Positions 1-64,000 of a DNA stretch of 64,000 nucleotides are shown in pieces. A program made the translations under genes and the position numbers. Under the pieces are notes generated by a model. The model made no database searches. It was given only the letters and a program-made list of their open reading frames with translations, and was not told the DNA's origin. The stretch lies in NCBI GenBank assembly GCA_000467715.1, contig AJFK01000612.1, forward strand, positions 186,001-250,000. Reading direction: 5' to 3'. Position 1 is the stretch's first letter. The number at the start of each line of letters is the position of its first letter. This stretch comes from Hysterium pulicare CBS 123377 (lineage: Eukaryota > Ascomycota > Dothideomycetes > Hysteriales > Hysteriaceae).

Positions 1-614
1 CTAGCCCTGCCTTTGTTTGCTGGATGGGAAAGTTTCTGGGGTAAGTCATGTCACTCTATTATTCTACAGTTGATAAAGCACCTCGGGGCCCGCGGATCTG
101 CAAGCCTACATATATGAAGGTTCTCTGCTGTATACAGAGCTCAGCAGCAGGTTTTAAATAGACTTTTGCGGTGCAGAAGCTTCCTATTCTATCTTCTTAT
201 CCGTGCATTTTTACAAGATGGTAGGGAAAGGGGATCAAATTGGGGGCTTTGATTGAAGCTGGTTTTTGTCTATTGTTTGGTGAATATACTAACCTCTTCA
301 CAGAGGAGAAAGACGAGGACAGAGAAAATCGGTTTGGCCGGAAAAGGCATACTTCGAACACTCTCAGCCGCAGTGGATTGAATATTCATGAGATGACACC
401 CATGATGACGAAGACTCCTAATATCGATCAACACTCTGTGGAAAATTCAACGTTAGAGGCGACAATTGAGAGTAATGGAAGCAGCCCTGCACAAACGCCG
501 AGACAAGGGGTGTCTCCCAGTCCTAGACGGACTCCTGCTTCTACTCCTCGGCCGACTCCTCAACAGACGCCCTACCTCAGCCAGCATCACAGTCCTCGGA
601 CGCCACAAACATAA
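1..614 (+). CDS. 3' end of an unrecognised gene (partial)
   Basis: The window opens inside a coding exon (1-40) that ends at a GTAAGT donor. The next exon starts near 304 after a branch-like ACTAAC and a TTCACAG acceptor, and runs to the stop at 612-614. The junction codon is completed in frame (G + AG). The first exon reads as a hydrophobic stretch (LALPLFAGWESFW). The second is a hydrophilic tail with charged residues first, then a low-complexity region rich in Ser, Pro and Thr with repeated TPR/TPQ units. The pattern fits the cytosolic tail of a membrane protein, but I do not recognise the family. Only about 115 codons are visible, and the start lies to the left of the window. Confidence 0.55.
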
Positions 615-764
615 GCTTCACGGCCCTCTTGGCTTTAGAAACTCACTCTTTTGGTCTTTCCGCATCTATCCAGAAGAATTACAATGAATTTAAATGTCAC
701 AATAAACGTTGAATTGCTTCGTTCCACGCTCAATACCCGGACTTGAATTATCATCTAGGCGGCG

Positions 765-1900
765 TTATTTTTCCATTTTCCAATCCCGGTATGCAGCATG
801 CATCAATACTACAAAACTCTGTCCCTCCGGAGACCCATTCGTGTAGGGGGTCTTGTCATGCCAATTCAGCGGGTTAACAGCGGGCGCGACAGTCCCGGTT
901 GAGTTGTCGATCTTGGTATCCACCACCACCAGCTTTTTGGTAGCCCAATCGGTGTACTTTTCCCCAAAACTCGAAGGAGCGAGCACAGCCATACGAAACG
1001 CAGTAGCGGCCAATAGTGACGTCCCAGAGATCTCTCCAAACCACGTTGTATCATTGAGATAGTTCCTTAACAGACCGCTCGAATCGGTATCGAAGCTAAT
1101 GGCCCCGTCTATGATTGCCTTGATCTCTTTGATCAAGATACTTTGTTCAGACTTGGTGGAATCCGCATATGGAGATTTCAACATTGTCGCAAGCACCCTT
1201 GCTTCACCAGCGGCCGCCCACCCATTTCCGGTACTCCAAAGCGCGAAATCTTTAGTATGATTACCCGCAATATGAAGCCAAGTTCCGGAAGGTTCAACGA
1301 GAACATCATGGTACAATTGACACTGGCGAGCAGCTTCCTTTAGTAATGTGACATTTTTGGTCGCAACGGCATAATAAGCAAGGAAGGGTGGAGCCATATA
1401 AACGAAATCGGCCCATAGCTCGGGGTAGGCCTCGCGCTGACTGATTGCACCGTTGGACCAGCGTGGAACGTCGTTTACAAGATGCTGCTCTTGTCGAACG
1501 GCAGCATCGTAGTAAGTTGAGTTTGTCTTGCCGATGAGTATGGCCGGGATACCGACGGAGCATGGATCGCCTGCCGCACCTATAGAATGAATTAGAAATT
1601 TCCTATTCTACACTAGATGATGAATTATCAGCAAGCAGTGGGAAGGGACGCACCATCCCCATCCACCAACGTGATATTATCAGTTCGTATATGCGGCTGT
1701 ACATAACTCAACGCCTGCACTTGATTTATATTCAACGTCGGCACCTTGCCACCGGGAAAAGGGTTGTGCCATATAGACAGAGATGCATTTTGCCATTCGA
1801 GAATCGCCTCTGAGACAGTCCCGTACTCCCAACTGTGCGTTGCAACTTGGATCGCCTTTGCTAAGACTTGAGCGACGACAGACGCGGAGGCGATGACCAT
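765..1900 (-). CDS. Glycoside hydrolase family 105 (unsaturated rhamnogalacturonyl hydrolase-like)
   Basis: There are two exons, 1654-1900 and 765-1579, with an in-frame GTGCGT..TAG intron, giving about 353 residues. GH105/GH88 enzymes remove the unsaturated uronic acid left at the end of oligosaccharides after a pectin lyase has acted. Family hallmarks are visible: HSWEYGT near the N-terminus, the conserved WSTGNGWAAAGEARVLATM core, and a C-terminal NGSPEGQSFVVLMHAAYRDW block. Residues 1-14 are hydrophobic and could be a short signal peptide (secreted protein). The start at 1900 is the first ATG in the open frame, but a small upstream exon carrying a longer signal peptide cannot be excluded. 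It stands alone, flanked by about 1.3 kb of spacer, and is not in a visible pectin cluster. The substrate is inferred from the family only. Confidence 0.85.
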
Positions 1901-3166
1901 GGTTGCAATGTTGAAAACGGAATCCGTAGGGAGGTCAGCCTTTGCTCAATGTCTATTACACAGCATTGAAGCCGTTGGAGACGGGGTAATGAGTTTTGAT
2001 ATCTTTTTGAATAAAGTGAAAGTGAGAAGCATAGCGTGCCTTCCTCATCATCATCACGACGAACAAGCTTCATTGGAAACAATTACTCATCCCAAGGTAA
2101 GAAGATTTAACGACAAGGTGGCTCGCCCCCTCGTTGTCGATCATTCCAAAATCTTATATGCGAACCCGGTAATTTGAGGTTTATATTTAGCACCGTCCCC
2201 TAGCCGTCGGGAACCGTTTTCTGCTTCTCGGCTCCTTCCCGCGTCTTGACCTGCATATAACGTAGGGCGAAGAGAACTGGACGAGTCACGAGTCTTGTCA
2301 TTGTCTTAGTAAATTCGATGAGGAAGCATGGGGGTTAGGAAAGGGTATGGATGCCGAGAGATTCTTGCTTACTATAAGTTTGCAGGCTTTTGATGATGGT
2401 TGGAGGAGGTAGGCGAGGAAACGTGGATTAATAGCTGTTTGTGGACGAAGTTCTTTACGAGAGGCGGATATAACTCCGCCAAGGATCTAATGCACTATAA
2501 AAGTACTTGGGTTTGCAGGAATAGTGAATAAGCAAGCCTTCAGTTACACTTGATGCAGGTATATCTAATTCAAACTTACTGTGAACCATTCAGGGTTTTG
2601 GACCTGAGGCTACTTCAAGTAGGTATTAAATCGAACATTTTTGAGGTCCGCAAAGGGCGTTCTCCAGTGATCTTGCGCTTTGCTCACCTTGACAGGTCTG
2701 AGTACATGTTGCTTACTTGAGCCACTCCAAGATATAGCGTCTCCTCGTTTAGTTACTCTCAACACATGATCTATCTCATTCTCTTCCATCTCAGATCGTC
2801 AGCGACTTTTGGTTGACGAAAAGCATGTCTATAATATCGAATAGCATCCAAAACAAGTGAAACTCGACATGTCATGACGGTAAAATTGCCATCTCAGCTG
2901 CTGAGTTTCGATTCCAGTCAGCCTAGCAATTACGCAAAACTTCAACATGGCGTTATGTAGTTGTATTCGTCGCTAACAGCTCCCACCTAAATACCTTGCG
3001 TTTTCACAAGTATCACGCTCTAGCGATTTTATTGATCCGGATACTGCTGTCTGTTCAGTAAGTCACCTTTCAAAAGATGGGAAATGCTGACTTTGACTTG
3101 AAATGACAACTCCCGACTTCAAGGTGGAGAGAGCACGAGGAGAATCTATTCGCTGAATCACATAAT
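1901..3166. other. Intergenic region between GH105 and GRS1
   Basis: No convincing coding exon, tRNA or repeat is seen in these roughly 1.27 kb. The short open frames lack family similarity that I recognise and overlap each other on both strands. The left part should hold the GH105 promoter and the right part the GRS1 3' end. Confidence 0.5.
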
Positions 3167-5782
3167 CTAATCTTCCTTTTTAACCTCATCAGCATCGTCC
3201 AAGTCCTGTCCTTCAAAGTTGGGTAGCCTCTTCTTCACCGATGCCCAGTCTTCATCGCCATTTACCATATTGACAACGGCTTCCACAATCTCCGCCTCGG
3301 CCGCTCGCACCTGAGTCGTGGAATCTCGGTCCCGCAACGTAAACGTGTTACGCTGGACGCTCTCAAAATCCACCGTGATGTGGAATGGCGTTCCGACTTG
3401 GTCTTGGCGGCTGTACCTTTTTCCAATGCTAGCCGATGAATCGTCCACTGCATGATGGACTCGTTGCCGTCTCAGCAACGCCGACAGTCGCGCAATCAAT
3501 GGTTTGAAGTCTGGATGTGACGATAGAGGATACAGAGCCACTGGGACCGGCGCAATGGTCGGCGGAAACGAAAGCACGACGCGGCTTTCATCGCCTTCAC
3601 GACTCCAATATACGTGCTCGCAAAGCGCATAGAGAATGCGACCAATGCCAAATGAAGGCTCGATGACGTTGGGTGTGTAGGTGCGAACATGGTCTGTACG
3701 ACTTCTCTTTTCGATGAGAATGAGATCGGGAGTAAGTTCAACTTTGCCGTTCCCAACACCAGGGACGTCGATGGTAGCCTTACTGGTGTCTTTTAATTCA
3801 AAAGACAGCTTCTCCCTGGCGACTGTTAGCACAGCGAGCGTGGTAGCGTGTCAGCAACGTTTGGTTACTTGAGTTCTTCAGACAGCGCATCAACGGCTGC
3901 TTGGACTGCCGGCGCGTCCTTTCTAAATTTCGGACCAAAGGTTTTCTTAAGAGTTTCCGCAGCCCAGAATTCCGACGTCCGAGGCTCGGTGAGCTGCTCT
4001 TTCACCTGCAGCGGCTGGCCTACCAAAAGTAAATGGGTTAGAAAGAACTTCCTTCACAATCCGGACAAGTCAATGTAAGTCAAACATACCAGTCCTCTTC
4101 ATATGTACTGTGAGGTCGTAGGCACTGCGATCGGCGCAACCAACACACTCAATCCAGCCAAAACTCGTTTGCAACTCTGCATCCTAGAGTCATGTCAGCG
4201 ATTATTGAAAGAACAGGATGAAGGAGTTGGTCTCACCCAGCAATCAGTCGCGTAATGGGCCATTTCTGAAGCCATGTGCTGCCTGAAACGGATTTTATCT
4301 GGATTACAACCAAGCCCCTGAAGGAAAAGCTGAACCCTGGCTAGAAAATACCCAAGCGTTTCATTATCTACGATACCGTTCTTGACCGCTTCGCCGATTG
4401 GTAATGGCGTAACGTCAGTTTTGCCTGAGAGTTGTACGTCGCGGTTGAGCAGATTCAACTTCACGTGCGCCACTTCTTGAAATCGATGGTGCTTCTTTCC
4501 ACCTTCTGGATCAACGAAGTGTTCGATTTCACACATCAAAAACTCGCGTACACGGAGAAGACCGGCTCGGGGAGAGATCTCGTTGCGAAAGGATTTGCCG
4601 ATTGTGGCAGAGGCGAAGGGCATGCGGTTGTTATTGTACTCGAGTAGCTTTGCAAAGTTGAGGAATTGGCCCTTGGAGGCGGTGTGTTAGTCTGGTGTGT
4701 CTCAGTTTGTACGGGTTGGATTGGGTGTCTTACCTGTGCTGTTTCGGGACGGAGGTACTTCGAAGACAGATTGTTAGCTTCTAGATGCGTCTTGATTTAT
4801 AGGAGTCGGGGTAGGTTCTTACGCCTTTGAGCGTACTGGATGGTCCGATATTGGGGATTTGAAACATTAGGTTGAACTCAATAGGTGAGGTTGTGCGATT
4901 GCCAGTACTAGGATTCCGTATGTCATACTTTTCCATGAGTTCGCCGAGTTCAGGACCATCGTAGTTGTCGATCTAAGCAGCATCAGAATATTCAAATCGG
5001 CAAAGGTGTATCGTGAAGCACCTTCGCTAGAATCTCTTCGTATTCTTGCACCACCGCATCTTCCAGCTTCACAGCCTCTACAACTCCTTGCATCTTCTTC
5101 TTCTTTTTTGGATCGTCCTTCTGCACATGGGTCTGCCCACGGGCATCTTTATCGCCCTTGAGCCTCATCTCCAGCACCTGCTCGACCAAATGATCAGCAC
5201 GAAGAATCTCGCCGCTCTTCGGATCCTTGACCATCCAGTCTGTACAGCATTAGTTGTTTTCCTCCTTGGTAGTTGTATTGCAACTTGGATTACCCACCGC
5301 AAAACCGATCAACATGTCCTGAAGTTTGCAGAACGTCATGTGGCGTGATCATCGGACAGCTAGTAAGGAAAGAATAAGATGATTCATCCTCTACAACGCA
5401 GTGGTGGATTCACTCACTCAACTTCAAGCATGTGCTCTTCCTGTACAAAGTGCTTGCGCCACAGACTGAGGATATTAGCGTTGAGTGCACAGCCAGGAGG
5501 GCCATAGTCGTAGAAACCCGCAACGCCACCGTATATTTCAAAGGATGGGGTATAGAATAAAGTGCGGCGAAGAAGACCGTCAAGCTCAGCACGGACAAGA
5601 GGCTTGCCCTTGAGAGTTGTCATATCAGGAGCCATGGTTACGGTGGAAGGTTGCCGACGAAGAGGATTGTTTGGTTTGGCTCGCAATGCAAATGGTGAAG
5701 AGGAGAAGTATCGACTAAATAGCACGTTGGGTTGAAAGGAGACACGGTTTCGACAGATTTTTGAGAGTAGCGGCGCCACCAT
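3167..5782 (-). CDS. GRS1: Glycine--tRNA ligase, cytosolic and mitochondrial forms
   Basis: Class II aminoacyl-tRNA synthetase that charges tRNA-Gly, in about nine to ten exons. Visible landmarks in order: [17 protein letters not shown] near the N-terminus; [17 protein letters not shown]; an inserted charged segment; YLRPETAQ; motif 2 as [17 protein letters not shown]; a [15 protein letters not shown] segment; motif 3 as [16 protein letters not shown]; and a C-terminal anticodon-binding domain ([15 protein letters not shown]..., [14 protein letters not shown]). Exon 1 is 5418-5782. One small exon near 3,870-4,020 rejoins as EELK-EKLSFEL by using a GCCAG acceptor. The first ATG (5782) begins an Arg/Ser-rich, acid-poor leader typical of mitochondrial targeting. 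A second in-frame ATG at 5635 would give the cytosolic enzyme. Its context (A at -3, G at +4) is far better than that of the first (T at -3), so leaky scanning is likely. Confidence 0.95.
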
Positions 5783-6118
5783 TCAGTTACGTAGAGGAGG
5801 AAGGGAGGTGAAATGGAGCTGGGTCGACCGTGGCTGTGAAGGTTGGGAGTCGCAAGGAGGAGGTCGAGGCGGGGTTCGCATCGACAGTGACGATTGAGTC
5901 AAAGGTCCTGGTGAAAATCGATTTGAAGTATGTAAATTAATGAAGTTCGGTTCGGCTGAGTCACTCAATGCGCCATGAATGATTGCCAAGTGATTAGATT
6001 AGATACAGATTCTGTCTACCTGAGGCCTCACGGCCAGCAACATTGTACCCATCGCGTTCACGTCGTACTCACGGGAGCACATACGGGGGGTATCATAATT
6101 CGTCGTACTTGGAGGATG

Positions 6119-6193
6119 CTGCCAACGGCTTTCCCATCAGCCTACAAAGAAGGTTTGGACTCTGGGAAAGGCACTAAAGCCAGTTGCCATCCT
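6119..6193 (+). repeat. Dispersed short repeat, copy A
   Basis: Read on the + strand, this stretch contains a 25-codon open frame that starts LPTAF and ends KASCHP followed by a stop. It aligns without gaps to copies B (6684-6758, minus) and C (about 11371-11445, minus). All three share an identical 11-nt block GCCAGTTGCC preceded by A or T, plus TAC and TTR-GAC codons at fixed spacing. The family is unknown to me. It could be an old SINE- or MITE-like fragment or the remains of a small coding unit. Confidence 0.5.
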
Positions 6194-6641
6194 TAAGGTT
6201 ATCTGGAAAAGTATAAAATGAAATAGGTACTTCTTCAGACTTGTGCAGCTAAGGGAGTGCAGTATGGTCAATAAATAATACCCATCGTGATAGGGAACTG
6301 TAACCCTGGCTTCGATGAGCATGACGTATATAGTTCTCATTAAACTAGAACATCGATTACCACAAGCAGACTACATATTGTACACACCAGATGTTTCTGC
6401 TCTAGTACTAACAAATTGTTCAGTCTCAAGTTCTGACATCCTTCATTTTTGACGGCCCTTCTCCGCAGCATGCTTGCTTTGCTTGGGTGCTGACGACGAA
6501 TTCGCAAGTTTACCTGAATGCTGCTCGAGCTTCGTTTGGTATTCGAAAGAGTGGAAGCGACGCCGTCGAGACCTTCATGGAGCTCTTTACGGCGGGTGTC
6601 AATAACAGTGGGTACTGCGAAAACCCTTAGCTGTACAGGTC

Positions 6642-6673
6642 CAGAAGGTATCCATTCCATATAATACCTTCTG
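6642..6673. repeat. Perfect 10-bp inverted repeat (stem-loop)
   Basis: CAGAAGGTAT at 6642-6651 pairs perfectly with ATACCTTCTG at 6664-6673 across a 12-nt AT-rich loop. It lies about 11 bp to the left of repeat copy B, so it may belong to that element's edge. Transcribed in either direction it would fold into a hairpin. No function can be assigned. Confidence 0.5.
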
Positions 6674-6683
6674 AATAACCCCA

Positions 6684-6758
6684 AGGGTGGCAACTGGCTT
6701 TCAAGCCCGGTACACAGTCTAAATCGGCTCTGTAGGCGGGTAGTAAAGCAGGTGGTAG
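6684..6758 (-). repeat. Dispersed short repeat, copy B
   Basis: On the minus strand it reads LPPALLPAY...KASCHP. It is identical to copy A at about 13 of 25 residues without gaps and lies in the opposite orientation about 500 bp away. The minus-strand frame stays open on both sides, unlike copy A, which stops immediately after the motif. Confidence 0.5.
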
Positions 6759-8648
6759 GCGCAGACCCTCCGAGAACGACGAATTATGAAACCCCTTGTG
6801 CCTGCTCATCATTAAGATGCTCCGCGCTGATCAGCTCCATCCAAAGGCTATCTTTGTTGCCCTCGGCGACTGTGGTATGCAGAATTGAGTTCTGGTCCTC
6901 TTCCGAGTTCTCATCTTCCAAACCATTGACTGTATCACAGTGAAGATATCTCCGGATAGTCGCAGCATAAGTGGTTATTGGCCTTCTTCGTACGGAAAGA
7001 GGGTGATGTAACGGCTGAAAAGTTCAACAAGTTATTCCCGGAAGAAGAATGGCTACGTCGGAACTAAATTGCAGAATGCCTATTGCGTAGTGAGATGAAA
7101 GACCTGATAGTCTATCCTGCGTCTTCCCACGCCAAATTCCACATTAGCTCAACCATCGTCCTCTGACTGGTAGGTGTTGAGCGAAGTAGTTGTTGCAATA
7201 TACCGTGTCATCTGCCTTTTGTTCAGTCCACTAATTCATAGGAATTCGAATTTATCTCTCCTGCGCATTCAATAACAGAAAGCTATACGGAAGACATGTT
7301 CAATATCCACTTGGGCCTAGATACTGGCGTAAAAAGACATTACCAAGCTCAAATGGTGTGCACGGAAAGGAAGAAGAGTCATGACGAGATTGATACGCAG
7401 TGCGGTCTCAATTATCATTGCTAACATCGACGTGTTTTGAGGCTGTAGTCGTGACCGGAATATGAAACAGCATTAGAGCTCGGGGTGAGGCACGAAGGAT
7501 GTGGCGGGAACATCTGCACGACAGCTTTGCCTTTTCCAAGCCAGGGGCTGGCGCCCATTCCTGGAGCCACGTTTTTCGTTTAACCTATTTGATTGGTTCA
7601 ATTTGACTGCATCATCCAAACCTCTTCGAACCACCCCGCGCTTTTCAACTTCATGCTCCAGAGCCACTTCAAATTTTCAAGAACATGCAGGCAGATGCTT
7701 GTGAAAGCTTGTCAAACGCCTCGAAAAGAGCCCACCTGGGCCTGCGTCATGGCATGCCACGGCACTGTCGCTGACATACGACGACCCTGACACTTCAAAC
7801 CACATTGTTTTCCAGTTGGACGGACAGCCTAAGCAGTTAATGTACCACATAAAAGCCATATTATACTTAACAGTCAGCTTGCCTATCCCAAGCCTTCGCC
7901 TCGGCGCAACGTGTAGAATTTTCACTTTTTGCCTTCCTTCCTAGCTAGCCCGTACACGATTGCCTTTAACAGTTACGCTGCCACGTTCCGAAGCAGTAGG
8001 CCTTCTCCACCTCGTCAACAGTAGCTTTCTAGCTTCCCGGCATACCCACACTATTCGAGCCCAAGCATTATTTTTTGAATATAAGACCGCTAACGAAGTC
8101 TTATCGCTTGGGGGCTTTTCTCTACGCCTTCACGAGAGTGTGCCACTTCTGCGGCACATCTTTACATCCACCCTGTCGTTCCAACCCCGTGCAACCCCCT
8201 CGCATATCGATTGACCCGATCCTCTCAGCCACTTGACATCACCCTTCCGCTTAGTCGTCTAGGACCTGGGGTAGGTTTTGGTTCTCGGAACACGCGGATC
8301 AATCAACGTCTCCAGCCAGCCTTCTCCAGTTCGTGAACCTTCGCACAACCAACGTCCCACAACCAGTCAGAGGAGATTCCGTCTAAACGTGTGTTACCCA
8401 CGCCCTCCTGCTGGTAAAATATAGCAAGGCGAATTCGAGCACACTCTGAAAAACAATTTTGGGTTTCTGCGTCATCTTGCTTCCCGTCTGCCGGGACCAT
8501 CTCGACCTGGTCTCGGCTTGGGGCAGAGAAGCTTCGCAAACCCCGTACTTAAGAGTCTTGGGCTTGCATCTGTGAATTACAGTGCATCTTTGTTAGATCC
8601 CTTCCAAACAGGACGCCCGTCTTTCCTGGATACACCCGGAGCAAGACA

Positions 8649-10942
8649 ATGGCCGATTCCCTGCGAGATTTTGGGCTCGCTGCACCCCATGGCCCTAACA
8701 TGGGAGGCCAACATGTGGCCACTGCTAATGTTCAGAACATGAGTTCCGCAGAGTCCGGTGTATTCCAATCTCTCCTCCGTCCGGACGACATCTACGATGC
8801 GAATGGAACGTACTGGGCAGACTTGCCCATGGGTCAACGGGTCAAGTTCGTTACCACGGTTGACGGGCAAGAAACTAGAAAGGAACTCGGTGCAATTGCA
8901 CGGATGACTAAGAGAGATCCGCTGAGCCCAGTCGCATTCTACTTCAAGAATATGGTTCTTCCTGGAGCTGGTCTACTTCTTGAAGGGTTCGTCACAACCA
9001 TTCATCCCTTATGTTCGCATGCTAAATCTGAACCAGTTATGTGCTCTTCTCTATTGGTAACGTTAGGCCATTACTCCAGGCGGCTTTTCCAGGATGTTGG
9101 TCGAGATTTAACAGCTGTAATGAGATATGGACTCAAGCCGTTGACTACATGGAAATTGTTGGTATCATTTTTGGTAAGCTCCTCCCCCACAGCCAATGCT
9201 TAAGTGGTAGCTGACCATCCCCAAGGCCAAATTATTGTCGGTATTCTGGGTGATTGGCTGGGACGTCGATGGGGTCTTATTCAAGATGCTGTTATCATGT
9301 TCCTTGGTCTGCTCATGCTCACTGCCGCCTGGGGTACCACTCAAAACGGCTGGGTCATCTGCTATGTCTGGTCCTTGTGGTTCTACGGCGTCGGCGTTGG
9401 CGGGGAGTATCCAATGACTGCAACGTCTGGTATGGAGAACGCCGTCGGCTCAGGAAAGATCTCCACGAGAGAAGACCGCCTTCATCGTGGACGCAAGGTT
9501 ACAAGTGCTTTCCTTATGCAAGGTTGGGGTCAATTCGCCAACCAAATCATTCTCATTTTCCTTCTTTTGATCTTCCACCATGGAACTGGAAAACCTCCCT
9601 ACTCAAAGGTTAGTTTCCAGAGACGTCCCGATTTTACATACACACTGACGGTTTCTCCAGCTTGCTGCCCAATGGACCTATCGCGTCAGCTTCGCCATCC
9701 CAGCAGTTGGCACTCTCTGGCTCGTCTACTATCGTTATTATAAGATGAGGTCTGCCAGCAAGCAATTGATGATCCAGAAGAAGAAGCAAAAGGTCACCGG
9801 ATACGATACCAAGTCTCTCCGTCTGACATTCACATATTTTGGTCCTCGCCTGATCGCAACCGCCGGAGCTTGGTTTGCAAACGATGTTTTCTTCTATGGC
9901 AACAAGCTCTTCCAGAATCAATTCATTGCAGTCATCACACCGGGAAACAAATCAGTGATGGTTGGCTGGCTGTATAATCTCGTTAATGTTGGTGTCAGTC
10001 TGGTTGGTTACTACCTTGCCTCTTTCCTGATCGACAACAAGCTTTGTAAGTCATCTCTTCTTCTTCTCTTAATCTAAGTAATTTCCCCCATCAACCCACA
10101 TCAGGTGTAAGCCTCCCACGGTGGCAAGTCCAATCGGGCTCTGTGGCACAGCTCAAACAGCACAACATACACACGCGCCTTTATATGGATGTACTAACTC
10201 CTTCCGAATAGATGGACGCAAGTGGATGATGATCGTGGGGTTTATGGCCGACTTCATCCTTTTCATCGTTCCAGCATTCAATTACGATTACTTTACCTCA
10301 CCGGCAGGTATCCATGCTTTCCAGGCTATGTACTTCTTGTCGTCTTTCTTCAACCAGTTTGGGCCCAACTCGGTCACCTTCCTTGTCGCCGCAGAGGTCT
10401 ATCCGACCCCAATCAGGGCCACGGCACACGGCTTCTCCGCCGCTGTCGGCAAGCTCGGTGCCTTGACAGCCGCTGTAATGTATAACTACATCACCACCAA
10501 GCAGAAATTCTATGTTGTGCCCTGGTTCGGTCTGGCAGGTGCACTCTTAACATGGCTCTTTCTTCCTGATACTACCGGGTTGGACCTTAAAGAGCAAGAG
10601 CGTCGGTGGGCGTTCATCCGTGAAGGTCGCGAACAAGACTATCACGGTATTGCGATTCACCCTAAGCACCTTTCAGTATGGGAGCGAATGCGAGGTGCAG
10701 GCAAAAACTACGACGCTGAACTGGACTACCAGGACAAGATTCGAGAAATGCGCTCGGAATGGGCTTCATTTCAAGAGCGCAAGGCGATGGAAAAAGCAGA
10801 TGGCGGCGTGGAAGACGACGAGGATGAGTTTTCGCACGAGATTCACACTTATTTTACGCGGACGGCGCCGAATTCGCCAAATCTGAAGGCTGGTGAGAAG
10901 AACTACTCGCCAAGCGACAACGAAAAGATATCGGGGTTGTGA
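8649..10942 (+). CDS. MFS transporter, phosphate:H+ symporter (Pho84/PHS)-like
   Basis: There are five exons: 8649-8986, 9037-9173, 9226-9608, 9661-10045 and 10212-10942. All joins are in frame, giving about 657 residues with roughly 12 membrane segments. Family marks: GQIIVGILGDWLGRRWG (the MFS loop 2-3 signature); VGVGGEYPMTATSGMENAVG; a long basic loop after it; FFNQFGPNSVTFLVAAEVYPTPIRATAHG in the second half; and LPDTTGLDLKEQERRW at the end of the core. These place it with the inorganic phosphate/glycerophosphodiester branch rather than with hexose carriers. The N-terminal (about 110 residues) and C-terminal (about 130, acidic) tails are cytosolic. The exact substrate cannot be read from sequence; phosphate, glycerophosphoinositol or another organic phosphate are possible. 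It probably sits in the plasma membrane. The last intron (about 166 nt) is unusually long for this gene. Confidence 0.85.
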
Positions 10943-12424
10943 GGAGCCGGGGAGCCCAGAAAGGGGCAGAAGCGAGCGGTTGCAGGCTTGACTCCGGAGT
11001 GTTTGGGTGTGTCAATTGCGGCTCATAGATGAACTTAGGCATAAGACCGGTAACCACGATCCAAAGAAAAAAGAACGGGCTCTAGGTTGGTTGGTCGGGG
11101 CAGAGGAGTTTATCTGGATGAAATAATACTGTTGCATTCATGTTACATATTTCCCGACGATTCATAGTGCCAGGCGCCTAGACTGTTCGTACCACCCAAT
11201 ATTTTTTGTCCCCAGTTCTGCAATGTCGTCTATGAATAGCGTGATAGAAATCAATGATCGGTTCCTATTTCGTCACGATGTTTATATTAGTCCGGCACTT
11301 GCGGCTCTCCGAGAATTGGATTTTCCCGACGTTTAAAGTCAAGGCATGCCTTTCGCCTGAGCTTCAAGAGGCAACTGGCTATTAATCCTTCCGCCGGGTC
11401 TAAATCATCTATGTAGACCGGTAGAAACAAACAAGGGAGAGGCGGGCATAGTCTTGAAAGGGCTGCCAATTATCTCGCCAATTTACCGGAGGTTGGTAGG
11501 TACCTGGTAGACGCAGAGGTCGTCGGACATTGCGGTGGTGATGTGATTTTGTCCCTTACCCGCATGGAGATGGTGCATCCGTTTCGCGTCCTGCATGGCA
11601 AGGTTGGAAATGAACGATTGGCAGGAATAGCGATCCTCGAATCCTGCCTCTCTGCAGCGCTGCTGGCTTCGGCTACTTGACTTGACGTCGTAGGGTGCAG
11701 GCTTCATGTGGCGTTCTGCAGCGATACACAATTATCGAGCAATCAATATTAATTGCGTGGTTGGTCCTCAGACGCAGGAGGCATGTCCCCCAGCATGCCG
11801 GCTGCATTGAAGTCGCCACAACGACGAAGCCGCAGCCAGCTGGTGCAACACGCAAGCACGCAAGCACGCAAGCATTATTGAGCCAGCCGTGCTGGGCAAA
11901 GACGCTGGCTGGTACAATTGACGCGGCGGCGACGAGTGTCTTGATAGGAGATGGCTGGCTTGGGCGGTGGACAATGCAAAACCGTTTGTTGGCAAGGTGG
12001 GCGGGCCGATTGGCAGTGTTCCTTTGAACAAGCTGCTAGGCCATGGGCACGCTGCGATATGCAGGGGATGCAGCCGATCCGTGCTGCGGCGAGAAACAGG
12101 GAAGCGAATCAAATTGCATGGCGGCCTGTGCTAAGATGAAACGCACTGTTCCCACTGTTCCAAGCTTTCCTTCACTTGTGCTCCCCTATCGCCCGCCAAT
12201 AAATACCGCTCCCCCCTTCCACCTCCTCCATTCCTTTTCCACCACAACACTACTATACTATTCACTCTCACTCACTCGCTTGACTGACGTGTCTGCCTCA
12301 CGCTCGTTTACATTCTTGTCGATAATCTCTGCCTCTTCTACTTCGCTACCTCGACAACATCAACATCCTCACTCCCACACCAACAGACACCAACGAGTCA
12401 GCAAACCACCACCACACAATCAAA
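10943..12424. other. Intergenic region with repeat copy C and promoter of the wall-protein gene
   Basis: About 1.5 kb without a supported gene. It holds repeat copy C near 11371-11445 and a short tandem array at about 11850-11872, where an 8-bp unit GCAAGCAC is repeated about three times. Just before the next gene are a CCAAT/AATAAAT-like element near 12198 and a long pyrimidine- and CA-rich leader, as is common before highly expressed fungal genes. Confidence 0.5.
11371..11445 (-). repeat. Dispersed short repeat, copy C
   Basis: On the minus strand it reads LPCLFLPVY...LIASCLL. It keeps the invariant L, P, Y, L-D, G and A-S-C positions of copies A and B at the same spacing and with no gap. 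It is the most diverged copy. It lies in the spacer downstream of the transporter, about 4.6 kb from copy B. Confidence 0.45.
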
Positions 12425-12898
12425 ATGCGTGCCTCATTCGCTCTCGCCATCATCGCAGCTGTCGCTGTCTCTGCCACACCTGTCGACCCCATCAGCCAAA
12501 TCTCCGACGGTCAATTGCAGGCTCCTACCTCAGTCCCAGCTGTCGCCAGCTCTGCTGCCGCTGCTACCACCGCCGTAGTTGAGACCACAGTTCCAGTCGT
12601 CACCAGCGCCGTTGCGACTGCCCCAGCTGCCTCGGCTCCAGCTGCTTCGGCCCCAGTTGTCGTTACCAGCGCCGTCATCGTCCCATCCGTCGGCGTCTCG
12701 ACTGTCCTCCCAGTCTCCAGCGGTATCTTCCCCAACTCGACTCTCAGCGTCGCTACCTCCGCTGCCGCAACCTCTGTTGGTGCCACTGGTACTGTGCCTG
12801 CTTCCACTAGCGCTCCGGCTCAAACTGGTGCTGCTGTTGCCAACATGGCCTCTTTCGGCACGGTTGCTCTCGCTATCGCCGGTTTCTTCCTTGCTTAA
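12425..12898 (+). CDS. Small PIR-repeat, GPI-anchored cell-wall protein (Cwp-like)
   Basis: A single exon of 157 residues. Residues 1-18 are a clear secretion signal (MRASFALAIIAAVAVSA). Next comes one PIR-type motif, SQISDGQLQAPTS, close to the consensus of yeast Pir and Cwp1/Cwp2 proteins, whose Gln links through an alkali-labile bond to beta-1,3-glucan. The middle is almost entirely Ala, Ser, Thr, Val and Pro and should be heavily O-mannosylated. The C-terminus has a hydrophobic tail (VALAIAGFFLA) after small residues, a GPI-anchor addition signal. There are no cysteines. By analogy with Cwp proteins it would be a structural wall protein attached at two points. The ATG has a good context (CAAAATG) after a long pyrimidine-rich leader, which suggests strong expression. 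Confidence 0.85.
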   Translation: MRASFALAIIAAVAVSATPVDPISQISDGQLQAPTSVPAVASSAAAATTAVVETTVPVVTSAVATAPAASAPAASAPVVVTSAVIVPSVGVSTVLPVSSGIFPNSTLSVATSAAATSVGATGTVPASTSAPAQTGAAVANMASFGTVALAIAGFFLA

Positions 12899-15168
12899 AT
12901 GCGAGTAGGGATCGTCGAGCGTTTGCATTCATCATTCTTCACTTTCGACTTCACTTCGACATCGAGCGGCATTTTCTCAACCAGCATTTTGAACGTCAGC
13001 GAGAGAGTTTAGGTAGGAGGAGTTGTTAATACACAATCATCACATCGGCTTTTTCGACTTGCTCATCAAAGATGGAGGGGATTATGTAGTGACAGATGGA
13101 GAGGTCAGGAGTTGGTGGAGCACAAAACACACATTTGCTTTCTTTTCTTCTCAGATACACCTTCGAGGACAGGGGAACTGGAATTTTCTGGCGAGTTGCA
13201 TGCGCATCACCATTAATGTTACCCAACTACGATAATGCCCGATGCTTTGCATGCCAGTCATGTACACATAGATAGCATAAAGCCCATGGCAAAATCTACC
13301 AATTCTGCCGCCATCTAATAATCCATTGCCTCGGTGACATAAGGCGTTAGTTTGTTGTCTTTCTTCCATTAGAACCTTAGAAGAACGTGATCAACGTCTA
13401 CATATTCTATCAACATCGAAAGCTCATCAAGCGTGAACAGAAAGTCTCATCCTACGCGTCACCGTCTATCCCCGTCGTGTAATCTTTTCGTAGTCGAGTC
13501 GATACAAGAAAAGGTGCCGTCGTCGCCTAACATAAACGCGCGTCTCAAACCTCAATGATTTCTAGAAACCCTCGAGGCTAGCACCTTCCCTCTCTGTTTT
13601 GTCATGAACGCCCTCGTACCATGGTTCATCTCACCTCGGGCGGCGCCTCTCCTCGTGCTTACCACAAAACCATCATCCGATCCACGCGTCAACTCCGCGC
13701 AAAACCCCATCGATGACTGAAAATCACATCAACAGTGTACTTAAGACCCATCAATTCTCCACCCACCAACGCGTATGTATGATGACTACTACCGATACCT
13801 CCATCACGGCATCACAAAACCTTTTCGCAGTTCAGACCCTCCTCCATCAAAACCACGCGTTCCTGGCGCCCGGCCCCGGCGCCATCTCATCCCATCCCTT
13901 GAACTAGCACAGTAGCCTCCCGCCGGCAATCCTTTTCGATAGAAAAAACCCCCATTTTAGCCGCTTCCTTCTTCTCGTTAGCGACGCTCAGACCTTCTCA
14001 ACAATTTTCTGTTAGCCCGGACCCGCATGGCTTGGCCTAACTGGGTCTAAATCAGGTAACACGCGTAACGCGCCACTTATTTTTTCCTGTTCCCCTTTGC
14101 CGGCGCCGGAGGGAACTGCGGTTTGGTTCGAACGAGCACTTTCACATGCATGTGTTGAGAGCGGGCGAGATTGGATTCTGCCCTTGGGATTATTCGTCGT
14201 TTTGATGTTTGCGGAACAGTTTCATGAGGTATGTACTTTTGCTCTGAGGAGCACTGCTCCTGTACTTGGCTCTCAGTGCCACGAGATTATGCCACTCAGA
14301 TCAGAGTAACGTTACAGTACTCCCGTACGCCGTAGGACCAGTCCCCGCTTCGCTCCCTTGAGACACCCGGAAAGGGGGGGCAATGGAACAATATTGGAAT
14401 GTGGCAATTCCTCTCGATCCAGGTTTAAGCCCCATGATTACTGTCAAGTTGACCATTCTGAATTGTCGGTCAAGGAAATCCACTTCTTCACCAAGAGTCT
14501 TTTCTAGATACGCGTACATCTTCATAGCTGTACGCACTGTAAAAAGGAACCGACTCCGGAGTAGGATTCCATCAAGCTGTTTGTTGGAATGTGAGGCTGG
14601 CACGCATGTAACGCCACACGGCAGGGGTGGAACAAATCCCGTCTCGGCGATCATCGAGATCGGGAGCCGGGTTCCTTCGTATCGTGAAATAGCGGCAGAT
14701 AGTACAGAAGAGACGTTAAACTAAGAGCTTGAGGTTCGTTCTAGGCGCTTGTAGAGATTTTGTTAGTAGATAGTCATAGGATCTTAAAGCTAACTTTGAA
14801 CGACTTTGTCTTAAGTCTACTGCTCGGAATGGGTCTGACGTTTGTCTGATATTAATACTGATATCTAACTATAGGGTATAAGAATATACAGGAACGATCG
14901 ATTTGAAAGGGTTCATCGACCTTTTCTGATCATAGAGAGAAAGTAAACGCAGATCCACTGCGAAGCGCGACAGGAGCCAAAAACAAGAAACGCCATGGCT
15001 GTATGCTTATATGTAAAGTGAGTGACGTGTGATCCAAGACTTTTATGCTGTCGTTAGTCAGTTGGTCCTCGTTCTCATAAGCCGATTACGCCAAAAAATG
15101 CAAAAAGCTCCATAACAAAAGAGCAGGAGGGATGTACATGACACACTTCGCGTGCGGAGTCTCGTCCC
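12899..15168. other. Long intergenic region
   Basis: About 2.3 kb between the wall-protein gene and the convergent large membrane-protein gene. Only short overlapping open frames are present, none with recognisable features. A 10-bp palindrome (ACTCCGGAGT) occurs near 14552. No RNA gene or repeat family could be identified by eye. Confidence 0.45.
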
Positions 15169-18100
15169 TTAACTCAACCAGTTCACCCAGCTACATCCAC
15201 ATCCACCTGTTCCACCATCAATACCCAACCCTGATACTGCCTGTAGCGGGCCCTCAGATGGGTTAACTGCTACACCACCAAATGCCCTATCTTCGAGTAC
15301 AAACGATTTGTCATCATCAACGATCTTGCCGGACGTATCCATGCCGTAACAATAGATCATCTTCTCGTCATTCGCGCCGCCGTGACGATCTAGCGTGATG
15401 GTCACCGGGTAGGGGAAGGAACCTGGGCGGCTGAAGACGTTCCCTGGAGCAGCTGAAGCCGAAGGGGAAGCTTTGGAGGTTGGAGTTGCAGATGCGGGAC
15501 CTTGAAGAAGAGGTTTTGTGGTCTGGGACCTCGTCCAAATTTGAACTAAGTATCTAGTTTGAGCCCAGGTGCATCTCATCGTTGCGCTATCAAAGGTACT
15601 TCCACCGTCGGTGTCAGCCGGTACACCCCCGAAAGAACTGTTGGTCGGCGTGATGGATTTCAAGAAGATGGACCGATCGTAGTAGATATAAAAGCCATAA
15701 TGTTCGTTATCGTTCCCGCGATTATACAAGCGGAGAGGTTGGGACGAGGGAAGAGGGAGGAGAGTAGCAGCGGCAGCGGTGCCATCACTGTTGACGGAAG
15801 GAGGAGGGATGACATCCGTGATGTTGTCGAAGGGGTTGTCGGAACGTTTGGCGAGACGAGCGGAGGTGGTTTTCGTAGGATCTTGGAAGGTGATGAAGAA
15901 GGGTGTTTGTTCGCCTTCGAATGGCTGCACTGTATCATCGGTCGTATTCCCTAGAAACTTCTGGTCGTTTAAGCTGGGAGGCTCAGGGGATGGGGACGGG
16001 GTGGCTCGGAGTCTGAGAAAGCGTGAACGAATGAAAGCCCCTGCAGTGACCGCATTTGAAATCTTGTTCAAGTCTCGCTTCAGTTTCGCTGGTTGGGTTT
16101 TTGAAGGATCTGATATGGTCCCATTCTGGAAGACAATCTCGAGCCTAAAGTTAGGCTGATCTGCTTTATTTGGCGCAATAGACGCTTGCTGCTCCTTTGG
16201 CAGAGCACAGCTCCAGAGTGTTGCCGGCGAGACGCACCCGCTGTTTTCGACTTGGGCTTCTGGCTGAGCAATGGTAGAGACGCCAGTCGGAATAGGGGGG
16301 AATCCAGTCAAGTTAAGCCACTGAGATGGTACAGTTTTAGGCCCTTCGTGGTTGTGCTTTCTTGTCAAAACCACAACTACTGGAACAATTATAGCAATGA
16401 GGCAGAGAAGGAAAATACAACAACAACCCCACCACAAGCAGCAACATTTCCGACTCTTTTTCCGCTTGGTACGTTCATTGGGGTCTTTAGTGTCTTTCCG
16501 GTTTTTCCGCCTAACCCAGTCCATGATTTGGAATTTTCGAAGCTTATTCGGGGCTCTTGCATGAGACAAAGTCTTGGACGTCCCTTCACGGGCTGCTTCC
16601 CCATTGTACGATCGACTATTGCTACCTTTTGACTCATGTGGATATATGGGGGGTGGCTCAAATTGATAGATGACGTTTCGCTGGGGAGGCGAACGTCCAC
16701 TTGTGGTTGAACTTGGTTGTCGATCGTGAAGCTCAAGGATCTCAGTCATTTTTCCTGGACGTTCATGGACCTCGCGGGGTACTACGAACGTTCCAACCGC
16801 GGCCGTGCGAAGAATCGGAGAAGGACTCGTTGCAGCAGAAACAGGTGATAGAACATGGTTTCTTGTCGGCGGAGTTTGGCTAGGATGTACTAGGAATTGA
16901 TGGGTTGGGGGCTTGGATTGCTCATTCTCACGTGAGGATATGATGTTCACCTCGTTTGCAGGCAAACGATTCTCAGTCCACTGCGAATCGAGCCCAATAA
17001 GGATAGGCATTTCTCGTTCCATAGATGCGCTGGCTTTAGCCTCAGGGCCAGTAGAGTCAAGCCATTTCGTTATCGTTGGAGAAGAGTGATGGGAATCGTG
17101 GAAGTCGTTGGCTCCACGATCAGATGCACTCTTTTCCGTTGCAGACCAAATATACGTGAATGGAGTCAGAGCTGGTGAATTTGGACTCATGCCGAACCTC
17201 TGCGGTATTGTTGGCACGTCAGGTGTTTCATCAGCCGCTTTCCTTGTCCAGAGAGAATTGGACCTTGATAGTTCGAAAGGCGTTGTAATGACATTCCACC
17301 AGCCACGCGACCGTCGTGGAGTAGGAACCATTGTGGTATCAACAGAAAGACCAGATCGGATTATCGGCGTTTCGTCCTCTTCAAAAAGTGTCCCCGTGGA
17401 AAGAACCCTATCTTTCTGTTTCACTTCTTCATCCTCCTCGAAAGCCGTGACAGCGGAATCGATTGTGCTATTCCGTGCATGTGACCCGACATTCTCAGAA
17501 GCTACTCTCGTTTCTGGCCCGATTCCTTCGCTGTATGCAACCTTGTAGCTAGTTTCATGCTGTGGTGTTGATCTCAGAACGGCTGGGGGCAAAGCTGGCA
17601 CCGGAGGCACGTGTTGTATCCCTAAGGGATCGGCTGCATAGAACGTTGCCCTAGAATATATGCTCGACGCTGGCCTACGAGATTCTGGAGTGTCGGGCGA
17701 CCATACTGACTTCATCACCGCAGGCGTTACTATGATACTTGGGGTCACCAAGGTTGCATCGCTTTCTGACCGCTCTCTAGTTGTTCTGTAAGATGTGTGA
17801 TCTGATAGGCTGTCTGAAGGGATTGATATGCCGATTGGGATTGGCCTATCGGAGGGAGAGATTTCCATCCAAGTATTCCTTCCCGGTTTTAATGTACTCG
17901 CGGTGTCAGGGTCAAGGTAATTCGCCATTTCATCGGGTTTGGCCGAGATATTCCTTTGATCCCGGTCATGTTGTGTTTGCTCGACGTCGGGTCGCATAGT
18001 CATAGACTTGAAGCGTAAATCATTTCCTACGACCTTATCAGACTTCCCCAAAGACCACCAACCAGTCTTTTTGGTTGTCTCATTGTTCGTGATGTCTATC

Positions 18101-18540
18101 GAACCTTTTTGAGGGAACAGCTGCCTGGGCGCACCTCCTTTGTGTCTTCCAACATCAGTGTCCACCTTTATACCGGGTCTGGCAGCTCTCCCGAATTTCT
18201 CTTTTCGTCGTGACTTAGTTCGGGAAGCTCTCACTGAAAAAGACTTCGAGCTACGTTTCGCCATAGCTTTACGTGCCGCTATGCGGGCCGCGTCTGGTGG
18301 GGCATCTGTTTCCCAGTGGTATCGTTCATGTGCAGGAGCTTGGAAGTTATGAGGGTCGTTCAAATGTAGTTGTATTTGTGGTCGCTCGGACTCTGGATAA
18401 GTAGGTGGTGGATTGTCGTTCAGTCGACTGTCCCTATCCATAAACTCCGTCCCAGAAAACCTCGTTATTCTTCCGGTCGTCCTCCGTAACCGGTTTGGTG
18501 GGGATCCTGGTCTTGAGGGATTCGAGGATATGGTATCCAT
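15169..18540 (-). CDS. Large single-pass membrane protein, fungal, function unknown
   Basis: An uninterrupted frame of 1,123 residues with no intron. About 700 N-terminal residues are hydrophilic and probably disordered, rich in Ser, Pro, Arg and Thr, with basic clusters (FSVRASRTKSRRKEKFGR). A very basic stretch (KNRKDTKDPNERTKRKKSRK) precedes a Cys/Trp run and one membrane segment at about residues 703-728 (CCIFLLCLIAIIVPVVVVLT). The roughly 400-residue C-terminal part has spaced cysteines (VSPATLWSCALP, MRCTWAQTRY, MIYCYGM, GGCGCSW), several N-glycosylation sequons and an HYGFYIYYDRSIFLKS block. This looks like a folded outer or lumenal domain. The positive-inside rule puts the long tail in the cytosol. 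I recall similar proteins in other filamentous fungi annotated only as hypothetical. A sensor or wall-related role is a guess from topology. Confidence 0.75.
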   Translation of the reverse strand: MDTISSNPSRPGSPPNRLRRTTGRITRFSGTEFMDRDSRLNDNPPPTYPESERPQIQLHLNDPHNFQAPAHERYHWETDAPPDAARIAARKAMAKRSSKSFSVRASRTKSRRKEKFGRAARPGIKVDTDVGRHKGGAPRQLFPQKGSIDITNNETTKKTGWWSLGKSDKVVGNDLRFKSMTMRPDVEQTQHDRDQRNISAKPDEMANYLDPDTASTLKPGRNTWMEISPSDRPIPIGISIPSDSLSDHTSYRTTRERSESDATLVTPSIIVTPAVMKSVWSPDTPESRRPASSIYSRATFYAADPLGIQHVPPVPALPPAVLRSTPQHETSYKVAYSEGIGPETRVASENVGSHARNSTIDSAVTAFEEDEEVKQKDRVLSTGTLFEEDETPIIRSGLSVDTTMVPTPRRSRGWWNVITTPFELSRSNSLWTRKAADETPDVPTIPQRFGMSPNSPALTPFTYIWSATEKSASDRGANDFHDSHHSSPTITKWLDSTGPEAKASASMEREMPILIGLDSQWTENRLPANEVNIISSRENEQSKPPTHQFLVHPSQTPPTRNHVLSPVSAATSPSPILRTAAVGTFVVPREVHERPGKMTEILELHDRQPSSTTSGRSPPQRNVIYQFEPPPIYPHESKGSNSRSYNGEAAREGTSKTLSHARAPNKLRKFQIMDWVRRKNRKDTKDPNERTKRKKSRKCCCLWWGCCCIFLLCLIAIIVPVVVVLTRKHNHEGPKTVPSQWLNLTGFPPIPTGVSTIAQPEAQVENSGCVSPATLWSCALPKEQQASIAPNKADQPNFRLEIVFQNGTISDPSKTQPAKLKRDLNKISNAVTAGAFIRSRFLRLRATPSPSPEPPSLNDQKFLGNTTDDTVQPFEGEQTPFFITFQDPTKTTSARLAKRSDNPFDNITDVIPPPSVNSDGTAAAATLLPLPSSQPLRLYNRGNDNEHYGFYIYYDRSIFLKSITPTNSSFGGVPADTDGGSTFDSATMRCTWAQTRYLVQIWTRSQTTKPLLQGPASATPTSKASPSASAAPGNVFSRPGSFPYPVTITLDRHGGANDEKMIYCYGMDTSGKIVDDDKSFVLEDRAFGGVAVNPSEGPLQAVSGLGIDGGTGGCGCSWVNWLS

Positions 18541-21175
18541 AGTCTCGCAATTAGCTATCGCTCCGGATGTATGCTGGTGAGTTTGAATGTCAATACGAGT
18601 GTTAGGATTGTGACGAGTAATGCTGATTATGTCTATAGGTAATCCGAAGAAACTGTTAGGCCATGGCGGATGACGGGCTCGAAAAGACTATCCGTCGAGT
18701 TGGGGCTGTCACTAGGATGAAACAAAGGATGTTTGTGATGCGGTATCGTTCTATTGTTGGTCAAGGTGAAGTCTCGACAACGGAACAATTTGGCAGGACA
18801 ATAGAAAGGACAATGACAATAATGAAAGGGTGAACCGTTCGAAGAATAACGGTGGAGAGTGAAGCCACTTCACTACAGCAAGAACGAAGACAAGGACAAA
18901 GAGAGAATGAGAAGCTCTCCGAAGCGCGTGAGCACGCGACTCCAGCGCTCTGGATAGTTCTAGGTAACCATGTCTGCTGGCAACCATACTGCATCCTGTA
19001 TAGCTCTTCAAGAGAAGCCTTCTCTCGGAATGCTGATTTGTCGCCAGCCTCTTCTACGTTGTATTCTGGCGGACGCATAGGAATTGTCGCCGGTGAGTCA
19101 CTGCAATGATTGGAGCTGGCCGCTCCCCTATGGCCGCATCTACCTGGCTAGCGAGCGCCATCTTCAAGTGTTGGGGGGCATAGCCGCCTGGTATTTGCTG
19201 GGCGGAAAGAGAGCTCTCGAAGCATTTCCGAAACGCTGTCGAATCGACCGGTGGAAGTGTTGGCATGCAATGATTGCTGGGATGAAGTCGAGGACCAGTG
19301 AGATGGGATGGTTGGCGATATTTTTAGGCGCCAGCATCTCATTCGACGCTGAGACCCTTCGTTCGCCCCTTGGTCGAAGCTGCTTCGAATCCCGATTCCC
19401 GAAGCAGCGAAATACGAACGATTCACGAAGTCAGGTGCTCCAGTCCCTTGCAATGAACCCACATCGTGGAGCCATGGCCTCAGTTTGGCTCCCTACAGCA
19501 GACAGGCGCAAATGACTTCTATATTCCCAACATGGTCCTATAGAATGCTCATGATGACAGTTCGGACTTTGGATGGGAGGAGAACAAGGCCATCGTTCAA
19601 GTCACGAAGCAGACAAGCTAGTATGTGCCTGGCTGAGGAAGTTTATTGCTCTGATTAACAAGCTATGATTAACAAGCTATTCGGGCCATCACAGTTGCGC
19701 GAGCAGCGTCAAAATGGATGGTTCACTTCAAGGGACTCCAGAGAATCATTTCACTGACGGGTGACCGACCACACCGAAGCTGAGCGATGGCGATTCAACA
19801 TGCGGAACACGAGTTTCGCCATTGATAGCCATATATGTTCGTATCAGGCTAGCTCAGTGTATCCCTTCAATGTTACACGCCTACTGTGCATACGAATGCG
19901 TCTAGTCTCAGGCAGATGTAGGGAGGCAAAGACTGCGTGGCGAGGCATACCTTTGTAGCTCAACAGATCATCAGCATGAGTTCCCACCTTTGTTCTTGTC
20001 GTGGGAAAGGGCCGTTGATCAAAACTTCCATAATGAGCAAGACCAATATGTTTCAACGATCAATTGGTGTAATAATTCGACAGTTTTTAAATCCAACCGC
20101 TGTACACTGAGGCAGACCCTTATCTGCCCATGTGTACCACTGCATGATAGTGGTATAAGCGAGGGGGATAACAAGACGAAAGCCTCTTTTGTCCTCATTT
20201 GGCGTTCGCGTTAAATGAGGACGGTAATTGTTTTAAGCCACCTGTACGATCATCGCTCAGCTTTCATGCCGCCCCTTGGGAGTTGCCATCTGCGGTATTC
20301 CCAAATGGAGTTGATCTTGGAAGGGAGCCGTGGTGGCCTCATACTCGATAGACTCGTGCCAATGCTGCTTTATCGAAGGCAAACCGCGGTGAAGAGGTCT
20401 TTGAGAAAGGTGTCCACCTATTGAGAGGTTCCGCCGAGTTTAGAATCAGATATCAACGTTCGTTCCGTAAGGGGCACTAAGTTAGCTTACTGTTGAAACT
20501 CTTGGTCCATTCAACGGCTGGCTTATCCCTCGACGGCACAGCGGCCACCATTTCGAGCATGCCAAGCAATGACAAAGAAATGATACGAAGAGGATCCCTG
20601 GACCCCTTTGTCGTTCAAAATCTGGCCTTTCATCCAAACTTCTCCATGGACGATACGGAGGAGAGGGCTCTGAATGCGGCGAGTACCTGTTAAGCATTCC
20701 CAGCTTTCACGCGATTGTTTCCACCAACGGACCACTCCCACGCTTCCACCTCGCAACACCCCGGTCCTCCAATATCGCCCTCCTCAATTCGCAAACATCT
20801 GGTCCCTCTGTCGTTCGTTGCGCTCCGCTCTGCTTTATTCGATTCATTTGACGCCTTGCTTCCCTCGTTTCATTGACTACGGAGTGACGCTCCTTGCGCA
20901 TATACTGCTGCCCACGGCGCCGCCAGCTTGGTTCCAGCCCTACCGAGACCTTAGATACAAAGCCAAGCCCCAGAAGTGGCTTTGGCTTCTCCGCATACAC
21001 ATTCCTCTCTACCTTTCTTCCACACTCCTCGCTCATCCTGGCTTCGTCTTCCTTGACCGCCACTACCGGCCATCGTCGGAGGCGCTCCTCTGCCGCAAGG
21101 ACAACAGTTCTTCCGGAGGAAAGATTAGGAGACACTTTGTCCACGATACCTGGAACACCAGCTGATCCCAGCATA
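18541..21175. other. Long divergent intergenic region
   Basis: About 2.6 kb between two divergent genes, so it carries both promoters. A 14-bp sequence (TGATTAACAAGCTA) is directly repeated near 19655-19685. Palindromic pieces such as GAAGCTGCTTC occur near 19376. An open frame runs in from 20894 into the mannosyltransferase frame, but its upstream part is low-quality coding and is better read as 5' leader. No other gene is supported. Confidence 0.45.
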
Positions 21176-22660
21176 ATGTCAAGATCACCATCGCCTCACC
21201 GCGCTGGTGGTTGGTCGAGTCCTGGATTGAATACACCTTACAATATCAGCGGGCGATCGAGTCCGAGAGGCTATGCCAACGGCGGACCACAGAATGTTAC
21301 CTGGGCATCTGCTCAGGCTCGAAGCGCCGAAGTCAAAGGATACTCGTCATTTACACCACGGAATCAAGGGTTTTTTGGGAGGCATTTCCGAAGAATATCT
21401 ACTAGCTTACCGTCTTTCTATGCCGAGAAAGCGAAAGTTGGGAGAGGACGGTGGGGCCGGTATCAGAACACACGACTAGGGCAAATCTTCACAAGGGCAG
21501 GAAGGATAATTTGGCGGTGGAGGTTGAGATTCGGCGTGGTTTTACTCTTCCTACTCAGCATTCTTCTCTTTTATGTCACTCGTAAGCTTATCCAGACACG
21601 TTGCATTGACAATTACTGATATGGTTAGCATTACATCGAGTATACCGCAGAGCAGCTTTCCTCGGCGGAGGAAGCAAATACGTAATCATTCTTGCTGCAA
21701 ATCAAGGAGGGGGGGTTATGGAGTGGAAAGGGCCTCGCGAATGGGCGATTGAGAGGGACAGTGTTAAGAACAAGAAGAAATACACACAAAAATGGGGTTA
21801 CGAGCTAGAGATCGTGGACATGAGCACAAAGAAACGCTACGCTCATGAGTGGAGGGAATCATGGGAGAAGGTGGACACGATCCGCAATACTATGCGCAAA
21901 TATCCACATGCTGAATGGTATGTTTGTTCCAATCTTGAGTATGAGGTGGGTAGTGCTGATGAGCTGTAGGTTCTGGTGGTTAGATACCAACACATTCATA
22001 ATGGAGCCAACATATTCCATCCAGAAACACATATTCAAACACTTCGACAAAAACACATACCGAGACATTAACGTCTACAATCCCCTAAATATTACGCATC
22101 CTCTTAAGGCGAATTGGCTGGATGCTGAATCGCTTTCTATCAATGGTGATGGAAAGCCGGATTCCATCGATCTCATCATCCCCCAAGATTGCGGAGGTTT
22201 CAACCTTGGCTCCTTCATGATCCGCAGAAGCGCTTGGACAGACCGACTGTTGGATATATGGTGGGATCCGGTGGGGTATGAGCAGAAACATATGGAATGG
22301 GAACATAAAGAGCAGGATGCACTAGAGTACATGTTTGCTAACCAGGCGTGGATTCGACCACACGTTGCGTTCATACATCAGCGCAAAATCAATAGCTTTC
22401 CACCCGGCGCTTGCGGAGAAAAGGGTGATGACCCAAATATTCATTATCAAGAGAAGGACCGCGACTTCCTGGTAAACATGGCGGGATGCGAATGGGGCCG
22501 AGACTGCTGGGGAGAAATGTACCAATACCGCCAATTGAGCAACAGACTCAACCGCAACCCTTGGGAAAAGTTCAAGGACTGGATAAGTGATTCGGTCAAA
22601 CATATGAGAGAGAAAAAGAAGAAAGACGATAAGAAGGAGAAGAAGGAGAAGAAAAACTAA
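21176..22660 (+). CDS. GT34 Golgi alpha-mannosyltransferase, Mnn10/Mnn11 type
   Basis: Three exons, 21176-21581, 21629-21917 and 21970-22660, give about 461 residues. It is a type II Golgi protein: a cytosolic Ser/Arg/Pro-rich tail of about 118 residues, a signal anchor (FGVVLLFLLSILLFYVT, about 118-135), a stem, and then the GT34 catalytic domain. Family marks are YVIILAANQGGG, KYPHAEWFWWLDTNTFIMEP, QDCGGFNLGSFMIRRS, EHKEQDALEYMF and the C-terminal GCEWGRDCWGEM. In yeast, Mnn10 and Mnn11 are subunits of mannan polymerase II and extend alpha-1,6-mannan. The metal-binding motif reads LDTN instead of the DxD of Gma12-type enzymes, which points to the Mnn10/11 side. The Lys-rich tail (KKKKDDKKEKKEKKN) is unusual. 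The start at 21176 follows an upstream leader that stays in frame. Confidence 0.88.
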
Positions 22661-23906
22661 TGAAGTTAGTATGACATTACTGGCATAATGGCATTTCAAG
22701 ATGATATGTTTCGCACCTTTCGGCAGCTCGGTTGGCCTTCGGTTGGCCTCATCGACATTTGAAACTCGACGAGGATTGTCCCCCTCGACACTCGATTCTT
22801 TGGACTGATTTCTCTTCTTGGTTTACACCGGCTAGCGAGTTTCACTGTAACGTTTTATTACAAATTTTACCTGTATCATATTCGACACAACCACATGTCT
22901 GCATCATCGGATCGGAGTTCGTGTTGGATTATGCAAGATCTTTAGAAACACTACCTCGCTATGAGGCTGTACTCAGTTCTTCGCTTGCTTTGTATGGCAG
23001 TCAGCCATAGGAGTATCTATTATAAGGGCAGAAACCATACCCGGTCCTTTCAATATACATTCCTAGTTTTCGCATTCGGGTTTTACTATTCTGCACTTTT
23101 CCCGATCTAGAAGAAGAATGACATCCGGCAATACAGCACGTAAAAGCAGTGATTTGGCTAATGAGGTATAAGGCTTTGCACAGATACCCAGCTGCAAGGA
23201 AAGAATCATACTGATGGTCTACAGTACAATCACCGCCGAGTAGGTCTCACATATGATCGTCTGCATTCTATTGTTATAAATACAATGCCTTTTTTTCTGT
23301 ATCTAAAAGTCAGAAGGCAGACAAAGACCATATTCACGATACTATCATACGAGTAAACTGCATGTAGTACCCTTCCCGAGGCCCAAATATCCTTACTACC
23401 CATCACCAAAAGTGTACCGGCAGTGAAGGTCTACGCAAACATTCTCCATAAAGGTCCCTGGACTTCATGATTGCATCACCCCTTCCCAGGTTATCATCAG
23501 TTTAATCATGTTCTCTAGGATCCCTTTGTCTCCTGGCATCACAACATCTCTCTTACGATCACGGCAAATTGCAGTCCTGCCCCTGCAAAACTTCCATGTC
23601 CAAAAAAAGCAGCACGAGCGGCGATTAAGTTGGATGTAATCGCATGACGCGCTCGATGTAATACCAAGCAAAATCTGGTCAGAATGACATCTACACGTCA
23701 ATACGGGGGGTCTAAAGTTTAGCCACCCACTATTCCGAAACTCATTTGATCACCATAAACCTCCATTTCCTCCGCTTCGATACACCTCGACAAATGCAAA
23801 TAAAATCTCGTTGGCAGAGCTGGGCTATATTCGTCAAGCCTAGATTCCACTCTCAACAAGCCTCAAAAATCACTTCCAGAAACAACGGCTAAGGCCCACT
23901 TGTTCA
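22661..23906. other. Intergenic region
   Basis: About 1.25 kb with nothing I can name. An 11-bp tandem duplication (CGGTTGGCCTT / CGGTTGGCCTC) lies near 22730. The right part is presumably the promoter of the next gene. Confidence 0.45.
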
Positions 23907-25643
23907 ATGCCATCCAGTAACTTGACAATGCTCACCCCTCCGAGCCCTTCTCCGATCCAGCGAACATGGTCATCTAACCGCCACAATACATTACGCACTC
24001 TCCTCCAACTTCACAATAGCATTGCCGATTTACGTCAGCGGTTGCACGCTGCCCGCGCCCATCACGCTCGATCTGAACTGGATCTGTGGACGCTCTTCCA
24101 CACGAACGAGAATATCGCCTCCGTCTCCTCAATTGAAGAACTATTCCGCACACTTCAGGACAAGAGACATGCTATCACGGGGGAAGTTCAGAGCATTGCC
24201 AACAGGAGGAGCCAACAGGAGAGGTCGATCCAGGTACAAATCAGGGCGTTGAGATCGCGGGTTGTCGATTGTGAGAGGCAGTTAGTACCAAGGGTCGTGG
24301 ATGAAGGTGAGACGTGGCTAAGAGCAGACGCGGTCAGGAGAGTGATGCGAGTATTGGAGGAGGACGAGGAGATAGCGAGTGAGGGAAAAGTTGGATTTGG
24401 AGAAGAGGAGAAGGAAAAAGATAAGGCTTCTGTGATCAGTGATGAGAGGAGGAAAGTCAAGCGGAGGAAAGGTGTTGTCTTGAGTATTGCATACCGGTAC
24501 ATGAACTTTTTACAAGCTTGCTTGGTAAGTTTTAATTCTATTCATAGCTCTATTTATTCTTTCCTTTATCTCCCTATTCAGAAGAATCCTGAGCTTTTGT
24601 AATTCTGGATAAGGCACCAGTGTGGGACCTTGCTTTGGGCCTTTTCCCAAAGCTTGGTCCGGCTATGCCCACTTGCATGAGAGATTCTATTTTGGCAGGA
24701 CCTATGTCGCGAAACGATATTACCAAAAATTATTACTAACACTGGCGATTGTATATAGCACTTAGATTCGCCCTCCCCCCCACACCCTGACCCAGCTTCG
24801 GAAGAATCCAGAGCAACATTTGCGCACTTCCTCCTTCTCGCGGAGTGCGAACGTGTCTATGGATACGCTCATCTCAGGCAGTCTTATGAGCTGCTGTTCT
24901 GCTGGACATGGGGAAAAGGTATCAACATCATGGCGAATGGGTTCCACGGCCGACACTTCGTGATTCAAGAGCTTGGAAAATGCACTGAAACTTCTGGCTT
25001 GACCAGCATGGTTCCTAATAGAGCTACTAGCATAGTCCCTAGTAGAGCTACGTCGGTCTATGTTAAACCACCGCCTCCGAATAACCCAGGTCGGGCTCAG
25101 GATACGGAGATTTTGGCTGAGGGAACAGCTAAGCCGAGTCAAGACTTATCTACTTTCAACTACTCTAGACCTGGGGAGGTGGAAATAACTTCTACTTTAC
25201 CTTCTTCCCCACAGGCCAAAGACAACTCAGAGACTACTGAAACACCAATACCTAGGACCGACTCAAAGACTTCGAGTAGAAATCGTTCAGAGAAAGCCTC
25301 TATGGAGACTTCCCAAAACCAGGATGGAGACAAAGAGCAAAGTCATCTTGAGCAAACTCCCACAACTGCCTCTTCGACTTTAGATGTTCAGCCCGATGTA
25401 ACATCATCTATAGTGTCGAAGAGTCTGCCAGCGCAAAGCGTGGATGAGTTCCCGAAACATCCTGAATTCAGTGATAGTCAATATCACAGCCAAGGCGCAA
25501 TAGCAGTTGTGACCGGGCCAGTCAAGGATCATCCCGAGACTCGGACTGGAATCATGGAGGTGCAGAAGAATAGGAGGGGCGGAGCGAAATCGACGAGGCC
25601 GAAATCGTGGATGGGGTGGTTGCTTGGTTTTTCGGCGAAGTAG
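23907..25643 (+). CDS. Unrecognised 500-residue protein with N-terminal coiled coil
   Basis: Two exons, 23907-24524 and 24759-25643, are joined in phase 0 across a 234-nt intron with a GTAAGT donor, a perfect TTACTAAC branch site and a TATATAG acceptor. Residues 20-150 are helical and charged (LHNSIADLRQRLHAARAHH..., QQERSIQVQIRALRSRVVDCERQL), likely a coiled coil. A basic KRRK stretch and a short conserved-looking block follow (FAHFLLLAECERVYGYAHLRQSYELLFCW written as two pieces: FAHFLLLAECERVYG and YAHLRQSYELLFCW). The C-terminal 200 residues are a low-complexity Ser/Thr/Pro/Glu tail that ends in a basic-aromatic patch (SWMGWLLGFSAK). There is a small internal duplication, VPNRATSI / VPSRATSV. 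I do not recognise the family. The intron contains in-frame stops, so failure to splice would truncate the protein after residue 206. Confidence 0.7.
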
Positions 25644-26215
25644 ATAGATATGGGATAGGTTTGTGGTTAAGAATAAGAATGTGTTCTTGCTTTTAGGGAG
25701 TTATTGGGCTATATAGAGGTTTTAGGATTAATTTTGGAGTGTTTTGTTCTACTATTATCGCCTTTAACTAAGCCAAAAAAAATTGAATGATGGAAATTAC
25801 TCTCCTCACACTGTGTCCTGTGGATAGAACTCCCTACATAGCACTTCACGCCATAGAGAGCAATTTTATCCCTATATCTCCTTCAAGGTACCTCTCTAAT
25901 AAATTATTAAATTTAAAGCTTTTTCCTCTTTACATAATTAGAAATTGTAGCCTAAAGAGTCACTTTGGAGTCAGTTAACAAAGGCCATGGACGTATATGT
26001 GCATGACATAAGTCAAGATTACTTAGTGCACGAAGATGACGGGACTTAGCCACACCAGGCATAGCAGAGCGTAGCTATAAGCCAGAAGAGTGAACAAGAA
26101 TTTGGAGTAAACCCAAACTCTGGCACCAGTATGGCATCATGGATATTTCGTTATGTACGGCACTCCCAGAATAAGGTACAAGTACACCTGCACTTCCTTC
26201 GCGCTCATCTACTCA
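25644..26215. other. Intergenic region
   Basis: AT-rich spacer of about 570 bp between two convergent genes, holding the 3' ends of both. No other feature is seen. Confidence 0.5.
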
Positions 26216-27836
26216 TCACAACTCGCCATGTTCATGACTTGTCTCAGGCGTGCCCTCTTCAGGCAGCTCTTCAATTTCAATCTTGAAAGGTTCTTGCTCT
26301 GCCGACTTCTCATCCGCGACCTTTTCTTCCTCGATCAAGCTTTCGGGCAGCTTCTCTTTCTTGCCCTCACCCATCCTAATAGCATCGACCCACTGTTCCA
26401 CCTCAACCGTGCCGAATCCTTGACCAGAGTACTGCTTCCACCATCCCCTCTTCGCGTTCGTAGCTATGAGATGGACGGTATCTGCGCCGCTCAACGAAAG
26501 TGAGGAGCGAAGAGTCGATGCGAGAGTGTTGTCAGCTGGAATTCCGAAGAAAGGAAAGAGGTGCCCCTGACGCGCATCATGTTTTTTGTGTATGGAAGCT
26601 AGAGAACTGAGGGCAGATGTTGCGGATTCGGAGGACTGATCCGCTGGGAGGATGGCCAAGATACATGTTTTGCTCTTTGAATTCAGACATTCGGTTTGGA
26701 GCTCTAACGCCTCTGAGAGAACGCGAATCGTAGGTAACTTTTCTGCCTCGGGTATCACGATAGGCTTCTCAGTATTCTCATCCGCCACCCTTGGATCCGG
26801 AGACTCGGTTGGAACGATAGGTGTCTCTATAGTTTCGGACGTGGCTGATGCGGCCGCTGAGGATGAATCTGCAGACTTGTGCGACTCAGATGCTTTCGAG
26901 AACTTGGACGAAGATTTTGCCGCTTTCTTTGGGTCCGCCTTCTTGGATGACTTTGATTTCTTGGCCGGTGCAGGAGGACAATCTGGGTTCGGCGTTGCGA
27001 CTTGGGACAAGAATTCCACCATGAGTTCTTTCTTCATCTCGCCCTCATATACCACGCCATCTTTATCTCCCCCAGGAAGAAGGATAAGTGTGGGCACTTT
27101 GGTGACACCAAACATCTCCGTAGCCGCTTTCTCCTTATTTCGGATCTGCGCCACGCTTATCAAGCCCGCAAAATCAATCGCCAGCGTCCTCAAGGTGGCG
27201 CTTGTGAGTCCCTTATCAGAGAACAAGACTGCCTTTGCCGTCTCATTCTTCTCACTCAACCACTCTTCGACCGTCTTATCCGTCACCCGTTTCACCTGGT
27301 TCGGGATCTTTTCCTTCACAGCATCGACGATTCCTTTTGCGGCTCGTGGACCTTGATAGTCTTCTACAGTCGGCTTGCCGGGCTTCTTGCCTGGTCGAAC
27401 TATCTTGAGGGTTGGGAAGCCTTGGACACCCATGGTGCCACAAAAAGGCTTGTTGAACTCTTCGTCGCAGTTTACGGCGGCTACTTTTGCCAGCCCGGAC
27501 AACGACTTTGCGGCGGCCTCGTAGGCAGGCTTGAGATTTTTACAGTGGCCACACCATGGGGCGTAGAATCTTTACAATGTGTAAGGACGTGGAAGAGGAA
27601 TTCGAGATGGAAGGGAGGCTTACTCGACTATCTGGTTGAGGGTGTTAGGACCGAGTGATAGTTGCGTTGGAGGTTCGACTTACTGAAGTATAGTTCGACT
27701 TTGCTATCACTCTATCGTATTCCATACCATTGATCTGTAGAACAGCGGAGTTCTTCGAGTACAAGCCCTCAGCCTTCACCTGTGTGGTGAGAAGCATTGA
27801 GGCGGCTGCAGCGACCAGAGCTGCTGTGTGAACCAT
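26216..27836 (-). CDS. Protein disulfide isomerase-related ER protein (Mpd1/P5-like)
   Basis: Exons are 27684-27836, an 8-nt microexon at 27624-27631, and 26216-27569, giving 504 residues. The secretion signal (MVHTAALVAAAASMLL...) leads into a thioredoxin domain with the redox site FYAPWCGHCKNLKPAYE, reached only after the microexon supplies Ile-Val-Glu. Residues VAAVNCDEEFNKPFCGTMGVQGFPTLKI complete the fold, with the cis-Pro in GFPT. A second, CxxC-less thioredoxin-like region follows, then a Lys/Ser/Ala linker (about residues 230-300) and a C-terminal domain with an acidic tail. It should catalyse disulfide formation or isomerisation in the ER. The C-terminus is HGEL rather than HDEL/KDEL, so ER retrieval may be altered. 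It is head-to-head with VTA1, with 332 bp between start codons. Confidence 0.9.
27624..27631 (-). other. 8-nt microexon of the PDI-related gene
   Basis: ATAGTCGA on the minus strand, bounded by a CAACCAG acceptor and a GTAAGC donor. It adds two codons plus two bases, so that SNYTS-IVE-FYAPWCGHC reads through. The flanking introns are 52 nt (27632-27683) and 54 nt (27570-27623). Without it the two large exons are out of frame and the conserved beta-strand before the CxxC is missing. Confidence 0.85.
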
Positions 27837-28168
27837 TTTGAATAGCACAGGAAGGAAAGTAAGGAGAAGCAACTGAAGAAAGTGAGAGGTGTTTGGTAGG
27901 GCCAGGGAACGACACTGCGATGCTTATATGTGATGTGATTCGCATTATGGCTGGTGCAAGTGAAAGCTGTCCTTTACTGAAGCTCTCGTGGCTGGAGCTT
28001 TGCATAAACGCGGGGTGAGTGCAGGGGGCAGCACAACTACCTCATAGGCGCCCGTAGTCGATGTCCATATCAATACATTCACCAATCTATCAGCACCTGC
28101 GACACTACACCACGCAGGGTCTATTCATTTTCCAAAGACTTTGCTGTTCGCTTTACAACACCTCCAAA

Positions 28169-29654
28169 ATGGCGACCAACATACCTGCTCAGCTGAAAAG
28201 CGCAGATATCTCCCGCTTCGCAATGCGGGCGGCACAGCTGGAGAAAGCCAAGCCAGTGATGGCATATTGGTGTCCGTAACTTTCTTTCTGTAGCCAGGCC
28301 ATAGCTAACAAGTGAACAGTACAATTCTATATTGTCCAGCAAATACTATCTAAAGGTTTACACAACTCCGACGACGAGTGCAGACTGTATACCACACAAT
28401 TGATGGACAGCCTCGAGACAACCAAGGCCGAATACCCCTCCGAAGACGCTATACATGATGATGTGGCCGCACAAGCATATTGCGAACAGTTTGCCCTGGA
28501 CATATTCTCAAAGGCAGATAATGCTGTAAGGGCGAATAAAGCTACAGCGTAGGCAATATCTCACCTCGATATGTAGGATTATGGATATTGACCTTGGAAA
28601 TAGTCAGACGGCAGATACGTTCCGCGCCGCAGCAACCTTCCTAGATATGCTCTCCTTCTGGAAGAACCCACCGGAGCCCGAGATTGCCACCAAATCCAAA
28701 TTCGCAAAATTCCACGCCTTGCGCATCGCGAAAGCCCTCAAGGCAGGCGAAGACCCAAATCTATCGAACCCGGTTCAAGAAGATCCTCCTGCAGCCACTT
28801 CTCCTACCGCCCTTGACCCGAATGATCCTGAAGTCCAGAGAATAAATGGCGAAGGGCCATCGCAACCTTCATATCAGCCCCACGTAGAGTCCGCACGCGC
28901 TTCCCCGACAATCTCCGCGTCCAGAGTATCTCCACCACCTCCAACGCTGCCTTCCGCTCCAACAGGCTACTCCTCACACCCTACATCACCCCCTCAGTTT
29001 CCACAGCATAGAGACGTATCACCTATCTCCCAGCCTTCCAACTCCCGCCAGGGGTCAGTTTCGTCAGTTGGAGGAGGCTACTTCCCCCGTATGAACGTCC
29101 CAACTTTTACTACAGATAACGCGATCCCAAGCCTACCTACCGCGCCATCCATGGAGGACGAACAAATGACAAGTCCATACGAGCCAGGTGCTCCACCAAC
29201 AGCAACAGCATCGGATGCGCAGAATTTCTACCAAAGCCAGCCAAACGGTCTAGACCAAAGCCAATTTGGTTTCCCACCTACATCTCACCCAGTGCCTTCA
29301 CCACAACCACAAACCCAACCGCCTCCAGGACAACAACCGCAGAATATCTATAATAATCAGCAACAGTTTCAATCACCGCCACAACCATCCCTCCAACAAC
29401 ATCAATACCAACCGGCTCCTCCCGCGGCTCCCGTTCTACATCATGCTCAGCCGGATATGTATAATGCGAATCCAGCATACGAGCAACGCATGACCGGGGT
29501 CATGCCCTCGAATGCAGCGCTTAGGACTGACGAAGATGCCGTGCTAAGCGCTCAGAAACATGCCAAATGGGCCTTGTCAGCACTAAATTTCGAGGATGTG
29601 GAGACCGCAGTCAAAGAGTTGAGGATTGCACTGAAATCTTTAGGAGCCAGTTAA
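28169..29654 (+). CDS. VTA1: Vacuolar protein sorting protein Vta1 (LIP5), Vps4 cofactor
   Basis: Exons 28169-28271, 28320-28548 and 28604-29654 give about 460 residues. Vta1 dimers bind and stimulate the AAA ATPase Vps4, which takes ESCRT-III apart at multivesicular endosomes. The N-terminal MIT-like region (about 1-165) is clear: PAQLKSADISRFAMRAAQLEKAKPVMAYW, then FYIVQQILSK, AYCEQFALDIFSKAD and ADTFRAAATFLDMLSFW. A long Pro/Gln/Ser-rich linker follows. The C-terminal VSL domain that contacts Vps4 is also present (DAVLSAQKHAKWALSALNFEDVETAVKEL). The first donor is weak (GTCCGT after TGG T), chosen because it restores the conserved frame with a Leu at the junction. The gene is tail-to-tail with VPS33, another endosome-to-vacuole factor. 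Confidence 0.92.
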
Positions 29655-29908
29655 GGCTTCCCTAGATACCTGGCTTTATTCAATCGCAAAGACAGATGGA
29701 CTTGCATTTCGGGATAGATTGTATCATGACGATTGCACATGTGTATACGGTTCTCGCTTTGATGTAACAATTTTGTGTCGTGTTATGTTTTTGGGATACC
29801 CCTGTCTGTATTCATTGTCTAAGGCGTTCGCCGAAACTCTAACCTTCAATCGGGAATGACTACAATTAACGGAGATATTCGATATCTGCACTCCAACATG
29901 TGTTTGAT

Positions 29909-32187
29909 CTAGACTCCGAACTTCTCCTTCTCAATCGCAGCCCCGACAACTCCATCGCCCTTGACAATCCCCGTCGTACAAATAACCAGCCTCCTTCCTC
30001 CCAATTCCTGCATCCTCTTTCCAATGAATCTCAATGCTGCAATCTCGGCCCTACAAATACCTCCCAGAAAGAACACAACAACAGTCTTTCCCGCTTCACT
30101 ATGGCCCCCATTCAACATCTGCCTCGCCTTAACAGCCTTCTCTTCGCCCGTCTGCGCCTCGTCAAATGTCTCACCCTTCACATACTTCGCCGCATCGTCG
30201 AAAAGACGATGGCCCTGCGCGAGTGCGGCAGCAGCTTGTGGGGCTTGTGGTTTGACTAAGGAGGCGAGCTGGCTTTTTTGAACTATACTCTGCACAAGCC
30301 TCACGCTTAGCGGTGCATAACCCGAAAAGACATAGGATATATCATTCGGATCCGCCTCATTGACTTCATCATCCCAGAGTCTTAGGCTCTTACGCAAAGA
30401 CGCGTAATTAGATACCGATCCTGGCCTCGCAGCCGGACCGCCAATAGCAGACCCGCCACGCGGAGTCAGCAGGGACATTTGTTCCAGGTCGGAGAGAGTG
30501 AGGAGGTGTTGGGGACCGTAGGCGTGGAGGATGGCGCGCTTGAAGGTCTCGAGGTCTTTCGGTCGAATGCCGGCGTTACTGGTGCTTTCTAGACATAGGA
30601 GTCGGAGGATGGTAGGTAGGGGTACGTTTCGCGAGATCAATTCGTCGATGGTGTCGTGTTGGGTTGAAGGGTCTGCACCAGACATGATATTCTGTTGGAC
30701 TTCTAAGGTACGCGTGAATATATCTGTGCGGGTGTGCTTTATGATTTCCTCGGCTAGGGACGTGTGGAGTTTCAGACTGGCTTGTTCGGCTTGGTAGCCC
30801 GGGAGCTTGGCTACGAAATCTCGTAGCTCGGCGGTGGTTTTGGACGCTATCTGATTGCGTTCGGTGGTGGTTTGGAGGCGGCGGGCCACTTTGTTCAGAA
30901 GGTTGCCCACAATGGCGAAATTGGAGTCACCGAGAGTGCTATAGAGGGTATCTTTCGAGTCGATCATGATCTTACGTTTCATGCTTGTGGACACAGATCC
31001 AGCTTGGCCTTGAGGTTGGGGAGCTGCGCCAACGATGGAGGTGTCTATCTCGGTTTGATTCGCTTGAATACCAAAGACTTCATCTATCAGTCCTTCATAT
31101 GTGAGTTGGGTTAGCAGGGCAGTCGGGAAATCGACTTCACGATCTATGATGATGAGGTTATCTATCGAGGAACTGGGTGTAAGCCCGAGTAACGATGATC
31201 CAGTGCCAACAGAGCTCTCCCCAGCAGTAACTTCGTTGCGCATACGGATCAGCAAATCAGCAAGCCTTTTGGCATTGTCACCTTTTCCAATAATGCGTGG
31301 GAAAAGTCCATATTTCTGTTGCTGAAGCATAAGTGCTTTTGCTGAAAGGTAGACCGACGTTGGGTCTTTCCGCTGGAAGTCATTAGCATACGAAGGAGAA
31401 TCTCCATATGCGAGCGGCTACCTACTAGATAAAGATCGCTAAGGGCATCATCGAGTTCCAAAGATAGTAGATCGTCGGCAAGTGGAACAAAATATAGCGG
31501 CCATTCGCTTACATTGGCCTCACCAAGAACACCAGCTTCTTCGAGAATCTGGTCTGAGACCAGAGTACGTCGAGGAACCCAGAATATCGAAAATTCGTGA
31601 TCACGAGGCAATCGCTTGATTTGATCTAGAACAATATTAGCACCCATCGATCGAGACTGTCCATATGGGGGGTGGTGAGAGGATATCTAAAGAAGATGCT
31701 TAAATAGATTGTCAATTTTGGGATCAAGACTGACTAGACAGAGTGAGTGCTTTCTGCCTAGCCTACTTTAAGATCCCAGCAGAGGAGAAAATGTAGAGCT
31801 CAGGGAAGAGCACATTGACATTGCTTGAGGATGTAAGATCAAGAGAATACTCAGAACATACCAGCAACCCTCATTACCGTCTTTGCCTTTTCTCCCCGGA
31901 CAAGGAAGACGACATTTCGTTGCGAAGAGTCGACATTATCATTTTCCAAAAAGAATGGTTTATCCACTCCATATTCCAGGAGCGTGGAGAATTTAACAAG
32001 CAGATTTAGGGGGCCTGCGAGCGCCTTCTCGAGCACGAGATTCTTCTTCCCCCGAACCTACGCGAAATCTAAGCATTCGCGATGCAACCCAGGAATTGTT
32101 TTAACTTACGCCTTCGAGAAGTAACAGCAAATCTCGGCGAGCCTTCTCTGAGATTTCAGAAGTATTGAGGGCCGTTACGGGAGCCAT
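29909..32187 (-). CDS. VPS33: Sec1/Munc18-family protein Vps33 (HOPS/CORVET subunit)
   Basis: Four exons. Exon 1 begins at the ATG 32187 (MAPVTALNTSEISEKARRD). Exon 2 contains VRGKKNLVLEKALAGPLNLL...LLEYGVDKPFFLE. Exon 3 joins as VMRVA-D-QIKRLPRDHEFSIFWVPRR after a roughly 230-nt intron. The last exon runs from RKDPTSVYLSAKALM to the stop. The long exon keeps SM-family blocks such as IDNLIIIDREVDFPTALLTQLTYEGLIDE, LGDSNFAIVGNLLNKVARRL and VVFFLGGICRAEIAALRFI. Vps33 is the SNARE-binding subunit of HOPS and CORVET and acts in endosome and vacuole fusion. Length (about 650) and order fit the family. A charge-poor insertion at SVGTGSSLLGLTPSSS separates two conserved blocks. Confidence 0.93.
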
Positions 32188-32790
32188 GTTAAACAGGGTT
32201 TATGGAATCCAGATCCTATCCATAAGGGATGTCAGCATCATGGAAGGCAGCAGTAGAAATGTGTCCGCCTACATGTGCGAGACATTGTGGATGGTGCTTG
32301 AGTTGAAGCTCTGATCTGCGGATGAGGATGAGTGGAGTTAATACGGAGCTATGGTCACGTGCATATCTACATTGCCCAAGTGAGACAGGGGCATCAGGTA
32401 GAAGAGCTTCAAAATTTACAAACACTATGAATTGGGAAACGAATAGTTGGTCTATTATACTTATATAGACTTCATCTATAAGGTTTAAATGCAATGGCCT
32501 GGAACATCAAGTGTCTATTTACACAGCGCAAACTTTAGGTTTCATGTAATCAGTAGAGGGCTATACTAGGAAAAGGAGATTTTTTTGGTCGGGCTTGCAG
32601 ATTCACCCACACGCATGTTTGGCGGCCCTTGGTAGTAAAAGGTTTTACTCGAACAGTTCACACCGTAGTGGCACTTACACTAAGGCGCTAAGTTTCAGCA
32701 TTTATGTTATGCACTCAATGATTCATTATTCTCATGAAGTACATTTTCTCCATCCGCCAAAGAAACCATGCAACCCAGTACCCAGAGCAA
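32188..32790. other. Intergenic region between VPS33 and RPS15
   Basis: About 600 bp holding the VPS33 promoter and the RPS15 3' end. No further gene, repeat or RNA is recognised. Confidence 0.5.
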
Positions 32791-33586
32791 TTACTTGAGA
32801 GGAATGAAACGGGAAGAGTGAGTAGCACCGATACCCGGCCTTCCGTGCTTGACAGGCTTACTATGAGTGGGTTAGATAATACTTCTATACTTATAGAACG
32901 AGATGTGTGGGAACCTACTATGAAATCGAAAATTCTCCCAAGTAGTGACCAACCATTTCCGGCTTGATTTCAACTTGGTTGAATTCCTTTCCTGAGTAGA
33001 TACCAATAACGCTGCCGATCATCTCTGGTACAACGATCATGTCTCGAAGATGTGTCTTGACAAGGTCCGGCTTCTCATTTGGCTTGGCCTCCTGTTTGGA
33101 CTTTCGCAGCTTCTTGATGAGACCCATAGGCTTGCGCTTCAGGCCACGGTTGAACCGACGTCGGGCACGAGCATGGACAAGATCGCGGAGTTCTTCGGAG
33201 GAGAGGTCGAGGAGTCTGCAATGAACCGTCAGCACATCAATTTTTCGCAACGAACAAAATTCTACAGCCAATAGATGTTCGGAGAAACGTACTGGTCGAG
33301 GTCGACTCCACGGTATGAGAACTTTCGGAAGGCTCTCTTCTTCTTGAGCTCTGTGAGAAACCAGCATTAGCAAACGCAACCACTTTTTCTCCATTGTATA
33401 GGATCCACTTTTCATCATCCACCGACTACTCCAGTATTTCAATGGCCGCATCGAGAGATTCAGGAATGGGGAGGGTATGTGAGGGCAAGAGACGTACCGG
33501 CAGCTTCCTCGGCATTCTGAATTTCTGTTAGCAAGCGAACATCAAAGGGACTATCCGGCAACACTTACGTAGTTCTCATCAGCCAT
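32791..33586 (-). CDS. RPS15: 40S ribosomal protein S15 (uS19)
   Basis: Five exons: 33569-33586 (18 nt), 33498-33516 (19 nt), a third carrying [20 protein letters not shown], a fourth from [21 protein letters not shown] to [10 protein letters not shown], and a fifth at 32791-32860. The fourth exon ends at 32919, and the 58-nt intron splits the Tyr codon. The last exon reads [23 protein letters not shown], matching the family's invariant C-terminus. Central marks include [24 protein letters not shown] and [21 protein letters not shown]15 sits in the head of the small subunit near the decoding site and is needed for late 40S maturation and export. Its small 5' exons are typical of highly spliced fungal ribosomal-protein genes. 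Confidence 0.95.
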
Positions 33587-34032
33587 AATTGCGAGGTATC
33601 GAAGTGGCTGTTTGATTGACTTCGATGGGTTGCGGTGATGGTGTCGCTGGTTGAATAGTTGGAAGGGACGTCGTGGTGGCTTTAGATCGCGAATGTGGGA
33701 TGTGAAATTAGGCGAAGTCTTGGCAGTTTTTGAACTTCGAGATTTCGAGACATATTCCTAGATCGCATAATCACTGCTAGAGAAGATCAAATTTTACACT
33801 TTTCTCTTGCATAGAGAAGTCCAGCTGTTTGGAAGAGTACGACATTTTCATTGGATTTGGACTATGATGTTGCAGTTCCTTGACGGAAATACTAAGAAAT
33901 TGACTTGGTCAAAATTCCTCCGACAGCACGCTCAACTGCTCCCAAATACTCCGTTCCATGCCACATGTTACAATCGAATCCGAAGAGTGAGCCTCTCACA
34001 TGGTTGTTGCGTGAGACATCCCAATGGCACGC
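33587..34032. other. Intergenic region between RPS15 and RPP2
   Basis: About 450 bp containing the RPS15 promoter and the RPP2 3' end. Short open frames here have no supporting features. Confidence 0.5.
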
Positions 34033-34501
34033 TTAGTCGAAGAGACCGAAGCCCATGTCCTCGTCGGACTCCTCCTTCTCTTCCTCGGCCTCTTCCTTCT
34101 TCTCCTCTTCGGCAGGAGCAGCACCAGCTCCACCGGCAGCAGCGCCACCACCACCACCGCCTCCTCCGGATGGGACTGACGCGAGCTTGGATGAACCCTC
34201 GGAGATTAACTGCGAGGCAGACCATTAGCTGATGTTACTATCACCTTGCCATAGCCCATATGCAGTAGGCGCATTTAACAAGTGCCATACCTCATTGATG
34301 TCTTTGCCCTTGAGCTCGCTGAGCAACTTTTCTAGGCGGTCATCATCGGCTTCGATACCAACGGCCTCGAGGACGCCCTGACATGGAGTCAGTACTGCTT
34401 CGTTTTATGTAATTTCAAGGCATGCATACCTTGATGTCGGAGGAAGATGGGGAGGTGTTCCCACCAAGGCCGAGGAGCAAGTAAGCTGCGAGATGCTTCA
34501 T
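34033..34501 (-). CDS. RPP2: 60S acidic ribosomal stalk protein P2
   Basis: Three coding exons: [20 protein letters not shown] with SDIK, then [29 protein letters not shown] (as [15 protein letters not shown] and [14 protein letters not shown]), then [16 protein letters not shown] onward. The N-terminal dimerisation domain is followed by a Gly/Ala hinge, a Glu/Lys-rich stretch and the universal stalk tail [11 protein letters not shown], which recruits and activates translation GTPases. Length (about 110) is normal for P2, and the [10 protein letters not shown] start distinguishes it from P1. A GTAAGC/AG pair just upstream suggests a further intron in the 5' leader. The stalk base protein P0, with the same tail, is encoded about 25 kb away in this window. 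Confidence 0.95.
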
Positions 34502-34990
34502 TTTGTAGTTGGTTTGTGAATTGGTAAGAACAGGAGTGCAATCGATTTAACCTGTCGTGGGTTTAGAGTCAGAAGTGTACTCAGAGCTGAACACCTTTGC
34601 TTACCGTTTGACCGGAGACTGTACTTCAAGTTCCCTGTGCGAATTTATGAATGGATCGAGAAAAGGGCGACTCTGAGGAAATGGTTGTGGGTTGCGAGAA
34701 AGCTAAACCGGATCCGGATCTAGCTGATCGGGTTCCGGGAAAAGAGTCAGTCCATGATCACACGTGACCAGTACAAAAGGCTCTGGCTGGCCGGCTTCCC
34801 AATATCTACGCCACAAGCCCGCTACGTTCCCTTTCACTGACCTCGGCAGCAGTACTTAAACCCTCTGCTCTCGCCTTGTGGTCCTCATTCTCACCTTTTA
34901 CAACTTCTCCCTCTCAACTAGTTATGTCCAACTTGCCCTCTAATCGACACGACCGGTAATACTGAGTCAACCCGATAACGGTGCCCCAAT
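34502..34990. promoter_or_regulatory. Divergent promoter region, RPP2 and SPT2
   Basis: About 490 bp between the start codons of RPP2 (minus) and SPT2 (plus). It is expected to hold both promoters and possibly a 5' leader intron of RPP2. A GC-rich stretch with CCGGATCCGGATC near 34706 and a pyrimidine-rich leader before SPT2 are visible. No binding site can be named with confidence. Confidence 0.4.
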
Positions 34991-36241
34991 ATGAGCGTGA
35001 GTCAAATCGGTGCTTCGAACTGACTCACTTGATCTGACGGTACCATCTAGTTTCTTACCTCTATTCTATCCAATATCGATCCTAGCGCTGCAACGCAGCC
35101 CAGTGCCCCGAATGCCAGACAAACACAGCCTCCGAAAGCACCAACACCGAGCCAGGGTCAAGCGGGCGACGTGAATAGAGCAATTTTAGCACAACCTACA
35201 AAGCGTAAGGCAGAGGGACAACCGGACTACGGCCAGGCGAAACTCCAACGTAGAGATGCGCCGATTCCTCCTAGTCGGGTGGACGGTTCCGCTCGCCCAA
35301 ATCCCGCTCTGAACGTTTCGAAGCCTGGATTTGCACCTCCTGCGAATTCGATACCTTATCGTGGAACGGCGGCTTCTGCATCAATGACAAATCCGAAAGC
35401 GATTGGTGCGACGCTCAAATCTCTAAGCAGTACAGCTGCGAAGGCCACGCCTGGTGCACCAAATGCACCAAATACTATTTCGAAGTCAACGCCGAAGACA
35501 GCAATCAAAGCAGCTCCTGGAATAACACCATCTGCTTCTACTGCGTCATCCGCTGCCACTCCTCGACCAGGGTCTTACGCCGCAATGATGGCAAAGGCAA
35601 AACAAGCACAAGAAACAAAAGCAGCCACTCCTCCTGTAAAGCACGAACCCATGAAGATCCTTTCGAAGAAAGAAAGAATGGCGTTGAGAGCAGAAGCCAA
35701 AGCTGCAGCAAGACTTGGTCCCGGAAAAACTAAGAGCTTGGGCGCTGGTGGCCACTCGAAGACTGGCCGTCCTGTGCCGGGTAAAGTGGGCGAGCTCGAC
35801 AAAGACAAGCGGAAGCCAGCTGACATTGGTTGGAAAGGCACCATGCGGCCTAAGCAATCAGTGGAGCCTGAGTACAAAGGCACAGCGAAACCAGGACTGG
35901 CCCGTAAACCTACCAACAGCCTCGATCGTAGCCGCAGCACCTCCCTCAACGCTAAATCGAAATCTAAAGATCGAAGTGGACGGTATGGTGGCTATGCTAG
36001 TTGGTCAGATGTAGGAGAAGAAGATGAGGAGGACGAGGAAGACTATGCATCTGATGCTTCGTCTGATATGGAGGGCGGCATGTGGGATGTGGAGCAGGAA
36101 GAGAAAATGGCTCTCGCTGCAGCGAAGCGCGAAGATGCTGAGGCTTTGCGAGAGGAAAACGAACTCAAGCGGCAGAAGGAAGAACGGAGGAGGAAGCTTT
36201 CTGCAATGAATGCTGCGGCGGCTGCGAAGCGTAAGTATTAA
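34991..36241 (+). CDS. SPT2: SPT2 chromatin protein
   Basis: The first coding exon is only ATG AGC (34991-34996). A 54-nt intron follows, then one long exon 35051-36241, giving about 398 residues. The protein is basic, Ala/Pro/Lys/Ser-rich and mostly disordered, with a patch of KKERMALRAEAKAAARLG in the middle. It ends with the SPT2 domain: an acidic run (VGEEDEEDEEDYASDASSDM) followed by the helical, charged block GGMWDVEQEEKMALAAAKRED and EALREENELKRQKEERRRKL. Spt2 is a histone H3-H4 chaperone that restrains transcription from within coding regions. The 6-nt coding exon is set by frame: MS-FLTSILSNIDPS is in frame with the long exon. Confidence 0.88.
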
Positions 36242-36663
36242 TTCTCCTTCGTCTTTCGGCGTTCTGTGCTAGCCAGGTACGGCCACATACATTGATCTGG
36301 ACTGGTGTTGACTGGCTTTGGATTTTCCTTGCATAGCTACGGTGCTAGCAGGTTTCTCGTCCAGGAGCATTCGGTGTTCCAGCATGCGTGGCGTCAATGA
36401 TTGTGCTTTCTTCTTTTCATCAACGACTAAGATGATTATCTGTCTGTGATTGGGCTATTCGGTAGACGAACGTATTGTATAATACATTGGACCAGCAACA
36501 CTTCAAAGTTCCGACGTTCAAATAAATCTTATGAATATTTGGTACTCCTTGACCCTAGATTCACGCGCCAGTCAGACTATACATTATAGGGGTTAAAAGT
36601 TATTTATATCGCCATGCTTGTCAAGGGGGTCTAAAAAGCGGCGACGACACCAACAGATACCTC
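36242..36663. other. Intergenic region between convergent genes
   Basis: About 420 bp of AT-rich spacer with the 3' ends of SPT2 and the next gene. Nothing else is seen. Confidence 0.5.
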
Positions 36664-38214
36664 TCACATCTCCCTTTCAATGTTGCCCGTAATTCCCGTT
36701 CCCCTCCCCTTGCAGCCCTGCACCAATTCTACCATCTCCGCAATGCCCTTCTTCAAACTACTAACATTTTGCTCTGCCATCATGACGAGGACATCGAGCT
36801 GCCTTCCGGATATCTCTGTTACACTCCCCGTAGCTTGACTTCCCCCAGCCTGTGACGCCTGCGTCTCCCCACCAGTGCTCCCACTCTCCCCATCTCCAGT
36901 AGCCTCAACAGCCCCAGTAGGACTTGGACAGCGACCAAAGTTCTCCCACTGAAAACCATCAGGCAAGCTTTCCTCCCTCATCTGCTGATTACTACGGCTG
37001 CTTTCCCCCTCTGCGCTAGGTGTCCAGCCCGAAAAGAACCTTCCAAGGCCCTTCTGCCTCCGCCGCTCGCGCATCTCAGCCCTCGACTCCTCGACCCACT
37101 GCCAAAGCTCCCATTGCCGCCTATAAGTCGTGCCCAAAAGTTTATTCCCAAAATCCAGGGCTATCTTTAGCGCGGCAATCTCGTCTCCCTGCCTCTCGAT
37201 GTCCTCATCCCGTACTCTCAAGACTCCTTGAAACTCCTCAATCAAGTCTTTGACGGGTGTGGACTTCGCGCCTCCGCGCTCAATCAAAAGTTCCAAATCT
37301 TCCTTTGCTTCGCGCAGCAGGTCGACTTCCCGGTGCAAGTCGAAGATGAGCTGATTCGCGGCCTGGAGTGTAGATTCAAGATTCCGTGCATGTGTTTCAG
37401 GCGTCGATGAAGACGATGGCGTCAAAAGTCTCGGCTGCTCCCCATTGACTTCCGCACCGGCACCTGCATCACCATCCCCACTCTTCCGGGAGCGGCGCTG
37501 GGGAATCGTCTTGGGAGAAACACTTTCCAAGGAATTCAATGACCGTGCCCTCTTTCTTCCATTGACGCCCTCAAGGTAGTCCTTGGCATAGTCTGGGAGA
37601 GTTGAAGGCCCGGCGACTGCATCGCGGCGATTATAATAGGTGTGATAGGATCTGGAATATATAGGGTAAGAGAAGTTCGGAACGAGGTGAACGTGGGGAT
37701 CTGACCTTTCGTCTCCATATCTCCTCAACTCCGGCGGGGGCGAAGGGTTCCTGGGCCAGGGTTGCTTGTACGTAGAGGATTCTGCTTGACTGGCTTTATA
37801 TACGTCAGGGCCACCTGTCAGGGCCTGCCTGTACGGGGTCCTATTCCTCATCGAGCGTTGCGGATCCAACGGCTTCGCGTTGATGAGATGAGCCAACTCA
37901 GGGATAACTCGGCTAGGATCGTTTTTGTCGTCGTCGCTTTCTGGATCTATTGCCTTCTGCTTGCCCTTATCAACGCGGTTGACAACTTCAGTGTCATCAA
38001 CCTCATCAGTAGCTTTAGCGTGACCAGCAGCCTCAGCATACTTATTTGCGGTATTCTCCGGGATTTTATTTCTATTTTTGCTAGACGTCCTGCGCTTTAC
38101 TCGAAGCTGTAGCTTCTCTGAGAATCGCTTGAGGAGGTTCGGCATATCTCTAAGGTCCTGTTCGGAGACCACGGCGTAATATGTAGGAACCCGATTGTTT
38201 GTGTCGTTCATTTG
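36664..38214 (-). CDS. Unrecognised coiled-coil protein
   Basis: A single frame of about 516 residues, taken from the first ATG (38214, MNDTNNRVPTYYAVVSEQD). The open frame extends further upstream, but only with non-ATG codons. An N-terminal block (YYAVVSEQDLRDMPNLLKRFSEKLQLRVKRR) is followed by a charged linker and then a region with repeated Arg/Pro/Tyr. A long heptad-like segment (about residues 300-400: ARNLESTLQAANQLIFDLHREVDLLREAKEDLELLIERGG in pieces) predicts a coiled coil. The tail is Gly/Ser/Gln-rich and ends in a helical LVMMAEQNVSSLKKGIAEMVEL. No enzyme or known domain is visible. The basic KRRTSSKNR and RKRARS patches could serve as nuclear import signals. Confidence 0.7.
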   Translation of the reverse strand, partial: QMNDTNNRVPTYYAVVSEQDLRDMPNLLKRFSEKLQLRVKRRTSSKNRNKIPENTANKYAEAAGHAKATDEVDDTEVVNRVDKGKQKAIDPESDDDKNDPSRVIPELAHLINAKPLDPQRSMRNRTPYRQALTGGPDVYKASQAESSTYKQPWPRNPSPPPELRRYGDERSDPHVHLVPNFSYPIYSRSYHTYYNRRDAVAGPSTLPDYAKDYLEGVNGRKRARSLNSLESVSPKTIPQRRSRKSGDGDAGAGAEVNGEQPRLLTPSSSSTPETHARNLESTLQAANQLIFDLHREVDLLREAKEDLELLIERGGAKSTPVKDLIEEFQGVLRVRDEDIERQGDEIAALKIALDFGNKLLGTTYRRQWELWQWVEESRAEMRERRRQKGLGRFFSGWTPSAEGESSRSNQQMREESLPDGFQWENFGRCPSPTGAVEATGDGESGSTGGETQASQAGGSQATGSVTEISGRQLDVLVMMAEQNVSSLKKGIAEMVELVQGCKGRGTGITGNIEREM

Positions 38215-38735
38215 TAGTGCTGTACTTACGATCGAGTGGTACAGATCTGTGAACGATGACGACTCTATATAAACGAATCCAGGGGCGTTTGCTTTAAAAG
38301 TCAATGGCAAGTCTAGCAGACGTTCACCGTCAATTCAGCACACCTCGTCACAACTCAATTGTCGGTGAACTGGTGGAAACGTGATCAAGCAAAATTTGAG
38401 CTCAAGTGCTGAAACATCACGGAGTAGATCGAAGGAGATAGTGAACAACAAAGTGAGATTTGAGCATAAATACAAGGCCCTCGCCACCGCACCTCATTCC
38501 GCTTCTAGAAAAACAGAGGAGCGCTTCAACAGCTGGCAAAAAATGGGATTGAGAGTAGGTGAAAGAGGACAGTGTGATTTTTGGATTGACATGAGACCAT
38601 GCCATGAGACGATTTCCATATTGAGACAGCTGATGGCGAGAACGCATCTTCTATTATACATCTATGCGGTAAAGACCATCAGCACATTTTACCCAGAACC
38701 TTTATAAAAGAGTACCCACTCCGATTAAGCTCCCT
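38215..38735. other. Intergenic region
   Basis: About 520 bp holding the promoter of the coiled-coil gene and the ATP1 3' end. No other feature is supported. Confidence 0.5.
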
Positions 38736-40877
<2,142 letters not shown>

Positions 40878-41634
40878 TTTTGATGAGCTCAAGAAGCTAT
40901 TCGGATAGCTCTGCTATCAATTGAGATTGATGCAGAAGAGAAGGAGGGGAGATTGTGGGTGTAAGAGATGGAAGCTCTGAGTAGAAGAGAAAGTTGCATC
41001 TCCTCGTCGGCCTGGCGGCTTTCGGATTCGAGCTCTGACTAAGCTGCCAAGACCCACCTTAAGCAAAAGCCTCACTGTAAACAACAACCCTTCACCAACA
41101 CTATTTTCTAGCAGATTAAGGAACGAATACACTGTTCATTCACAGCCTCAAACATGAGACTAAAATTTTAGGAGTTGGGTTATAGTATAACGGCCGCGAC
41201 ATAAGTTCAACCCTCTACCCAAGGCGCGTCTCTACTACCTCAAGACGAAAAGAATAGGATTCCCAAGACCTTAGTGTGTATAGCATAATTCTCAAAAAGA
41301 TACAGAACACTTAATACATACACAAAGTCGAATAAACTGAGTTATGTCATGTCCTAATCGACAGAAAAAATCATCATCTGTTGCCAATTCCATTTGACCG
41401 CATGGAGCAACTCCAAACCTGGTCAATTTGACGGATGCCACCTTCACAATCTTACACCTAACGAGGAGAAACATATCTCTGATCAAATCCCATCCAAAGG
41501 GTCCCGAACAACTTCCAAACAATGTCGGTATTGCTGTACATGCTAACAACAGTCCGTTGACTTCCAGCCAAAAGATATCCTATTCCAAATACCAGCTCTC
41601 TCCTGCCTTCGTCCATCGAAGAATCCAATCATGA
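40878..41634. other. Intergenic region between ATP1 and MPO1
   Basis: About 760 bp with the ATP1 promoter and the MPO1 3' end. No gene or RNA is recognised. Confidence 0.5.
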
Positions 41635-42379
41635 TTACTTCGTCCCATTTGCAGTGCCATTGGCGCTGTTAGACTTCTCACTCTTAAACTTCTTGATCTC
41701 TTGCTCAACGGCTTTGTCGAGGCGACTCTTCAACTCTGGTCGATATCCGAGAAAGAACAGGATCTCGAACCAAACGAAGAAGGGGGCTAGGAACAGAGCC
41801 TGCACCAAATTGTCCAACAGAGCAGGTGCTCTCCCCTCAAACTTTCCGTGGCCGATGAATTGCAGAATCCATGCGACGACATTCACCCCCAATGCCCAGT
41901 AATTCGCTTGTGCTCCATATGTCGATGTCAGGTGATTCGCATACGCAGTGCCTCCAATAATGAATGGCGCAATCATGGCTCCTGCTACCGGTTCCATAAG
42001 AACATAGAGTGTTGAATATAAGCACGCAGCAAGGGTGCCAACGTTCAAGGGTAGATTGGGGATTGACAACCACTCAGGAACCGGAATGGAGGGTGAATTA
42101 GTTGCCTAGCTAGTTATTAGCTGACGTTGGATTTTGCGGAATAAATCTTACAAGGAGCAAATATGTCATCAAGATGACTGGCACACACGTTATGTGTATG
42201 CCAACATTGACCTTTCCAAGCAAAAGTTGTTAGTGAGACCGTCAGGTCTTAGAACGGGACTGAGGCAGCTCACTGTGTTATGGTGATAAGATCCGTACTA
42301 GACAAATTAGCATTTATCAAATAAACCAAGCATCTCGTCCACGTACGAACACTAGCTGTTTTTCGAGGTTGAGCGACAT
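41635..42379 (-). CDS. MPO1: DUF962 / Mpo1-like 2-hydroxy fatty acid dioxygenase
   Basis: Four exons: 42347-42379 (33 nt), 42274-42297 (24 nt), 42152-42211 (60 nt) and 41635-42105, giving 195 residues. Every intron falls between codons. Yeast Mpo1 (YGL010w) is an ER Fe(II)-dependent dioxygenase that shortens 2-hydroxy palmitic acid during phytosphingosine breakdown. The family's histidines are present: YGSYHHNTVNVGIHITCVPV early and FIGHGKFEGRAPALLDNL late. Four hydrophobic spans (LMTYLLL..., AACLYSTLYVLM, AGAMIAPFIIGG, ALFLAPFFVWFEILFFLGY) fit a small membrane protein. The tail is Lys/Ser/Asn-rich. The three short in-phase 5' exons are unusual and depend on the conserved HHNT...H spacing for their assignment. 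Confidence 0.9.
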
Positions 42380-43077
42380 GACCGATACTGACGGATGCGG
42401 TGCTTATGGGGTTCGACAAAGAAAAGATAGGTTTAAAGTGGTGGAGACGTCGGGAGCATTATTTAACGGCAGCTTCAAAGCAAGAGCAGCTGGCAACGTA
42501 ACCGTCGGACAGGCCTCCCTGCAAAACTCGACAGCAAGCAGAAAAGGTTGCGAGATATCGAGTGTCACAACATCACAAGCAAGCCTGATGATGCCGAGGA
42601 CTTGAAGCCGCTACGCCATCCGCCTTCACATGATTCTCCACCCGGCGAAACTCATTCCGAAGCTCCGGCGAAACTCATTTTCATTCAAAGCTACAACACG
42701 CTACTTGACCGTTCCTTCTACGCTTCCCCCATCATCACTCGAGGCCACTTGGAAAGAAGGGGTCAGTCCGGGACGCCGCTTAAGAGCCAAACGAAGCGCG
42801 TATGGACTGTGGGACTGGACGCTGAGATCTGCGTTGTAGAGCAGCGCCTTTCGTTGGCACCACCGCTCTGCGCGCATACGCATACCGTTGGGAGCCGGGC
42901 AAAGTGAAGGGTGGTCATAACATTGCCGCACGAAGTTAGCTTTGGCAACAAGCAGTAGTGTGCAAATCGTTCACTCTGCTCGACTTGGAGGTGTTTTGAA
43001 GTAGGGTGCGCAAAAACTAACGCGACCTACGTTTTTACCTCAGACCGTCGACAACGGAATACCAGACTACCACAACC
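42380..43077. promoter_or_regulatory. Divergent intergenic region, MPO1 and RPB7
   Basis: About 700 bp that must carry the promoters of both genes. A 15-bp direct repeat (CCGGCGAAACTCATT) occurs twice near 42643 and 42667, about 24 bp apart. Short open frames here overlap on both strands and are not supported as genes. Confidence 0.45.
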
Positions 43078-43807
43078 ATGTTCTTCCTCAAGGAGCTCGA
43101 GAAAACCATTCAGCTACATCCGTCCTATTTTGGTCCTTTAATTCGATCCCATATTCATCGAGAACTTCTCACTAAAGAAGAAGGCTCCAACACTGGCAAA
43201 TATACGATAGTCTGCATCCTAGACGCCTTCGAGATTTCCGATGGTGAAGTTATACCAGGCAGTGGCTATGCGGAGTATATTGTTCACTATAAAGCGGTAG
43301 TATGGGCCCCGTTTCGGGGAGAAATTGTATGTGCTGGTTGCTTGCCAGTTGGAGTGGCCATTATTAATAGCTTTGCAGATTGATGGCGTGGTGACATCGG
43401 TCATTCGCGGTGGATTCTTCGTTGACTGTGGCTCTCTCCAGGCCTTCGTAGGCAGAGGCGTCAGTAGTTCTCAACAGCGTACTTCCACACTTACTAAGTT
43501 TCCTTAGATGATCCCTTCCGAAATTAAATATGATGCAAACGCTACACCTCCTCAATGGACAGATAACGGCGAGCAGATCATTGAGAAGGGTACCACCATC
43601 CGTATCAAGATTAAAGGCTTGCGTCACGAGGTGGATAAAATGTACGCTATTGGAACCATCAAAGAGGTATCTTCGCATTCTTCGTCTTGAATTGATCTAA
43701 GCTAACAAGTACGCAAACAGGACTATTTAGGGTAAGATCTTGTTGTTCTTCCACTTTCGTAACTGATTACTAATGACCACTTTTCTTATAGACCTCTTCC
43801 GGGATGA
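43078..43807 (+). CDS. RPB7: RNA polymerase II subunit Rpb7
   Basis: Five exons, 43078-43326, 43379-43459, 43508-43666, an 11-nt microexon 43721-43731, and 43792-43807, encode 171 residues, the same length as yeast Rpb7. The N-terminal RNP-like domain (MFFLKELEKTIQLHPSYFG... IPGSGYAEYIVHYKAVVWAPF) is followed by an S1/OB-fold (IDGVVTSVIRGGFFVDCGS, IPSEIKYDANATPPQW, IIEKGTTIRIKIKGLRHE) and the tail GTIKEDYLGPLPG. Rpb7 pairs with Rpb4 as the stalk of Pol II that binds emerging RNA and helps initiation. The microexon supplies GAC TAT TTA GG, and the last exon supplies only the final five codons and the stop. Confidence 0.95.
43721..43731 (+). other. 11-nt microexon of RPB7
   Basis: GACTATTTAGG lies between a CAAACAG acceptor and a GTAAGA donor. 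It encodes Asp-Tyr-Leu and the first two bases of a Gly codon, matching the conserved DYLG end of Rpb7. The flanking introns are 54 nt and 60 nt. Confidence 0.85.
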
Positions 43808-44330
43808 GATGATGAAGATATACGCCATGAAGGGACAATTTGATTGGCGTCTGTAGTTAAAGGAGGATGCGGCATGCGCCTGCGCTTATTTCAAGGATGC
43901 ACAATGCATACCTAGGCGCTAGGTACAGGCTAAAGTTTCACAAAAGCATCTGCGGCGGTGCAACTTACACAGGATGTGAGACAACTTAGCTCGTTCTGCC
44001 TCTCGAGGTAGTCAACTTACGCCAAAGATGAAATGGACTGTTCTTGAATCGATGTTCTAGAAGCCTTTGAATAGAATCTTCTTTATTCCAAATCCAGTGA
44101 TCAATAGAAAATGTGACCTTCAATGACCTTTATTAACCAAGGCGTGTGGCTGGCGCAGATCATGCAACCGCGCAACCGTCAAAAGCCTCGACGTCTCGAA
44201 AGGACACCCGGCACCGATTTCGACTCAGGACGGTCCAAGCCACAACCAGCCTTCAGGAAGTGAAGATTTCTGTTTGACTTTGCCCTACCATGCATTCAAG
44301 AGCTCAAACTTTATCATAACAGCACCCACA
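43808..44330. other. Intergenic region between RPB7 and the dipeptidyl aminopeptidase
   Basis: About 520 bp holding the RPB7 3' end and the promoter of the next gene. No further feature is supported. Confidence 0.5.
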
Positions 44331-47170
44331 ATGCCGAAGGAGCGCGCCGTAAACGATGAAGAGACGGAACCTCTCACAAAGCAAGAAACTCCGGCACGGA
44401 GCTCTGAAGATGGCTCCGAAGCCTCCGTCTCTTCAGCTTCGACCACATCTCTAGTCCTGGAGCGCATCAATGATCACGCAACGAATGGCGTAACGAATTC
44501 CCGACCGAGCGAGAAATACCGAGATGACCATTCACAGGATTATCAACGAGAGGAGCGATTCGATATTGAGGATGGGCGATTCCAGAGCATCAAGCCGGTA
44601 GACAAGAAGGCGCGCAGACTGCTATGGATAATCGGGACAATATGCGCCGTCGGTTGGGGACTCGCATTGCTATCGTTCATCATGGGTGGAAGCTACAAGC
44701 ATGCGTCTACAAAGCCTCACGATCCTCTCGCAACCGCATCTAGGGGCTCTGGAAAGAAGGTCACGTTGGAGCAAGTTCTCACTGGCCAATGGAGTGCTCG
44801 GAGGCAGAGTGTGTCATGGATCGCGGGACCGAACGGACAAGACGGTCTCCTGTTAGAAAAAGGTGGAGCTGCTGGTGGTGACTACTTGGTTGTAGAAGAC
44901 ATCAGACATAGAGGAGAAATAGCGGCCTCGGATAGCAAAACTGTATTGATGAAGGATCAGAGCTTCTATGTCGGATCCAAAGTCATTTACCCCAGTGACG
45001 TCTGGCCGAGCAAGGATTTCAAAAAGGTGCTGGTGATGTCTGATCGGGAGAAGAATTGGAGGCACTCTTTTACCGGTATCTACTATATCTTCGATGTCGA
45101 GACACAGACAGCTCAGCCCCTAGACCCCGCAAACCCCGATGCAAGAGTGCAACTTGCTTCGTGGTCGCCGCAATCCGATGCGATCGTATTCACTAAAGAC
45201 AACAACATGTTCCTACGGAAGTTGGACTCCGACAGTCTAATACAGATTACTGACGATGGAGGCTCAGAGCTTTTCAATGGTGTTCCTGATTGGGTCTACG
45301 AAGAAGAGGTATTTTCCGGGAATAGTGCAACCTGGTGGTCAGAAGATGGAGAATACGTTGCGTTTCTACGCACCAACGAGTCCGCTGTACCCACGTTTCC
45401 CGTCCAGTACTTTCTCTCAAGACCAAGTGGCAAGCAGCCGAAACCGGGAGAAGAGAATTATCCCGAAGTTCGCAATATCAAGTATCCCAAGGCGGGCGCA
45501 CCCAATCCTACAGTGGATTTGCGGTTTTATGATGTGACTAAGAATGAAGTGTTTTCAGTCAAGATCGAGGACGACTTTCCAGATGCAGATCGACTCATCA
45601 CGGAAATAGTGTGGGCCGGGAAAAGCAAGCAGGTCTTAGTCCGAGAAACAAACCGCGAGAGCGATCTTCTTAAAGTTGTCCTTATGGACGTAGAGCGCCG
45701 TACAGGAAAGACTGTGAGGACTGTTGATGTTGGTGCTCTGGATGGAGGCTGGTTCGAGGTCTCGGAAAAGACGACTTTCGTCCCGTCGGACCCGAGGAAA
45801 GGTCGTAGCCATGATGGTTACGTAGACACTATTATCCATGAAGGCTATGACCACCTTGGTTATTTCACCCCGCTGGACAATCCGAACCCTATCGTCCTCA
45901 CCTCAGGAAAGTGGGAAGTCGTAGATGCCCCATCAGTGGTTGACCTTGAAAACAATCTTGTTTACTTCATTGCAACAAAAGAGAGTTCGATACAAAGACA
46001 TGCATACGCCGTCAACTTGTTGGATGGTAAGGGGCTTCAGGCAATCACTGACATAAGTAAAGAGGGCTATTACGATGCCGCATTCTCTACAGGAGGAGGC
46101 TATGCTCTGGTAACCTACAATGGACCGAATATACCTTGGCAGAAAGTCATCAGCACCCCGAGCAACAAAGACAAGTACGAAAAGACGCTTGAGGAAAACA
46201 AAGGGCTCGAACAAATGGCGAGAGAGCACGAACTTCCGCTTTTCGTGTATCAAACAGTCAATGTTGATGGCTTCGAGCTCAACGTGGTCGAACGCAGGCC
46301 CCCACATTTTGATTCGAAGAGAAAGTACCCAGTGCTCTTCTATCAATATAGCGGACCTGGATCACAGTCGGTGGAAAAGAAGTTCCACATAGACTTCCAG
46401 TCATACATTGCCTCGAGCCTCGGTTACATTGTTGTCACTGTCGATGGGCGTGGCACCGGGTATCTTGGTCGAAAGCTGCGATGTATTACTCGTGGAAACA
46501 TTGGCTTTTATGAGGCTTCCGATCAGATAGCAGTGGCTAAGATGTGGGCCCAGAGGAAGTATGTTGATGAGGACCGCATGGCCATTTGGGGATGGAGTTA
46601 TGGCGGCTTTATGACTCTCAAGACACTCGAAATGGATGGTGGACAGACTTTCAAGTATGGCATGGCAGTGGCTCCAGTCACCGATTGGAGGTTCTATGGT
46701 AAGCGACTCCTTCGACCTACGTGTGAAAATTGACTCACATCTTCAGACTCCATCTATACCGAACGATACATGCATACGCCCCAACACAACTCAGCAGGTT
46801 ACGACAACTCCTCAATTAGCGATGTCGAATCCTTGTCGAAGAACGTCCGATTCTTGATGATGCACGGAGTTGCGGACGACAACGTTCACATGCAAAACTC
46901 TTTGATTCTGCTGGACAAGCTTGATCTAGCCAACATCGAGAACTATGATGTTCATGTTTTCCCAGACTCCGATCACAGCATCTACTTCCACAACGCAAAT
47001 AAGATCGTTTACGATAGTAAGTTCCACGTCTCACGCTCTTGATTGCCCACTGACTCACCTTTCTACTAGAATTGAGCAGTTGGCTGATCAATGCATTCAA
47101 TGGCGAGTGGCTGAGAATAGACGACGCCGTACCAAAATCTCAAGCTGAAGGCGCAGTTCGAATTCGATGA
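44331..47170 (+). CDS. Dipeptidyl aminopeptidase, type II membrane (vacuolar DapB-like)
   Basis: Exons 44331-46698, 46747-47016 and 47070-47170 give 912 residues. It is an S9B family serine peptidase that removes X-Pro or X-Ala dipeptides. The cytosolic tail is about 100 residues, the single anchor is [22 protein letters not shown], then come a beta-propeller domain and the alpha/beta-hydrolase domain. Catalytic residues are visible: Ser in GWSYGG, Asp in GVADDNVH and His in SDHSIYF. The glutamates that bind the substrate N-terminus are in [11 protein letters not shown]. In yeast the pair is vacuolar Dap2 and Golgi Ste13; length and tail fit the vacuolar DapB of filamentous fungi. The start at 44331 has a good context (CACAATGC); an upstream in-frame frame without an ATG in good context is ignored. 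Two late introns split the hydrolase domain. Confidence 0.93.
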
Positions 47171-47560
47171 ATGCATTGTTCTATGGCGTCTTGAATTGGA
47201 TTTGAAAGTATTTACATGGGCGTCTGAGGGTGCATTGGGCTGGCACTGGTACGCGTTTCTGTTCAAAAGGTGGAAGTGGCCTGTATCATGTGTATTTTGG
47301 AACATCGAAATTGTTGATATGATGCTCTTGTTTATCCAGCCTTGTGTCCGCTTTATTTTCATGATCTCGGTGGCGTCCTTTGTGCCCCGCAATAATGACC
47401 CATGCATGACCTCACATGGTTAAGATTGACAGCTCCGCAAAAGATATACATCCAGACAACATTCCCATAAACCTACATCCCCACACACATTCCGTTCTTC
47501 AAATCCCCAATTATTTTCATACTCCCTCAATTCTCCTCTCATAATCCCAAAATCGTCAAC
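47171..47560. other. Intergenic region
   Basis: About 390 bp between two tandem genes, with the 3' end of one and the promoter of the other. Short CA/CT-rich stretches lead into the NAD(P)HX dehydratase start. Nothing else is seen. Confidence 0.5.
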
Positions 47561-48645
47561 ATGGCAAACGCATCGAGGAAAGAGATCCTAGGCAAGGTCT
47601 ACAAAATGATCCCGCCAATGCTCGAAAGCTTCCACAAAGGCAATTCAACCTCAACTCCCTGATTATTTCCCTACCTTACTAACAATGAACTTACAGGTCA
47701 ATTGGGTCGTGTAGCAGTCATAGGAGGAAGTGAAGACTACACGGGCGCACCCTACTTCTCCGCCATGGCGAGCGCAAAGCTGGGTTGTGACATGGTATAC
47801 TCCACACTCCTCACATCTCCAGAGAATCCCATCCTCACACCCACCCCCAGAGCCATGTAATCTGCGAACCCGGTGCCGGAGCCGTTATAAAAACCTACTC
47901 GCCAAACCTAATGGTGCACCCCTACATGCGCCAAGCGAAAAACACCTCCAGCAGCGAATCCCTCGACACCGTCTCCGAAGAAGTCGTCGGCATGCTCTCG
48001 CGTCTGCACGTCATCGTCATAGGTCCGGGCCTAGGTCGCGACAAACTCATGCAGGATACCTGTGCGCGGGTGATCGAGGAGGCGAGGAAACAAGGGATTC
48101 CGTTCGTGCTTGATGCCGATGGGTTGTATCTGGCGCAGACGAGACCGGAGTTGGTGGAGGGGTGCACTGAGTGTATTTTGACGCCGAATGTGGTGGAGTT
48201 TGGACGACTAGCCAAGGCGAAGAATGTGGATGTTAATGAGGGAGATCCGACCGAACTTTGTTCTAAATTGGCACGCGCGTTTGGAGGTGTGACGATCATT
48301 CAGAAGGGAGCGAAGGATTATATCTCGAATGGAAAGCATACTCTCGTTTCAGATGGTGAGGGAGGGTTGAAGAGGAGTGGTGGTCAGGGAGATACTTTGA
48401 CCGGGTCGTTGGCTACGCTATTGGCCTACAGAAAGGCGTATCATGATAAGATTTGGGACCATGAAGGAGATATGGATCGCTCGGAGACACTGACGCTAGC
48501 TGCGTTCGGGGGCAGTGCTATAACGAGGGAGTGCTCGAAAATAGCGTTCAAGGAGAAGGGCAGGAGCTTGCAGGCAGGGGATTTAACGGAGCATGTTCAT
48601 GAGGCGTTTTTGAATGTTATCGGCGAGAAGGAGAGTAAGTTGTAG
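47561..48645 (+). CDS. ATP-dependent (S)-NAD(P)H-hydrate dehydratase
   Basis: Exons 47561-47639, 47697-47794 and 47851-48645 give 323 residues. The enzyme repairs NADHX and NADPHX, damaged hydrated cofactors, back to NAD(P)H. It has a ribokinase-like (YjeF C-terminal) fold. Marks in order: [69 protein letters not shown] and the nucleotide/catalytic [21 protein letters not shown], which contains the conserved Asp of GxGD. The first intron has a GC donor (AAAG|GCAATT) with a TTACTAAC branch and an ACAG acceptor; no GT near the junction restores the FHKG-QLGRV frame. No targeting leader is visible, so this form would be cytosolic. Confidence 0.92.
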
Positions 48646-49054
48646 GTGGAGATATGGAAATGTGCTGTGTAAAAGCGGCCCTGGAAATTGAATGATACGA
48701 AGATATGATATGTACAGTATACACATGGATAGGCTACCACGCATAGTCACAGCAACAATCAAATATTACCGTGTACGATAAATTATATCATTGGTGGTCT
48801 GCATACTCCGCTAAGACTATGAATATATAACAACGTATGATCATCCTCGGCCACGCTTGGATATGGCTTCATGAACGCCTTGCAATGCATCATTAGGAGT
48901 TAGGGTGACTATCATCTCCAGAATGTGAATGATAGAAGGCATTCTCTTGGCCAGTATTGCCAGATGAGCTGCCCAACCGTCCGATTCCATGGAACTTTGC
49001 AACTTCCATCGAAGCTTCGAACAAAAGAGTACTTCCACACTTTCACGTACTCGC
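48646..49054. other. Intergenic region between convergent genes
   Basis: About 410 bp between the dehydratase and TAF7 stops. AT-rich in its left half, with no supported feature. Confidence 0.5.
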
Positions 49055-50641
49055 TCAGTCCACATCCTCACCCAAATTCCTCTTTTTAATTTCCAGATCA
49101 TTCTCAAGAACCCTGATCTTTTGAATCACTCTATTCCGGAATATAACATTCGTGACCGTGCTGAGCTGTCGTTGTGCATTCGCAATCTCCTTTTCCATAT
49201 CCTCGATCTCTTCCCTCTGCTGCTGGCGCTCCTGCTGTTCAGCCAGCGCCTCCTCGTCGATTTCTTCCTCGGATTCCACATCAACATCATCGTCATCATC
49301 GGCCGTGTCGGTCTCAGCGTGCGAAGTGGATCCAGGAGTCTCGGCTGATACAACGGCGGGTGTAGCTTCGGAGCCAATAGCATGCATGGCGACTTCGTGG
49401 GAGGTGGCGGCGGGAGTATCTGTGGGATCGCCAAACATGTCTGCCTCGAGTTCTTCCGCCATTATTCGAGCCATTTCGTCTTCGTCCACTTCGTCCACTT
49501 CGACCATTTCTTGGTCATCGCCTTCGTATTGGACTTCATACGGTTCTTCCTCTTCCTCTTCTTCTTCTGATGAACTGTCCGACCGATCGATCGCTTCTTT
49601 ATCGAGGACTTCATACTCGGTGCTACCACCAGTTTCTTTGGCTTCCCTATCCGCCGCAAGCAGTCTTTCGACGGCTTCTTCTACTTCCTCGATCTTACGG
49701 TAGCTAGTGCGGGGTCTGAAGCGTCGTTTGCGAACCCAGTGCATTGGAGGCGTCAAGCCATGAGCATACTGATGCGTAGATGAATCGACAGTTGAAGGGA
49801 TAGGATAATTCTTTGCCTCATCATCATTCCTCACTTGACCCAGCACGAGCAGCATCTGGCAAACATCGGCACTTTTGACCCAATCCTTTTTGTTCCAGCT
49901 CTTCATTGACTCAATGACGCAAGGTAGATCGACCATCACAGCCGCGAAATGTGTTCCCTTTATAGTCACCATAGAACGACGGCCCTCCTTGTCAAAGAAC
50001 CGGATAAAGACTCCTGGGCCGCCGGACCTCTCGCCCTTTCCAATCGTCTTCTCTTCTATAGCTTTCCGTAGAATATCACAGTGTTCCCCAGGTTTCATGC
50101 GCAGCACGAACTGTGACTCTATCGCCGGATCTGTTTCCGCATCTTCGGCTTCGCTGTCGTAGCCTACACCCGGAGGACGAACGGGTGCCTTCCCAAGGTG
50201 CTTTATTTTAACCTGCGATGGAAGATTAGACTTTGGAAGAGCAGCCTTGATTGTGAGTTTCTTGACCAAAGGCGCGAACTTTTGGTCCTGATGAAACATG
50301 CTTGTCCCATCGACACCATTCTGTTCTGCACCGCCTTTGGTCTTGCGTTTCGCCACGGGTGACGTCTCCTCGTCGCCATCGTCTCGTTGTCGCTTCTTGC
50401 CTTTGCCCGTCTGTTTGGGAGCTGGGGCGATTGGGTTGCCGTCTTCGTCGACTTTGGGCTTCTTGGTGTATTTGCGCTTTTGCTTGACGGCAGGGGCACT
50501 GTCGGTAGGTTGCTCGTCGACAGATGGGTTGAGTTTGAGCTTGAGGCCTAGCTTGGAGGGTCCTTCTTGCGTTGGAGTCGGAGTCGGATTGGCTTCTGGC
50601 TCAGAAGCCAGGGCTGTATTCTTAATCTTGAGTTTCACCAT
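49055..50641 (-). CDS. TAF7: TFIID subunit TAF7
   Basis: An intronless gene of 528 residues. The N-terminal 150 residues are basic with KRKYTKKPK and GKGKKRQRDD patches. The TAFII55 domain (about 165-330) is clear: ESQFVLRMKPGEHCDILRKAIEE, GVFIRFFDKEGRRSMVTIKGTHFAAVMVDLPCVIESMKSWN (in overlapping blocks), KSADVCQMLLVLG and the HGLTPPMHWVRKRRFRPR block. A strongly acidic stretch (SSSEEEEEEEEPYEVQYEGD) follows, then a second acidic run and a C-terminal coiled coil (QEREEIEDMEKEIANAQRQL-like). TAF7 binds TAF1 and restrains its activity in TFIID. It is head-to-head with TAF3, another TFIID subunit, with only 299 bp between the start codons. Confidence 0.93.
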   Translation of the reverse strand: MVKLKIKNTALASEPEANPTPTPTQEGPSKLGLKLKLNPSVDEQPTDSAPAVKQKRKYTKKPKVDEDGNPIAPAPKQTGKGKKRQRDDGDEETSPVAKRKTKGGAEQNGVDGTSMFHQDQKFAPLVKKLTIKAALPKSNLPSQVKIKHLGKAPVRPPGVGYDSEAEDAETDPAIESQFVLRMKPGEHCDILRKAIEEKTIGKGERSGGPGVFIRFFDKEGRRSMVTIKGTHFAAVMVDLPCVIESMKSWNKKDWVKSADVCQMLLVLGQVRNDDEAKNYPIPSTVDSSTHQYAHGLTPPMHWVRKRRFRPRTSYRKIEEVEEAVERLLAADREAKETGGSTEYEVLDKEAIDRSDSSSEEEEEEEEPYEVQYEGDDQEMVEVDEVDEDEMARIMAEELEADMFGDPTDTPAATSHEVAMHAIGSEATPAVVSAETPGSTSHAETDTADDDDDVDVESEEEIDEEALAEQQERQQQREEIEDMEKEIANAQRQLSTVTNVIFRNRVIQKIRVLENDLEIKKRNLGEDVD

Positions 50642-50940
50642 GTTGGCGCTCGTGAATCATGAAATGGGGTTGAAACGTCGATAAGCTGGGCGGGCAGGCG
50701 ATGAAGAAATAAATATCATTCCTGCGTGTGAAGCGCCATTGCAAAGCACGGAGATGTAGAGTGCAGGTGCAAGTGGAGTGACGAACAATAGGTAGAATGA
50801 CCGGCAGAACCTCGGTCGAGCTAGAGCGGTGAATTAAGCTTTCACCGTTCGAGAGCCTCAATTCACATCACTACGCCATGCTTTTCTGCTCCTCCTTCTG
50901 CCACAGAATCGACATGCGAAAAGACTGAAACGCATGCAGC
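50642..50940. promoter_or_regulatory. Shared divergent promoter of TAF7 and TAF3
   Basis: 299 bp separate the two start codons, so promoters and leaders of both TFIID subunit genes must lie here. The interval contains AAGCTTTCACC/GGTGAATTAAGCT-like pieces near 50828-50848 but no clear TATA box, as expected for housekeeping promoters. The regulatory sites cannot be named. Confidence 0.55.
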
Positions 50941-51739
50941 ATGTCGGCCAACTCCCCCGATAATCTCTACAGCTGCCTCCTACGGCCTGCTATTCTGCAC
51001 ATCCTCCGCGCTGCAGGCTTTCACTCCGCGCGCCCCTCCGTTCTAGATACCCTTGCCGACATCACCGCCCGCTATATTCTACTTCTCGCCTCACGAACAG
51101 CACAAAATGCCTACTCAAACCACAATACGCTTGAGCCCGACATCACCGACATGCGCATGGCATTGCAGGATTGCGGCTTGCTCGTCCCATCCCTCACAGG
51201 CGCCGAAGAAGCATGGAAAGAAGCGTTACGGAAACCTCTAGAATCATACCCTGAGCGCAACGGTCTCCGCGCTAAGGAGCGAATGCGTCGCGATGCCGAA
51301 GACACAGCAGACGTGCGAGAATTCCTGGACTGGATTCGGGGCGAGCAACACAGAGAGATCCGGCGGATTGCTGGCCTAGAGGCTGAAAAGCGAATGCCCG
51401 AAACAGCAGACTTGGATCAGCAGGAAATGGAAGATTACCTCAACAGTATGTCATACCACTTTCATCAAACTAAGCAGTGGAGCACCTCGCAAGCTAACAG
51501 TCCTTTCAGCACTCATGAAGAAACATAGTAAGACGGGGGCGGAGAGCAGGTTCCAGGGGACATTGTTGGGGCATCCCGCTGATGCGCGGCCTGTGAGGAT
51601 TGAGGGTGGTCCGAGTGAGAGTATAGGAGAATGGAATCAGAAGACTCAGCAGAGGGCTGCGAAGTTGGATGCCATACACGAGGACAAGTCTAATGATAGA
51701 GAACCTATGCAGACGAATGGCGACCTTCTGGAGGAATGA
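50941..51739 (+). CDS. TAF3: TFIID subunit TAF3 (bromodomain-associated histone fold)
   Basis: Exons 50941-51445 and 51510-51739 give 244 residues. The N-terminal BTP/histone-fold domain covers about residues 5-85: LYSCLLRPAILHILRAAGFHSARPSVLDTLADITARYILLL (in overlapping parts) and PDITDMRMALQDCGLL. This is the fold through which TAF3 pairs with TAF10. The rest is charged and helical (RGEQHREIRRIAGLEAEKRM), with GAESRFQGTLLGHPAD after the intron. There is no PHD finger, which fits fungal TAF3 (yeast Taf47) rather than the longer animal form. The alternative, a SAGA-type Spt7/Taf8 histone fold, is less likely given the short length and the lack of other domains. Confidence 0.85.
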
Positions 51740-52242
51740 TCCGGATTGCGGGATTGAGCGGGTTGATGTTTGACTGATTTACGGCATAGCGATGGCGTTC
51801 AAGGAAGGTGGTGTCCGGTAGTTAGCATCTCCCGGCGCGACATTGACTTTTTGGGTATCTTTTGACTGGGCGGAACCATTGGAAAGGAACAAACAGCTGG
51901 CAGACCAGTCCTTTCTAGGTACGAAACTTTGACTCTGCAAGCAGTACTCCAAAACAGTATAAATAAATACCAAACATGGTTCTCACATAGGATCCCGTCG
52001 AGTGATTGGGATTTTTAGGGAATGAGGAAGTCCTCCACAATGGTATATTGCCTGGGAAAGCTCAGACTACAGTTTCTCAAAAATTCTTTAAAACTTCATT
52101 ATACGATCTGTGGTAAGACAGTCTAATCCCACAAGCCTCCACAACGGTCATATTCCACAATCATATCGGAGTTTTTCCTTCCTTTCTCCTCACCTATAAT
52201 ACAATACAAGTTTTCTCAGTCGGATGTGTTAGGGTAATTGTT
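51740..52242. other. Intergenic region between convergent genes
   Basis: About 500 bp between TAF3 and the small hydrophilic gene. No feature is recognised. Confidence 0.5.
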
Positions 52243-52843
52243 CTAGTCCACAGGATTCGCTGGTCCACCACTCTGTCCGAGCACGCCACCAACATCAACA
52301 TTGTTTTCCCTCTGTTCCTTGACGTTCTCGCGATATGGTGCTTGCTCTGCTTTCTTCCTACATTATCCCACGTACATTAGCATTCACCATCAACAGCGCC
52401 GTTCCTCACTCTCCCTAGGGTGTATCAAGGATCGAAACAACTCACCTATCCAAATCACTCGCCAAATCAACCTGCTGCCCCCCACGTCCCTGTTTACTCG
52501 TATCCCCCGCCACAGCATCATAAATGGCTCCCTCGCCCGGCGCAGCCATCTGTTCTCCGTCGTTCTCATTATGCCTCCCGAACTGCTCCTCCGTTCCACC
52601 AAACTTCTCCTCACCCTCCCCACCACCTCTTATACCGCGTCCCAAGGCCGAAGAGGTGGCTTCATCCTCGCTGGTTTGGAATTGAGGATTGCGCTGCTCG
52701 ACGTCTTCAGAGTCAGCGTTGGACTGTTTGGTTCGAGAGGTTTCGCGTTCCTCGGCGGGTGCTTTGCTGGCTTGGTTGCCTGGGGTGGTGTAGGCTTGTT
52801 CTTGGGTTGGTTGAGAAGGGCCGGAGGGATCGAGGCCGGACAT
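52243..52843 (-). CDS. Small hydrophilic, probably disordered fungal protein
   Basis: Two exons: 52843 down to about 52445, ending DLDR at a GTGAGT donor, and a short second exon reading KKAEQAPYRENVKEQRENN, then VDVGGVLGQSGGPANPVD and a stop at 52243. The junction codon AG+G is completed at a TGTAG acceptor. The protein has about 170 residues, rich in Gln, Glu, Gly, Ser and Ala, with no hydrophobic core, signal peptide or membrane segment. The regular tail suggests real constraint, and I have the impression of similar short fungal proteins annotated as hypothetical. Overlapping + strand frames are long only because both strands are low in stop codons. Confidence 0.7.
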
Positions 52844-53583
52844 TTTTGGGTTGTCAGGGGGAATCTTTAATAAAGTAGGTAATTGAGTTGCTCGGCAGGC
52901 TGTGATATTCGTGGTTAAGGTTGTGTGAGGATGTGGTGTCTGTTGGAGTAGTTGTAGGATGCTATTTCTTTTTGTGCATCCAGCTTTGCCATGACGTCGG
53001 CGGGGCTTTGGAGGGGCTTCTTCAATCGATGATGATACCCCTCAACACCATAGGCCAATTAGGTAATGCATGCGATCATGAATCGCGACCCTGAGAATTA
53101 TATCTTACTCCTTCGTAAAGGCACAATGGATGTAATAATTTGTTAGGTACCAACTTCCTTTTTCCTACACATCTAATAGCAGGTGATTAGAAAGACCACG
53201 ACTTGACGTCTGCTGAGGACTACTCCCCTAACATTACATTACCAAACTCAAACCGTGTATGCGAAGTGCAAGAAGAGTCATTGGAAGCTTAATGCGCAGC
53301 CCAAACCCCATCGAATCATTATGCATTGTATAGACTGAATTTAGAATAAGGACAACTCCATCATATTGTTGTTTGCAAGGAGTAAGAAGTACAAGGGTTC
53401 AATAAAATGACCCTAAAATTTCAGTAAGTGACAAGAAAGGTTTCGCCAAATAGATTCAGAGGCTTTGGCGCGCAATAGAAAGCCAACTAACAAACCAAAC
53501 AACGAAAATAATTCTTCCTCCCTATCTCCAAATCCAACAGCTCTTCGTTTAACAACAGCTCCATTTTCCATATCATCCATAGT
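52844..53583. other. Intergenic region
   Basis: About 740 bp with the promoter of the small hydrophilic gene and the 3' end of the GH51 gene. No other feature is supported. Confidence 0.5.
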
Positions 53584-55981
53584 CTAAGAAGACGACTGCA
53601 GAACCGCAACCGACCAAGCCGGCATATCGAACGTAAAATTCCCATACCCATCCAAATCAATCGTCCTCGTCTCCGGCACAACCTTCTCCGGCTCCACATC
53701 AGTATTGCAATCATTCCCATCCTTCGCCGCCAAAATAGTCAAAGTGCCTGATCCAGTCTGGCTAAATCTCACAATATGCGCCCCCACAGTGGAGGGGTTA
53801 TAGTTGGCGAATTTGATGTAGTGCGTGCCGGTTGAGGAGTCCTTTGATTCACAGACGAACAGAGAATTAGAGCTCGAACAGCCGATGTGTAGATCGCCGT
53901 GATGAGTTGCGAACATTTGTTGCACGTGGTATGTGGTTGAGAGGACGGTAACCGGGGGGTTGTAGCGGAACGAGATCATGTTGGGCTGGAGGAATTCGTG
54001 TTAGTCCAGGAGTGCTTTGTGATCAAGCATGCATGGAGGGCTTACTGTGTAGGTTGAGAAATCTAAATGTGCCAGGAGAGGAGCATATGATGCCATTTTG
54101 ACCAAGTCTTGATTCTTCTCTAAGCCCAACATATATACAGCTTCTGCACATGAACCTTTCATGTACGGCCACAGTGCGTTGTTATTGCTAGGAGGGTCCG
54201 TTTGAGAAACAGCGTATTCGAAAACGACATAGGGATTTGTGCGGTTTATGTTATCGAAATAACTGTACTCTTTGACTATCGAGTCTGGATCTGTGTAGAT
54301 ATGACGGTCTATCCATACGTCTCCTGGCAGGTCCTTGGGGAGACAGTCAGGATGGTCGTTGCTGGTGATCATGGTCAAGTTCCGATACACAGCACGTATT
54401 GCCTTATAATACCGTGTGAATCGCTCTGGATACGTTGCGCAACCTTTATTATTGTTTCCATCTTCGTTGCCAATCTGTACATCTAAAGGTAGGAGTACAA
54501 TTAGCTTGATGTTCAAAAAGGGGTTTGGTACTGCCAGAACCGGCTTAATACTTTTGCTTATAGTCCTCTGATCTTTAGACACCACTTGAGTAGGATGTGG
54601 GTAGTGAGCTTATAAGCGAACAGTACAAAGACGGGGACATAGACTTTTTACCGGGACCTTACGTACGCTGGACCGGGAAAGGATCAGGATGGCCGTACTT
54701 TGCTCGTACAGCACCATATGTTGTATTTGCGTCTCCTAGTATGAACTTTCCTCATGTCAGCATAACAACAGAGTTTGGTAGGAGGTTAGTACCTCTAATT
54801 GATGCAGGGAATCTTCAATATACGGTTCGAGAGCAGGACCGATTAAAGGTGTACTGCCTCCAGCGTAAAGTGCGAGGCCATTCCATAGGACTGGCACCGG
54901 TGTTAGGCCCATGTCTTCACACCAGATGAGGAACTCCATCAGCCCTGCTGCGAATTAGTTGGAGATATATGGAGCTAGCAAAACGCATACCGATCTGGTC
55001 GGTGTTTGGATACCCCCAGTCGCCCTCTCGACCAGGACGGTTCTGGAGAGGACCAATGGTTTCATTCCATTTCCATCTATCATTCTCAGTAGCACCCTCC
55101 CTATTAATCGTCAGCGATCAAAGACCCAAGAGACTGCCAACTCTCTCTTACAAGTTATTGCCACCGGGGAATCTCAAGAATTTTCCGTTCAGGTTCTGTA
55201 GGAGGGTTCCAAACCCTGACTTAATGCCATTTGGACTACCGCAGTTTCAGTATAGGTATCCAGTGAGTTTTGATTTTTCATACCTAGATTTATAAGTTGG
55301 CCCCGACAATGAGATGAGACCAACATTTACTGAATCTCCTGCGAGCTGCTTTGCGTCAAAAGTAAGGGTCCACAAATTGTTCCCATCGGGTGTAGCTTTG
55401 GTTGAGATTTGAGACTCATAGTACTCAAATGCATCACCAGTGCTATTGACTCCGAAAGTTTGTGAAGCATATTGCTCACCATCAGTCCGATTGATAATCT
55501 TCACAGTAATGTTCCCTGCATATTTTCCTTTGAACCAGAATGAGGTGAGGTAACAGGCATCGGCGTCAACAAAGATGCCCCAATAGCCTTGGTTTGCAAA
55601 ACCGACAGGCTCAGATGATCCCTTAGGGATTGTGATTTTGAGCGAGCTTGTGATAGCGGAGGAAACAGGGTTCTTCGTATCGCGAGCTATAGTTGCATTT
55701 CCTACGGAACCGTAGGCCGTCAGATCAGGATTGTCGCCTTGAAAGCCGTTGTTTCGGAGTAAATTAGCTACAAAGGAACAGTTTAGTATTTCTGAGATGT
55801 AAAATATAGGCCTGATCGACTTACATGCAAGCCCTCCATCCAGGGAGTGGTCTATATCTTCAATAAACAGCCCCCACAGGATATTGGCCTTGACGACACG
55901 TATCTGCTGCAAAAGCAACAAGCCCAACAGTGTAGGAAGAAACATGGTCCGCAAAAATGTCAATCCAGAACAAGATTGCAT
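53584..55981 (-). CDS. GH51 alpha-L-arabinofuranosidase
   Basis: About eight exons. I checked each join by frame: [99 protein letters not shown] and [16 protein letters not shown]. All read cleanly, so the gene looks whole (about 640 residues). GH51 enzymes release arabinose from arabinan and arabinoxylan with retention of configuration. The acid/base Glu is in QIGNEDG and the nucleophile Glu in VVFEYAVSQ. The signal peptide is [20 protein letters not shown], with a short extra leader from the first ATG. A carbohydrate-binding-like beta domain precedes the barrel, as in fungal AbfA proteins. It would work with pectin-debranching enzymes such as the GH105 at the left end. Confidence 0.9.
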
Positions 55982-57535
55982 TCTTTGGTCCTGAAATACG
56001 TGTATAGGTTGCCAATGAGAATGCTTCTACAATTATGCTTCTGACCTAACGATCGGATGTTCTAATAGACTGCTTTGATAGTGCTAGGTAAGTTTATTGA
56101 ATGCCCAAAGAAGAATAATCGAGGCTTTTTATCTAAATAAGCAGGCCAAAGTCGAGAACTTCATGGCAGATCTGATGTTTTCATTAGTTGTGGAGCTGTT
56201 ATAAGCCTTGATGGTAAGACGTACCATCTTAGTGACTACGCACACATCCAGCTGATGCCAACGGCTTCTAACACGTGCATCTTTGTGTCAAGATCTCTAG
56301 ATCTACAGATGTCAGTTTTGAGGGCTTCCTGAGCAGCTATCATGTCGTGGTCTACTCCAGCCAAGGAAAAATGTTAGGTTTGTGGTCTGTGGCGTTTGAA
56401 ACAACCATTGCGCGTTGGATTTGGTTACATAACAGAAGAAGCCGGTGAAAGGATCCCACTATTCAGGTCGTGTTGATGTGCCATCGTGACTTTTGCAGCA
56501 AGCCGACTTCGGTGATAGCTAGCTTGACACGCAGTGGTGGTTGGGGTGAGTTCTAGACCTCATGCATCGCTCGATGAGACAAATGATTGGAATCATGCCA
56601 CGAAGCTGGGGCGTGTCAGTACGACTGGATCCCTGGGCGTTCGGAGATACAGCAGGAACACCGCTATAGGATTTCGATTGTCAAAATGCTTAGCTGATAA
56701 GCCTGTATATGCTTGATCGAACGCTGAAAAGCTTTCCATATTGTAAATCAAAGAGAGGACATATTGGACTGGTGCAAGAAAGTGATCGCATAGTGATGCT
56801 TGTAGAAATTCCATGATGATGTTCGGGGTCCGACTTCTTCCTCAGACTGGAGAAAGTGACGAATAAAGCTGATGATGGTAGATAATGCACTCAAACAACG
56901 GCTGAGAAACAAACATTCGTGGCGGTGAGTCAAATGTCCCACGACGTCTTTTGTCCAATCTAACCAGCCCAAGAGATGTAGATGTACCTTTGAGACCTAC
57001 TTTTCATGCAGTTTTCTATCCATTTTCCAGCCATTGCAGTTGGATCAAGGTTACAAAAGGTAGCGGGGCAGCCGTATGTCAGTTTGCAGAACCAATAAAA
57101 GTTCGAGAGACGTGAAGATTGGCACGGTTGGGTGCTTTTCAGAAGCGCGCGGAGAAAGGTATCGCATCGTGATGGTGTTTATGGTGGAAGAAGGATGCGG
57201 GTTTATGCAGAGGAACGTGGAAAGGGGCTCGTGGCCGCCACAGCATGAGCCTTGAAGGCCTAGCGAGTCAGCAGACAACATCTTAACAAGTTGTGCTACG
57301 GGAATAGATTAGACAACGATAAGCGGAGGATTCTCATCGTAGAACAAGATATGCTACTGCTGTTGGACTCTGAACGCTAAACTAATCCATGACTAATCCA
57401 TTCAAGGATCTTCATCGGCATCCCAATCAGGTAGGCCAAATCAATGTTGGACTGGTATGACTCTTTCACCTCTCACTACATCTTCAAAGGCGAATGGAAC
57501 TTTGATTTCTCCAGTTTGTTTCACAAAAGATCACC
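55982..57535. other. Long divergent intergenic region
   Basis: About 1.55 kb with the promoters of the GH51 gene and the GNAT gene. Only short frames on both strands; none looks coding. No RNA gene or repeat family could be identified. Confidence 0.45.
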
Positions 57536-58624
57536 ATGTCCACCCCTCAAGTTTACACCCACCCTTCCAACTCCCCCTCACTTCATCGAGTTCTCAAACA
57601 CAGTCTCCCATACTGCGTACCACTATACTACCGAATCCAACACAAGAACACGACTCCATACGCCCAGATCCTAGCAACATTTCCACCGTCAGATGAAGAG
57701 GATGCGGTCATACCAGCTCATTTCGCTGCGGCCTACTTGGATCGTTCTAGGCGTCCTGAGACCGAATTGTGGGCATTTGCCAACGGCGAAGTACCAGATC
57801 ACGTGCATGAGAATGTGCGAAGTGCTTCAAGTTCAGAGTCAAAAGCAGCAATGAATTCTGAAAATACGCTTTGTCCAACTTGCGCGTCCCACTTTCTCTC
57901 AATAATATCCCATATCTCGACTCTCCCCCTGCCCCCAATGGACCCAGCAAAGGAACATTATCTCAGCATCGCCCTCGAGCACGAGAAACAATATCCGGAC
58001 CTCAGCACACTCTCAAACCTCCCCACAACCACCGGTTCGTTAGTCCGTCAGTTACTCATCCCTTCCGTCGTAACCTTCGGAACTGTTCACTCGTCCTTAG
58101 TAACACTCTCGCTAGAGCATGGGTTACTTCGTCACGACCTCACAGGCATAGAAAAACCTTTGAATAAGTTCATATTCCGGATTGCGGATTTACCTGTTAC
58201 TAGAGATCTACCCGAGGGACTCAGATGGGGAGAAATGAGACCTCAGGACATCGGGATAGTGCAATCGCGAACCATAATTCCACGCAGTACAAGCACCCTC
58301 CTTAGCTGGAAAAGCGTTGGGGTCTTCGAAGAAGATACCGATAAACCCGTTGCATGGACATTTTTGGGGGAGGATGGAAGTTTGGCGACATTGCACACGG
58401 AGCCTGAATTTCGGGGGAGAGGGATAGCGAAGGCGGTTGCTGCTAAGTGCTTTAGGGACTATGTTCCACAGATAGCGAAGGATGAGCATGGGGATGCATG
58501 GGCGCATGCGGATGTATATAGGGGGAATGTGCAGAGTGAAGGGGTTTGTAAGAGTTTGGGTGGGAAGGCTTTGTGGACGAGTTTTTGGGTGAGGTTGGAT
58601 GTAGATAGGGCTAAGGGGCTATAG
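57536..58624 (+). CDS. GNAT-family N-acetyltransferase (FR47-like)
   Basis: An intronless gene of 362 residues. The start at 57536 has a strong context (CACCATGT). The C-terminal third holds the acetyl-CoA fold: VGVFEEDTDKPVAWTFLGEDGSLATLHTEPEFRGRGIAKAVAAK contains the beta-bulge and the pyrophosphate-binding R/QxxGxG/A loop (EFRGRGIAKA), followed by HADVYRGNVQSEGVCKSLGGK, the usual last helix-strand unit. The N-terminal 200 residues are less conserved, with a Cys pair in LCPTCASHF and several leucine-rich stretches. It resembles fungal GNATs related to glycine N-acyltransferase (FR47). The substrate is unknown. It is probably cytosolic, as there is no signal peptide. Confidence 0.82.
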   Translation: MSTPQVYTHPSNSPSLHRVLKHSLPYCVPLYYRIQHKNTTPYAQILATFPPSDEEDAVIPAHFAAAYLDRSRRPETELWAFANGEVPDHVHENVRSASSSESKAAMNSENTLCPTCASHFLSIISHISTLPLPPMDPAKEHYLSIALEHEKQYPDLSTLSNLPTTTGSLVRQLLIPSVVTFGTVHSSLVTLSLEHGLLRHDLTGIEKPLNKFIFRIADLPVTRDLPEGLRWGEMRPQDIGIVQSRTIIPRSTSTLLSWKSVGVFEEDTDKPVAWTFLGEDGSLATLHTEPEFRGRGIAKAVAAKCFRDYVPQIAKDEHGDAWAHADVYRGNVQSEGVCKSLGGKALWTSFWVRLDVDRAKGL

Positions 58625-59080
58625 CTTTTGAGAATCTCAAGGGAGGGTAGGGAGTTTTAGAATTTTGGAATTAAGGATGCGGTCTATTGCTTTTGGAAAC
58701 TTGAGATATTCATCAACACATTAATCTAGATGAAGCTCGGTTAGCCTTGAACAGAGCAATCTGAAACTGCTTTGAAGGGACGTGTTGGCTAGGCTCATAA
58801 AGAAAATTAGAGTTGTTGCGTTTTTGATCCTCATTGAGAGTCTCAGTGTTAAAAATGGATTAATCATTGCAAAAAAGTGACAACAAAGATTCTTCTCACC
58901 TCAGTTATATCCGAATAATTGCTCCATATCAACAAATTTAAGCAATGAGTAAGCACATCAGGTTCATCGAGTCTCCATAGTTTGATTTTCTGCATTGACT
59001 GTGCGATATCCTGTAAGCATGGCCTCGCATCGATCGTTATCATAAGGTATCTGTCAACACATTGGCGCCAAAAAAATACT
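58625..59080. other. Intergenic region between convergent genes
   Basis: About 455 bp of AT-rich spacer with two 3' ends. No feature is recognised. Confidence 0.5.
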
Positions 59081-60522
59081 CTAGTCGAACAGACCGAAGC
59101 CCATGTCCTCATCTTCCGATTCTTCAGGTTCGGCTTCCTTCTCGGCTTCCTTGGGCGCTTCAGTGTCGCCGCCGCCCGTAGTATCGCCGCCAGTAGGACC
59201 TGAGGAAGCGTACTTGTCAGGGTTCGCAATGCGGTCCTTGAGTTCCTGAATTTCTTCCCAGTCATAGTCGGTCTCAACAGCAACGGCAAGTACCTTCTTG
59301 TAGGAGTTGACGACTGAGTGCATGACCGAAGGCAGGGTTGGGTAATTGGCCGCAAGGGAAATAGTGGCGATCGTCGTAATGGCGGTAGAGAATGCCTTGA
59401 GCAGTTGCGACTCTTCGATATCCAGAACGTCGGATGCAAAAGTCTGTCCGCCGTCGTAGATCTGAGAGATACCCATACCATAAGTGAAGGGACTATATCA
59501 TTGTCAATTATATGCTACGTCTTTGAATCGCTGCTCGTTACGTACGAGATCTGTTAACATAATTAGCAAAGCACATGTGAGTTTATCAAGGAAACGGCAT
59601 ACATTTAACATGTTCAGGAGCGTAGCTTCTGATGCTCCCACTTTGGTACCGGCTTCGACAAGCTTGAGGTCGGTGGTAATTTCGATAGTACCACGGGCGA
59701 TCTTTGTGGGTACACCAAGAGCTTGGAAGAAGGAGGTCTTTCCGGGTTCCATACCACTGCATTTTTTTAGCCTCATAGTTCCCCAAAGTCCGATTTGTAT
59801 ACCACATACGTATTTCCGGCAGGAACAAAGACATCACCGGGAGCAACTGCACCTGCACGGGCAGGTGCTGCGACGCGGTTGGAAAGGATTTTGTCTCGAG
59901 TCTCCTTCAAATCCCCATTGGTGAAGACGAAGCCAACGTTGCCTGCAAATCATCAGCGCATGCTGCTGAGAATGTCAAATGAGAGAGCGAACCTTTAACA
60001 TGAGGAAGAAGGCGCTCGTATTCCGGAAAGTCGGCAATGAATCCCTTAAGAGCTCGTCGAACCATGGTATTCTGTTACGGAAAAGAAGCAGTTAATAAAG
60101 GAGTTCGAACTAAACCGATTTAAAGAGCATTAGGATCGAATTTTACCTTTCCCATCAGAACGACACCCTCTCCTCTAAGGCTATTGCAAAATGCTCATTA
60201 GCATATACCCAAGGGCGAGGCAGACATCGGACAAGAGCAATGGGACACTTCAAGGAAGCAAGCCTGCCAAAATATGTCCTAGGGCTTTTGTCCACATGCC
60301 TACGGGGGCGGGGAAACCGTACGATTGTCTGATTTCGTGCATCTGCTGAGATGACACATTGTCGACGGTCACGATGAAGATGCTCTTGAACTGTTCAATT
60401 CGTAAACGGTCAGCAAAGGTTCGTTAAAACTAATGGTGAGGAGCATAAGGATCAAGTACATCTTTCAAAAGCTTCTCCAATTTGTCAAAGTATGCCGCTT
60501 TGGTATTCGTCTTGCCCCCCAT
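59081..60522 (-). CDS. RPP0: 60S acidic ribosomal protein P0 (uL10)
   Basis: About seven to eight coding exons, including a 5-nt microexon, give about 312 residues. P0 anchors the P1/P2 stalk to the large subunit. It reads [80 protein letters not shown] (as [19 protein letters not shown] and RLLPHVKG), [56 protein letters not shown] and the stalk tail [13 protein letters not shown]. The intron between RQS and LRGEG is the longest (about 150 nt). The final exon is 59081-59492. Its start codon lies 201 bp from that of TRM82 on the other strand. Confidence 0.95.
59546..59550 (-). other. 5-nt microexon of RPP0
   Basis: ATCTC on the minus strand, between a TTAACAG acceptor and a GTACGT donor. It joins LLNMLN to PFTYGMG as N-I-S-P-F, exactly the conserved LNISPFT of P0 proteins. 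The flanking introns are 52 nt (59551-59602) and 53 nt (59493-59545). Skipping it shifts the frame of the last 137 codons. Confidence 0.85.
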
Positions 60523-60723
60523 TTCTTCGGCTTTTGAGAAATAGGATATTTAAGGACTTATTCGGGTTTGTTGGATGTTGGTATGAAGTCGGGGTAACAA
60601 GCTGGAGTCGAAGTGCGATGGAAATGTGTGGGACCGTGCGTAGCGAGACGCTAGTACATTTCTGCTTTTGACGATACCTATATTTTCATCCGCAGGTGGA
60701 TAACCTCAATAATTTTATTTCAA
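60523..60723. promoter_or_regulatory. Shared divergent promoter of RPP0 and TRM82
   Basis: Only 201 bp separate the two start codons, so both promoters and leaders overlap here. No TATA box is obvious. A ribosomal-protein gene and a tRNA-modification gene would be opened together if regulated in common. Confidence 0.5.
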
Positions 60724-62486
60724 ATGACTCTTCCTTACCAGTCCCTTCGAGCTTGTACACCGAGCTCCCAGGATGGATCCAATTGGATTCTCTTCGGCGC
60801 AAGTGGATCAAAAATAGTTTCTCAATCCGCAAGTGGTGCTACCTCAATATGGGAGGCGAAGGAGGAGAGGGTATCAGTAAGCCTATGTCACATCTTCTTC
60901 GTCTTTGAACACACAATTTCTCGCAGTATGCTCTTGATGTTCAGTATGTAGAGTTTGCACAGATCAAAACTAAGAATCATCAGGACGATAATCAAGAAAA
61001 ATCGCCCCAAGAACCTCCGGGAAAGAAAATCAAGTTGTCTCACGCGGCCGACAAAGCCCCAAATGTCACCTCAATGGTGGTATCAAGTGATGGCCAGTAC
61101 TTGGTAGCTGTCACAGCAGAAGACAAATGCGTTCGCGTATTCCACATCGATTCCAAGTCTCGCTTGCAACAGTTGAGTCAGAGGTTAGATAATGCAAAGC
61201 TCATTTTTTGATCTATGTCTAAATTTGACCGTCCAAAAGGTGTATGCCTAAGCGTCCCTGCGCTATCACTTTGGTTTCCGGTGATTCATCAATCCTCTGC
61301 GCAGACAAGTTTGGAGATGTATATGCACTCCCGCTTCTACTATCACCCGAGCAAGAGGGGCAGGGGACGAACATTGGCGATGCTCCTCAAAGGTCATATC
61401 TCCCTGCAGCGACAACATTAACGGTTCATTCGGGAAGAAATAGAAAAGCACTAGAAGAACAACTCAGACAAGCGAGCACACAGCCACCAAAGCAGAAAGA
61501 ACCATTGAAGTTTAAGCACGAGCTTCTTCTAGGCCATGTATCTATGCTCACAGACATTGCATACACGACGGTTGATACCGAGATTGAAGGGCAAAAGCCT
61601 CGGAGTTATGTTATAACCGCAGATCGAGATGAACACATACGCATCTCACGGGGGCCTCCGCAGGCTCACATCATCGAAGGGTTCTGCCAAGGCCATGAGG
61701 AGTTCATAAGTAGACTTTGTCTTACCAAAACGGGTCCTCTCGTGTCTGGAGGCGGAGATGCCTATTTATTCTTTTGGGACTGGATCAATTCTCAACTTTT
61801 GGGGAAAGTAAGCATCCAGGTGCCTATTCTTGAGTACTTCAAGACGCATCAGCAACAAATACCAAGCGTACCGGACTCCCAAGAGAATGTCAACGTCGCA
61901 GTGTCTGGAATATGGGCAATAGGTGAAAAGCGAAAGGTAGAGTAGTTGTCCTAGTATAACCAACTCCCCAATTCGTACTGATACCTTGTCCCAGGAGGAT
62001 ATCTTGGTAGCTTGTGAAGGCGTTCCGGCTCTCTTCCGCTTCAGGCTGACAGAAACGGAATCGGTTGCATCTCTTACTCAGACGTTGAAGTTGGACGGAA
62101 ATGTTTTAGATGTGGCCTTCATACATCGTAAGGGAGACGCCGACACTGGTGTGATCTCGATAGATCATCTTCACAAGCCAGGGTCCACAACAGAGCGCCG
62201 TCAGGAAGAGGTAATAGATCCCGTGAAGAATCGTTCCAGGCGAACAACTGATGTTCTCTAGCACCGTCCACCACGACTGCAGACATTTGCAATCCAGGAG
62301 GATGGGGCATGGATAGGAGACGCGAAGTTTAATCAGCAGCTGCAGTGGTTCAGCAGTCGAGACGTGGAAGACGCGTCTCAGATTGGCGAGGTATCCGACG
62401 AGGGCAAGATCAAAGACCAAAAGGGAATTCGAGAAATTCTGTACGGAGTGGAACACCTGAGGAAGAGAGGAGATGCTGAAGAATAG
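60724..62486 (+). CDS. TRM82: tRNA (guanine-N7-)-methyltransferase non-catalytic subunit Trm82
   Basis: A WD40 protein that partners Trm8 to make m7G46 in tRNAs. Exon 1 (from 60724) reads LPYQSLRACTPSSQ...GASGSKIVSQSASGATSIWE. Exon 2 starts at 60927 (YALDVQYVEFAQIKTKN, with the basic PPGKKIKLSH patch typical of Trm82, then VTSMVVSSDGQYLVAVTAEDKCVRVFH). The next exon from about 61,240 reads CMPKRPCAITLV...LGHVSMLTDIAYT...SYVITADRDEHIRIS and GHEEFISRLCLT. The following exon starts at EDILVACEGVPALFRFRL. The last intron, 62211-62261 (51 nt), ends in TCTAG and is a multiple of three with an in-frame TAG at its end; removing it continues as RPPRLQTFAIQEDGAWIGDA to the stop at 62486. There are about 6-7 WD-like repeats. 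Confidence 0.88.
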
Positions 62487-63223
62487 TGACTGGAAGCCGA
62501 GTCCAGAGCTTCATTTGGTTTTTACATAGCATCACCGTAGCATCACTGCTGGCTGGATCAACCTTGGTCGATTGGTGGTGTCTCATACTACATAAGATAG
62601 ATTCCGGAAGTCAAGGCCGTCGGGGCTAACCGTGTCCTCGCTCATGTCCTAGCTGGCAGTAAAAGTTGACATACCAATTGTCAGTGCGTGAAGGCCTTTG
62701 CTGGGTCTGGGTCGTGTCTCGGTTGCTAATCAAAGAGGGCGCCGGAAAGCGATGGCCGGCATCGTCGCAAATCCGTCATGGGCCGATGGTGCGAAAAGTA
62801 CTTGTGAAGAGCCGACGACACTCTTTGAAATCAATTTGCACACGATTAAACCAACACCACCATCTGTCATCCGCACCAGCCACGATTCCCTATCAGCCTC
62901 GTTGTAGAATAGTTCTCATCTTCCTTCTCGCTCATCGTGTTCTCGTGCATTCCGTTCTCCATTTGGATCCTACATAAAACACGTTTGCTCCGGAGCATAC
63001 CCCTCGTGCCTCAAAGAAATCCTTACAGCTCAAGCTTCACAACTCGATAACAACCGCCAAACTGTTTACTTCGAGCCTCCGTAGAGCAACCTCTTCTTCC
63101 ATTTTCTCCGCTTTTGGCATCTCGCTCGCTGCAGCGGCTTCGTTTCCTCAGAGACAACCGGCCGCCGCGGGGCTTCCTTCAATTCCGAGCACATTTGCGA
63201 CAGCCACAAGAGGTCCTCGGAAG
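62487..63223. promoter_or_regulatory. Upstream region of thioredoxin reductase with an open, ATG-less N-terminal extension
   Basis: The stretch 62978-63223 is in frame with the TRR1 ATG and has 82 sense codons, no stop and no ATG. Its product would be rich in Ser, Ala, Thr and Arg, with a single acidic residue near its far end (for example TAKLFTSSLRRATSSSIFSA). A stop codon closes the frame at 62975-62977. A possible 3' splice site (CCTTACAG) lies at 63028. The rest of the interval is the promoter, with no other supported gene. Confidence 0.6.

Positions 63224-64000
<777 letters not shown>

Follow-up and report, generated by a model that had tools for sequence, protein, structure and literature searches.

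The question raised by this locus is how the coding sequence of a ribosomal protein gene crosses the 110 nt that separate its sixth exon from its last, and in particular whether five of those bases are retained in the mRNA as an exon of their own. The gene model, which was built from the sequence, runs on the minus strand from 60522 to 59081 of the window (the whole 64,000-nt stretch of DNA analysed here) and comprises a complete RPP0 gene for ribosomal protein P0 (uL10) with 8 exons and 7 introns, its 948 coding bases, stop codon included, giving 315 residues. The preliminary description had named the gene as RPP0 and the protein bears this out, as the Pfam domains RL10P_insert (PF17777), Ribosomal_L10 (PF00466) and Ribosomal_60s (PF00428) are all found above cut-off, so that the L10 domain, the L10P insertion domain and the 60S acidic C-terminus that define P0/uL10 proteins are all present. 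The best of its matches to P0 chains in the PDB is 7olc_Ls (E 5e-152, full length, 74% identity), the source organism of which we take to be Chaetomium. A DNA search of the 37.2-Mb genome with a 291-base piece of exon 8 gave 1 match, indicating one RPP0 copy at the DNA level.

In the gene model, all on the minus strand, exon 1 (60460..60522, 63 nt, with the start codon) is followed by exon 2 (60323..60390, 68 nt), exon 3 (60147..60180, 34 nt), exon 4 (59993..60071, 79 nt), exon 5 (59810..59942, 133 nt) and exon 6 (59603..59756, 154 nt), and the gene closes with exon 8 (59081..59492, 412 nt including the stop codon). The longest intron of the gene is intron 2 (60181-60322, minus strand, 142 nt), inside which no Rfam match was found. 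The 110 nt between exons 6 and 8 (59602..59493) read GTATGC ... AACAG/ATCTC/GTACGT ... TATAG, and the 5-nt exon that had been proposed here is found at exactly the sites given for it. ATCTC occupies 59550..59546 as exon 7 (59546..59550, minus strand, 5 nt) and is flanked by intron 6 (59551..59602, minus strand, 52 nt, GTATGC...AACAG) and intron 7 (59493..59545, minus strand, 53 nt, GTACGT...TATAG). Both introns have a branch-point match to YTRAY, CTAAT in intron 6 and TTGAC in intron 7, the A of which is followed by 12 and 11 intron bases respectively, the median among the training introns described below being 15.

The argument from reading frame stands up equally well. Exon 6 ends with a complete AAT codon (Asn177) and exon 8 starts T-CCC-TTC-ACT, its first base being the third base of Ser179, so that two bases are needed at the joint; these are supplied by ATCTC, which contributes the Ile178 codon and the first two bases of Ser179 within LLNMLNISPFTYG. 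With the five bases in place the joint reads AAT ATC TCT CCC TTC, that is Asn-Ile-Ser-Pro-Phe (NISPF). ATCTC can be classed as an ultra-small microexon, as it is an internal exon of <=15 nt between AG and GT, has full splice signals on each flanking intron according to the self-trained model, and is required both for the frame and for the conserved protein. It does not belong with switch-like cassette microexons, the length of which is usually a multiple of three with both forms in frame, since at 5 nt its skipping shifts the frame, nor is it a recursive splice site (zero-nt exon), since five coding bases sit between acceptor and donor.

The residues at the joint are those expected of a P0 protein. 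Ile178 and Ser179 are invariant in a 4-sequence alignment of the P0 studied here with three P0 chains from the PDB search, in agreement with the motif conservation to which the preliminary description had appealed. When residues M175 to W257 (83 aa) were used as the query 28 distinct PDB chain sequences were matched, with query and chain of equal length in 28 of 28 and hence no net gap at the joint; NISP can be read in all five of the alignments that were printed, the other 23 chains being judged by coordinates only. P0 relatives were also sought in a general genome contig collection (41 and 43 pattern matches) and a viral contig collection (12 and 29), and none was confirmed in either.

All GT-AG splicing was enumerated within the 110 nt and 60 nt on each side, which gave 1056 forms (1 unspliced, 74 single-intron, 315 two-intron and 666 nested). 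The ATCTC form is the only one of these that reads NISPF before a stop, in keeping with the earlier claim that nothing but ATCTC would supply Ile-Ser at this point, and, averaged over three P0 references, its BLOSUM score is the best at 624, the runner-up at 595 being a weak-donor form with an insertion. One alternative is that the 110 nt are a single intron (59602..59493), either ordinary or nested as in a stwintron, with no exon between. The outer donor (7.7) and outer acceptor (5.7) do score well, a length of 110 nt is not clearly excessive in a gene whose intron 2 has 142 nt, and Aspergillus is known to have introns of the nested type (PMC6616335). However, with ATCTC left out and 59603 joined to 59492, the 943 coding bases that remain are frameshifted and run to a stop after 72 foreign codons (a 72-aa open reading frame at 59274..59492), so that the C-terminal 138 native residues are lost. 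Furthermore, none of the 666 nested forms reads NISPF and every one scores below the microexon form; in a stwintron a splice element of the external intron is interrupted by the internal one and the whole unit is removed in frame, whereas removal of all 110 nt here shifts the frame. It would therefore seem extremely improbable that this stretch is a single intron of either kind.

It could also be envisaged that there is one intron whose ends are shifted or non-canonical, at the price of a slightly altered P0, and such introns have the merit of being in frame. Excision of 59609-59493 gives LLNIPFTYG, and the single excisions that come nearest to the motif are NYSPF, from a GT-GA intron at 59602-59498, and NSPF, from a GT-AT intron at 59602-59495. 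Against them, the donor at 59609 (GTTAAA) is very weak with a score of -3.9, GT-GA and GT-AT are not known as the ends of any usual intron class, and residues that are invariant in the aligned P0 proteins are lost or changed in each case. Removal of one stretch, with any dinucleotides at its ends, never produced NISPF in the region and the 45 nt beyond it on both sides, and we rate this possibility just as poorly as the single 110-nt intron.

Splice sites were scored with a model self-trained on 43 predicted introns from 264 kb of the same genome, the RPP0 introns being left out; the training introns, all of them predicted from sequence, were chosen partly by GT/YAG/branch-point rules. The model is the third that was made, with stricter gates, the first two having been dropped as one ended at 10 introns and the other went astray, picking up implausible introns and yielding a weak model. 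Because it was picked after these two were seen to be poor, and because it fits RPP0 itself unevenly (relative to the training set, donors 1-3 reach the 2nd percentile at most and acceptor 1 the 0th, and a YTRAY match is lacking in intron 5), its scores are a rough guide only. Read in that way, introns 6 and 7 each have a GTAYGY donor, a branch-point match and a YAG acceptor of their own, with donor scores of 7.7 for intron 6 (59602) and 6.0 for intron 7 (59545), which among all GT correspond to the 98.7th and 96.8th percentile and among training introns to the 26th and 14th. The corresponding acceptor scores, to be taken with the same reserve, are 6.0 (59551) and 5.7 (59493), at the 94.1 and 91.9 percentile of all AG and the 60th and 53rd among training introns. 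Of all acceptors in the 110 nt and the adjoining 60 nt to left and right, the two that score highest are 59551 and 59493 themselves, and the two top-scoring donors within the 110 nt are 59602 and 59545.

The highest-scoring GT of the region with 60 nt on each side is a further site, 59478 (8.0, ATG/GTATGG), which is inside exon 8 and scores above both real donors beside the microexon. A second donor-like site, 59472 (TGG/GTATCT, 4.8, minus strand), is found close to it, the two being 14-20 nt inside exon 8 where the protein is conserved. As the AGs 40-130 nt behind 59478 are weak, with scores of <=1.3, and the protein there is conserved, 59478 seems to be an unused decoy donor.

The extent to which such an arrangement could arise by chance was assessed by dinucleotide shuffling of the 110 nt (300,000 shuffles), in which the first six and last three bases were fixed and the pattern AG-ATH(TC/AG)-GT was sought with both flanks of >=42 nt. 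A microexon pattern coding for Ile-Ser arose in 174 of the 300,000 shuffles, with both inner sites scoring as high as observed in 0; in a run of 200,000 shuffles, for which the score threshold was slightly above the observed acceptor, the pattern was seen in 113 and sites as good in 0. When coding was ignored, any AG-5nt-GT with 42-nt flanks was found in 19,257 of 300,000 shuffles, both inner sites being as strong as observed in 33. Across 264 kb of this genome, on both strands, the Ile-Ser pattern is present at 15 places (330 of 527,340 110-nt windows, at 22 windows per place), and only that in RPP0 has both site scores >=5.9. The ATCTC microexon is beyond chance expectation and the observation is confirmed.

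We are accordingly left with one explanation that we hold with high confidence, namely that ATCTC would be an internal exon of 5 nt, constitutively spliced into the P0 mRNA of a fungus that is probably a filamentous ascomycete, and set between two ordinary short spliceosomal introns that are spliced by intron definition and probably in a stepwise manner. Only five bases, within the codons Asn177-Ile178-Ser179, would separate the two introns, each of which would be recognised across itself by means of its own donor, branch point and acceptor. At 52 and 53 nt they are near the common length for this genome (quartiles of 51.5 to 73 in the training set), and for introns of about 50 nt the sites are expected to be recognised as a set across the intron. 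With donor, branch point and acceptor paired in this way, the size of the exon between the introns would be of little weight. The preliminary description had viewed an exon of this size as about the smallest that exon-definition splicing could recognise, a framing which is not apt, as the flanking introns suit intron definition and exons of 1 nt have been published (PMC4674806, PMC12940212). With only 5 nt between them, the inner acceptor and the inner donor are unlikely to be bound at the same time, for which reason introns 6 and 7 would probably be excised one after the other; the first splicing event would fuse ATCTC to a neighbouring exon whilst the second site stays intact. Intron definition has been proposed for such exons, and in C. 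elegans a shorter flanking intron is reported to free microexons from PRP-40 (PMC8378409). It is probable on this reading of the sequence that ATCTC is present in nearly all RPP0 mRNA.

It may be asked whether the microexon, although real, is regulated, with skipping or intron retention lowering P0 by frameshift. A 5-nt exon cannot be skipped without breaking the frame, since its length is not divisible by three, and retention of intron 6 alone or of intron 7 alone breaks it too, whilst retention of both regains the downstream frame but introduces two stop codons. Splicing-linked control is a feature of ribosomal protein genes in yeast. In Trichoderma the inclusion of a 20-nt microexon of Xlr2 depends on glucose (PMC11121469). 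The RNA folding of the region is, however, ordinary (z -0.97, with 30 of 200 shuffles folding as well), and a structured RNA element at the 110 nt was rejected as a candidate on the same figures; no Rfam family was found at gathering thresholds in the whole 64-kb window. P0 is moreover an essential and highly expressed protein, so that constitutive inclusion would be expected on grounds of simplicity, and regulation of this kind is considered unlikely. Slightly more doubtful again is the suggestion that the 5-nt exon might act as a fidelity gate on ribosome stalk production, its inclusion tracking spliceosome performance and setting the level of P0, and that a fungal lineage might have retained the arrangement on that account; the suggestion arises because skipping ATCTC or keeping either neighbouring intron breaks P0.

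With regard to the origin of the constitutive exon, two candidates were rejected. Copying of one intron into the other finds no counterpart in the sequences, as introns 6 and 7 are not alike (a local score of 5, reached by 1961 of 2000 shuffles), and for a spreading introner element the 110 nt match only themselves among the best candidates scored when the 37.2-Mb genome was searched with E values of up to 10 allowed. As the introns are unlike and this search gave no second copy, independent gain of one intron beside the other may be put forward as a plain guess. A study of ribosomal protein genes reported that its three Pezizomycotina species tended towards intron gain (PMC1764039).

Ultra-small exons are already known, including in fungi, and RPP0 would appear to be a further case that is well supported by its sequence. 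One close parallel is a 1-nt exon of CYP621A in Fusarium, described from 20 orthologues and RNA reads of two species (PMC12940212). There too a microexon of a filamentous fungus was revealed by a conserved motif that is impossible to assemble without it, and the apparent intron, at 139 nt, is >2x the usual length, as the 110 nt of RPP0 are ~2x; the Fusarium exon differs in being 1 nt in a P450 gene and known from RNA reads, whereas that of RPP0 is 5 nt in a ribosomal protein gene and known from sequence alone. In Arabidopsis a 1-nt exon of APC11 was studied with reporter constructs, and intron definition with stepwise removal was proposed (PMC4674806), as it is here; the APC11 exon is constitutive and needed for the protein, and that of RPP0 likewise restores the frame, but the former is from a plant and lies within an apparent 422-nt intron. 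Human MPC1 has a 4-nt constitutive microexon (PMC9929638) which, as in RPP0, is not a multiple of three, yet its flanking introns are long and exon definition aided by a 67-bp upstream element has been proposed for it.

Adjacent 5-nt and 12-nt microexons in a rice transcript were demonstrated by RT-PCR sequencing (PMC8831610), the smaller being of the same size as that in RPP0 and absent from the annotation, although in a plant and in another gene. The Xlr2 microexon of Trichoderma, again from a filamentous ascomycete, was missed by the automatic gene model, but at 20 nt it is larger and belongs to a transcription factor (PMC11121469). Microexons are also reported from P450 genes of Phanerochaete, where the shortest exon has 6 bp (PMC1184071); this is likewise a fungus with tiny exons and frequent introns of 45-55 bp, though it is a basidiomycete. 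Stwintrons resemble the RPP0 case in that two introns are removed in turn at almost one position, but in them a splice element of one intron is interrupted by the other and no base is kept in the mRNA (PMC6616335), whereas RPP0 must keep five coding bases. Among the titles and abstract openings searched no paper on a microexon in P0 or RPP0 was found, and one may still exist.

What RPP0 would add to this literature is a clean, frame-forced ultra-small exon in a core gene that has one copy as far as a DNA search with one exon shows, and it would bring a ribosomal protein gene to the few published fungal ultra-small exons that we found. The very short flanking introns would furthermore make it a simple case in which to test stepwise intron-defined splicing. 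That gene predictors easily overlook exons of this size, as the preliminary description remarked, agrees with the published microexon reports (PMC4674806, PMC12940212), and if this one were missed P0 would be called truncated or a false gap would be placed at a conserved motif.

Very short exons are apparently not confined to RPP0 in this genome, judging from the sequence of a beta-tubulin gene on contig C445 (L026). Its 5' exons, as read by eye with the tubulin protein as a guide, are of 12, 24 and 26 nt, and the first is followed by the same GTACGT donor. Two matches to the L10 domain were found outside RPP0, at G000:C426:202155-202506 on the minus strand (L022, L023), and these may correspond to an Mrt4-like ribosome assembly factor. 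HET-domain matches are distributed across many contigs, numbering at least 150 (150 of 226 candidates scored), and several have internal stop codons; expansion of this domain is typical of Pezizomycotina, and these matches, taken with the best P0 match (7olc), suggest that the fungus is a filamentous ascomycete. Within the window, a 372-aa open frame on the plus strand (57506-58621) lies tail-to-tail with RPP0 and is acetyltransferase-like by a guess from reading it. Finally, an open frame at 12326-12895, also on the plus strand, has a match to the PIR repeat (PF00399), a yeast cell-wall protein repeat.
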